64,000 nucleotides of DNA from Odiellus spinosus. Its lineage: Eukaryota; Arthropoda; Arachnida; Opiliones; Phalangiidae. The notes under the pieces are model-generated. The model was not told where the DNA came from, made no database searches, and saw only the letters and a list, made by a program, of their open reading frames with translations. The stretch is from the NCBI GenBank assembly GCA_963920705.1, contig OY987227.1, forward strand, positions 14,921,602-14,985,601, read 5' to 3'. Below are positions 1 to 64,000 of this stretch, piece by piece (the stretch's first letter is position 1; each line of letters opens with the position of its first letter). The position numbers and the translations under genes were made by a program.

Positions 1-3000
1 TTTGCGTTACTACGCAAAGCCAAAGGTGGGTCATCTTTTGATTTGTCGAAGGTTCTCCTTTTAATCTGATTCGTTCCCGATTGTTTTCACATTTCAGGAA
101 GATTTTCCGAATGTTGTAATACGCGAACAAGTCTAATCTTTAATAGAAGAATCGATAAAAAAGAATTTTCTTCTTCGTCCTCCCTTTAAAAAACATTTCG
201 CAAAATAGACAAAGTTGACGCGGATTAATACATAATGTTAATCTTAATAAAGATAAAAGTAGTTTTTGATATTCCTCTTGAAAAAGATTAAATGGACTTA
301 TATCTATAGTATATATACTAAAGAAATATTAATGGTTATAAGACCGAATTCTTTCTGTCCGCAATAAACAACTCTCCCAAGTCACGTTTATATAATCTTA
401 GTATAACTACTAACTACGTAAAAAAAGGGTGGGAAAACTCCCAAGTCCTTAAGAAAAGTACTATTCATCAATAAACAGTTTGTCGTCTAAAGAATCACGC
501 GACAAATTAGAGGGACGTCTGCAAAATATAACTTTTGTCAAGAAAGTGCCAACCTTGCTTTCTTAGTCTATAATAACGCTCTATAAACCCGTTCTCTGTA
601 GAGAATTTTACTCTTAGCAAGATTGAAATCTACGGTATAACATAAGCTCTTTAAATAACACGCTATGATTGGTTAGAAAATATTGTATAAAACAATTTTA
701 AAATGTTAAGTGTTTTCGGAAATTAAGTGTATAAACTTCAGTTCCTAGCTTGAGGGCTTAATAGCGAGACAATTAAGGGAAAAAGTACAGAAATTGCAAA
801 AAAAAATGAACAATTTCTAAGTGTTCTTAAATGTTCTGAAAAATCGAGGGGTAAAGTTCTTATTTTAACGCGTTTTATACCAAAGAAAAACTACTTCTTG
901 AACAATCCCCGAACCCTATTGAACGCATACTTAGAATGTATAGAACATAAAAAATACTTTGCAAAGATGTCGCAAGATATTTTTCAACTAAAATTTTCCC
1001 TCAAAACAAATTAAAAATACGCTGTGACTGATGGCCATCAATTTAACATATTTCAACATTAATTTAATGGAAAACTGCGATCTAAAAGTAGAACAGCTTT
1101 GGAATTTATTTCCAAAATTCGCCCACAAACTAAAATGAATAAAATATTTCCACAATTTTAAGGCAAAATTTTATAAATTTTGCAGTTAGGTTTGGTTTGA
1201 ATTTCAGAGTATTCGTACCAATCATATTTATGCCTTCAACAGCTCTATCACGATCGAGTTTCTTAAAACTTCCACCAGATGGCGAGAACGACGCCGTTAT
1301 TAAATGGTAAATCTAAGCTGTAAAGCCTGGAGCCGATAGATTCATCTGATTGGTCATCGGACTGGTTCGATTTTATACTTCACTGAAATTAAAACACCAA
1401 AAACATCTCCAAGAGTTGCGAAAAACTTCTCAAAACATATTTGGCCCGGCTTGCAAATAATCGAACCAGGAGTTTCATTTTTAGCTCATATTTGCCCTTT
1501 AAGCCCAAAAAAACTTAAGCAACATCGGTTAGGGAAGGAAATAATTAAAAAAAATACATTTATATTTTGTTTCTCTTTGATTTAGAAGCAAACAAAATAC
1601 TAGACGAACTTAATTTATAATCCAAGGGTACGTGCTATCAAAACAAGGTTAAAAAAATCGACCGTAATAGGATGTCAAGCCTAGTTGATCGTTAGTTCTT
1701 TATAATGCATATAGTATAAACGATGACGCAGCACTTTCCATCAAGGAACAATATAGAATTGGTCTATAGGTTCCTGAGTCGTTTAGGCCTATTTCCTGAT
1801 TGTGACAGCTCCTTTTTTCATGTTGTTCAGCCAAAAGATTCAATGGAGGCATGAATATAACATATCCTAAGTGTAGTACGCAATTTCTTCAAAAACCTGG
1901 ATGGCTAACAAGTATAGACCATACTGCTACCATTTGATGAGATGGACTTGTCCTTGTTCAATAAAGTTTAACTAATATAAACTAAAAGAGGCAAAAGGAT
2001 ATTTATGGGAACCTAGTCTACCAAGTCTTTTATTCCAATTACTACATCTATTTAGTCGGATATTGTTGTCAAATAAAGAGTGCGTGCTACTGACGTGGGT
2101 GAAAGAACTTTCTGGTAGATATATTCTAGCGGAACAGCTAACGAAGCAAAAGAATAGAGTTTTGCAAACAAAACTATTCTTTTTTTGGTATGGTCTTGCA
2201 GTATATACTGATTATACTCTTCTATTCAATATTACGTCGAGGAAATATTTTTACTTGCTACGAAATTTAACCATCAATTGTGAATAAGCCCGCTTCTATA
2301 GTTTGTTGAGTTTGTAAACTCATCTTGAATTCCTTTTATTTCGAAAACATCAGCTTTTCATAAATTTAAATGTATCGAAAGATGAAAGGAAGGGATTTTT
2401 TTGGCTTACAGAAAATTGAGAAATATTTCTGAAGAGACTTAGTATTTGGATAGGAATAAGAAAAATTCCCCAGAAAAATTGATGATTTATAGAATCATTT
2501 CTACTTCATCTTTATGGATGATAAAATATTAAATTTGTAAATAGAAACTCTCAGAATTCTTAAGGTTTATTCACTTTAAAGTCGCGTAGGTATCGTTTCA
2601 ACTGATGGAGTTTTTTTATGGTATCAAAGTGAGCTCAAAGCTTTGGTTTACGGGAAAACATGGAAAACGTATACATGGACTTAATCACGTGTTTACTTAA
2701 GATGGAAAAAAAGCTTATGGAAGAGTACACCATATATAAAAATATCATTTTACACGAAAATCCACCTATCATTAAGTAGAAAACCGTTCACGATGTTTCA
2801 AAGTTGCTGTTAAGGGAACTGTAAATATATTTTGAATAATAACCCTTCCATTATATTTAGGCTTTTTTTCAATTTCAACTCTTCCTTCAAGATATAAGCA
2901 TAGCCCGGGCCTAACAGTTCCGAAGTAGAGCAAATCCCAGGAGAAAGTAGAAAATATATACGATCCAAATAAACGGATGACCGATTTTCCCGCGTTTTCA

Positions 3001-4336
3001 CGGCGTGAGGTTATAAATTGTAAAACAACGAGAGCATTGCGCGCTAAAAATTAGAACTCGACTTAAAATATGATAGTATCACTTTTAAGACAGGAAAATC
3101 AATAAGTCTAATCTTTATTTTGCAACTCCACGAAAGTCTAGTCTAATGTTTAGTGATAATACGAGTTGATAAAGGGGTTGTTGTAGTCTGAATAAGTGTG
3201 TACTTATAGAAATATTAAGCACTAAAGATATTTCTATTTGATTTTAAATAATAATACTTAAAAAAAAATTTGTTAGGAAACTAATCGTTCTAAGATGACG
3301 ATTTTCAATTTGTTTATATTCCTTTAACCATCAATTTATTTACGAACACATGCGTACTTGGTACCCTAATTAAAAACGAAGAAGGACGACTTAATGATTG
3401 GTTAAAAAATAATATAAGAGATTAAGAGTTCCTCTGGTTGGATTCACGTGATCAGTATCACTAGACCTGCCGTAAAGGCGAAACGTTTAAGAATGGTAGT
3501 AATTTAGAGATAACTATTTTGGCTCTGAATCTGATAAGCTGCTTTCATTATTAATTACCGAAAAAAAAAAAAAAAAAAAAAAAACAAGTCGTCGTGATAA
3601 TTCTAGGTAACCGATGATAAACTTTGATTAATTGACTTTAAACTGAATTTCTAATTTGGCCCATAGAAGCTCTAATGCCATCGTCAATCAGATGGTTCAG
3701 TACGTTATAATAAAGCATATGGTGTCAAAGAGGCGGGGTTATCAGGAGTTATTTTTTAAATATTAAATAACCTTAACATTATGTCACTGATTCTAAAATA
3801 TTTGAATAAATTTCAACTTATAGGAACCTAGTATTTCTTTGTTTGTATATACCTTTTATCATAGACTGTAAAAACGGGGGGTATATAATTTTCATGAATT
3901 TTATACGATATCATCCGATATGACGAAGAATTGTTGTTTTTCTGTCAACTAACTCGCTATATATTAGGAATAAGAGTTGTTATCTTTGAATATATATGTT
4001 AGTATATATATGATGTAGGAGTTATAACAATTTATCGTCGAAAAATATACGAGATAGAGATGATATTTACTACTTATTTTGAAATACGAGTTGTATCTTT
4101 CTTTTTTTGACGCGCTTTGTGTCTCGTATACACTCACCCCTAAACCAAGGTTAAAACAGCGCCTCAATGCGTGTTACGCTCGTGCGTGGAGGTTGGTGTC
4201 CAGGGAGAAGCCGAACTAGTGGGGGCGAATAAGCGTCACAGTATCGCGTAATAAATTATTGCGCTCCTCAAGTCGATACATTACGTAACTTTGGGGTAAA
4301 TGGGGAGGATAATATAATTGATGATACGTGTTTGGT
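1..4336. other. Gene-free AT-rich DNA
   Basis: No coding region is supported here: open frames are short and lack recognisable domains or codon character. The stretch holds a dispersed repeat at about 1232-1378, which has a relative at 52459-52604, and an A-homopolymer at about 3561-3583. The rest is unremarkable AT-rich sequence. Confidence 0.6.
1232..1378. repeat. Dispersed repeat, copy 1
   Basis: This segment matches 52459-52604 over about 145 bases with scattered substitutions. Both copies share a GCTATCACGAT-like block, a GGTGGCGA/GATGGCGA core and a terminal GGTTCGATTTTAT. The first copy opens with TGCCTTCAAC, and the reverse complement of that (TTGAAGGCA) occurs in the second copy, which suggests a short terminal inverted repeat. 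No coding capacity is seen. It is probably an old non-autonomous element. Confidence 0.55.
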
Positions 4337-4716
4337 TTTAAAGGGAGAATGCAACCTGACAACAAGTGATTTTTATTGATTCATTATTGTTTAAATAGGC
4401 CTAATCCACTAGAGAAAAAATTTACGAACAAAAATTAAATTAGAAATAAATTTAAAACTTACCTGGAAAATAGGCTTAGCGGGATTCATGGAGCTCATGA
4501 AGATCTCGCGTGAACAACGGGCCTTTGCTCATTGGTCGCTAGACCTTTACACGGAGGCAATTCTGGATCTCCATGAATCCCGCTAAGCCTATTTTCTGTG
4601 TACGTTTTAAATTTATTTCTAGTTTGTTTGAACATTTTTACTGGTGGATTATGCCCATTTAAACGATAAGGAATTGATAAAAAATATCACTTATTAGGTT
4701 GCAGTCTCCCTTTAAC
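4337..4716. mobile_element. TTAA-flanked MITE, family B copy 1
   Basis: About 380 bp with long terminal inverted repeats. The left end reads TTAAAGGGAGAATGCAACCT and the right end is nearly its reverse complement, finishing CTCCCTTTAA. Inner inverted arms carry AGGCTTAGC, GGATTCATGG and CTCATTGGTCG. TTAA at both outer edges fits a TTAA target duplication. There is no transposase, so it is non-autonomous. Related copies occur at 14086, 15905 and 49587. The subterminal block beside the inner arm (ATTTATTTCTAG) is the sequence amplified as a satellite at 16141-22500. Confidence 0.8.
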
Positions 4717-7700
4717 AAAAGTGAAAAATATTAGGCCTAATACATTGCGTGAGCGACGGACATGTTACATAGAGTATTATGTATTTTATGATGATGATGC
4801 GATGATGGTGCTTAAAACCCCAAGGAAAGGAACTGGATAAAAACTTGAATATTAACTTATCTCCTAAACAAAGATGGATGTAGGCTTAACACGTTTCGAC
4901 ACCCTTTTGAATTCGGACACGAACTAGCAATAATTAAAACGAAACTAAAGTTCTTCAAAAATTCATAGAAAAAAATTGAAGGACGTGACTGAAACAAAAA
5001 AGAAAACGCGTGATACATTCACTAATGAAAAGGTTTTAAGGATTGAAAGTTTTAATTGGAAAATTCATTTTGGAATCCCGGTAGTAAAAAAAGGGTTAAC
5101 ACCAAACTCACCACACCCATCTTTAACAAATTAAGACTAAGTGTACTACATAGACACGCGCTAATTATAGGGGTTACGCAAATTACCTACAAATATTTAC
5201 CCAAGGTGGTTTTATATTATAACCCTCCACCCAAACAGTTTAAAGGCACCAATTTTCCTATATAGAACGCTGAAATTCACTAATTCAAAAGACGCTACAT
5301 TTACGAATATATTTTTTGGTATTTTTCCAGTTGACCGAATCCCAGTCGATCGAAATCCCAAGTCGATCGAAATCCCAAGTCGATCAAAATCTATATTTTA
5401 ATAAACATGAGAAATAAAGTTGGATTGTATACTAATTGTACACTAGTTAAATGGTGTAATCAGCCCATCGATCCGAAAAGCGATATCTCTTATTCAGATG
5501 AGATGGGAAAAAAATCTTCGGGTGCAATTTCGAATTTGATACATTTCACCATCCCTTTAAATTTAAGGGGTCCCTGGAGAATCCGAAAAGAAATTCTCGA
5601 TTCTTTCAAAGTGTCGATACTTCAAAGTTTTCTTATCGCACTGCAATGATGGGTGGAGGGGGGCTGAGAAAGAGGGAAGGGGTGGATAAACGATCGAAAG
5701 CCGTTTTATTACAGCTGCTACATAAAGTTATATTTTTAGGTGCTATTATGAGGCCTTAAAACTTAAGGTATATATATCAACGAAAAATCTAAGATATAAA
5801 GGTTATTGAAGGGTGTAATTGGCCTTTTCTTCAAGATGGGGCCCCCTTAATTTTCTTTTATTTTTGCGATGATAGCTTATATAGGACAGAAACCGTTTTA
5901 GTTTTTTTTTTGAAGCGAGTAGAAATCATCTTCGTGTCCACCTCGACTACACAGAACGCGCAAACCTAGCCTTCCTATATTAAGCTTTATGTTTTTAACG
6001 AATCATAGAGATCATGAGTTTCATATAGCTTTGTATGCGCTGACAATTGTGGAATTGTGTATTATACCATGAATTAGTATCACGAGAAAACTACCAAGTT
6101 CCTTGATCTTTAAGTAAACTATAATCTAGCGATAATGGATATTACAAGAAGTAAAACACCCTTTTAATGCAAGAATGAAAGAGCCAATTCACGTTACCAA
6201 CGTTAAGACTACAAACAAGACTTTGCCACTATCTAAATAATAGCCTAAGCCTATTGCTATATCGAATGGTAATTTGGTTTAAAAATGCTCAACTCCGAGG
6301 GTTTATTACTCCTCGTAATCGGTGTCTGTAGCTTATATACTGAAGTGATTAAGTACTGGAATTATCCTAGCTTGGTACATATATATACTATAGATGGAGT
6401 CCTGATACGCTTGGTTAATTTACAATTAAACTTGTTCAAGAGGAATTGAATTGGCACAGACTATATGAGGTTTAACATTGTGCGCTTTTTCTTCCATTAA
6501 GCCAAATCATCTTGAATAGTCGAAGAACAACCTTTTACGTACCATGATCTCATATTGAACTAAATTATAGTTTTATAATATCAACACCTTTTTATCAAAC
6601 TGAACAAGTATATAATCCTTTAAGTATACCTACATAAAAAAAATTTATCATAAAAATCTTTATGACCTGAATTAGCGCAATATATTTTTCTTATATTCAA
6701 GTGTTTCAGGAAATTAGCCCTATATAGTCTTATTATACTAGCGGAACGAATATACTGAGCTCTGGTACATGTTCAATACGTGTACTTAAAAAATCTTAAG
6801 TGGATACTTGAAGATTGTATACTATAAAGGAGGGTCTTTGTACTGCTTGGTTGTTTATAAATTCAGTTATGATAGTAAACAGAATTTCAATTTTTATATT
6901 TTAAAGGAAAACTGTAGCGCTCCGTATTTATGCGTCCCAAAAGCCTAGCATCCAGTGTCCTGCCACCTTCCCTTTATCAGTCAGACCACTGTCACCTTGG
7001 ATTAATAATAGACCATTCATTTGGATTTGGTTTTCAAAAGCATATATGGGGGAAGACACACGACTTTCTGTAAAAGCGTTACCAGTGTGGTTAACGCAGC
7101 GCATGCGTGAGCTTTAAGCCAATCAGGGAGCAAACAGATTCACATAATGCGTAATGTTCTGTAAAAAATACAAGTGTTTCCGTTTGTTTCGGATAATTTT
7201 CAATAATCTCACTATATAGCGAGCTGAAGAGAATCCAATTAATTTCATATCTATGAGCTCTCAATAATTTACCCTACTGTAATCAATAGCAATTTGCCTG
7301 CCTCTATTTTACTACGTTTTTTAAGAAAAGTTGACTCCTACAAAGTTGATATCATCCCTTTACCTATCAGTTCAAAACCTTTTCAAATAACCAAAAAGTA
7401 TGAATTTCTTTAAACGCATTGAGAGTTTAAAATTGTACAATCTTATATTTTACTCGTGTTAAGCCATCATCTCACCGGCTGTTACAATTTTAAATGGAAA
7501 ATATTTTAAAACTATGGTTATGCACAAACGAGCTATAAAACTAACCTCAAATTCCTCGAGATTTGCAAAAAAAAATATATTTTAAGTGCTTTAACATCTG
7601 GGTTACAGACTATAACTTCGCACGCGAGCGAGAAAAGATTAAATGGGAAAAAAAGCATATAGGCCTAAAAATTGTACTTCCCGGAAGAAACATCAGCTTC

Positions 7701-8854
7701 TCCCAATCCTCATCTCTGTAGGGAGGCTACGCATCTCTCACCATCGGGTCGCGAGCAAAAAAAAAAAAGAAAACGTTTTATAAAGAACACCATTATTTTG
7801 AGCGCGATGGGATGGGGCGAGAAAACCCTATTACTCTAAGAGAAACGGCCAATTTAGGCTTAGCAATTCCGAGCTACCGAGTTCTATTAGAATCCCAGAG
7901 TTTTCTCACTTAAACCTTAGCTTAAAAAACGTATGTAGTTATAGATAGAAGAATCGTGTCGAAAATAAACCGCGGTATTTTCACCTCGAGCTTTGGAAAA
8001 GAGAAAGAGAGAGTGATTCTTTGCTTTCAAATGAATATACCTTTGCGTCGCCAAAAACTAGAGGTTTACATAACACACGCGCCTTTGACATTTAAACAAT
8101 GGAACCTCGAATTAGTAGATCGTTTTCGTAGGGAGACCAGCGATAAATTTAATTTTATAGGACACAAAATTTTGGATTTTTAAAGGATAATAAAGGACTA
8201 ATATTATTTCAAATAAAGGATTTTAGAGATCCCCGAGCACTGAAGAATTCCGCGAATTATGGCGTTAAATTATATATCTTGGTAAAATAGATTAACTCAA
8301 AATTATAGGACTTTACAAGACATTTCTAGGATCTGTTTGATGGGAATTATAGGACCACTGTGCTGCCTGTTTTCTTACAAGAACATTCCACAAATCATAG
8401 CTTAAAAATATAGTTCTAATTAAGTCATAATAACAGGGTGACCAAGGAAATGGATAGAATAGCTTAAAAGTAAAATAGGAAACTTAGAGATGAATTATAC
8501 GAAAATATAGGAGTCTAATCTTTCAAATTATAGAATATAGGATAAAAAAAGAGCGAAATTTATAGGAAAATACAGGATTTATGTGCTAATTATACTAAAA
8601 TTTTGTAAATTTAGTTCAACAAACATTTAATAGAAAGTTTTCCATTGAATTCTTATTTTCCAACACTTGTCTTATTCACTCTTCCTTAGTTTCACTTTCC
8701 AGAGTTCCTAAACCCCATTTTTTTACGGGCCAAAATTGCTCTCCCTTGTAACATTATTCCGAGAAGGAATTCAATTTAAAGAAAAGTGAGGTGATTCAAG
8801 ACTTCTAGAGAAAGAGATCTACCTACACCTTAGAAATAGTTTTCGACGAAAAAA
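4717..8854. other. Gene-free AT-rich DNA
   Basis: No gene is supported. The stretch contains a short 17-bp tandem repeat (5341-5391), a segment near 7846-7880 resembling the AGGCTTAGC...AAGCTACC repeat of 41.7-42.0 kb, and loosely repeated ATAGGA-type words between 8180 and 8600. Confidence 0.55.
5341..5391. repeat. 17-bp tandem repeat, 3 copies
   Basis: Three consecutive copies of a unit close to CCCAAGTCGATCGAAAT. The last copy has one substitution (GATCAAAAT). Confidence 0.8.
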
Positions 8855-9244
8855 ATGTGGTGCCAAATCGTGATGGCAAACTACGGTACATCACGTATAC
8901 GTTCAAAGGACGAAATGGGAAGAAGCCAAAGGCTTTTATTGAAACGGTCCATGGGTCAGATTTTAAAAGAAAAAAGTAAGAAAGCTTCTAGCTCAATCCA
9001 TTCACGTTTCTCGTCTTTGCCAAACTTAAAATCTTGGCTGCTTCATCTGTTGTTTGTCCATGGGACAAAGATTAATATAATGAAAGGTGGAACCTCCCCG
9101 TTAAAGGTATTTCTATTTAACCTCGCTTCATTCCGCGAGTTTGAACACCAACCATCGACAACAGACCCCTTCAATGTTGATTTTGGAAATTTTCCTTTTA
9201 ACAATTTTTCTTTTAATTCATGGGCTTATTACGTGTGTAAATAA
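8855..9244 (+). CDS. Unrecognised 129-codon ORF
   Basis: This is the longest open frame in the window outside the SOD gene and the low-complexity or satellite frames. It starts at ATG (MWCQIVMANYG) and ends with TAA after WAYYVCK. The first half is basic and serine/lysine-rich; the second half is rich in phenylalanine and asparagine (NFPFNNFSFN). I recognise no domain, signal peptide or membrane segment. It may be a chance frame or the decayed remnant of a mobile-element protein. No splice partners or promoter were identified. Confidence 0.15.
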   Translation: MWCQIVMANYGTSRIRSKDEMGRSQRLLLKRSMGQILKEKSKKASSSIHSRFSSLPNLKSWLLHLLFVHGTKINIMKGGTSPLKVFLFNLASFREFEHQPSTTDPFNVDFGNFPFNNFSFNSWAYYVCK

Positions 9245-9705
9245 AACTCTACTTTGAGAATTAATTATTGGTAAGAGCTAGGAAACTTAGCGAAGTATGG
9301 AATATACGTGAGATCCTTAAAATAAAGATATTTTAAGAGCTAAAAGAAGGTGGGGAATTACTGTTAAGTAGGTGAAAGTTATCAATCACTTACCGAAAAC
9401 ATCTTGCATAAGGAAAAAGAAAGGATGCAAAAAATAAAGAAAAAAACTTTTCGAGCATGCAACTACGTACTGAGATGGAATTTGAAAGTTTATATAAACA
9501 TTTCAATACCCAGTAGATGGGAAAAAGAAACATTAAGGTTAAGAGTCGCGAGTAAACTTTTAGAAATTCTGAAAATATTCAGCTTAATGTTTGTATTAAA
9601 TGAAAATCATATGGATTCCAGATGTATTTGTTTCACTATATGTTAATCTAAACAGAGAGATCCAATCCGATTTATTAAATATAGTCAAAAGTCTATCACA
9701 TCATT

Positions 9706-10028
9706 CCATAAAAGTAAACAACGCCCCGTAGCTCAATAGTATCAGCAAAGATACATATAAATATACCGGCATAGTCCGATACGAGACACTCTAGCGGTCG
9801 CAGTGCCACTCTTTGGAGGAATTCCTGATTTGGGGAAGACAGTAGAGCCAAGCGCGGTCAGCCTAAATTCCGTTCCTCTCTCACGACTCAGAAATCGAGG
9901 AAGAGTCCAAAATACTCGAGCCAGACAGGGGTGGTGACTTTTTTGCCTATTTTTAAGTGATGGACTATGACGTAAAACTGGACCTTTGCTGATAGTATAA
10001 AGCTACGAGGCGATGTTTACTTTCATGG
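9706..10028. mobile_element. MITE family A, copy 1
   Basis: About 323 bp bounded by roughly 45-bp imperfect terminal inverted repeats. The left end contains AAACAACGCCCCGTAGC and TAGTATCAGCAAAG. The right end contains CTTTGCTGATAGTA and GCTACGAGGCGATGTTT, its inverted counterpart. It has no coding capacity. The interior (CCAAGCGCGG, AATTCCGT, GAGGAAGAGTCC, CTCGAGCCAGACAG) is shared with copy 2 at 12083-12537. This copy is uninterrupted and shows the empty state of the site where copy 2 carries an insertion. Confidence 0.8.
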
Positions 10029-12082
10029 AGTAAAGTTTTACACTTTTGATATAATATAAATAAAAGGTATCACTTATTCCAGTAGCGTAACGTAGGACTA
10101 TTAACAATCTCCTATCTATAGATATAGAGATAAATAACATAAAAACAGGGTTCCCAAGCATCCTCTAACGGCAAACAGTGAAAAAAGCACTGTTTTTCTC
10201 TTTTAAATAAATTTATTACTATTCTTCTATACGTACTCTTTACGCAGATTGTAAGGATTTTCATCCAATTAAAGTAATGAACAGGTCAAGAAACCATATC
10301 TTTAATCATTACGGCTTTAAAAATTAGGTAGCTATAAATTCAAAGGAAAAAAATTAATTTGCTTTTATCTAAAAGCTAGTATATGGATAAATAATTCACC
10401 GCTAACGAAGCTACTAAACTCGAAACTATCCAAAGAAGAAAAAAATGACATTTTCTAAAAACTCTCCTCTTATACCCTTAGTACAAAACAAATTGAAAAA
10501 TAACAAAATTAGGAAAGAAATAAGAAGAGCGGAAGAAAGGGGATAGGAGAGGTTAACAAAAGAAAACGCGTAGGAACAAGAAAAAGGCATAATAACGTCG
10601 TTAGTGCCCACCACCACGAGAAATTCTTCAACCGCAAAAATCCAGAGCTATAGGGGCCGCCCGCCTATTTTTAACGGAAAAAACACGACTAAAGAATCGA
10701 CCCTAAACCAGGAACGCACCAATCCACATCCCATCATCCTCGAATGACATCAAAAACTACGTATATTTCGCAATTTTCCCAAAATTAAACTATATTTCAT
10801 GATTTGAAAATGAAATTATTATTTCCCGCCAAAAATCATCATTGGCAATAAATTTGCCAAACTGCGGGGATAGTTTGAGGTAAAAATCTCTCGTGACCTC
10901 CACGCAAATTAATAATTTACCCTGGCACAAAAGTTACGTTGTTAAAACATCTAATTTTACTGACCAAATATCTTAAATTAAAAAAAAACTTACTTTAATT
11001 TTAAAATCGATTGTTTCTATGGCCAAGTATAAATATTAAATTGATGAAGTTTAGAAGGTTTATATACAAGCGGTTATGAAATTTTTATCAATCAAAATTT
11101 AAATGCGAATTATATTTGCAAAATTGATCTAATTATTTTGACATACGTCGTTTTTGCTTTTAAATTCTATCTCTCAAACCTCCATCACCCTTCCATCAGC
11201 CTCTTAAAATCCCTATACGCCATCCGCATTGATCAGCTAGGCCGCGGAGAGTGGGGGGGATCGGGAAAGGAGGGTTTTCATACTGCTAGATATCCCGGCA
11301 TCCCATTCTCCCGACTCCTCTATTCGATACTCTAGCTACCTATGACCATGCAGAGAAGGCTTTCCTTCTACCATCCCCTGGGGAAGAACTTCACGGCGCA
11401 ACGGCCGGTGGATAAAGCTGGGAGGACGTTCTCACAGGATAGAGAGAGATAGGAAAGAAAACAACCTTTCATATCTATACAACCCATTATATCGCTACGA
11501 TTTGATTTCGTCGTGATGAAAGGGACCCCTAATTTTGAACTTGATGTTATTTCAGCGTGACTCTTCGTGACTGTATAGAATGGGGAGGGTGTCAACTTTA
11601 TAAGAATGATTGGAGAGTTATGCGGAGAAAAAAATTCCCCATCACTTTTACAGTATACGTTCGACTAGATTGAGTTAATTGGTAAGAATGCTGGGGGAAA
11701 GGGAATCTCTCATAAGCGAATTTTTAGCGGTTATTCATCTTTTCCCTAAACATCACCGCATAAACTCAAAAAGAGTCGATGAATTAAATTCTTATATCAT
11801 TTTTAAAGTCAATTCGTTTTCAAAGAGTTAATACGTAAGTAGTTGCACGGGCAAGGGATTTTTATACGCTGGTATTTGAAGGAGATAAAACGAAAAGGAA
11901 CCAGATACTTATTAAATAGGTGTTGTATCTGACCAAACTCGGATAAGGCGAGAAAACTAGCGCCATCTTTGCAATAATCTGAATCATTTGATGGGTGGTT
12001 AATTTTAACCTTTAATTGTGGCCTTTGAGGCAAGCATGCAGATTATTTCGGATAATTAACGAACAGATATACCTGGCACAAA
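10029..12082. other. Gene-free stretch with a GC-richer patch
   Basis: No gene is supported. The patch 11210-11590 is clearly GC-richer than its surroundings and carries short open frames on both strands (65 codons + and 75 codons -). Neither resembles a known family. The rest is AT-rich. Confidence 0.5.
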
Positions 12083-12537
12083 CAACGCCTCGTAGCTAAA
12101 TACTATTATCAAAGGTCCGGGTAAATGTACCGGCAGATTCTGATTCGAGATACTAGCAGCCGCAGATGGTGTAAATAGTGAAATAGGAAGCACCACTCTT
12201 GGAGAGTGGGGAAGACAATATAGCCAAGCGCGGCCCGCCTAAATTCCGTCCCTCTCTACCGAGGAAGAGTCCAAATCACTCGAGCCAGACAGCTGGGTGA
12301 TGACTTTAGGCTAGTTTTAAAGGCCTAAGATTACTTTTGCCTGTCACCCTGGAAACAAACTCACCCTACGGGCTTTCTCTTGCCTTGCTACCCAAAGGGG
12401 AAGCTCAGAAGATGAGCCCACATCCAGTGAAACAGGCAGGTGACAGGCAGAAGAAATCCTAGGCCTTTAAGTGACGGGTTAGTACGTTTACCTGGCACTT
12501 TGCTGATAGTATTAATCTACGGGCGTTGTTTACTTTT
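12083..12537. mobile_element. MITE family A, copy 2, interrupted
   Basis: The left end (AAACAACGCCTCGTAGCT) and right end (TACGGGCGTTGTTT) are inverted repeats matching copy 1 at 9706-10028, and the interior matches it as well. The extra length relative to copy 1 comes mainly from the nested MITE at 12318-12475, inserted in a T-rich segment that is continuous in copy 1, plus some divergence. Confidence 0.78.
12318..12475. mobile_element. Nested MITE with TTAA target duplication
   Basis: About 155 bp with about 30-bp terminal inverted repeats, beginning AGGCCTAAGATTACTTTTGC and ending in the near reverse complement (AAATCCTAGGCCT). TTAA lies directly outside each end. The related element at 9706-10028 lacks this segment and reads straight through (TTTTTAAGTGATGG), so insertion and target duplication can be read directly. 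A solo relative of one end occurs near 15823-15855 (GGTGACAGGCGAAAGAAACC). Confidence 0.85.
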
Positions 12538-12539
12538 AT

Positions 12540-14085
12540 GTAATAATGTGAAGGACTTGTGACATTGATAATTAACCTCCGAGTAGCCCAAATATAGATA
12601 GTGCATCCCTTCTAGTTTTATATCCTTCTGATGTTGATTATCCCTGTTTTTCTCATCACCCAAACCATAGCGTGTATATAAAGTCAAATACGTCGAGAAT
12701 TTATGTGTAAAAATCTCCAATGGTTAAAGTTTGTTCGACTAGCTTGAATAATTAGGTTTGAAGCTGCAAGTGGAAGTCTTACAACACTATCTTTCCTTTC
12801 ACCCCAGTAATATTTATTAACTGTAATAAGTCGGATAAAATGTTTAAGAGTTTTAAAGGATGCCTTTGCTGATGTGGTTCAATTCATCGCTTAAAATCTA
12901 AAAGGGGACTAAAAGCGAGCTAAAAGGAATTTTATACTAAAGAGAGAAAATTTCCCTAGTCTTATAGAGTTTATATAAGACCATCTAGAAGTTTTTAAGC
13001 ATCCCCCATCATTTGCGATTGTTTTTGTTACTAAAAATGAGAAAAAAATGCTAATCAAGTTTTCTCCTCGTCTATACGATTTTTTTTTTTTTTTTTTTTT
13101 GTTTTTTTTTTTTTGGCTTCAGCCTCTTCCATTATTAAAAAAGCAACGCCTTATTTGCTCCCGATAAGAATCTCTTTGGATATTTTTGGGGATAAGGGAA
13201 GCTAGGAGGAGTGAAAAAATGTTTACAGTGGTTAAAATCACACTGAAATTGCTAAATTGGCTTTCATCATTTTAAAGAAAATTTAAAATTTTACTTTAAA
13301 GGAAGAATAAAAAGGGAAAATTAAAAACTGAAATTTTCTGCTCAAAAGAGAGCAGGAAAAATCATTCAGAAATGTTCAGTATACAGTTAAAATTAGTTTT
13401 CTACCTTTTAAATGTCTGTTCTTTATGTATGTTTAGATTTTTGTATATTTTTAACGATATTTCCAAAAATGATTCTCAAATTCCTTGAAAAATGTGTGAC
13501 AGCCTCACTTTAAAATTTTTGTTTCTAATTACTTTACAATTTTAACTAACGATTGATATAAAATCGCTTATTATATGGTTCCATCCTCCCTTTAAGTCGA
13601 TCACTCAGAAAATTTTAATCAGAATATTAGAAAAGGGTAGAAATCGAAGAAAAAAAATAGGTCGAGAAAATTAATTAAATTTGGTAACGTTTTTATTTTT
13701 TTTTAGATTATTTTTTTGCTCAACGAAACTTTTTTTTCCCCAAAATCGTTTCGGTCCGATGCACAAAACAATTTATAATAAATTTAAACCAACCCCAAAT
13801 GACATGAGATTAAGATTGAGTATAAGACAAACTAAGATTAATGAAATTGAAAAGGGCTCCTTAGAAAAATACGCAAAATATTGAGAAAAATTAAAACTTT
13901 AAAAATGTTCCAAATCTTTTTGATATTTTTGTTTGAGCTACGGGTCAGCGACTTTTAACCACAAATATTACTCATTGCCATCAAATACGTCGTTTGAATA
14001 CATGTTATCTTAGTAATTAATTTCAAACGAAATATTTGAGGGGGGAAGCAAAAAGACTAAATATTATATAAACCAAAAACTGAGG
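12540..14085. other. Gene-free AT-rich DNA
   Basis: No gene is supported. It contains T-runs at 13080-13115 and, near 13498-13517, the end motif GTGACAGCCTCACTTTAA of another dispersed family (also at 41147, 49373 and 51965). Confidence 0.55.
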
Positions 14086-14640
14086 TTAAAGGGGGAATGC
14101 AACCTAACATCAAGTGATTTTTTTATCCATATCTTATCGTTTAAATCGAGGGGTCAGACACTTGAGAACTCAGGTGTGCAAAGGTGTACAAAACTCTTTG
14201 CACTACCAAAGCTGGACTGAGTTCAACAAGATTTCAGCAAGAGTTCGAACTGTTTGCATTACCAAAGCTGGACTTGCGTGAACTCAGGTGTACAAGAACA
14301 TCAAGAGTGACGTCACCATCGGATTAAATAGGCCTAATCCACAAATAATAAAAAAAAAGCAATCAAATATTAAACTAGAAATAAATTTAAAACTTAATCG
14401 GTAAATAGGCTTAGCTGTATTCATGAAGATCCTGAATTTCTTCGCATTGATGGGTGCAGTGACCAATCGAATTTCATTGAAAGTCTCACCGAGATCTCGG
14501 CGGGCCTTTTCTCATTGGTCGACGACCCTTCAATACGAAGAATTAAGGATCCCTATGAATTCAACTAAGCCTATTTTCCTGGTAAGTTTTAAATTTATTT
14601 CTACTATTTGTTTGTACAATTAGGAATCGAGAACCAAGTA
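14086..14640. mobile_element. MITE family B, copy 2, interrupted and right-truncated
   Basis: Starts TTAAAGGGGGAATGCAACCT. It carries the family's inverted inner arms (AGGCTTAGCTG near 14407 and TCAACTAAGCCTATTTTC near 14560), then the ATTTATTTCTAC subterminal block. The right terminus seen in copies 1 and 4 is missing: homology fades after about 14620. A 177-bp insertion sits at 14147-14323. Confidence 0.75.
14147..14323. mobile_element. Insertion inside family B MITE, TTAAAT duplication
   Basis: Copy 1 of the MITE reads GTTTAAATAGGCCTAATCC without a break. Here TTAAAT occurs on both sides (14141-14146 and 14324-14329) of 177 bp of unrelated DNA. The insert contains two diverged copies of a roughly 60-bp unit with ACCAAAGCTGGACT and GAACTCAGGTGTACAA-like words. 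No open frame is seen. Confidence 0.7.
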
Positions 14641-15904
14641 ATTCCGTTTATTCTATAAAGATTCCCTTAAAAGCTTTTAAATAATCTACCCAACTCAGTC
14701 TTAGAGGAGTTAGTACCATAAATAAAAAGCAAAACTGAAAAGTTATATTCAAATGAAAGAAAAGCCCAAACATTCCATAGGATTTTTAGACAGCTATTAA
14801 TGTTAAAAATAAACATTTCGTTTAACTTTCCAAAAAGTCTTTTAAATTTAGGAAATTGAGTAGTAAACGCAACTCGTTTACAAGAAAAGTAGCCTTATAA
14901 ACTATTATAAATTAATTTATATAAGATGGGGTCTTCGACTAAGGTGGTCTATAGAGTACATAAATTTTGATGAAATACAGTTCCGAGGGCATCACGTATA
15001 TATACAGATCGAATCATTTAAAAATCAAAACGATCGAATAGAAAATACGAATCGTGTATGGAATAAATTTTGTTTTGAAATATTGCACTGGATAGCGATG
15101 GAGTTGTCAAACTTATTATAACACGCACCTCAAGGAAGTCGAGAGTGTACAATCTTGAAAGGGAGTCAATTTCCAATTGATAAACACGTTTTACTGACTA
15201 GATTTAGATAATTTCTAAGGTTGTATGTTTTCCTTTATATAATTTATATTCAAATAATTATAATTCGACCTGATGATGCATCTGTAAGACGCGAAACTAG
15301 TCGTCTTGAATCGTGAATGTATATTTCGCGTTTTTAGATTATAGACCAACTTTTTTGAAGTAAACTTGGTATAATTTACATGTTAAATGTCAGAGGGGTC
15401 AAAGTATAGTAAATAGTTCTAGCCTATAACTTTTATAATACTGTCATAAATATCGAATTTGTCAATTCTGAGGAGTTAAAAGGTTAAGGTTCAATATATT
15501 TTAAGCCTAACTCAGCCATGCCAATCAGAAATGATTAACGATGGTATATATTAGATAGCTATTTTTAACAATAGATTATATTATTCGTGTGTTCTGACAC
15601 GCACCAGATACCATTTAAGTTCAAAAGTTATTTTCTCTTCCTGCCTAAACCCTATAGTTCTCTTAAAGGTATAGATTTTCTTCGTCACCCTATATAGATA
15701 CTTCCCTCCGGCGCTTTTCCAATAGTTTGGAACTACCAAAGAACATGTTATTGGTGATCTTCTCAAAGAACTTGTTCGTAATCGTTGGCAAGCCGAAATT
15801 AGAAGGGGAAGTATCAATACTGGGTGACAGGCGAAAGAAACCCTAGGTTTAAATTCTAACATGACAAGCAGATTATATTGGTTTTCCAAACAACGGTGCT
15901 AATT
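14640..15904. other. Gene-free stretch with element fragments
   Basis: No gene is supported. A - strand frame at 15581-15889 (102 codons) overlaps fragments related to the TIR of the MITE at 12318 and is best read as transposon debris, not a gene. Confidence 0.5.
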
Positions 15905-16140
15905 TTTGATCAATTTCTTACAAACAAATATTAAACTAGAAATAAATTTAAAATTTACCCGGAAAATGGGCTTAGCTGGTTTCAAGGAGATCCTGAATTT
16001 ATTCGCATTGATGGGTCAGCGACCAATCGAATGTTATTGAAAGTCTCATGGAGATCTCGTCTTAACAACGGGCCTTTGCTCATTGGTCGCTGAGCAATCT
16101 CCATGAATCAAGCTAAGCCTATATTTTCGTTAAGTTTTAA
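15905..16140. mobile_element. MITE family B, copy 3, fused to the satellite
   Basis: The inner half of family B is present. Inverted subterminal sequence (CAAACAAATATTAAACTAG) comes first, then GGGCTTAGCTGG, the CAGCGACCAATCG / CTCATTGGTCGCTG inverted pair and AAGCTAAGCCTATATTTTC. After GTTAAGTTTTAAATTT it enters the 30-bp satellite with no break. The normal right terminus (GGTTGCA...CCTTTAA) is not found after the array, so this copy has lost or been separated from its right end. Confidence 0.8.
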
Positions 16141-19100
16141 ATTTATTTCTACTTTAATATTCGTTTGTAAATTTATTTCTACTTTAATATTCGTTTGTAA
16201 ATTTATTTCTACTTTAATATTCGTTTGTAAATTTATTTCTACTTTAATATTCGTTTGTAAATTTATTTCTACTTTAATATTCGTTTGTAAATTTATTTCT
16301 ACTTTAATATTCGTTTGTAAATTTATTTCTACTTTAATATTCGTTTGTAAATTTATTTCTACTTTAATATTCGTTTGTAAATTTATTTCTACTTTAATAT
16401 TCGTTTGTAAATTTATTTCTACTTTAATATTCGTTTGTAAATTTATTTCTACTTTAATATTCGTTTGTAAATTTATTTCTACTTTAATATTCGTTTGTAA
16501 ATTTATTTCTACTTTAATATTCGTTTGTAAATTTATTTCTACTTTAATATTCGTTTGTAAATTTATTTCTACTTTAATATTCGTTTGTAAATTTATTTCT
16601 ACTTTAATATTCGTTTGTAAATTTATTTCTACTTTAATATTCGTTTGTAAATTTATTTCTACTTTAATATTCGTTTGTAAATTTATTTCTACTTTAATAT
16701 TCGTTTGTAAATTTATTTCTACTTTAATATTCGTTTGTAAATTTATTTCTACTTTAATATTCGTTTGTAAATTTATTTCTACTTTAATATTCGTTTGTAA
16801 ATTTATTTCTACTTTAATATTCGTTTGTAAATTTATTTCTACTTTAATATTCGTTTGTAAATTTATTTCTACTTTAATATTCGTTTGTAAATTTATTTCT
16901 ACTTTAATATTCGTTTGTAAATTTATTTCTACTTTAATATTCGTTTGTAAATTTATTTCTACTTTAATATTCGTTTGTAAATTTATTTCTACTTTAATAT
17001 TCGTTTGTAAATTTATTTCTACTTTAATATTCGTTTGTAAATTTATTTCTACTTTAATATTCGTTTGTAAATTTATTTCTACTTTAATATTCGTTTATAA
17101 ATTTATTTCTACTTTAATATTCGTTTGTAAATTTATTTCTACTTTAATATTCGTTTGTAAATTTATTTCTACTTTAATATTCGTTTGTAAATTTATTTCT
17201 ACTTTAATATTCGTTTGTAAATTTATTTCTACTTTAATATTCGTTTGTAAATTTATTTCTACTTTAATATTCGTTTGTAAATTTATTTCTACTTTAATAT
17301 TCGTTTGTAAATTTATTTCTACTTTAATATTCGTTTGTAAATTTATTTCTACTTTAATATTCGTTTGTAAATTTATTTCTACTTTAATATTCGTTTGTAA
17401 ATTTATTTCTACTTTAATATTCGTTTGTAAATTTATTTCTACTTTAATATTCGTTTGTAAATTTATTTCTACTTTAATATTCGTTTGTAAATTTATTTCT
17501 ACTTTAATATTCGTTTGTAAATTTATTTCTACTTTAATATTCGTTTGTAAATTTATTTCTACTTTAATATTCGTTTGTAAATTTATTTCTACTTTAATAT
17601 TCGTTTGTAAATTTATTTCTACTTTAATATTCGTTTGTAAATTTATTTCTACTTTAATATTCGTTTGTAAATTTATTTCTACTTTAATATTCGTTTGTAA
17701 ATTTATTTCTACTTTAATATTCGTTTGTAAATTTATTTCTACTTTAATATTCGTTTGTAAATTTATTTCTACTTTAATATTCGTTTGTAAATTTATTTCT
17801 ACTTTAATATTCGTTTGTAAATTTATTTCTACTTTAATATTCGTTTGTAAATTTATTTCTACTTTAATATTCGTTTGTAAATTTATTTCTACTTTAATAT
17901 TCGTTTGTAAATTTATTTCTACTTTAATATTCGTTTGTAAATTTATTTCTACTTTAATATTCTTTGTAAATTTATTTCTACTTTAATATTCGTTTGTAAA
18001 TTTATTTCTACTTTAATATTCGTTTGTAAATTTAATTTCTACTTTAATATTCGTTTGTAAATTTATTTCTACTTTAATATTCGTTTGTAAATTTATTTCT
18101 ACTTTAATATTCGTTTGTAAATTTATTTCTACTTTAATATTCGTTTGTAAATTTATTTCTACTTTAATATTCGTTTGTAAATTTATTTCTACTTTAATAT
18201 TCGTTTGTAAATTTATTTCTACTTTAATATTCGTTTGTAAATTTATTTCTACTTTAATATTCGTTTGTAAATTTATTTCTACTTTAATATTCGTTTGTAA
18301 ATTTTTTCTACTTTAATATTCGTTTGTAAATTTATTTCTACTTTAATATTCGTTTGTAAATTTTTTTCTACTTTAATATTCGTTTGTAAATTTTTTTCTA
18401 CTTTAATATTCGTTTGTAAATTTTTTTCTACTTTAATATTCGTTTGTAAATTTTTTTCTACTTTAATATTCGTTTGTAAATTTTTTTCTACTTTAATATT
18501 CGTTTGTAAATTTTTTTCTACTTTAATATTCGTTTGTAAATTTTTTTCTACTTTAATATTCGTTTGTAAATTTTTTTCTACTTTAATATTCGTTTGTAAA
18601 TTTTTTTCTACTTTAATATTCGTTTGTAAATTTTTTTTTCTACTTTAATATTCGTTTGTAAATTTTTTTCTACTTTAATATTCGTTTGTAAATTTTTTTC
18701 TACTTTAATATTCGTTTGTAAATTTTTTTCTACTTTAATATTCGTTTGTAAATTTTTTTCTACTTTAATATTCGTTTGTAAATTTTTTTCTACTTTAATA
18801 TTCGTTTGTAAATTTTTTTCTACTTTAATATTCGTTTGTAAATTTTTTTCTACTTTAATATTCGTTTGTAAATTTTTTTCTACTTTAATATTCGTTTGTA
18901 AATTTTTTTCTACTTTAATATTCGTTTGTAAATTTTTTTCTACTTTAATATTCGTTGTAAATTTATTTCTACTTTAATATTCGTTTGTAAATTTATTTCT
19001 ACTTTAATATTCGTTTGTAAATTTATTTCTACTTTAATATTCGTTTGTAAATTTATTTCTACTTTAATATTCGTTTGTAAATTTATTTCTACTTTAATAT

Positions 19101-22100
19101 TCGTTGTAAATTTATTTCTACTTTAATATTCGTTTGTAAATTTATTTCTACTTTAATATTCGTTTGTAAATTTTATTTCTACTTTAATATTCGTTTGTAA
19201 ATTTATTTCTACTTTAATATTCGTTTGTAAATTTATTTCTACTTTAATATTCGTTTGTAAATTTATTTCTACTTTAATATTCGTTTGTAAATTTATTGCT
19301 ACTTTAATATTCGTTTGTAAATTTATTTCTACTTTAATATTCGTTTTGTAAATTTATTGCTACTTTAATATTCGTTTGTAAATTTATTGCTACTTAATAT
19401 TCGTTTGTAAATTTATTGCTACTTTAATATTCGTTTGTAAATTTATTGCTACTTTAATATTCGTTTGTAAATTTTTATTGCTACTTTAATATTCGTTTGT
19501 AAATTTATTGCTACTTTAATATTCGTTTGTAAATTTATTGCTACTTTAATATTCGTTTGTAAATTTATTGCTACTTTAATATTCGTTTGTAAATTTATTG
19601 CTACTTTAATATTCGTTTGTAAATTTATTGCTACTTTAATATTCGTTTGTAAATTTATTGCTACTTTAATATTCGTTTGTAAATTTATTGCTACTTTAAT
19701 ATTCGTTTGTAAATTTATTGCTACTTTAATATTCGTTGTAAATTTATTGCTACTTTAATATTCGTTTGTAAATTTATTGCTACTTTAATATTCGTTTGTA
19801 AATTTATTGCTACTTTAATATTCGTTTGTAAATTTATTGCTACTTTAATATTCGTTTGTAAATTTATTGCTACTTTAATATTCGTTTGTAAATTTATTGC
19901 TACTTTAATATTCGTTTGTAAATTTATTGCTACTTTAATATTCGTTTGTAAATTTATTGCTACTTTAATATTCGTTTGTAAATTTATTGCTACTTTAATA
20001 TTCGTTTGTAAATTTATTGCTACTTTAATATTCGTTTGTAAATTTATTGCTACTTTAATATTCGTTTGTAAATTTATTGCTACTTTAATATTCGTTTGTA
20101 AATTTATTGCTACTTTAATATTCGTTTGTAAATTTATTGCTACTTTAATATTCGTTTGTAAATTTATTGCTACTTTAATATTCGTTTGTAAATTTATTTC
20201 TACTTTAATATTCGTTTGTAAATTTATTTCTACTTTAATATTCGTTTGTAAATTTATTTCTACTTTAATATTCGTTTGTAAATTTATTTCTACTTTAATA
20301 TTCGTTTGTAAATTTATTTCTACTTTAATATTCGTTTGTAAATTTATTTCTACTTTAATATTCGTTTGTAAATTTATTTCTACTTTAATATTCGTTTGTA
20401 AATTTATTTCTACTTTAATATTCGTTTGTAAATTTATTTCTACTTTAATATTCGTTTGTAAATTTATTTCTACTTTAATATTCGTTTGTAAATTTATTTC
20501 TACTTTAATATTCGTTTGTAAATTTATTTCTACTTTAATATTCGTTTGTAAATTTATTTCTACTTTAATATTCGTTTGTAAATTTATTTCTACTTTAATA
20601 TTCGTTTGTAAATTTATTTCTACTTTAATATTCGTTTGTAAATTTATTTCTACTTTAATATTCGTTTGTAAATTTATTTCTACTTTAATATTCGTTTGTA
20701 AATTTATTTCTACTTTAATATTCGTTTGTAAATTTATTTCTACTTTAATATTCGTTTGTAAATTTATTTCTACTTTAATATTCGTTTGTAAATTTATTTC
20801 TACTTTAATATTCGTTTGTAAATTTATTTCTACTTTAATATTCGTTTGTAAATTTATTTCTACTTTAATATTCGTTTGTAAATTTATTTCTACTTTAATA
20901 TTCGTTTGTAAATTTATTTCTACTTTAATATTCGTTTGTAAATTTATTTCTACTTTAATATTCGTTTGTAAATTTATTTCTACTTTAATATTCGTTTGTA
21001 AATTTATTTCTACTTTAATATTCGTTTGTAAATTTATTTCTACTTTAATATTCGTTTGTAAATTTATTTCTACTTTAATATTCGTTTGTAAATTTATTTC
21101 TACTTTAATATTCGTTTGTAAATTTATTTCTACTTTAATATTCGTTTGTAAATTTATTTCTACTTTAATATTCGTTTGTAAATTTATTTCTACTTTAATA
21201 TTCGTTTGTAAATTTATTTCTACTTTAATATTCGTTTGTAAATTTATTTCTACTTTAATATTCGTTTGTAAATTTATTTCTACTTTAATATTCGTTTGTA
21301 AATTTATTTCTACTTTAATATTCGTTTGTAAATTTATTTCTACTTTAATATTCGTTTGTAAATTTATTTCTACTTTAATATTCGTTTGTAAATTTATTTC
21401 TACTTTAATATTCGTTTGTAAATTTATTTCTACTTTAATATTCGTTTGTAAATTTATTTCTACTTTAATATTCGTTTGTAAATTTATTTCTACTTTAATA
21501 TTCGTTTGTAAATTTATTTCTACTTTAATATTCGTTTGTAAATTTATTTCTACTTTAATATTCGTTTGTAAATTTATTTCTACTTTAATATTCGTTTGTA
21601 AATTTATTTCTACTTTAATATTCGTTTGTAAATTTATTTCTACTTTAATATTCGTTTGTAAATTTATTTCTACTTTAATATTCGTTTGTAAATTTATTTC
21701 TACTTTAATATTCGTTTGTAAATTTATTTCTACTTTAATATTCGTTTGTAAATTTATTTCTACTTTAATATTCGTTTGTAAATTTATTTCTACTTTAATA
21801 TTCGTTTGTAAATTTATTTCTACTTTAATATTCGTTTGTAAATTTATTTCTACTTTAATATTCGTTTGTAAATTTATTTCTACTTTAATATTCGTTTGTA
21901 AATTTATTTCTACTTTAATATTCGTTTGTAAATTTATTTCTACTTTAATATTCGTTTGTAAATTTATTTCTACTTTAATATTCGTTTGTAAATTTATTTC
22001 TACTTTAATATTCGTTTGTAAATTTATTTCTACTTTAATATTCGTTTGTAAATTTATTTCTACTTTAATATTCGTTTGTAAATTTATTTCTACTTTAATA

Positions 22101-22500
22101 TTCGTTTGTAAATTTATTTCTACTTTAATATTCGTTTGTAAATTTATTTCTACTTTAATATTCGTTTGTAAATTTATTTCTACTTTAATATTCGTTTGTA
22201 AATTTATTTCTACTTTAATATTCGTTTGTAAATTTATTTCTACTTTAATATTCGTTTGTAAATTTATTTCTACTTTAATATTCGTTTTTAAATTTATTTC
22301 TACTTTAATATTCGTTTGTAAATTTATTTCTACTTTAATATTCGTTTGTAAATTTATTTCTACTTTAATATTCGTTTGTAAATTTATTTCTACTTTAATA
22401 TTCGTTTGTAAATTTATTTCTACTTTAATATTCGTTTGTAAATTTATTTCTACTTTAATATTCGTTTGTAAATTTATTTCTGGTTTAATAATAGTTTGTA
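16141..22500. repeat. 30-bp satellite array, about 212 copies
   Basis: A head-to-tail array of a 30-bp unit containing TTTATTTCTACTTTAATATT followed by CGTTTGTAA. Most copies are identical. Variants come in blocks: an A-to-T form (TTTTTTTCT) at about 18301-18950 and a T-to-G form (TTATTGCT) at about 19291-20185, with a few 1-2 bp indels near 17961, 18031, 18633 and 19170. The last unit is degenerate (CTGGTTTAATAATAG), as is usual at array edges. The unit differs by two bases from the subterminal sequence of the family B MITE seen at 50650-50680. Because 30 is a multiple of 3, one + frame stays open for 627 codons (repeating KFISTLIFVC). That frame is not a gene. Confidence 0.97.
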
Positions 22501-22889
22501 AATTTTACGAATTTGTAACTAAATATGGCGTTCCCAAACAGTTTCATTAGGTTATATTATAATTTAAACCCCGTATTCTGACTACATCAAAATATTCAAA
22601 TTTAAAGTTTGTTTAATTAAAATTTAATTTTAACGTAGGATGTTATGTAACTAGAAATATTTTAAAAATTAAGTTTATGTCTATAATTACAGCTTTCAAA
22701 ACCAAAAACTGTCTAACTCGGCAAATAAATTCAATATTATTAAAGTTTAATATAATTAATTGCTAATGTATGTTTTAGCATTTATAAAATGAAGCATTTT
22801 GAATTGACAATATAATTAACCTTAATAGTGTTTTCATAAAACCGCTTATACAGTGGAAAATTATCTAATAGTAATTAAAAAAACCCTTT

Positions 22890-22930
<41 letters not shown>

Positions 22931-25190
22931 AATTAATAAAGGTTTCCAATACCGCCCCGAAAATTAGTTCGATAAAAAATATTATTTGTATAGAATTTAT
23001 AATCAATGTATGTTTTATATTATTTTAAAGGGATAATTAAAAGCTTAACAGAAACCAACCGAGACGATTTCATCAACTTGGACCACTTTTTGACCACCAA
23101 TTTTAATGCGATGTTATTATTTGGAATTTCTTATGAAACTCGCAAATATTCACGAGATTGGTCTTTCAAAGATTTATATTTTAACGAATTTCTGAATTAA
23201 GTCGGAGTTCTGAATCTGAATTATTGTGATTTCTCAGACAAAGTAGAATTGGAGTATCATTTTTAAGAAATATCAGTTAAGACAACAGTAAAACAAAAAT
23301 TTTAAAATCGTTATATTCTTTTTCGCGCCAAAATGTGAGAGCAGACATTATGGAAGAAAAAGGAATGAAATCACCACAGTGGAAGGTGAAAAGCTCAACC
23401 TGTATGGGGCTTAAATATTTTAAAATCAACGAAAAAATTAGAAGAAATTTCGTACGTTTCAAGTGAAATGTTTCTAAAATATTTTCTGACAGTAAGATGT
23501 TAGAACAAACGTTATATTTATCAGCGTACGAGTTAATTCTGACAAACGCGTACGTTTAGTAATTTGAGATTGGCAAAGTTGGCACAGGCCTAATTATGAC
23601 TAACGTTATTACAACAGTCACGATTTATACATATAAGGTTTCAGCTGAGTGGATTAATTTTACCATATATCAGTTTCGTTCAGATATGCTAATAGAAAAC
23701 TTTTCTGTTCATTTAATTATCCGTTTAATTTGCCTTTTGGCTAAAACACGAGTGGCCCAACACCCCCACCCACTTTGGGATTAAATATATATAAAAAAAA
23801 AACTAGCTTAGCGGCAAATAGGAAAGGTGGAATATTATTATAAAGACCTAAAACCATATTGATACTATCGCAAAAATTTAACAATAATAAGAAGTTCCAA
23901 TTAATGAATGCCCCAATATATTAAAGTAAAGGGGGAAAATTATCATTAATTATTACTTAACAGAATTACCAAAATTAAGAATTTTATGCTGGGGGTATTA
24001 AGCAAGACCAGCCTCAGTAATTAAAGTTCTAACCGTAAAAAAACCAAGATCAAAGTTTTGTTAAGCTTAAAATTAAAAAAAAAAAGGGGTCAATTGCGGT
24101 TCCAATAAATTACTAATTCTATAAAGGGAAGGTAACATGTATTAATTTAAAGCCTGGGCGATTATATTGTTAAAACATTATAGACTAATTAAACAAATTA
24201 ATCGGAATAGATATTTAATTTTAATTTAAATCAAAATAAGGCTATTTTGAATTAAGACCAAACTCGTTCTTCGTTTAAACGTGGACACCACGCTTTCTTT
24301 TATAGTGGGAGAAAAAATATCTCTTCACACTGTAAGGTTTTTAGAAAGGGTTACTTTTATCTCATTGGTCGGGAGAAAAAAAAAGAAATGACAGCCGTCA
24401 TGTAGTCGACAAAAGCCGACCAAAAGGTATAATGGCAAATATATTTTTATGTTAATTTAGAATAATCTATGTTCGTTACAAGGTTGCATCTCGAGATAAA
24501 ATAAAATGAACTTAAAAAACAGTTCAACCCCCCTTTAAGATTTAAAACTTCAAGATATTGCACGATTTTTATGATACAATGGGGCGGGGGTACAATTTAA
24601 TTTGTAAAAAAATAAAAAAAAAAGTATGATTTCTAGTTTTAAAACATATTCCCCTGTTCGATATCGTATATTGAGAATACGTATCCGTTCAAAAACGAGT
24701 TGACATTTTAACTAAATCTGAGGCGATTGAATACACTATGTTGAAAGTGGTAAGAATAAACGAAATGGTTGTTAACTTCCTCTTGAACAAAAATATATGT
24801 ATATTGACGGGTGGTTCAAAAAAAAAAAAAAAAAAAAAATCGGCCCTGGATTTTTAACAAAAATTTGTTAAGGTTCTGTTGGTGGACTAAAAGCTGATAA
24901 TTTCACTCCCATGTTTCGAAGAGAACCAAAAAAAAAAAAAATAAAAAAAAATAAAAATAAATAAAAAACTAGTTTTCCAGCTATCACATTAAATAATCCC
25001 AGATTACAATCTATAAGCGACTCTGGTCTAAACCCGCAGTTTCACATTTTTGCTTCGCTTTACCGCTGTATTGTGTATGTTTTTATTAAAGGACAGGTCT
25101 CATTTAAATTGATTATCAGTGTGTGGACCCAGAACTCACAACAAATTCGGCTTTAAAAGAATTCACTGGCGTATAGAGTAGTGGCGTAAA
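22501..25190. other. Gene-free AT-rich DNA
   Basis: No gene is supported. It contains a 38-base A-run at 22891-22928, another A-run near 24818-24839 and a short A-rich low-complexity tract at 24930-24966. Open frames of 61-64 codons here have no recognisable features. Confidence 0.6.
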
Positions 25191-25891
25191 GCACGGACCG
25201 TGTATATACCGGACGAGAAAAGCAAGCGTTTTTCTGCCCCGTGCACCGACTCTCAATAGAGCTCAGAAAATAACCGTACAAGGTCGTTTATTAAATTCAA
25301 AATGGCGCTTGTCTTTAAGTCGCTGCGAATCCAAGATAACATTAAAAGGCAGAAAAATTCGATCCACAATGATCATTATTAGTCAAAAAGGTATTTATTT
25401 TAAATTTACAATATCTTATTATAGCGCTAGACATAAAACATGAGCCTAAAATTGATTATTAACGAGACGAACGTCAAATTTCTTTAAGCCTCGGTTTATG
25501 TATCCTTGTTTTCATTCATGAACGGTATTAGGATAACATACTTAGACCTAGGCTTAACTGGATCTGTATTGTTCTGACACAATGAATACATACACCGCTG
25601 GTTTTTCGTAATTTTTGCGTAATATTAACACCCTAATTTAAGTTGAACTTCATTCGAACCAAAATTTAAAGCTAATTTTTACATTAAATTAAAATAAGCG
25701 CGAACGAATTATAACGTAAGAAAACAGGATAGCCATTTTGAAATTTCGCTCTCACGTGACATAAGAGTCACGAAGAAAAAAAACGACCTTGTACCGCTAT
25801 TTTCTCTCGCTTCAGAGCCCAATGCTCGGGAAGGTTTTTTTGTACTGTGGAAGGCTGGCGAATTCTCGTCCGGTATATACACGGTCCGTGC
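25191..25891. mobile_element. 0.7-kb TIR element
   Basis: Two perfect 29-bp terminal inverted repeats (25191-25219 and 25863-25891, outer sequence GCACGGACCGTGTATATACC) bound about 700 bp. Imperfect inversion continues inward: CCGTACAAGGTCGTTT near 25276 pairs with AACGACCTTGTACCG near 25782. Flanks GTAAA and GTTAA are only roughly alike, so no clean target duplication can be claimed. There is no transposase frame, so this is a non-autonomous DNA transposon of undetermined superfamily. Confidence 0.8.
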
Positions 25892-25899
25892 GTTAAGGC

Positions 25900-26530
25900 G
25901 GGGTTGTACTTGACCCCTCCCTCACTTTATTTCTTGCCCTTTGCTGGGAGCATTTTTAATATCGAGTTCTGTAGGTTCAAGGCTCCGCCTAGAGGGGGGT
26001 AGAAACTAGTAACGTCTAGGCACGTAGTAAACACCGCTATTCTATTGGGACTAGTAGAAATTCGGGCCGCCTGCAGTTCGGGTAACTTTCAAGTGTTCCG
26101 GGTGGGGGCATCTATTTGTTAAGGAGGTGCACATAACAGCCCCCGCCCAATCGTGCGCCGTCATCACTTGCCCGCTAATTGCCGATCGGGAAACCACGCC
26201 CGAAGCGTGAGACAAAGGTATGGAGAACCACTGCCTTGCACATGCGTTAGGACTAAGGTAGCAGATGACGGGAAGCAGGCAGGCGACCCCAACCCTCACA
26301 TCACTACCATACGGCCAAGTCAATCTATCCGTGACCCCAAGGGTCGACTCAATGACGCTGAATCTGGTACCAGGGACAGTACTAACCAATAACTTGACGG
26401 TGGAACAAGGGTTAACTTAATTGTCTCCTGCCCGATCGCACTGTACAATAATGTACTACACTCGGAATCGGAAGCGCAGTCTTCGACAGGCTTTAGGCAT
26501 AGTCGTGTTTTACAAGAGACACGACCTTTT
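25900..26530. other. GC-rich island, origin unknown
   Basis: About 600 bp of roughly balanced base composition inside AT-rich DNA. Frames on both strands stay open over the same stretch (112 codons - at 26051-26389; 79 codons + at 26153-26392), which is expected of GC-rich DNA and is not evidence of coding. I recognise no protein or RNA. Possibilities are a mobile-element fragment, a SINE-like sequence or a transferred segment. Confidence 0.4.
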
Positions 26531-28100
26531 TTTTTAACAAGATGAGCAAGATATTAGAAAGTTCTTATTAACACTTTCAATTTTTCAAAGTCACGCCATC
26601 AATTAAATCAAGCGTAGAAGTAAAAGAACTGGCACGTATGTCAATTACGATAGTTATTGTATCGTAGCATCCGGAAGACTGGGTTCAATGAACTTAAAAA
26701 ACTAACAACGGTCTTTTTTTGTCGAACGAATTTAACGTATTACTCGAGCTCGAATTCATAATATAATCTCTTGTTAACCAAAAATAATTTTAAATGAGAC
26801 TTATCCTTTAATGCATACCCGATCCAATGATTACAAACAAAACTCGGTACGAGGCTTGATAATATACAAAATCCAAAACTAATATTTATCGCGTACATAT
26901 ATAGACCTAATTCAACACCTAGATTTAATATAGCCATGGATTTTTACTGGCCTAAAAAGCCTACAACATCGACGTCTAAATAAAATCATTTGAAATTGAC
27001 ACGTTTTCGTGTGTGCTTGTTATAATACGAAAACTAATTTCCATTGAATATGTTACAGCAATTTTTGGCGGGAAAAGTAAACAAGACAGCGAATTGTCCG
27101 AAAATCCCAGGGTTTTCATCCCCGATGACCCGACTCGGGTCGGCCGATTTTCCTATACATAGTTTTCACTAAAGGGGGTAAGTGCCGTTCCCCCATGTTG
27201 CCAACCACTTGTGAGTGCAGAGGGAAAGGCTAGAGTTCAGTTTTGAAACTGATCTGTTCTGAACTGCACTCACAAGCTCCTGGCAACCTGGGAATGAAAG
27301 CAAAGCTGGGTAAGAGGGGTGGAATTTTCTTTTGCCCCTTTACTGAAAACTATGTATAAAAACCGGGCTTAAAAACTTATCCTTGGAAAAAACCCCTTCG
27401 TAATAAAATCCATTTGACTAATATTTCAACCCTTATGATCCCTAGAGTTGACAAATTACCAACTTCGCGGCGGTTTAATACACAATATTAATAATCTCAT
27501 AGAGTCATAGTAAAAGATTGTCAATGACCTCTGCAAAGAACCATGAAAACTCATTCGATACTAACAAATCAATAACTGTTCAATGTTAAATCGAAATTTA
27601 GTAACAGAAATTAGTGCCCAAAAGATCAATAATACTAATTAGTTACTGGTATTAGATAAACCATATTTAACGTTGAGATAATGCCTACTGAAAAACTAAA
27701 AAAAAAAAAATTGCCTAAAAAAACCACTCAAAACGGCGTAAATGTTGATGACAAACCGTTCAAGTTCAAAGGGCAATTCGGGGTTTTTGAAGGATTAAAA
27801 TCATCAACTAACGAAATTGCTAGGTTTCCAAATTAAAAATGTCCAAATTTATTTGTATTTAAGTTACGACCCTTAAACTTGGTATTTTTAACGTTAATAT
27901 GAATTTGTATAAAACAAATTTGTTTAATAGCAGGCTAATTAGTAAAACTAATTAAAATTTCGCGGGGGCGTTTTAATCAGGCAAAATTATCAATAAATCT
28001 TTAGTATAGGCTTAGCGAATTTGACAACCGCGGATTAAAGGTAACGCCAGAAAAATAGCGACTTTTTAAAAAATAAACAGGCAGATGCGAGTAAAATTAA
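26531..28100. other. Gene-free AT-rich DNA
   Basis: Apart from the hairpin MITE at 27154-27358, nothing coding or structured was recognised. Confidence 0.5.
27154..27358. mobile_element. 205-bp hairpin MITE
   Basis: Ends TATACATAGTTTTCACTAAA and its near reverse complement TTTACTGAAAACTATGTATA. A second inverted pair lies inside: TTGCCAACCACTTGTGAGTG near 27198, against CACTCACAAGCTCCTGGCAA near 27265. TA at the outer edges could be a TA target duplication, as in Tc1/mariner-type MITEs. It has no coding capacity. Confidence 0.75.
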
Positions 28101-28449
28101 TAGTAATAAAACAATTACCTGAATAAATCAGTCGTGTCTCCTCAGATTCACGTATTGTAGCACGTCCGTCGAGTGAAAAAACGCTGATTGTTTCTGGATA
28201 CACATTTCGTTCGCCCGCATACCGGCAGTATAACCACCGTCTGTCTCAGTCTCTTAAGACTACTCCCGGATTTTTCCTTCGATTTCGCCAGACTCCCGAG
28301 AAAGTGGTGTTTAAAAAAAAATACGTAACTTGGCTTCCGAAAACTAGCCGGCGAAATTAACCAATCACGATTGCCCGGATCGTGAAAATGACGCTGGACG
28401 ATTGGGTGAATCGGAACACGTGATGAGAAAAAGAACATCAACAAAAACA

Positions 28450-28800
28450 GGAGCGCTTATACCCGGGTATACTGAAATTTGAACTCCGAAGCTTTGATCT
28501 CGGGGTATTGATTTTGCCGAAGAAAAAAAAAAATTGGCGAAATTCGCGTCGTACTTTTTTCTTAAGTTGACACCTCGCGAATGCGAATCTAATTAAATTC
28601 AATTATTACGATCGCAAACCTACGCGTTTACCTTCAGTTTACATAACGCTCTTATCGTATTCCCCGATGTACGATGTACTGAAGATGCCAGAGACCCGAG
28701 GCTTGGGGCTATATTGACTAAACTCGCCAGAGGCTTCGACAACACTGACAGGTTGACTCGGTTATCGAGATAGGCGGCGCTTTAGATCAAAGGCATTTTT
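28450..28800. promoter_or_regulatory. CpG-richer upstream region of Atox1 (tentative)
   Basis: CpG dinucleotides (TTCGCGTCGTAC, CTCGCGAATGCG, ACGATCGC, CTACGCG) and GC content rise here, about 0.5-0.8 kb upstream of the Atox1 start codon. A TAGGCGGCGCTTT motif occurs at 28771-28783. This could be a promoter, possibly bidirectional. No TATA box or initiator was identified with any certainty. Confidence 0.3.
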
Positions 28801-29264
28801 TAGGAACGCCTATTCCACTGCACAGGACCACCTATAGATCGGAAAAATACCTATAAGCAACAATATAAAAAACACACATGTATCCCTAAAAAATAAGTTA
28901 AATACTTTACCTACTTCTGCGCAATATCATGAGGTCATGCCAAATAACCATTACAGTTGTCTATCTCCCTTGAATTACGTGATTGCAACTTAATTGTGGA
29001 TGGTAATTTTGCTTGTACACGTACACGACACTTTGTAGCGTAGAAGCCCCTTTTGGTTCTTGTTTTTACAGACGCACAGTTTTACTTAAAAATTGAGACC
29101 CTACTGCCATCTCGATGTAATATTTGAAATAAATTTCCGTAGATTAGAATTTTTCAGAGTGGGTGTCACTGTAAGTCTTCAATCTCTCAAACTTTAACTT
29201 TTAAATTAATTTCACCTTTTGATTTAAATTTCTTTTGGTGTAGAATATTTTTGGAAACTTCGAA

Positions 29265-29483
29265 ATGTCTCAGAAACACGAGTTCAAAGTTGAAATGACG
29301 TGCGAAGGTTGTTCGGGCGCTGTCAAGCGAGTATTGGGTCGATTGGAAGGCCAAGGCGTAAATAGCTTCGAGGTTGATTTGCCGAACCAAAAGGTGATTG
29401 TGGATTCATCTTTGCCTAGCGATCAATTATTGGAAACATTGAAGAAAACGGGTAAAAGCACAACATACGTTGGCACAGTATGA
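29265..29483 (+). CDS. Copper chaperone Atox1/Atx1
   Basis: A complete 72-residue cytosolic copper metallochaperone. It binds Cu(I) with two cysteines and passes it to the N-terminal domains of the P-type Cu-ATPase (ATP7) in the trans-Golgi, which loads secreted copper enzymes. The sequence shows the heavy-metal-associated fold: HEFKVEMTCEGCSGAV at residues 5-20 holds the MxCxxC site (Cys13, Cys16), and TLKKTGKSTTYVG near the C-terminus holds the conserved lysine loop. Its length matches the family. The ATG follows CTTCGAA and is the only sensible start. A likely 3' splice site (CTTTTGGTGTAG) at 29243 implies an upstream untranslated exon. An ATTAAA at 29512-29517 may be the polyadenylation signal. 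It is convergent with the SOD repeat gene to its right. The single coding exon shows no break. Confidence 0.93.
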   Translation: MSQKHEFKVEMTCEGCSGAVKRVLGRLEGQGVNSFEVDLPNQKVIVDSSLPSDQLLETLKKTGKSTTYVGTV

Positions 29484-29678
29484 ACGCGGACCTCCTGGAA
29501 CTAAAACGCTAATTAAAATTCCAAATATATAACTATATTTCATTGTATTTTTAAGATGTCACTGTTAAAAGAGCTATAAAAGATAATTACAAAAAGAGAG
29601 CCATTATTTTATTTAACAATGTCTATTTACATAAAATTGGCGATATAAAATTATTACAATGCTGATAAAAAACGACAT

Positions 29679-29732
29679 TAACGTCACATATTCAAATTAA
29701 ATGTTCAACGTCACGTATTCAAATTAAATGTT
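29679..29732. repeat. 27-bp tandem duplication
   Basis: AACGTCAC(A/G)TATTCAAATTAAATGTT occurs twice back to back, with one substitution. Confidence 0.8.
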
Positions 29733-30818
29733 AATTGAAATTTACTGATTTGAATGTTCATAAATTATAGAAGACTCGTTAGAAAGGTTTGACTTGTGTT
29801 TGGAACCATACCCTTAATTACTTTGTATCGCTTCTTATCATTTAATTGGAACTTGATCAAATTTGGTAACGGTAGTTTTTACTACTACAAGATTAAATTT
29901 GCACCGCTGATAAGAAAGATCAAGTTCCATACTTCACACCTAATTCACGGTTAAACAATGATTTTGGTTCAAATATTCAATTAGGGAAAATATTTTACCC
30001 GTACGTAAGTTTATATTGAATCTCCCCCTCAATATTATTTACAATAATTCTAAGTTAAATATTTCACTTATCTAGATTTAAATTTAATTCAGGATTACAA
30101 TAACCTAATAAGAAAATGAAATGTATTTTTCGCTCTCTAACTATACACTTTTTTTAAAAATGAATTAAAATTTTGTACAAACTTTTTTTGGCCTTCAATC
30201 TTTCTTTTTCATTAAATTTGGTAATTAAAGCTTTGATTTTTTTAAAAAGTATAAGTGTGGGGTATTGTTTTTAAGAAAAAATTAAATATTGTGGGTTTTG
30301 GTTTGATGAGAATTTTTTTAGGCTATCGTAGCCCTCCTGAATAAATGAAAAATGATAATTGAGTAAATTATCGTTGATGAAAACGTCATTAGACTGCTTG
30401 AGGAATCATATCCATCCATATCTTTTTCTGTAAAATTAATTTTTAACATTCATTAATGGACATTTATAAAAAAAAAATTCGTTCGCATTAAAATATAAAC
30501 TTACGGCCTCTGCATGGTTTATAGAATGTTTCTATTTTTCTGGGACCATAAATGGTGTCTTTTCTAACACTACCCCTAGTGAGCAAATTACTGAATTCAA
30601 CGTGATGTTTATGCGCTTTGGAACCTTAATAACATAAATTAGAAAATAAGTTAGGCCTAAGAAAACAGTTTTAGACTATATCGCTTATTGAATTGGGCAT
30701 TGAATTGTTTTCACTGAACTATAAAATATATCCGTAGTGAAAAGGAAAAGATGAAACACATACTTTGAATACTAGTTAGTGGAAGCAAAAAACTACAGTT
30801 AAATTTTAAAACTAATTG

Positions 30819-30896
30819 CGTTTTCCCATTGGACTGCTCTCAGGGCACTACATATATAATATATTGAGGGCTCTGGAAGCAGTCCGAAGAAAAACG
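30819..30896. ncRNA. Hairpin, pre-miRNA-like (tentative)
   Basis: GGACTGCT at 30831-30838 pairs with AGCAGTCC at 30878-30885. Pairing continues inward (TCAGGGC with GCTCTGG, with wobbles) and outward (CGTTTT with AAAACG), giving a 78-nt imperfect hairpin with an AU-rich loop. No known microRNA seed was recognised. It may equally be a small MITE remnant. Confidence 0.25.
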
Positions 30897-31357
30897 TCAC
30901 TGATTTCTTCTAGTGTAGTTGGCATAATGGGACAGGTTACCGCAAAATTTGGAATAACCAATTTCTCTCATTTATCCAGATTTTACCAATGTTATTTTCC
31001 CTGATATTTCCATGTGCCCCAAAGATTTTGAAAAGCCATAAATAAAAACTATGTATTTAACGTGATATAAGTTGTATCAACTTAGTGTCATTGAAATTTA
31101 TGATCAAATACTCGTACTTCAATAAATTTCCATAATTTCTCTAATTGTATGACAACATTGAAATTCCCTGATATTTACGGGTACCCCAGGTTTGCATGAA
31201 CTCTGTGCTAGATGCTTAAGACGAATTTTCAAAATGCTAAACCTTAAAGAAAGTAAATAGCTCCAATTTCCCAAAACCCAAGGAAAAGTGGTATTTAGAG
31301 GATCCACTCTAAATTTTAACCTTCAATACCCTTAGGGGCATATTGAACTCTTCTTAC

Positions 31358-31482
31358 CATAAAAATGAATGGTTAACTGGACGCATTCACCATTCACGAT
31401 ATCTTTTTGCTGTTGCGCATCATGTACCACCAACCAATCGGTGGTATTTAACAACTGCCTCATATGACTCATGAAAGCATCA
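31358..31482 (-). CDS. SOD repeat gene, exon j (domain 7, last exon found)
   Basis: A 125-nt exon, phase 2 to 1 (acceptor TTTTAAATCAATAG, donor GTAAGAAGAG). Encodes DAFMSHMRQLL, TDWLVVHDAQQQ at the HVH position (only the second His is present) and GECVQLTIHFYG, which carries a cysteine and a histidine close to the GHFNPF position. The rest of domain 7 was not found with confidence to the left. Confidence 0.65.
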
Positions 31483-34400
31483 CTATTGATTTAAAAGAAG
31501 GAGAAATCCAATTTTTACATTGTACAAACGTTATAACATATAGTCAGTTACGCATTACGAACCTAGTGAATCCAGGATATTTCCTTACAGTCACGTGACG
31601 AACAAGATGCAAGTCAGGTTTAATATTGGCACAACCTAATCTGTGCCCAACTTTGTCGAAAATGATAATAGATCTACCCATAACTATGGATACAAAAGAT
31701 CACAGTTAAAATTTTGAAGCCTTAAAAGTTATTACGTATTAAATTTTACCAGAGTAGTTTCCAACTAGAGGTAGATTGATATCGGAAAATACTTGTCTTC
31801 CACCTCCTACCGTAATGGGTCCGTGCTTACCAGCCAAATCACCCATTTCGCACCTCAGTGGATTACGGGGGCCACATTCCGTCTTATAATATTCCTACAG
31901 AAAAGGTTATCACATTACAATTCACGTTTGTTGTAAAATACAATGCTCGAGGGCTACGATTCAAACTTCACTTAAAACTGCCTATGAGTGTTTGAGTGCT
32001 TCAAACATAATACTGTATATTATTCAATTACTTTTATTTCAAAGTATTTTACTGTAGGTCTTAATGATGGTGATAACATGACCTCTAAATGTCCTTGGAC
32101 CCGAGTTTATTTTTCATTAAAAAACAATGTATATTCCTGCTACTACGTCCGAAAACTCTCAGCCATAACTTAGAAATGACTTACTGAAACAAATCTAAAA
32201 TTTCATATATTGTCCATATACATATGTTACTAATTAAAAAAATTAGCCAAGTGCATTTGAAAAATTGTTCTTATTAAACTTGTATATATTAAAGGTTAAG
32301 TCTCTATGCAAGTCTGGAAATTTTCTCAATAAAATAAATTTGCTCAATAAAAAAAGTGATTTTAAATCTGTAGCGGCCTACATTTTATGATTAAAAGTAC
32401 ACCGAAGTCTGGGATTACTCATTCAAATGTTTTGGCACGATTTATGACCGAATTTAAATCCTTAATTTCTGGTTAATGTTAATTAAAAAACATACATCAT
32501 CGTTCTTCACAATGTACGGATTCCAAGCGTAACCAGCAGCGATACATCTAACGCTGGCAGTCCTCTCGAGAGCGTCGTGGGCAACTTGATTCACAAAGAC
32601 TGACCATTTATGACCTTTGGTCTAAATTAAAAAGAAAGAAATGTTTTCATTATATACACTTTTCAATTTCCAACTTCCCCATTATGTTTGTCCGTCTTAT
32701 TTGTAACTTTCATGTAATAACAGACAAGCCAAGATAATAAACTAGAAACCCAATGAAGCGAAACACTTAGAGAAACAATGAGTGAAAAAAAAGCCGAGCT
32801 TTCGAGCGGTTTTTTCGTTTTAACAAATAGCTTAATTATTACACCGATATCTTTTAACAAGCTATTAATTCGAGAAAATGCCACGCTTAAGCGATTATTT
32901 CCGTAAAAACGTATGGTCGACACCGTAAAAATAAATATATCTTTCGTGCATAAATTTGGAGCGCGTTTATGTTTCAATAGAATTGTTCAAGCGTTCTAAC
33001 AAAAAATAACCGTGAAGACATAAAACTCTAGCTCTGAAATAAAATAAAAAGGGGAAGCGTATTTCCTGATTAAGAGAAAAAAAAAATTGTCGAGTCTTTC
33101 GTGAATAGAAGACACCAGGCAAGAATAGAGATTCTGATTCAAAATGAAAGTTTACGTATTGTGGTCTATATGGTCTACTAAGCCTAACTTTTGCTTTTCA
33201 AAAAGATATTTGAAACGCAGCCTGGTACTACCACGCAAGATCTTAAATCGGACTTTATAAAAAAATAAATTTCCCGTGTTCCTTTTTGTCTCTTAAATTG
33301 TAAATAAGGAATCTTTTTATACGTTAAGCCTATAATTTCTAAAAGAAATATAAACCACGCAAATGAGATTTTCTTAAGTTTCCCTCAATCAAGATTCATA
33401 CAACATTTGGAAAACTAATTTCCACAAGTGAATTTTCCCTGATATTTCCAGGTGCAACAAAGGTTTTGTTAAGGTTGTACCAACTTAGTGTCATTGAAGT
33501 TTAACTACTAGTTTTGGCCACATTCAAATTTCTTAACATTTCCAGGTTTTGGTGAACCCTGTCAAATCAATCCATCAAATTAATGATGCCCGCGCCAAGG
33601 CTTAATGAATGACTCGACTATTATTGACTAAAATAGCACACGAAGCAATGTTTCGCACCAATTTTTTCACTGCGCCTTAGGGGTGGCTTTTGGCATAAGA
33701 CACAGTAGCATGAGTAAAACCATGATGACACTTAGTTTGACACCAGTAATTCCCAAATCATGAATACTGTAAAGCTTACGATATTTTTAAAAAGACCACT
33801 TCCCCCAAGTTCTTTTTTCAATAAAGTTATTTAGACCTTATATATAGTCTCTTACCCTATAAATAGGACCCCATTTTATCGCGTAGATATTCTATAAGAA
33901 AGATCTTATTTAAAAAATCCATTCAATGAATAATAAAATCGGAACGACTGTATGATTAAACCTTTTGTAAAACTTCCATTGAAATGGAAAATATTATTTG
34001 AGAAATAGGCTTAGATACGATTGTACTTTTCACTACTAACGAAGTTAAACTAAGGCGTTTCTATTGATATAAAGAATACATTAGGTTATGGTTAGAGTGA
34101 AGAGAAAATTCAGAATGAATCCAACTATAGACAGTGACACAGTGCGCCCCTTATATCCGATAACTCGTAATCAAAAATATATTAAATGGGGTGCTTTAAA
34201 AAAAAAACCAAGGCATAGCCATGCGGAATATCACGAAGGAATATATTAATTATTTCCGTTAAAGAATGTATAACGTTATGCTAACGGCCCACGGCTATAC
34301 GAATAACATCTAATTTCTACCGGTACCCACTTTAACTCGTTTTTGATTCATTCTGAAATGTTATTTTACGAATAACTAATTATCCGATTTGTCCCTGCAG

Positions 34401-37400
34401 CAATTTTGGCCCGCCCTTTAGATACAATTCGGCAAAAATCGAACCGACATAACTTCATTATCGTCCGAAAAATGTTTTCCCAGTCACCAAAACTTTGTAA
34501 TGAGATTACGCAATCTCGTGATTTAATTATTTAAACGCGAATTCGGCAGTTTTTCGCTTTTTCCCTGAATAAATAGAAGATGAAAAAGAAGCGTTTTAAA
34601 ATCGATGTTCTAAATTAAGCGGGAAGAAAATCCTCTCTAATACGTATTACACACTAACTTAATACGCAGACATACTGGTCGAGGAAAAATTGAAATATTT
34701 AATAAAAACCCTTAACTTGAAGAATTTGCTTTAAGAAACGTTCGGGCCTAATTTCAAGACCATATCGTCGAAACAAAATCCAACGTAACTTAATTCCCGT
34801 TCACAGGTTCTTTATAAAAAGTCTATTCCGTTCATTACTGGTTTGCCTTGATATACTAACAATAATTGTTTTTGCGTAACTTTTCCCCTCGGTTTTCCCC
34901 GAGTGAACGAAGCGATAGATGATTTAACTGCTTAAGAATATATTCTGGCTGACTTTCAAAAATATACAAAAGACCCCCTATAAGTTCGTTATTTTATAAA
35001 CTTACCGCCAGGATTATGTAAACATTAGTAAACTTTAATTAAAGTTTGGATCGAAGGTTTTGACATTTAAAGACACAAACATTAGATTCGAAGCGATTTA
35101 ATTCGCCTGGGAATAAAAATGCGTCTTATATTTGAATATTTATAAACTAGGATATGGGCAGAGGCTCTAAGAAGATGAACTTGTTTAATTTTAAAAAATG
35201 ATGTATTGAATAAATTGTCTCAAATATTATAACATTCGTATTAACTAAAAGCACCCCTATAAGGATTTTAACTTAATGTTTACTAGTAACTTCGTAATTT
35301 TTCCAACGATATATATAATGTAAATATTAAAACCCAAACAAGGTCGTGCTTATGTTCAAGAACATATGAGTTTGAGAAATTAGTTTACCCCAGGGTCGTC
35401 GCAAGCCCAAATTATTAGGTAGGGCCGGGCACACTCTTTGAAAGTTAAAACAATAGTATTAAGTTTTAATTTTTCGTCATATCAAAAGTAAATGACATGT
35501 GCTATGTAAGTTAACACTATTTGCCCATGAATTAGACAATGTTGCTATAAGTTTCTAGTCCCCTTAATCTATGTTAAACCTTTGGAAGGGTAAAAATTTC
35601 TACAACACTTTATGCTTTACCAACGTGACTCTTGGCCTGGATTTAGGTAACTTTTTTAGGTTTGTAACAAGTATACCTTACGTAAATGACAAACCAACTT
35701 AATATTAAAGCAAGTAAGCAACGTTAAATAAAATAAACTTACAATATTTCTATCGTATTTTCCAGGATAACGTAGGTCAACTTCTAGCCACGTGTCACTC
35801 AAACCTCCATCCGCGTGTTCCAATTGGCGCTAAAGTTTCAGAAAATAGAACAATTGGTTAAACACCGATATCTATAGGACCAAGGCCTATAAAAACGTAG
35901 GGAAAAATATTTATCGAAAAGTTATTTTAAATATTAATGTTCGCGCTGTATACAATATTTTTTATTCAGCCCAAAAAAACTAGAAGAATATAAAAAATTC
36001 GAAACCGGGATAAAATAATTTGGATCCAACCCAATAATTTAGGAACCTTTATAACTATGCTTTATAGTGACACGAGAAAAAGAATAGCTCGAGGCCGTTC
36101 GTTGGCGTACAAAAAACCGTTTTATGGCAAGAGATTCGAAACTTCTAATATATTCTCCCAGGGGCAAAATATCTTTTCATAATCTTGTCTCAAATGGAAA
36201 CGTCGATAGCATTTATCCGCCGGAATTATAGACTAAAAATTCAGCGTTAAAAAATATAATTATACAAGGGGGCCCACTGTTAGTAAATTTACTATGGCTT
36301 CGATTAAATAACGATTTTTTAATTATAATTAACAAAGATGAAAAAAATGTCAAGATGAAAATAAGTATATAGCCGATTTTTGAAGGGAAAATGACAGTAT
36401 TCGAAAGAAAAAAGTTTGTTTTCATAACTGGTGCCAGAAGCCGTTGAAACCCTCTTCGGCTTCTGTTTGGTGCGCGTCTTGATTTCAAAGTTAGGCTTAA
36501 GTTATTTAAAAGGTTTAAAACTTTTCAAGAAAGAAATGCTTATTTTAATATCCCTTCTCGAAAAATAATGGCTTTAAATGCCGAGCAGACGACAGTTAAA
36601 CCATTCAACTTCCTTTGATCATGTATATAGCTAAAGATGGACCTAACCGTCATTTAAAAACTGACTTTGACACTCTTTAACAACAGGTATTAAGTATAGG
36701 CAACAGGTAATAAACAGTTCGTTTTCAAACTCACCAGTCGAACGTATCCCTGAAGATATCCCTGTATATGATCGAACGAAGCTAGCGCCACAATCTCTCG
36801 AGTATTCTCTTTCTTGTAGACCGGTTCAATTGTGCCGCAGGTCCATCTGAAGTTCCGTTCCTTCTTATGAACAACGACCGATCTTCCAACGATGCTTCGA
36901 GGCCCGTGAAGGGGCAAATTGGAATCCGTCACCGTCAGGCGTTCTACGTCTTTACCGTCCAATAACCCGTATTTACCTGTCGGCGAGAAAAAAGGGACAC
37001 GCGCGATTGTTAATTTTTTTAGATACATTTCAAATTTGGGTGTGGCAAAAAATATTCGCGTGTTATCTTACCGCTAAGATCACCGACTTCGTACTGATCG
37101 TTTGATCCGACGCTAGCGGCTGGACCCAAAGATACATCGATGCCGAAAGGGTTGTAGTGTCCGTAAACGGCATCGTTGGAACAGGGGAACTCTTTTTCCA
37201 AGGGGACCGACACTTCGTGAACGTGGTAGGCATGCGCGATTTCGTTTAAACCGTCGAAACTGACCTCCACGTCGGTTAAATCGCCAGATGAAGGTTGATG
37301 GAATCTGGAAATATTTTAAGTGAAGGTGGTATTATGTTATGGTGTTTTGGCAGAGTATTTTTTTGAAAATGAGTTACGCTTCATAAGGAAATGTAAATAT

Positions 37401-39716
37401 TCCAGGTTTCATTGGAGTTTTATTTACACATAATTAAGAAGAAATATAAAAATAAGCACTTACGTAACAAATCCAGTGACGTTGGATTCGATGAAACGTC
37501 CAGCGTGCCAAGACTTTACCCCAACTTCTAAAGCGTGATATGATTTTACAGGTGTACAAGCGAGCCTATCCCCTCTATGAGGCGGGGCCTGATCGTCGTG
37601 TATCACAAGAGAATGTCCAATGATAGTGTAAGGTCCGGATAAGGGTAAATGAGTGTCCGTGAAGAAAAACTTATTTTTCAGCGTGCCTTTCCTGGCTGCG
37701 ACGGTGATCCTACCGTGTTTCGCGGTTAAATCGCCTACTTCGCAACGTAAGGAGTTTTCGGCGTTGCATTGTCTGTCGTACTGCCGACCACGACCGGCTT
37801 CGTAAGGGTTATACTCCGCGCCGGCACTCTCGCATCGTTTGGTCCAGTTGTAAAAATCGCGACCAGGCGCGTCTTCGTGTATGTCCCATCGATGGTTCTC
37901 GGTATTGTTCAAAGATCCGTCTGAATAGGTCAAATCGCCGAAGATGGAGGTTTCGGCTTGATAATCGTCGAACTTTTGACGGAAAATTATCCTTCCAGCC
38001 AACGGATAGTAAAAGTTCGCTATGGCGGTTCTGGTTTTAGGGTAACCAATCAAGGCGCAAATCCATCTACTTCCGTCCGGACGATGAATGACGACCGAAC
38101 GACCGATAATGCTGTATACTCCAAATAGGGGCAAATTGAAATCCGCGTAAATGCCGAAATGAATGTCAGCCAAAGGTCCCGAATCTAACAAACTATATTT
38201 CCCACTCATGTCACCGACTTCGTACTCGTCACTGGTTCCAGTTCCAGGTTTTGGACTCTTCTTGGCGTTGACTTCGAATGGGTTAAAGTGCCCACCAACC
38301 GCGTCGTCGGAACACTGGTTGTCGTCGGAAAAAACCTTGTCCTGGACTGGATACAAGTGAACGTGGTAACCGGAACCACGACCCCTGAGATTCTTTAAGT
38401 TAACCGTGACCACAGTCGGGTCCATTCGGTATCTTTGGCTGAAACGTATGAATCCTTTGACACCATCCGTGTTGAAGACTGCCTTGGCTTCTTTGGGTTG
38501 AACGAAGACCACCGGGGCGCAAGCCAAAATCTTCTGGTTAACATCGTATACGACTAAGTAAATACTACGACCGCCTTCCAAAGACGACAAAGCGATGTTA
38601 CTGTCCACGAAGAAACGTTTCGAGTAACGAGAATTGGTGGCCCCGATTACCACTTGACCGTGTTTTTTGGCTAAATCACCTAGTTTGCAACTATCGTGGT
38701 TTTCCTCGGAACAGTTCGTGTCATCAGTGTTCTCGGGGTCGTACAACGCCGTTAAGTAATCGCAACGACGAACGGCTCTCAAGTTACCCTCTCCGGTATC
38801 CAAAACGTCCGTAACCATTAGTTTCCAGTCGTGACGAGTCGATGGCGTGTAATCAGCCGAGATACGGAACAAATTGGAAAAAATGGTAGTGTCTCCGTGT
38901 TCCCCCTAATTTCGATACCAACAATTTTTAAGCCTAATCCGATTTGAGAATTTATTTTAACGAACATACCTGTCTGAATATGACTTTCCCAGCTATGGGG
39001 GCGGTGAGTATAGCTTCGGCCGTTTTAACGTCACCACTATCTAGAATATTCGCGCATGTTCTTGCGTCATCGTTTGCTTTTGAGCTTTTGAGAAGCAACG
39101 AGCGACCCCAAATGTTCTTTCTTCCTCTAAGTTTAATGTCGGGATCGGTAAATTCTTGGATCGTCCCGTTTGGAGGCGGAATGATAATTGGGCCATGCTT
39201 TCGCGACATGTCTTGGACACTAATTGAGATAAATGATCACAAAACCAATCAAAGTGTTACTCAAATATTGAATAATTATTTATCTCGTCAACTTTAAAAA
39301 CTATGTTAAACTATATCTCGATTAAGAACTGGTGGGAGTCAAGTAGGTCAGCCTCTTTCCCTAAGAACTTTTGTTGTGTTTCAAAAATAACTCTTACATA
39401 CACCCACACGTTTAAAATTAATTTTGGGCGTTGTTGACTTACGATTGTCCAAGTTCGCTCGAAGAGCAAGGATTCTTCATGTCGTATAAGACTGGAAATG
39501 TATGGATACCCCAAGCGTAAGACTTGGGCTCGGGGGCCGTGAAAGTGGCACCTTCTGCCGGTTCCTCCGGGTATAACCATTCCCTGGACATGAGATGGAC
39601 GGAAATGGTGACATTGTCTTCAGTAGATTTTTGGTAAAAAGTGACGTTGCCCAGAACACCGCCGATATTAAATGAGGCGTGCAATGTTATTCCTCCACTA
39701 CCGGCTTCGCTTTGGT
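31358..39716 (-). CDS. Secreted copper-only SOD repeat protein (multi-exon, ends unresolved)
   Basis: Ten exons splice in matching phase into about 1,015 codons of tandem superoxide-dismutase-like domains. Coding segments on + coordinates, in transcription order: 39716-39443, 39219-38970, 38905-37464, 37304-37072, 36976-36735, 35829-35743, 32621-32496, 31894-31750, 31683-31563, 31482-31358. Each full domain shows a G-x-(I/V)-x-F strand, the HVH position, a GHFNPF position, GD(L/M)xxK and a (V/I)(V/I)xH...C end. Domains around 38.1 kb and 37.1 kb keep all four copper histidines; the others lack most. Zn ligands and the electrostatic loop are absent, as in fungal SOD5-type and animal copper-only SOD repeat proteins, which disproportionate superoxide outside the cell. 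Many N-x-S/T sites fit secretion. The signal peptide exon and the stop codon were not found. Confidence 0.88.
31563..31683 (-). CDS. SOD repeat gene, exon i (domain 6 end, domain 7 start)
   Basis: A 121-nt exon, phase 1 to 2 (acceptor TTTGTATCCATAG, donor GTTCGTAATG). Encodes VMGRSIIIFDKVGHRLGCAN, the GRSVVIH...C segment with phenylalanine in place of the last copper histidine, so domain 6 has none of the four ligands. It ends VRKYPGFT, the opening of domain 7. The weak donor is chosen because its phase matches the next exon and because the orphan exon at 48853-48959 ends at the same place in its domain with GTTAGT. Confidence 0.7.
31750..31894 (-). CDS. SOD repeat gene, exon h (domain 6)
   Basis: A 145-nt exon, phase 0 to 1 (acceptor TTTTCTGTAG, donor GTAAAATTT). 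Encodes LRCEMGDLAGKHGPITVGGG and FSDINLPLVGNYS, which closely parallel CEVGDLTAKHGRI in domain 4. Confidence 0.88.
32496..32621 (-). CDS. SOD repeat gene, exon g (domain 6)
   Basis: A 126-nt exon in phase 0 at both ends (acceptor TTAATTTAG, donor GTATGTTTT). Encodes TKGHKWSVFVNQVAHD, with VFV where HVH should be, and RCIAAGYAWNPY, with tryptophan where the third copper histidine should be. The cysteine is kept. The fold is retained without the metal site. Confidence 0.88.
35743..35829 (-). CDS. SOD repeat gene, exon f (domain 6)
   Basis: An 87-nt exon in phase 0 at both ends (acceptor AACTTTAG, donor GTAAGTTTATT). Encodes RQLEHADGGLSDTWLEVDLR then YPGKYDRNI, a strand pair at the usual place after the domain opening. 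Both junctions join in frame to its neighbours. Confidence 0.85.
36735..36976 (-). CDS. SOD repeat gene, exon e (domain 5 end, domain 6 start)
   Basis: Acceptor TCTCGCCGACAG, donor GTGAGTTTG, phase 1 to 0. Encodes KYGLLDGKDVERLTV, NLPLHGPRSIVGRSVVVH (fourth copper histidine) and FRWTCGTI. Domain 5 thus has a complete copper site. The linker ends QGYVRL, the first strand of domain 6. Confidence 0.93.
37072..37304 (-). CDS. SOD repeat gene, exon d (domain 5, first half)
   Basis: Acceptor AATATTTCCAG, donor GTAAGATAAC, phase 2 to 1. Encodes the FHQPSSGDLTDVEVSFDG strand, then AYHVHEVSVPL with the HVH pair, C-SNDAVYGHYNPFG with the third histidine, and QYEVGDLSG, again without the zinc histidine. 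Confidence 0.93.
37464..38905 (-). CDS. SOD repeat gene, large exon c (domains 2, 3 and 4)
   Basis: A single 1,442-nt exon (acceptor CGAAATTAG, donor GTAAGTGC, phase 0 to 2) encodes three domains with no intron. Domain 2 (38905 to about 38500) has WKLMV for HVH, ALYDPE for GHFNPF and VVYDV for VVIH, so no site. Domain 3 (about 38480 to 38030) has YHVHLYPV, GGHFNPF and SVVIH, plus the C...C pair and the SRWIC arginine: a complete copper-only site. Only nine residues separate the last His from Cys, where Cu/Zn SODs have the long electrostatic loop. YEVGDMSG replaces the zinc-binding RHVGD. Domain 4 (about 38010 to 37530) has DIHED, AEYNPYE and LVIHDD, so two of the four histidines are lost. Confidence 0.95.
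38970..39219 (-). CDS. SOD repeat gene, exon b (domain 1 end, domain 2 start)
   Basis: Acceptor ATCTCAATTAG; donor GTATGTTCG; 250 nt, entering in phase 2 and leaving in phase 0. Encodes VQDMSRKHGPIIIPPPNG (equivalent of the GDLxxKHGxI strand) and WGRSLLLKSSK, where the copper histidine of the V-V-x-H motif is lysine, then C (CANIL). The next domain opens with PIAGKVIFRQ. Domain 1 therefore lacks a copper site. Confidence 0.88.
39443..39716 (-). CDS. SOD repeat gene, exon a (degenerate domain 1, first part)
   Basis: Acceptor TTTAATTATAG, then phase-1 entry; donor GTAAGTCAAC, exit phase 2. It encodes QSEAGSGGITLHASFN, the strand GVLGNVTFYQ, then VTISVHLMS and WGIHTFPVLYDM. The usual HVH is reduced to G-I-H and the GHFNPF segment is replaced by CSSSELGQS, so this domain cannot hold copper in the usual way. 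Glycosylation sites NVT (twice) are present. The upstream exon that supplies the first base of the entry codon was not found. Confidence 0.85.
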
Positions 39717-41689
39717 CTATAATTAAATTGAAAAAATTATACACGGCAAATAAATATGAAATAAAAATTAATTTTCATATTTTTAGGAATTAGTATTACT
39801 GCATACAACTGGAATTTATTTTTTGTTTCTGGGTCAATGTAAAATTATTTCCGTAGTGAGGATAATCTACTGGGTTCAAATTAACCTACATCGGAGAAAA
39901 GTTAACTATATAGATAATCTTATATAAGATTTGGCATTATTACCTAATAAAATATGGGTGTCTTTATTAAGGAAAGGATTTAATATATAAGTCAAAATTA
40001 TAACTTCATAACTCATTTGAAAATAAAATGGACTTAAAATTACCGTTGTTAAAATTAAGTATATGTACTTAAAACTCGAAAATAATCATAATCATCGAAA
40101 AAAATGGCGAGATTAAACTTAATCTACCGTGGCTTAATGTTAATACAATTACATCTTCAAGGAGAGAAAGGAAAAAAAAAAATTGATCTGGCCCCTATTA
40201 TCCGATTTAATCATTTTGATCTATCTTCCTCCATAAATCTGAAAAGCAATCAACTTATAGTGTAACTAACCTAACCGGTAACCCTTATATTAAACCCAAA
40301 TATTTAATCTACCATTGATAAAATATCATGCAATCTTTTAATGTAAGTGATCACGGTTCATTAGTTGGAAAATTATCTCTTAAATCTAGAAATAATGGAA
40401 CGTTCCGGCCAATGCAGTGTTTTAAAGCAGAAGATACACTTATTAAGAGGCACCTCAATTATTTTATCTTAAACTTTTTTTTTTTCCAAATTAACTCCGC
40501 TCCCAAAGTTTACTTTCTCAATTATTTGTTTAAAATTGATTGGTGCTTTAGAAAATTGGTTTATTTTGCAAATAAGGGGGCCCTATTCCGCGCAAGTCCG
40601 GTTTGAGATATATTTTGGTAGTTCAGGTCATTCATGTCAAGATTTTAGATCATCATCGAATTTTTAAAAGCTTTCAAAACAAATGATTAATCATATACAA
40701 TTAACTTTTTTTAAAAGTGAAATTCACGAAATTTTAAATATTTTTTTTCCGAGTGATTTCATTTAATCGGAAATCCAATTTATTTAAGATTTAAACTAAA
40801 GAACCAAACCCACTTCTTGACCCAAATAATGTCTTTTTTAGCCGAATCAAATTCTAAAGCCAAGAAAAAAAAAAATTAACTACAACATTTAGGTTTTGTT
40901 TTGGTTTTTTCGATCTAAACAAAAACAGAGGCCAAAAAAATGTTTACGCTTAAAAATAAAAGACAGACATAATTCTAGGGAGCTTTGTTCCGTTTTAATG
41001 ATATCATAACTATTATTTTCGGTCTATTGCGTTTTTATAAGGTATTTACCTAAGTATTTATGAGCTTACTCAGGTTGTCATATAAGTTTAAACAGCGTTT
41101 AGGACTAATCTGACTAGAAAGGGTGGGTGAACACGTACCCGGACATTAAAGTGAGGCTGTAACCATTTTTTCAATGGCCCATGGATTATATAAGATTTTT
41201 CATTCTTTCATAAAACCATATTTAAAATTTTAGACCTCTGGGTTGACGCGTTTTCAAGAAACTTCAAAATTAACAAGCCAAAAATATATATTTTTTTCCG
41301 AGTATGACTATAATTTACTTATGAAATGTAGGACTTTTTGGATTAAGTACGTTCACAATAAAGATCGCGCGAAAGCAACCGTATCACGTGTCAGAAGGTG
41401 CAAGAATCAACAATATAGGCGCTATAAAATTGGAGGTCGTGAAAAACGTGACAGTGTCACTTCAAATTATTTGTTCAACTACATCCACTTACGTAGCGTG
41501 TATAAATTCTCTCAAAAGTCTCAAATTAGGCTAAATTTGCTGAAAAATTAAATTGTTTGAATTATATAAACAGTTAACTTTGTGTAAAACACTGCTCTTT
41601 TAATTGTAATTAGTCTAAAGTATAAATTGATTAAATCTATTAGAACTATGACAGCAAGTTAAAATAAGGCGTAACATTTACAATTTGGC

Positions 41690-42010
41690 TTAACAATAAA
41701 AATATACCGGTATTACAGTAATGGTATAATTAGGCTTGGCAATTAAGGTACAGGTATTAGAGTATAGAATTAGGCTTAGCAATTAAGCTACCATACATGA
41801 ATCATAGAATAATGTTAGAATTAGGCTTAACAATTAAGTTACCGTACATGCATTAGAGTAAAGCTATAATAAGGCTTAATAATTGACAATTAAGCTACCG
41901 GGATTAGAATAGTGTTAAGACAGGCTTAGCATGCAATTAAGCTACCGTTCAGGTTAGAATAAGGCTTAACAATCAAGCCAGGGGTTTTAACATTAGAATT
42001 AAGCTGAATA
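41690..42010. repeat. Degenerate tandem repeat, unit about 60 bp
   Basis: Five or more diverged copies of a unit containing AGGCTTAGCAATTAAGCTACC and CATTAGAGTA/TAGAATA words, with variable spacing. A single similar segment lies at 7846-7880. The AGGCTTAGC word also occurs in family B MITEs. Confidence 0.7.
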
Positions 42011-45000
42011 TTTAATAAACAGGTACTAATATTATAATCAATTAGAAACTGAATCGAATTAATTTATTACAAGAAATTAAAACAAAACTAAAAGGTTCGC
42101 AACTAGGAAAACTTGAGTCGGAATTAACAGTTAATAAAAAATTCGCTTGATAGATTTTTTATTTTTTTATCTTTCATTCAACACCGTGAAAATCGAAAAC
42201 ATTAATTCTTTGAAATATTCATTATGTAATCAACCGTATAAACACAAAACAATCCCGGAGGGACGCGGTGTTTCCTTTAATCTTTATATATAAATCGCGA
42301 CCGGGATTTCGGCACCATTATTTGAAAAATTAAAATAATAAAAACCTATTTACTTGTCATCTATAATAACAAAAGTTAATAGTACTACTTAGATCCCCTT
42401 TGAGCTTAAACATTGCGTATAAATCCGCCTCAACTTCCGTTAGTTTGCAAAGGGTTCTTGGACAAAAAAAAATTAGTTCACTTAAATTATAATAGACAGG
42501 GCATAATTGCTAATGACATCTACACAGACTACAGACGGTGGAGATTGTTAAGATGCGAAATTAACGTAGATAAACGCGAGAAATAAACCTTTACAACGTG
42601 TCCTACATAAAGTGTAATTCATTAGAAACCTTGATTTGACTGATTTCAAGGATGTGTTAGCTTGAGAGTTAAAAGCAACCTAGTTTTGAAATCTGTTTTC
42701 AAGATCAGATTGCAGGGTCATTTTTGTGAGGTATCTTGTAATCCTGATTTTCGTGGGTATGTACGAACTTCAAATATCTCGTAGCCATGTCTGAAACATC
42801 GACAGATCATTTTTTTAGAGGGCCAGTTTTTTGTTTTATTTATTATTATTTTTTTTAACGTTCTGTCACGTGATACGGTTGTTTTAAAGTTAAAGTACTT
42901 AATCCAGAAACTCTTAAGAGTTTTTTTTTTTTTTTTTAAATTAACGTGAATTACTTTTTAGAATAATTCTAAGTCTTCATAGGGAAAAAAATAAATATAA
43001 TTGATTTTTTTTAATTTGGAGTTGACCAAGAGTTATAAAAATTTGAATTTGGGTTTTTATATAAAAATACATTTTTCAAAACCACAATTTATTACGATTT
43101 ATAGTTCACCTTTCCTTTACTTTAACGAAAGCACAATTAACAATGCTAACAAATATAGACCATGGTAGAACAGAATTTGTTATTGTTCCAGCTGAAACCC
43201 ATCTCATTAAAATGTTAGGCGTCACCGTGGACAAGCGGAAGAACCCTTTTTATTTCGTTAGTTTTTTCCCCCTGAATGACCAAGAAATAACCGGAAGTAG
43301 CCATCGACAATCAACCGAAAGAAAAAAAGTAATGGCCGAAATATTCGACGTGGGCGAATAAAAAAAAAAGATAAATAATAAATGGCGCGTAGTAGTTAAG
43401 CCTAATTTATCATCGGGCTTGTCTATATGATATAGTTTGAAGATATAATCAAGAGTTTTCATAGATCATAGCAATACGCTCCCACACAATTTCTGCGAAA
43501 CCAAACCGCAGGGAAATAAAGCAGCTTATCTTTATTCTTAAATGCAATATCAATATGAATTTCTTTGTACTTTTGTTGAAGATTAATGGTTTTCAAAATA
43601 GATTAACGCCGATGCGAACTAATACAAAATGTTACCAGTCTTAAGGATAAAGTAGATTTAACAAACAGTTATTGAAATTTGGAGGATATTTATTTCTAAA
43701 CCTACGCTAACCATATTATCTGTCTATGACCAAATTAGGGTTACTACACCCAAAGCCAATTAAAGCGTTAAAAGAAATATACAATTGAAATTATTGTTTA
43801 AATTCAACATATACGAAACTAAAGACCTCTTTACTGCTAATTCTTCTTACGTAAGAGATGAAGAGGATGCAAGTTTTGTTAGGGTTAAATTCTCTAACTG
43901 AAACTATAGATATTTTGAGATAATCGGAGTTCAGCGTATCCCTATAGCGGTACCTCCCATAAAAATGGATACATTTTTTTTAATCACTTATGTTCGCTTT
44001 GCTTATTGGGTGGTTACTTTAGGTTTGAGGAAATTATGTAAAATTCAAATAATACAATAGTATATAGTGTTCTTAATTGTTTTATAATACCAAGTACCGT
44101 AACGAATATTGTTATAAAAATAGATTTATATTTTTGGAAGATTCAAAAACTTGATACTCGGAATTAAAAGCATATGCTTTGAATTTTAAGTACAGTGTCA
44201 ATGTTTCTATATTATTGGAATCCTATATTCTTGGCGTAATAAATATTATTTAAATAACAACATTTTAAAATAAATTTAGATTCAAATAGAACATCATGGT
44301 TAACTTTTAAAGATTTATTTAAAGCAGCACCATTTCAGAATGGGGTCAAAGGACAAACTATGAAGTGTTAGGCCTAATGTACACACAAACTGTTTTATTA
44401 AGGACGATAGAATTTAAAGGTTACATTTGAAACTAGTTTGATGAGTAACTTTGCATGTATTTCCAAATCGAGAGGTGGGTTAAACCTTAGACTATAACCC
44501 CAAGAGTGTGATATAAAGACAAGTTCCTTTTGAGGTCTTTTAGGGGAAGGGTTTTGAAAATAAGGGGTGGATACATATACACAAAAAAATGGAGTTTGCC
44601 TAAAGTACAGGAGAAACGAACTAATTCTTTCCCAAAATAAAAATAAAAAAATTATATCTAAATTGAAAGAGAAACCTTGAAAAACATTAAATGAAAGTTT
44701 CTTCCATAATGAGGGGTCGAGAGAAATAATTTTATTTGATAATTAATTTTCTTAGAATTCATAATTCATTATCATTAAAAGAAAATCTTATATACTATTA
44801 TTTTAATCATAATTAAGAGTGTGAAATCTTAACCTTGACTCTTTCATCTTTAAGGGGTTCTTAAGATCCTCTTTAAGAACGCCTTTCATTGAAAAAAAAA
44901 ATCTAGTTAGGCTTAAGATTTTTACAAAATTTATTCTGCCTAAGTTAGTAGTTTTAAAAGTGTCACTTGAAAAAAAAACGCCACCAAAGCTTAAAATTTC

Positions 45001-46384
45001 CATGATATTAGGTTAAAATTATAGAGAATATGGAAAGAGGTATAGAAGCCCTTCGTTTTATCCTGTTACAATATTACATTCTTATAAATATTCAAGACCT
45101 TCCCCAATGGTGCCCCGTGGTTTTTGAAAGTTTTAGGACAAAATCCATGGCAAAATTTCCTAAAAATAGTCCGAAATTTTCCACGCGTACTGGTTTATAA
45201 AAGAAACCACACTTTCCCTATGGTTTTCTTCTTCACTAAGACTACAAAAAGGTTTCACTGAAAGGCTGCACCGATATGTTAACCTAAAACACCTGCAGAA
45301 AACGTGGGTTCCCTTTGAGACGAAAATATATTACCACCCCTTTGCCTTTGGTACAGATATAGATTGAAATATATTCTTTAAAGTAAAGCAAATAACTTCA
45401 TATTGACTCACCAAAATAATCTATCAAAAATCGAACCAAAGGTTAAACTACTATACAGAGACTGATCTATTTAGTTTAATTTCGACATTTACGTCATCAA
45501 GGGTCTACCATAACCCTGAACTAAAACTCTACAAAAAACGTTTGCCTACAAAAACAACATCATCCCCCTTTGACTATGGTTTAGACTTAAAATGAAATTA
45601 TTGCTTAAGATAAATCAGAGTTTCACACTCCATCACGTTCCAGCCTCTCATCATCTTTTCAGAGAATTAGAGATAGTGTAAAAATGGATGAGGGTGGTTT
45701 ATGATACAACAATAGATTGGTTTTTCCGTAAAAACTTAAAATAAAACTTAAAACCCACAAGGTTCAACAGTTTTTTCACTTAACGAATTTTCTCCCTCAA
45801 AAACTTCAATACGGTGACGGTACCTATTTTAAACGCCCACAACATTTAAATTTTCCTTATTTTGTAGCGAAAATTCATACCCGTGAAATATATATTTCAG
45901 GAGAAAAATAATCCCAAAATATTGTCAACTATTTGATCTTAACTCTCAATTTAAAATCACTGTATTTAAAAAACAGGAAGGGTAGAAAATAACCTTCTTC
46001 GTGCTTTATATCAATGCAAAGTTACATTGGCTAATACTAATTTATAGCGGTAAATATACACTTAAAATAAACAATATTCGGCTTATTTAATTTAGTCACA
46101 TTGTCAATTCAAATTAAAAAGATGGTAAATTATATTTTTGAATTATAATGTTTTGTTTTCCAAAATAAAGTTAATAGAAAAGGATTTAAAGGAAGGAAGC
46201 TAAAAATTGGGTTGAAGAAGACCATGGGAAATCAAATCTATTAGTTACGCTAAAGAAGATAAATTTGATTTTTTCTAAACCGTTTAAAGTAATTATGTTA
46301 TATTTAATATACTTCCAAGAAAAGTAGAACAAATTTAAAATAAATAGAGGAAGGTTTGATAATAGGTTTAAACAAACACTATAA

Positions 46385-46430
46385 AATAGTATTTAAAACC
46401 CTTCCTATAGGAAGGGTTTTAAATACTATT
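46385..46430. repeat. Perfect 46-bp palindrome
   Basis: Two 23-bp arms with no spacer, centred on CCTATAGG. The left arm begins AATAGTATTTAAAACCCTTC and the right arm is its exact reverse complement. Weaker symmetry continues for a few bases outside. Confidence 0.95.
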
Positions 46431-47904
46431 ATTTTACCTCTTAACTACGTTAAAAACAATTACATTTTTAAAGGGATGTTGACACTATTTTTAAAAAAGT
46501 CAACGGATCTTAGGTTTTTCATATAATTTTGAAATATTATTCAAAATTAAAATGGCAAAACTAAATAAATTAAAATGTTTTTCGCTGGTTGACCCAGAAT
46601 ATGAAAAATTTATTAGGTTTAAAATGAAAGGCAAGACATTTTGGATTAAAGGGAGAGTGAAGAGTTTTTTTTTATCGATTAGACTATTTAAAAATAAAAC
46701 TTGTTCGGAAATTGCTTCTGAATTGTAATTGGCATTCAATTAAAAGGAGAACCTCAAACCAATCAAAAAACTCCCTTGGATTGCGAGCGTTAAAATATTC
46801 AAAAACGAAATTCAGCGCGATTCAAAGAGTGTTCCGGGGATTTGATGTAACAGACTCTTCATTCAAATTAAATTTGAAATTTCCGACGAGATGAAATTAT
46901 CTCGGTAATTGTGCTCCCGTTCAATAATAGTTAACAAAGGCACTTAGGTTAGATTGATACACAATGTTAAACCTCATAGCAAAAAAAGCATTCGTTTTCT
47001 TAACTACACAAACACACGAACATAACAGAAGGAAGGAAAGATTTTGCGCTTAAAAACACTTAAACAAATCACCACTATTATTTGGGCTGAATTACTTCAA
47101 TAAAGAAACTAAAAGGATAGAATTTTGAAAAATGTTTTCCCGCTAAAAAAAAACACTCTTCGAATTCTGTCGAATTACTCTAGTAAGATAAAGTAATTAT
47201 CGCAAATTTCATTTACCGGCGATTTTTAACCTGTAAAACATGTGGTTTTACTAAGTTAATTAGGTAAAAATCACCCGAGGGAAATTTTTGTATTTAAAAA
47301 AATGTAAATCTATTTTTTTTTTTTTTTTTTTTTTTTTCCTAAGTTACTTCCTTAGCTACAAGGGATTCCGGGGCTGACACTTTTAATTCGATCACTTTTT
47401 GAATAAATTGAATCGTGTAAAAACGAAATTTCCCTACGCTAGTATCTAGGTTACGTTATCTTTATATATATTTAATATAGCCAAAATTTTAAGAAGTCCT
47501 TGAATGGCCGGGTAGTGGCAAAAACTGTATTTTCAATATTATTTCGCTTGTGTGAGAAATTTTAATATTCCGGTTTTTATCAATCCAAACCCACACAGAC
47601 GTAAATAGGTACTAACTACCAGTTTTTCAATGGTGTGGTTCCTTAAAAACTGCCCCTTTCCCCCTAAAAGAAAGTTTCTTATTAAATTTACAAGCTACTT
47701 AAATAAAATTAGGCCAGTTAGATATTTGAAAGGTTAAATTGGGAAAAACGCAAGAACATTGGGATTATATTTCAGTACTGCTAAGGAATTGTAACTTAAG
47801 TAATTTATTACAAATCCACTAATTAAACCGGAAATTGGTTAGTTAAAAGTCTTGTGAAGTGGTTTATATTGTGCCAATTTTGTTGCGTAAGGATATTGAC
47901 AAAA

Positions 47905-48120
47905 TTAATCTCAATCAACTGACAATGTATTATAAATTTAACTCTAAAACTAATCTCAATCAACTGACAATGTATCAGATAAATTTAACTTCAAAACTAA
48001 TCTCAATCAACTGATAATGTATTAGATAAATTTACCTTAAAAACTAATCTCAATCAATTGGCAATTTATTAGATAAATTTAACTTCAAAACTAATCTCAA
48101 TCAACTGACAATGTATGACA
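47905..48120. repeat. 46-48 bp tandem repeat, about 4.5 copies
   Basis: Copies starting near 47905, 47951, 47998, 48045 and 48092 share TAATCTCAATCAACTGACAA followed by TGTAT and AGATAAATTTAACTTCAAAA, with a few substitutions. The last copy is cut short. Confidence 0.9.
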
Positions 48121-48852
48121 ATTTAAACGTGACAACAAAATGACTAATACTTGTGAAATGGTTTAACCATTCACGTCACGCGAAACCTTTATACTTGAAG
48201 TAACTCTTACACATTTTAAAACTTAACTAGAGATATTATAAGAAAGTAGTATAAGCGTTTTCATTAGAAGATCTATAACCCGGAACAACACTAGGCCTAA
48301 CCACTTCCGTACACATCTGTACACTGATTAGGTGATTACGTAACTATTACAGCCTTTGGTAATGCTAAATAACACTCCGACAAAGATATGCAGTCTTGCA
48401 CATCGATTAAATTATTGATATCTGCAGCCTTACGTGAAAACCCCAAAAAATGTATTTTAACTTAAGCCTAATTTACCATCTAGAGATACAATTAAAACTA
48501 AAACGCTACACGATAAATTTAAATAACTTACCAAATAACACGTTTAAAAGCGCAAAAACTGTTAATAAACTTCGTCCGACGACAATTTTAGGAACTTTTG
48601 TAGACACCATAGTGAATCTCGTTAAAAATCTCTTAATTCGCGCACCAAATATTAAACTTCCTTGATAATTATAAACTAATTAAATTATTAAATAGAATAA
48701 TTGTCGTTACATTCTCTCATGTTGAGTCCGAACTTATAAATTCACATACGCGGCGAAGTTCACTGAACACACGTTTTATCCTAGTTTAAAAAAAAAACTA
48801 CCTTTTTGGCGATATTTCGCTTTCTATCGATAGCCTCGAAATGTAAACTAAC

Positions 48853-48959
48853 CTAACTCGGCCAGGGAGCGTTTCTACTATGATGTTGGCTGTGGCCTCA
48901 ATAGAGTAAACTGGCTTCTCGGATGGCGGTTTGTTTAAAAAAACTATCCTTAGAGGGAC
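48853..48959 (-). CDS. Orphan SOD repeat exon
   Basis: A 107-nt open segment with acceptor TATATTGTAG and donor GTTAGTTTAC, phase 0 to 2. It encodes VPLRIVFLNKPPSEKPVYSI and then ANIIVETLPGRV. This parallels the inter-domain segment CAPVVFVQPKEAKAVF...GFIRF in exon c, that is, the end of one SOD domain and the first strand of the next. It may be a 5' exon of the gene at 31358-39716 or part of a second copy. Its exit phase (2) does not match the entry phase (1) of exon a, so at least one exon is missing between them. Confidence 0.6.
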
Positions 48960-49586
48960 CTACAATATACACGTGATTACTTCCCCCCCAAAAACTTTGC
49001 AAGTAGAGAACTGCCGTAAGATTTTTTCCAAGTCACCACACCACTGATTCTAAATAAAATTCATAACCGGTTTTTTTCGATAGAATTGCCGCGCCGGTGT
49101 AGTCTGACTGTGAAACAAAATAGGAGACGCATACCGTGCTACGAATAAAAAACAAAATTAATTGTTAAAAAGGATATTCCTCGATTTGTTACTTTTTTTT
49201 TTGACAGCATAAATAAGTCCATATACAAGATCAAATTTTATAGATGCATTTTTTAATTCATATAACGTTTTCCACCCAATTTTTAATCTAAACTTTATTA
49301 GTATGAGTACTTATTTTTAAGTTTGATTATATTTTAATATCGTGGAAGGCAACCAGACCAAACTAAAATCACTTAAAGTGAGGCTTTCACCTATTTTGAA
49401 AATGTTTTTATAAAAGTATGAAAAAATTAAAAATATTACCTACAGGCCAACAAAAATGTGATTATTAAATTTCATGGTTTATATATTTTCTACCCTATAA
49501 TGATAAAGTAAAATCTGTTTAACTCGTAATTCTCGAACCCAGGTTTTATCACGCATATGGACTTTAAAAATACATTTTCCATACAC
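48960..49586. other. Gene-free AT-rich DNA
   Basis: No gene is recognised. AAAGTGAGGCTTTCACC near 49375 is an end motif of the dispersed family also seen at 13498, 41147 and 51965. Confidence 0.5.
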
Positions 49587-49959
49587 TTAAAGGTAGAATG
49601 CAACATAATAGCAAATGATTTTTTTTTTATCGATTACTTAAGAAAAACAGTACTTCGATCACCAGTACGAAAAACACTAATATTGAACTCGAAATAAATT
49701 TAAAACTTACTTGGGAAATAGGCTTAGCTGGATTCATGGATATCCTGAATTTCTTCGCATTGATATGGGTCAGCAGCTATAGCGCGAGCGCAGCCGAAGC
49801 GCGTGATCGAGGAGGCTATGGTACAACTAATCGGAGCAATTAGTTGGTCCAACTCCACCGTTCACAACTTAAAAAAAATTATAAACATTTTCCTTCAATT
49901 TTTATGAACAGCCAATCATTAAGGGTTAATGTGATGTCATAATTTTCGCCACTCCCTGT

Positions 49960-49992
<33 letters not shown>

Positions 49993-50769
49993 TACTTTTT
50001 AAATAATTGCAGCCGAATTTTTGCGCGGGCGCCACCTAGCAGAGATCGAGTGAAGAACTAGAGAGACTCAAGAGAGGTCAGACTCCAGGGTTTCGCTACA
50101 CAGTTATCGTTTATTTAATTGCACTTGAGGATAAATAGGAGTTTAATTTCACACTTTTATGTGTTAACGTACCTTCAATTTAGAATTAGTTTTCGAATTC
50201 ATTGTCAATCGGTTCCAGAATAGAGAAAAAGTCAAACGATGTGTCCACCAACCAGCCCAATCAAAAAGAAAATGGCTACCAATCTATGCCAGAAGACCGG
50301 GATTATTTTTATGACCGGAAACTAATTCCTATCACGTGACGGAGAGGCGTCTGATTGGTCAAACTCTTAAAGTTGGCGCGACAAGTTGCCATGAAATTGG
50401 GTCAGCAACCCAATTTTTTCAGGACAATTTTAATTTTGCAAACTCGACCAATTTTTATTCACACGGAGCAACTAGTTGGTTCAATTTGAGTTGCCACAAC
50501 TAGTTGGATCTAAAAATTGGCTGGTGTGAAAGGCCCTTTAGGAAGATCTCATCTTAACCACGGACTTTCGCTCATTGGTCGATTACCCTTCATAGCGAAG
50601 AAGTTCAGGATCTCCATGAATCCAGCTAAGAATATTTTCTGGGTAAGTTTTAAATTTATTTCTAGTTTAATATTTGTTTGTATTTTTTTTATTGGGTTGG
50701 ATTAAGCCTATTTAAATGATAAGGAATCGATATAAAATCATTTGTTGATAGGTTGCATTATTCCTTTAA
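49587..50769. mobile_element. MITE family B, copy 4, with 0.76-kb insert
   Basis: Outer ends TTAAAGGTAGAATGCAACAT (49587) and GGTTGCATTATTCCTTTAA (50769), inner arms AATAGGCTTAGCTGGATTCA and AATCCAGCTAAG. Between CATTGATATGGGTCAG and GAAGATCTCATCTTAACC, about 760 bp replace the normal centre. The right subterminal block (AAATTTATTTCTAGTTTAAT then ATTTGTTTGTA) at 50650-50680 is the closest single copy of the 30-bp satellite unit. Confidence 0.82.
49773..50538. mobile_element. Insert within family B MITE
   Basis: This segment is not in other family B copies. It contains repeated CAACTAGTTGG / CAATTAGTTGG words near both ends, a 30-base T-run at 49962-49991, a GC-rich AGGTGGCGCC motif (reverse strand, about 50030-50040) and, at the right edge, TGGCTGGTGTGAAAGGCCCT, which looks like a DNA-transposon terminus. 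No matching left terminus was found, so the inserted element is probably truncated or composite. Confidence 0.5.
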
Positions 50770-52458
50770 CGGTAAAACTAAATTTTACCGGAAAACATTT
50801 CGTATTTTCCAAGGTTGAATAATTTATAAAAAACCAATATTTGTCGAAAACATTACGTTTTTTCGAGAAATTGAAATTATCTGAGCTTGGTCTTTTTTCC
50901 TGTTTATATCCCTCCATCGAAATCATCCGCGCGTAATTTGTTATTCCAGATATTTTTACACACCTATTCTAAAAATACAGTTGACATTGACAATGACACT
51001 TTTTAAACGCTAAATTAGAATTTTTCAATTAAAAATTGTTCCGACTAGTCAGGATATCCTCAAAATGTTTTGGCATTGAAATATTTTGCTCAAAGTTTAG
51101 GTTGAATAAGAGATAAGAGTGAGGATGATCAAATATTGTCTATGTGAGAAAATCAGAGGAAAAACCACCAATGTTTCTAAATAAATATGCCTATTACGCC
51201 AAAAAAAGCCAGGTTTTGAAAATTTAAAAATTACAACCGGATTTAACAAAATAAGGTGTGAAATATGAATTTTCTGATTACGTAAAGGATAGGAAATAAA
51301 TAATCTGTTTTGAAAATCATCCTTCATAAAATAAATATAAGTGATTAGGCATATTTCACGAATATTTGTCGCTTATGAGTTTGTTTTAAAGGGAGCCTGA
51401 AAGAAAAATCAGAAGCCCTATTTTCTTGATAAAACAGTAAGTCCCTTCGTCCATTCTAACATTTTTTACTGCGCTTAATTACACTTTTCCATGAAAAACT
51501 ATATATTCCAACCAATCAGATTTCCCTTTAGCCCAACGTCATATATTTGATTTGTTTACTCGAATTTAGATGCAGCCACGGTCTCCAGTTGAGTGACAAG
51601 AACGGAAATTAAACTTAATTAGATACATATTTTGACTCCAGATCATATTTTATTAAAACTTACTTTATAACTAACGATAATTTTAATACGAAAGGCAGGA
51701 CTTTATGAATTGGGTACCTTTCGCGAAGAAGACCGCGCGAAAGTTGATCACGGGAGAATCAACTGTAGGAGTCCTATAAAATAGGCAAGCGACCTAAGTG
51801 ATGACGTAGTATTGCGGGGAATTTTAAAAATTTTGAAAATGGAGATTATAAAATATCTATTTTTACTGAGATCGCGGTATTTTCATGACGTATATATATA
51901 TTTAGAATTGTTTTTAACGGTTAATTTAACTCGATTTACATATTTGGAGTTTTTCATAAACTAGTGACAGCCTCACTTTAATTAAATCTACTACGAATGG
52001 TCGTGAATTAAGAACCTAAAAGTTCAAGTATTAATTAACAATACAGCCCCGCAGATATATCTTTCCATAAAGTTATAAATTATACAAAATTACAAATTAA
52101 ATCTAACTTCAAGTCGATCGAAAATATCGAAAGAAAACGACGAATGAATCTCACGATACGGCTGCTTAACTATACGGGTTATTGGGTTATATATTTGAGC
52201 TTATTTTCCCACAAAATTTAATATAGCCATGGTATATTATAAATACTATATAAAAATTAAGATTTTATCGAGCGAAAAAAGTACAAGTCTAGTCCAATTC
52301 ACTTTGAATCGTCAGCGCCTACAAAGCTACGCTACCATGCAGTTATCTTTATAAGACTTACTAACTTAAAGGGAAACTAGAAGCTAAAAAAGTCACAGCT
52401 TTTGAATTTATTTTCGGAATCACCGTGCCAAAAACATATTCGTGAATCACTTTATTTC

Positions 52459-52604
52459 AGCCTTCAATGGGGCTATCACGATAGAGTTTGTTAAAAACAT
52501 CGCTAGGTGGCGAAGGAAAGCGACGCTTTCGAGATAAATTGGGATATCTGCACCGAATTGTTGAAGGCAGGAGCGGTTGGATTCATTGGATTGGTTCGAT
52601 TTTA
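52459..52604. repeat. Dispersed repeat, copy 2
   Basis: Relative of 1232-1378 (shared GCTATCACGAT, TGGCGA and GGTTCGATTTTAT). It contains GCTAGGTGGCGAAG at the position where copy 1 has CACCAGATGGCGAG. Confidence 0.55.
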
Positions 52605-54712
52605 TTACAGCATTTACATTCAAACTTAATCAAACTTTAGAAATTAATTTAAACGGGTCCAATAATTTAAATTTACAAAGAAATATTTGTATAAGTTAAA
52701 AGTTGATATAATTTTTTATCAACAGAACAAATTTTTGTTTCCAATAGTTATGAAAAAAATTCTCGAATAATTTTTTTGGGCATAAAGTACATGTACATTA
52801 GCTTTGCGCGTACTAACAAATCAAGGTGGTATAGAGACTAGAATTTTTTCGGAATGTGACATTATGGAAATACCATAACTTGTTTTAAAGTTTTTTTTTC
52901 TTTTTGTTTCATTCAATAATTATTTTGACATAATTATATCAAGTGTTAAGTTTCGTAATCGAATTAATTATTCCGTGTCGATTCATTAAGCGCAAAATTG
53001 CGGAACACTATTATTCGGAAGTTTTTCAATACTAAATTATTAAACCACGAAATTCGAAACATCGACAATTATTTTGGGTTTTATAAACGTTCTTAAAGGA
53101 AAAGTCTTAGAAATATATAACAAAAAGTCTACGCCGTAGAACACACCTTAAAGATTGCCAGCCAATAAAAACACATTTACCCAGGAATATATAAAGGATC
53201 ATGGTCTAGAATGGACAGAGCGAGGAAAAACTCTCTTCTCCCCCCCCCCCCCCCCGCAGCCTCCTAGGAATTACGAGACTTAATTCCCTTTATGTTGAAT
53301 TGCTATGCTGATTCTAAACTTGTTCTTAGGAAAGAAAGAGAAATCATCTCTCGTGGCTCTTGGGGCCGTGGCCTGATTAACAACATTAGTTTGATGACCA
53401 CAAAACCATTCATACAATGTTATCAACAACATAATCTAAATGATAATAATTATTCACAATCTAAAGATATTTTTTATCTGTACTCCTGACTATTCGTAGA
53501 CTTGATGACATATAGAGTATCATCCACTAAATGTAAATTTTCATATTGGTATTTTCAATTTTTCAAAATTAACGTTTATTTAGACACGGTAATTTTTCTA
53601 AATTACCTGATTTGTTTTTACATACGGTAATTAATCAATCTCTCTGCCTAACTTGTGATGAGTATTAGCAGACAACCATTAAAATCTAAGCCTAATTCGA
53701 CTATTTTGCATTAGGCCTTAAATCTTGTCGATATATTTTTAGCTAAGCCTATTTTCCCGCTAAAAATATTTATCATTTTGCTTGGTTTCATTCTTAATTG
53801 AAAATAACTAGGGTCCTAGGGTCTTACAGCACTTGTTATTATCAAGTTTAGGAAATACAGTAAAATATTTTGAAGCAAGATTTAATGTAAAATAAATCTT
53901 CAAAATCGAAAGAAGACAAATTAAATTTTCTAGGTTCAAAAAATCGTTTTAGTTGACATTTTTCTCCCCTTAAAACTACTTATGATTGTGGTACGACTCA
54001 CGTGAGGAATATTTATTTAAAAGATAGTCTACTCATATATTTCTTCTTCTTTGCAGAGGGAGGCCTATAATTCGTCTTGTACATTTTTATGACACATGAA
54101 TAGAGAAAGACGAAGTCTCTTTTCTCAGTCTCCTGAAGAGTGAGAGAGAGTCTGAGTTTCTCTATTTATTACGGGGTTGCTAACAATGGACCGGCTAACA
54201 GGAGCACCCAGGAAAAGAACTTTTGAATAATAAACCTAAGAATCTTTTTGTTCGACTCTTTATTGTTAAGGGCACCCGTGATATTATGGAGTAGGGAGTA
54301 GGCGAAAGTGATTTTTTTTCATGGCCTCTTAAATACAATCATGTCTTGGTGATATTTTGGGCCTTACATCAAAGAAATACTTCAATGTAGGGAATTTCTT
54401 AGACCAAAATGAATTTAAACTTACCCTCGTTCTCAGATGAATATACATAAAATATTTACGTTGGATTTGAAACGATGAAATCCGCTTGAATTTGTCACCA
54501 CGGGAAAATGGGAATCATTTGAAGTTTTTCGTCAATGTGTTTAAACAGTGTACTTTTAAAGAAGCTAGCGCCATCTACGGTGAACTTTTGCAACTATATA
54601 AGTCAGCTTTGGGTCCACCCGGAGAAATCATCATGGTTTGAATAAATTATATAATCAATGAGGAGGATTAATTCTGACAAAATTGAAAAAGTATAAGTAC
54701 AGACTTACTTAC

Positions 54713-54818
54713 TTTTAAGAAGAAAGCACTTGAGGCTTATTTGGCTTTAAATCCATGGTTAGACTTTTAACTGGGTTCCAAAATCATCCTATTGTGTCAT
54801 TAAGTGCCACCGCTGCAT
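54713..54818 (-). other. Exon-like segment, probably untranslated
   Basis: A strong acceptor (T-run then CAG) and a strong donor (GTAAGTAAG) bound 106 nt on the - strand. All three frames contain stops, so it would be a non-coding or 5'-untranslated exon. It could be the 5' leader of a - strand gene such as the SOD repeat gene, but nothing connects them. Confidence 0.25.
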
Positions 54819-55299
54819 CTGAAAAAAAAAAAAAATAAATAAATTAGTATCTGCTCAAAACTATTCCGAGTTTTCATTACCTACTTACTCAATGCTGTCT
54901 CGAAATTAAGAAACAAAATCGTTAACAACATGAGCCAATGAAACGATACCAGGAGTCCAGACTCATTGTCACTTACATTAATTGCATGGACTAAAATAAG
55001 CGAATCTTTTTCACGTTGATTTTACAGCAGGGCAAAAGGCTGGGCTCCATCTATCTCAGAACAGATAAATATCTCAATGTGAACAGAGCATAGAGAGATG
55101 TGGAAACTTTATACGAACACTTTCAACACAACAGAGATATCTGCGAACTTTGTTTTCAGAAAACATATAGCTATATAAATTGAACATCGAGATGGTGAAC
55201 AGATCAGATATGTGTACTATGTGGTGCACAGATCAAATATAAATGTGAATCCAAGATGTGAACAAAACGTAGAGATATAACTATGTCAACTATATGTGA

Positions 55300-58200
55300 A
55301 CTGAACAGAGATTAGTAGCAGATTATTAACAGAAAAATGTGTTATAAACTGTATATTTTGAAACCTATTTGTTTTTCCAATATAAAATCATTGAGCATCG
55401 AGAAAAAGCAAGTTTCGGTGTGCTTTTATTAAACTACAATAATTTACCGGTACAGAACGATTCAAAGAACCCGATTTTTCTTACTTTTTACCTTTTTTTT
55501 TTGTACATTACCAAAGTTACAAATTGCACAAAAATTTATCCATTTTTAGTCGTTTAGGTTTTTTTTTAGTTTTTTTTTTCATAATTTTTTTTTTACAACG
55601 ACGACTAAAAAAAATTTGTTTTTCTTTTGTTTTATATACTTTTACAAAGGCGCGTATGAAAAAACGGTCTACTTTTAAAAAAACATTGAAATAGACGCGA
55701 GCGCGCGCGGTTTCACCTCTTTGTTTTTATACTAAATAATTTGTTTGTTTGTTTGTTTTCTTTTAAATAAAAAACAACACTCACTCACATTTTTCTTTTT
55801 TTCAAATTTCAAACAAAAAAAAAAATGGGATAAAAATTAAATATGGTAGATTTTTAACTCGTTCTTAATTTTTTGCGATATTTTCTTTTTTGAAATAAAA
55901 ATTAAATTTTAATTTTAATTTAAACTTTTTAATTATTTTTCCCTTCTTTCATTTTTTAAAAAAGTGGAAAAAACCTCTGGAATAATAATACGAAATCTAT
56001 TCGTATTATAACAATTAAAAAACCTCCGCAATTAACAGTTATTCAACCTTTTGTTGTTTTTTTTTTAATTCCCCAATTTCAATTTTTTTAATTTTTTTTT
56101 TTCTTAAATTTTAATTCACAGCTTTTGCTAAAATGACGGTTATAAAATACAGGATTAAAAGTTCAAACTATAAGAGATTTTTTAAAAATTTTCTCTAGAA
56201 ATGAGTTAAATAAATTTGGAAATTCAAGCAGTTTTAATTAACATTAAGCGGGATTATTTTTTTTTCTTTTGCGTTTCTTACGGGTTTTTCTTTTTTGACT
56301 TTTGCTCTCAAAGCTAATTTTAACGAGCCCTAATTTTAAAATTTGAATAATATGGAAATTTTTTGATTTATTTTTTTAAAACAAGTTTTCAAAATTATTT
56401 TTAAAATCAAAAATATTTAATTTTAAAGAATTGTTAGTTCGTTTTTTTAAATTTAAGTTTAAATTTAAGTCTGACCAAAATGGAGTTAATTTTTTATCAA
56501 GAGAACAAATTTCTGTTCGCGATATGTCATTAATTAAATTTGATTAAAAGATAATTTTGAATCAAGTTGTGAAAAAAAAAAATCAGATTTTAATAGGGAT
56601 TGTAAATACCTATTCAAATAATAAAAAATGGTCTTTATAAGGTCTTGTATTCATAAAAATTTTGCTATATTTGTTTTAATTGGGATAAAGTTATTTTTAA
56701 ACTAATTTAAGGATCGGGAAGATTAAATATTGTTTAAATTAAAAACGATCACGACACACTAAAAAAACAAAAAAAAAAAACTGATTTCACAAAAATAGAA
56801 TTAAACACTCATTTTCGTGTAAAAACTAACCTATAATACTGGAAAATTTTAGGGGAAGGAGTTAAAAAATTTTCCTAAAAAATAATCCCGCAAAAAAATA
56901 ATTTCAAATAAGTTAATTATATTAATAAAAACATCTCTCAGAGTTTATAAGTTATCACCAGTTATCATTTTACAATTTTTTTAGTTTTGTTTTTTTACAA
57001 AATAATTTAATAAAAAGCTTTTTTTTTGGTTTTAGAATTTTTTTTTTAAATGCTACAAAAACGGTTTTTTTTTCACTCGAAAATTCATTTATAATATATT
57101 GTAAGGGAGAAACAACCATTTTTATTTACTTTTTACATTAGTTTTAAACGGGTGGGGTTAGTAAAAAATTAGGGCTATATATTTATTATTTTTTTATTTT
57201 ATTTTTAATTATTTTTAGCAAAAATTGGGTGTAACAACTTAACATGTGCTGTTAGGTTGAATTTTCAAACTATATAGAGAACTTTTTATTTATTTTTAGT
57301 CATCTTTACGCGCGGATTCCCTTCAAAATTGAATTTATCTATAAACTCAACAGTTTTTAATTTTTGTTTTTTGTTTTTCTTTAAAAGGGACGCTAAAATA
57401 CCGCAAAATATTGCACTCTTTTTTTGTTTTCGCAAAAAAGGCTAATTTACAATTTTTTTAAAGCCTTTTTATGTTTTTTTATTTTTAAATTATATTTATA
57501 TTTGATGAAGTTCACTTTTTCGTCTTCAATTTTCTTATCCAATTTTCCTCGTTTTCTTCCGAGTTTCAAAAAATTCTTAATTTTTAAAATTTTACCAAAT
57601 TTTTGGGATTTTAATTTTCACAAATTCAATTTTTTTTTTAATTTTTTTTTTTTACAACTAGCAAAATATATTTGAAAAACCATGAATTAAATTTTCAATT
57701 AGTTTTATGTTATTTTAAATATTATTGTTGCAATATTTTGCACATTTTTGGTTATTAATCTTTACATTAATTTGCAACAATTTCTCATTAAATTTGATAA
57801 AAATTGAAAATTGGATTCAATATGTTATTAAGGAGTTGAAGTTCATATTTTTCTTTTTTATATAGATAGTGAAGAAATTAAAAAGTTTAAAAGTTTTCAA
57901 ATTTTTAATTTATGGTGCTCTTTTCTTTTTATTAATTTGAAATATTTTTTACGAATTAGCACCGTAAAATATATTTTATGATTTTATCTTAAAGCTAATT
58001 AAATAAGTTTTAAATAATATTTAAGAATTATATTTTAAATTTTAAAAAAAGAGAAGTGTTTTGTTTGTATTTTTTTTTGTCCACACGCACACGTTTTCAA
58101 AAATCCCCACCAGAAAAAGTTACTACAACAGTCAGAAAAATACAAAAATGTGAAACATCATAAATCTTGAGAAAATTTAACATTACTTACAAAGGCTTAT

Positions 58201-60404
58201 TAAAAGATATATATATATATTTTTTTTCATTTTGTGGTTATTTTATCTTAGCTTTCTAGTACAATAAAAAATTTAAAAGCTCACTCTCACAGGCTCAATT
58301 TTTTTCCCCCTTTTTTTGTCAAATTTCATTCTGATATTATTATTTCGTTTGGTTTTTAATTTTTTTTTTAATTATTAATTAAAACGTCTAAGTCTCGCAA
58401 ACAATTACGTTTTCAGGTAATAAGAGATTCTGGGTATGTTTTCTTTAATAGGACTAGAAACAAAACTGAAGATCATAGTCATCTAGCGGCAAACAGCGAC
58501 TAAAGTAGAAACTATAAATCCCTTCGCCTGTGTTTTCCTAATGATTGAGGTGTACTATTTAGCTCTTGATGAAAAAATTGAAGATGGGACAAATAAGTCT
58601 CATATTTAAAGGTATGTCTCGCTAAATAATTTGGAGTATTTCTCTTAATCAAAGCAGCTAAGCCTTGGCTACTTTGTAAGATTCAGCTAACAGACCCGTA
58701 CATGGTTTGTTAGTTACTTTAGCTACTGTAACTAACTGTAACTGTACTGCCAGCGCGGAGAGAAGAGTGATAGTTTTTTCTCACTCTGACTAAGCTAGAT
58801 AGTGAGCCTTCAGACTCGAGATATTCGTGGGAAAAGATTACTGGCTTGTTGACAATAATTATTTGATATAAACCCTATTCATATTTCAATAACCTAAAAA
58901 CGTAATTTTCCACAAGACTTTGGCATTTCTATTTAAATGTTTTTGTAATACCTTCGCTTAATTTTCCATCAGGGCCAAAAAAGTTAAGCGAATTCAAAAG
59001 CTGGGCAATTAAAATTTTATATTTATATCGTGTTTCAAATTCAGTTCAAAATATCATCACCCAACTATTTTTTTTTTTTTTTTTTTCCAATTTCTTTTCC
59101 AATTTACTGACTTCAAATCAAGTTTATATTCCAAGGAGGAAATATTTTTATCAATTTTTCTCATAAAAAGGGGATTATTTTGAGACATTTTTAGAGTTTT
59201 TTTATAGAGTATCCGACAGTCATTTTTAAAAAAACGGAAAATACGATCAAACACACGCGCGTAATTTGTTTTCGTAATATGAAAGTGGCGCGTTTTATTT
59301 TTTAGTTTTTTTCCTTAATTAAAAAACATGTTCTTTCACACTTAAATTTTTTAAAAACATGACCAGCACAATAAGAAATTCAAAAACTAACCTAAAAACA
59401 TCGACTCATAACCATTGTTCTTTTGAAAAACGTTTAACGAGCATAAAGGCAGGATTATATTTTAAATCACCTTTAAAAAAAGTGATTATTTTTTTTTGTA
59501 ATTTGGCACCAAAATAAATTCAAAAATTAAAATGATAACGTAAAAAATGTTATTTATACACATGCCGCTCAACAAGCTATATATTATAGTGCAGCTATAC
59601 AAATTTTTAATAAGATGTTTATTTAATTTGAATTTTATTTTAATATTTTAAATATTTGGGGAGAAATAGGGGGGTAAGGTTAATTTCTTTGCATATAAAA
59701 ATTGTATGGCACAAACGAGGCCCACGGATCATTTATAAAAAACCATTTTACTTTTGTATTTTTTTTTTTTTTATTTTAGAAAAAGGAGATTTAATTTATG
59801 AATTTATAAAAAAATTTTCACATTTTTTTTTTTTTCTTTTTGGTTTGATTAAATGTAAAAAATTAAATAAAAGTGTACAAAAATATACTGAGCAATTTCA
59901 AAATGCAGCTAAAATGGGCTGCCCTGATATGTGCTGGAAAGTTTTGCGTTTTTTTTATATAAAACTCGTTTTTTTATTCATTTTTTGTTTGGGTTTATGT
60001 TTTATCATATCATCTAAGGCAGACAATTTTTTTCACCTATTAAAATATTTCAGTATTGAATTATTTTAATTCAAAAAATTTTACGGCTTGAATTTTTCTC
60101 TTGTACGGTGAAATATGGCAAATTTAAGAAATATTTGTTTTTTTTTAATACCCAAAAAATGTATCACTATATATTAGGTTCTGAAAAATATAATATTTAA
60201 GTTTTGACCGTAAAAAAACAATTTTTAAAAATGACTGGGATACTCTGTTTAAACTCCGTGTTAATTATTAATAAATTAATAATTAATATTTTAAAAATTA
60301 AAGTTTCCTACGGCATTTACCGGAATTTATACAATTTGTACAACTGCGATAAAAATAATTTGTTTTTCTTAGTTTAGTTTTAGCCTTTACAATTTTTTTA
60401 ATTA

Positions 60405-60436
<32 letters not shown>

Positions 60437-63400
60437 TTTTTTCAAAAAACATGTTTGATTTCCGTTTTATCAATTTTTATGTCTACTATACAATTTTTTT
60501 TTATTTAATTTTTCATATCGAGAAAATTTTAAAATATTTAAATTAGAATATTAAATTAAAAAAAAAAGCATGTTTGGACAAGGGGAAGAACGATAATTTA
60601 GGAAATTTTGTATTTTTTTAAAATGTATTGTTTTTTTAAAATTAAAAATCGCGAAGCCGTTTCCAACGTTTTTATTTTTGAAAAATAAAAATGTTTTTAA
60701 TTTGAAATTTGAAAAAACCCGTAGTTATTAGTTTTTATGTCAAAAAACATCAGGTTTTTCCGACCCAAACACGCTAATAATTCCTCGCCTAAATTGTTAT
60801 TTTTTATTTAGCAATTTGAAATATTTTAGAATTTTTCCAAAAAATTTTAATTTTTTTTTGGGAAAAAAAATTTTTTTTTTTTTTTGCTAAAATTGTTTAT
60901 TTTTTTTAAAGTTAGAAAAAGAGTTATTTTGTTTTTCAAACATATCCGGAGACTATTTTTAAATCTCACAAAGTTTCGCTAAATTTTTTAATTTACAAAG
61001 AGCTGAACTCGGGACATTTGAAATTTGTTTTTTTAAAATATTGCATAAAATGCTCAATAGGGTGGTGAGATTTTTAAACTTTTTTTTTTGGTTATATTGT
61101 ATTTTTTTGTTTTGTTTAATTACGCATCAATGTACTCATGTACGCGAAAAACCCCAGCAGACACTTATCACTTATACCTATATGAAACCGCATTTTGAAA
61201 CTTTTTTTGGTTTAAATTCATTTTTTTTAAACCCCTTTGTTTTTTGTTTTGTTTTTTTAAATACAAAAAAATGGCACGAAAGAGTGTACAAAAATGGTGT
61301 ACTAGGTGAAAAAACGTGACACCATATTATGGAAGTTATAGAAAAAATTTGTCCCTTATTCCTACAAAAAACTAGTTTTTTGGTATTTTTTGTATTTTTT
61401 TTTTAAATCACACGTTATTTTTCATATTCATTTTTCCTAGAGAGGGTGGTATTAAGTTTTTTCATATTTTTTTCCTCAAACTTTAAATATTCGAAAAGAT
61501 TTTTCAAGAAAAAGTCCCTTTTTTGTTTTTTTTTTTTTACAAGACGACATTTTTTGTTTAGTATTTTTTTTTATTCAAATATCATCGTATTTGACTAGAC
61601 TGCTGAATTTTTTTTCGCACTCATTTGACTCATTGTTTAAAATACAATTAACTTCGACAAATTTTCGTATGATTGTCCCTACCCCTATAAAATATAAAAC
61701 ACAAAAATTGTGTTGTTTCCGTAATTTAATTTTTTTTTGTATTTTTCTTTTTTTTTTTTTTTGGTTTTTTATATGCACTTCAAATCTTAAAAAAAAACAA
61801 AAAACTCAAAAAAACTATAAGTTATGATATACAGTACATTAGGTATATTTTCAACGCCTCATTTTCAGTGGGGGAGGTTTTTTTTTGTATTTTTTGGGTT
61901 TTTCTATATATTTTTTACAATAACGTGCATTAACGTCTATACGCTTTTGCTGTTTTTATATTTTAAATAAACTGTATTTTTCATTTTAGGGCCACGTAGT
62001 TAACAATTTTTATTTGAAAATTAAATTTGAATTTCTTTTTTTTTACACTAAATAGGAAAATTTAAAATGTTTTATTTTAAATTTTGTATTAATTTCCCTT
62101 CCATTTTAACACAGAATTTTTAAATAGGATGTGCTATCTTACTTTTAAGCTTCAAATAAAATTTTATTTAAATTTAAAAATAAATCCTTTTTTATAAAAA
62201 TTTTTAAATTTATCCTGAATAAAAAAAAAAAAAAAAAAACTGCTTTTTTTGGGGTTTTTTTTAATATCATTTAAAAATACGAACGTTCCAAAAGACGAAA
62301 AGGGTTCGAGGGTGATTTTTTGGTGAAAATGTTGTGCTAAATTTCACACAATTAGTTTTTGGTTATTTTTTATAATATAGAGAATGGGGGAATTTTTTTT
62401 TTTAGAGAGAGAGATAGTTTTTTTTTAGAGTGCTAATAGTTTTTTTTTTTTATGAATTCAATCACGACAATTTTTTTTATGTTTTAATATTGTTTTCTAG
62501 AGCATTCACAACTGCGAAATAGATAATTAATCAATGTAGTGATTATTTTTAATTCATGATTTAATAGTTAAGCTATATTTGAAATCATGTATTTTCGTTA
62601 TTTTATTTCTTTTTTTTTTTAAGTTGTGAATTTTTTATATCTTTTTGTCTCTTAGTTTTCGTATTTTTTTTTTTTTTTTTTTTTTGGTTTCGTTTACTGT
62701 TATGAGGACTTTAATATATTGATATTTTATTAAAATCCAAATTTATTTTATATTTGTCTCATTTTTTATAGAAATTTTTAAATGTTCGCAAAAATTTCTA
62801 AGGAGGGTCTTTTTTATTTATTTATCGAAATGGTTTTATTTAAAAATTAAAGCCTAGCTCTAACGCTATTAGGAAAGTTCACTGATTAAATATCAGGTCC
62901 AGATCTAATAATCTATGTAGAAAGATTATATAATGAGATTAATTTATTTAGAGTGAGAGTTTTTTTTTAAAGATTAAAAAAAAATTATTTTGTTTTCGAA
63001 TGAAATAATAAAATGTTAATCAGGATTGAAAGCTGTGTGTTTTATGTGTATTAGAGAGAGAGAGAGGGGGGTTATTGATTGTTAGCTACAAGTAATATGT
63101 CTGTATTTTAATTTGTTCAAATGTTATTGTATTTTTTATTTTAGAATTAAAAATAAAAATAAAAAACAATTTTTTTTAATGAACAAAATTTAATGGCTGA
63201 AGCTTCAAAAAAAAAGAAAAATGAATATTTAACACAAATCTTTATAATCACCGGGACTAGAATAACACAATTTTTTTTTTTTTTTCGGTGAAATCTAACT
63301 TTGAAAATTATACCAAATTTTTCTTTTCTTCAAAAATATACATTTGACTAGTCAAATTCAAAATTGACTAATCTTTCGCTATAATACTATATTGCACATT

Positions 63401-64000
63401 AATTGCACTAATTGTTTTAAAAACCAATTAAAAAAAATTGGAAAAAAAATTGAAGCTTCAACGCGTAAATATCTTCATTAAATAAAATTTTATTCATCTC
63501 TAAATTAGAAAAAGATCTAAAAACTTTGGTGTTTGACGAGGTGATTTGTAATTTATGAAATACAAAAGACGCGCCTAATTGATCTAATTTATAATTTATT
63601 AATTAAAAAATTTAATATTTTAATTTAAAAAGTGGTTTAAAATGTTTGGTTAATTTTTTAGGGTCTACTTTTTTTTTTATTTATGAAAGACTAAGTTTTA
63701 ACTTCTCCCTTTTTTTGGACTAACCGTATAAATATTCAAATTTGAAGGGAAATACTGAAGAAAAAAATGAATGAAAAAAATTGAAATTAAAAATTTGCGT
63801 TTGACGGAAAATATTAAAAATTAAACATAAGGAGTGTTTATAAATATTATAGAAAACTAAAAAAACAAACGAATTAAACTGAAGTGTTTAAGAAAATTAA
63901 AACGAAATTAAAATTGATAGCAAACTATAAAACTCAAAAAGGGTTTGAGGATTATATAATTTAAATATATAATAAAAATGGGGATTAGATTTAAGAAAAG
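55300..64000. other. Very AT-rich, T-run-biased DNA without genes
   Basis: The whole stretch is extremely AT-rich, and most homopolymer runs of 8 or more are T on the + strand, with fewer A-runs. Simple repeats include (TTTG)n near 55742, (ATT)n at 60405-60435 and (GA)n at 63052-63066. Open frames here, up to 137 codons (59656-60069), translate to F/K/L-rich low-complexity sequence and are not credible genes. The strand bias would fit a long U-rich transcript region (3'UTR or intron) read on the + strand, but no exon is visible. Confidence 0.6.
60405..60435. repeat. (ATT)n microsatellite
   Basis: About ten ATT trinucleotides in a row, followed by a T-run. Confidence 0.85.

Follow-up and report, generated by a model that had tools for sequence, protein, structure and literature searches.

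The 30-bp tandem array described here, in the genome of Odiellus spinosus, is very probably the product of a local and recent expansion of one segment of the arm of a TTAA-type MITE. The window analysed is the 64,000-nucleotide stretch C3:14921602-14985601 of a 443-Mb assembly in 286 contigs, and the array lies at 16134-22505 on its forward strand, with a period of 30, 212.4 copies, 99% matches and the consensus unit GTTTGTAAATTTATTTCTACTTTAATATTC (TRF). The direction, from MITE to array, is well supported because the block corresponding to the unit is single in nearly all arms seen, belongs to the inverted repeat, and was found as a long array in one copy. The unit lies within the MITE and in register with it, as in a MITE-derived tandem array, and tandem units of tens of bp (30 bp x 212) place the locus among the minisatellites; long arrays at several loci, as in satellite DNA, were not found among the matches listed for the array probe. 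The array is therefore described as a single-locus, large minisatellite and not as a genome-wide satellite. An original prediction, made from the sequence alone, had spoken of the birth of a satellite in place; the derivation of the array from a MITE block holds, although 'satellite' is a generous word for one locus. The features concerned are as follows, in window coordinates.

4338-4716, + strand: complete MITE copy with TTAA at both ends, used for comparison (terminal-motif check)
15849-15917, - strand: possible decayed left outer arm, weaker than the right (anchored alignment)
15918-15953, - strand: inverted subterminal block in the left arm, with the family bases G20 and T30 retained
15954-16138, + strand: stem-and-loop interior of the MITE copy that holds the array, with about 87-92% identity to the closest copies sampled
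16134-22505, + strand: tandem array (TRF; wraparound decomposition)
16139-16168, + strand: first array unit, which is the right-arm MITE block, with C20 and C30 already present
18352-18953, + strand: 20 A13T units in one run (about 18 runs if placed randomly)
19343-20183, + strand: 28 T16G units, with a 29th at 19283 (about 25 runs if placed randomly)
20170-22287, + strand: perfect 30-bp period over 2118 bp, with zero departures
22470-22499, + strand: last unit, a diverged edge unit with A19G, T28A and C30A and with the MITE's G20 retained
22501-22567, + strand: possible decayed right outer arm ending in TTAA, weak (anchored alignment to the MITE outer arm)
50652-50682, + strand: single block in another MITE copy, used for comparison

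The MITE family is roughly 400 bp long, and its TTAA flanks and its ends, which read AGGGAGAATGCAACC, identify it by sequence as T2/Kolobok-like. TTAA followed by AGGGAGAATGCAACC agrees with the terminal AGGRR (AGGGA here) included in the T2-MITE definition in the relevant passage of PMC6004289. Ends were checked in 16 of the 17 MITE-like clusters from an unselected survey (see below), and six of these 16 copies had the terminal motif (at most 3 edits) and the TTAA target site at both ends. The complete copy at 4338-4716 opens with TTAAAGGGAGAATGCAACC and closes with its inverse, and the block sits inside each arm, opposite its partner in the other arm. As predicted, the array unit is two bases away from the single block at 50652-50682, the differences being G20C and T30C; C30 is also present in some single-unit arms.

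It had further been proposed that a MITE copy's block is where the array begins, that the same block is present in inverted form on the left of that copy and that the amplified unit is part of the element's inverted repeat, and all three proposals were borne out. The first unit is the right-arm block itself, and the inverted block was recovered as 36 nt with 92% complementarity to an array stretch, the MITE arms of this copy extending over 74 nt at 84%. The anatomy at 15918-16170 is that of complete family copies, with the block facing its inverted partner. A single strand of the array-bearing copy folds with z = -10.7 (0/200 shuffles equally good); this hairpin, together with a MITE block in every other matching place examined, shows that the resemblance between unit and MITE is not chance.

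For the claim that the right terminus of this copy is missing the result is mixed: the terminal motif is unrecognisable on the right, and on the left as well, while 22501-22567 offers a weakly aligned candidate for a decayed arm. Against three reference arms, and with a TTAA end required, the score of this candidate is equalled or exceeded by 0.8, 0.4 and 1.6% of 1500 stretches drawn at random from the genome; the figures are 2.2, 0.7 and 4.5% when TTAA is not required. The corresponding values for 15849-15917 on the left are 24, 3 and 29% with the TTAA end and 33, 4 and 37% without it. A first anchored test had given 0.35% for the right flank and 58% for the left flank against 2000 random genomic stretches, and comparison with shuffles was not convincing for either, with 30 to 307 of 400 as good on the right and 36 to 187 of 400 on the left. 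The right terminus may be absent altogether or merely decayed, and the anchored alignments point weakly to decay.

Within the array, 154 of the 215 pieces of a wraparound alignment equal the consensus exactly. The same alignment places the A13T variant in a single block of adjacent units and the T16G variant in two runs, the second consisting of the lone unit at 19283, whereas random placement of 20 and 29 variant units gives about 18 and 25 runs respectively. Variants have therefore spread between neighbouring units, as expected of slippage or unequal exchange inside the array. All interior indels are confined to 17963-19764 and may be real or assembly errors, and the length of the array is that of one assembly. 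An incomplete unit, AAATTT, follows the last full unit at 22500. Eight array units alone give no strong fold (z +1.4), and no Rfam family was found above threshold within the window. Open reading frames of up to 945 aa from stop to stop run through the array, but these were discarded, since a period that is a multiple of three and free of stops produces such frames by itself. Most likely the array has no function for host or element, and individuals are expected to differ in how many units they carry.

The whole assembly was searched with a 201-bp array probe, and as only the best candidates were scored the counts are lower bounds. At least 91 matches were obtained, 49 of them in the array and at least 42 outside it in 39 places, the longest outside matches among those listed being 143 bp at 81% and 74 bp at 96%. 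All 39 outside places were fetched. Every one of them (39/39) contains a MITE block arm, and in 35/39 the terminal motif is recovered when as many as 6 edits in 25 bases are allowed, a tolerance at which some matches arise by chance. The original prediction had asked whether other long arrays begin at the same MITE position; no second long array appeared among the matches listed for this probe in the 443-Mb assembly. Satellite sequence free of the MITE, which the original prediction had named as the observation that would count against it, was not found either in these 39 places or at the 15 exact unit junctions listed below, all 15 of which lie in the MITE.

Some of these copies hold more than one unit. 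In L010 (C1) two exact units stand in the array's register; an incomplete unit comes next, then about 12 MITE bases, and there the arm breaks off. The terminal motif is present at the other end of this copy. The recognisable outer end of the left arm of L010 (749-823) is lost, as in the array arm. L009 (C12) contains about four degenerate 29-bp units within a MITE with TTAA at both ends, and the unit states seen among copies of the family are thus one, two, about four degenerate and about 212. In L019 (C11) a second block lies about 50 bp further on in a different register. L012, reported by TRF as a 30-bp repeat with 2.0 copies at 80%, was rejected as a two-unit arm, as only one block is present, next to which, towards the inside, lies sequence that resembles it. 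Separately, the five MITE copies L068, L069, L070, L078 and L080 belong to one subfamily and resemble each other closely, which probably reflects recent transposition.

The unit junction, GTTTGTAAATTTATTTCTA, was also scanned across the assembly with up to one mismatch, the reversed junction serving as control. The scan gave 323 matches (270 + 53) against 0 + 0 for the control, and of the 323, 202 lie in the array and 121 outside. The exact junctions among the matches listed, which do not include the exact places in the array, fall in 15 outside places, and all of the 15 examined are in MITE sequence. They comprise the L010 dimer, one longer partial second unit (L071), one rearranged copy (L079) and 12 single-unit arms, the last matching because their inner border reads GTTTGT by chance. 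About 106 outside junctions have one mismatch, and the sequence in the seven of them listed, GTTTTTAAATTT, is what a normal single block shows.

An unselected survey took in 20 stretches of 10 kb from fixed positions on C1-C4, together with the window without the array, 257,280 bases in all. It contained 17 MITE-like clusters with 17 block arms, and three block-like matches elsewhere, and an adjacent second unit was found in 0/17 of the block arms in these bases. On the earlier question of single or double units in most MITE copies, single units occur in nearly all arms seen, and L010 is the copy with two in the array's register. The 12 clusters found in the 200 kb that lie beyond the window extrapolate to approximately 27,000 copies, albeit roughly so, as 5/12 were in one stretch and four contigs were sampled. 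Multi-unit arms are rare, and the borders of the block alone do not make expansion frequent.

These borders nevertheless suggest where the period comes from. In many arms a near copy of the first ten bases of the block lies 30 bp after its start, the two AT-rich, 10-bp stretches being AAATTTATTT and AAATTT(A/T)TTT at a spacing of 30 bp, and such a direct repeat would set both the period and the register of an array. A perfect border repeat was found in 26/44 block matches overlapping search hits and in 0/32 of the others, which include a few chance block-like ones and mostly have an imperfect border repeat or none. This control ruled out a perfect direct repeat as a general feature of the arms, and the frequency of perfect repeats is therefore partly a selection effect. 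Models of minisatellite birth at short repeats, according to the relevant part of PMC3389668, expect an array with an incomplete terminal unit, and the array ends in one. A consensus of arms chosen by similarity scores best at lag 30, which 0/150 shuffles reach; in 15 unselected arms (16 of the 17 clusters' arms entered and one was lost at a stretch end) lag 30 scores 16.3 of 30, and lags 18 and 24 score 15.9 and 15.7. These scores no more than suggest that an ancient, degraded 30-bp copy adjoins the block on its inner side. It would be a bold extension, and a doubtful one, to regard each of thousands of MITE copies as a latent satellite seed by virtue of its direct-repeat-bounded unit, perhaps with an older copy inside, and to suppose that many other minisatellites here arise likewise.

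The following order of events is inferred from these observations. Expansion would have started from a subterminal block lying between near-identical AT-rich stretches 30 bp apart, and slipped-strand pairing or unequal exchange between these stretches could have turned one unit into two, with slippage as the presumed first step and pausing at the long MITE hairpin perhaps helping. Two or more identical units would then have allowed further slippage or unequal crossing-over up to about 212 units, homogenising the interior, while the diverged unit at the right edge would be an older survivor. The expansion appears much younger than the element, since the period is perfect over 2118 bp, against a distance of about 8-13% between the MITE body and its closest sampled relatives. 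The diverged edge unit still has G20, which suggests that a second unit was already there when the large expansion began. Of the predicted local amplification inside a transposon end, the large expansion is the one step that is clearly local; the first doubling was possibly inherited and may predate the insertion, because another copy, L010, has exactly two units in the shared register.

How far back the doubling goes is the point on which the closest rival differs. A source MITE with two units might have spread by transposition, leaving only the growth to about 212 units to this locus, which is somewhat unlikely but deserves consideration. L010 carries two units and no more, and both their register and, once the element is turned to match, their arm are those of the array; C30 is common to the two copies, L010 scores highest among the relatives compared with the array copy, and G20 in the last array unit places the second unit probably before the spread of G20C. 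Against this, a tree of 20 interiors (the array copy and 19 of 74 pooled copies, the score rules having dropped L009) is a star in which the array copy, L010 and L019 stay apart (3 changes, against 2.9 on average in shuffles), and C30 occurs in single-unit arms too. The length or homogeneity of the array could in part be an effect of assembly, an unlikely reading that draws on the concentration of indels at 17963-19764 with 2.1 kb of perfect period on one side; the non-array flanks on both sides and the distinct variant runs act as anchors against it, and other long arrays are present in the assembly.

Rather less likely still is rolling-circle amplification, with a one-unit circle copied and re-inserted at the block by homology. 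It would also give a long, homogeneous array in register, and long perfect stretches are seen, but later local duplication is needed in any case for the contiguous variant runs and the diverged edge unit, and a second insertion of the array was absent from the matches listed. Capture of a pre-existing satellite by the MITE, as proposed for miDNA4 of Xenopus in the pertinent section of PMC12628747, is very improbable here: the block is single in both arms of copies around the genome and is part of the inverted repeat, and the matches listed include no MITE-free array. Local expansion of a MITE arm segment thus remains the preferred reading.

The phenomenon is already known, and the O. spinosus locus is a clean further example of it. 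The comparisons that follow are with the systems as described in the relevant portions of the cited papers. In Xmix/Xstir of Xenopus, an internal segment of a TTAA T2-MITE has been amplified into tandem repeats (PMC6004289; PMC12628747), and the shared traits are a TTAA-target MITE, the AGGRR terminus (AGGGA here) and a tandemly amplified segment; the likeness is one of description, and Xstir is a large repeat family whereas one locus was found here. In Tetris of Drosophila virilis, TIR-220 repeats expand to as many as 66 copies, which is thought to disrupt the element (PMC4079207). There, too, the element is non-autonomous and the expanding repeats lie in its terminal inverted repeat, but the unit of about 220 bp is a regular part of the element and varies in number by copy, whereas the block here is normally single. 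The miDNA4 motif of Xenopus tropicalis exists as one unit or as an array, with AT-rich short direct repeats alongside as the proposed trigger (PMC12628747), and resembles the O. spinosus MITE in both respects; it differs in belonging to a Tc1/mariner MITE and in that the motif is held to be captured. Haber and Louis and Taylor and Breden, as summarised in PMC3389668, place minisatellite birth at short or noncontiguous direct repeats, and the 5-10 bp direct-repeat bounds or incomplete terminal unit of these models recall the array, although that summary, as far as it is cited here, ties such births to no particular transposon end. Further MITE-to-tandem-repeat cases are mentioned in passages of the reviews PMC6947457, PMC9659126 and PMC12628747. 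What the present case contributes is one assembly in which one MITE family holds one, two, about four and about 212 units in a common register, together with candidate seeds at the unit borders, making models of minisatellite or satellite birth testable within one species.

Long tandem arrays are common in the 200 kb surveyed, where a 20-bp unit x 52 at 99% and a 22-bp unit x 33 at 97% were found. A 155-bp array fills the whole 10 kb of L059 (1-10000; C2:33000001-33010000), and its unit seems to hold what we take to be a tRNA-type promoter box, perhaps making it a tandem SINE. L060 (1-9995, C3) and L048 (1905-3847, C1) apparently belong, by eye, to one 100-bp satellite family on opposite strands, which in one case also fills the whole 10-kb stretch. 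At L051, a 38-bp array (3736-4137, 10.6 copies, 99%) lies about 40 bp from a MITE at 4180-4587 with TTAA ends. In the window, TRF reports a 47-bp unit x 4.7 at 47900-48116 and a unit of about 51 bp x 2.4 at 41728-41884. The window also contains, at 36690-39774 on the reverse strand, a gene encoding repeated Cu/Zn superoxide dismutase domains, in which the ORF at 37460-38872 matches Pfam Sod_Cu (E 5e-23) in two stretches and the adjoining ORFs are similar by eye only.
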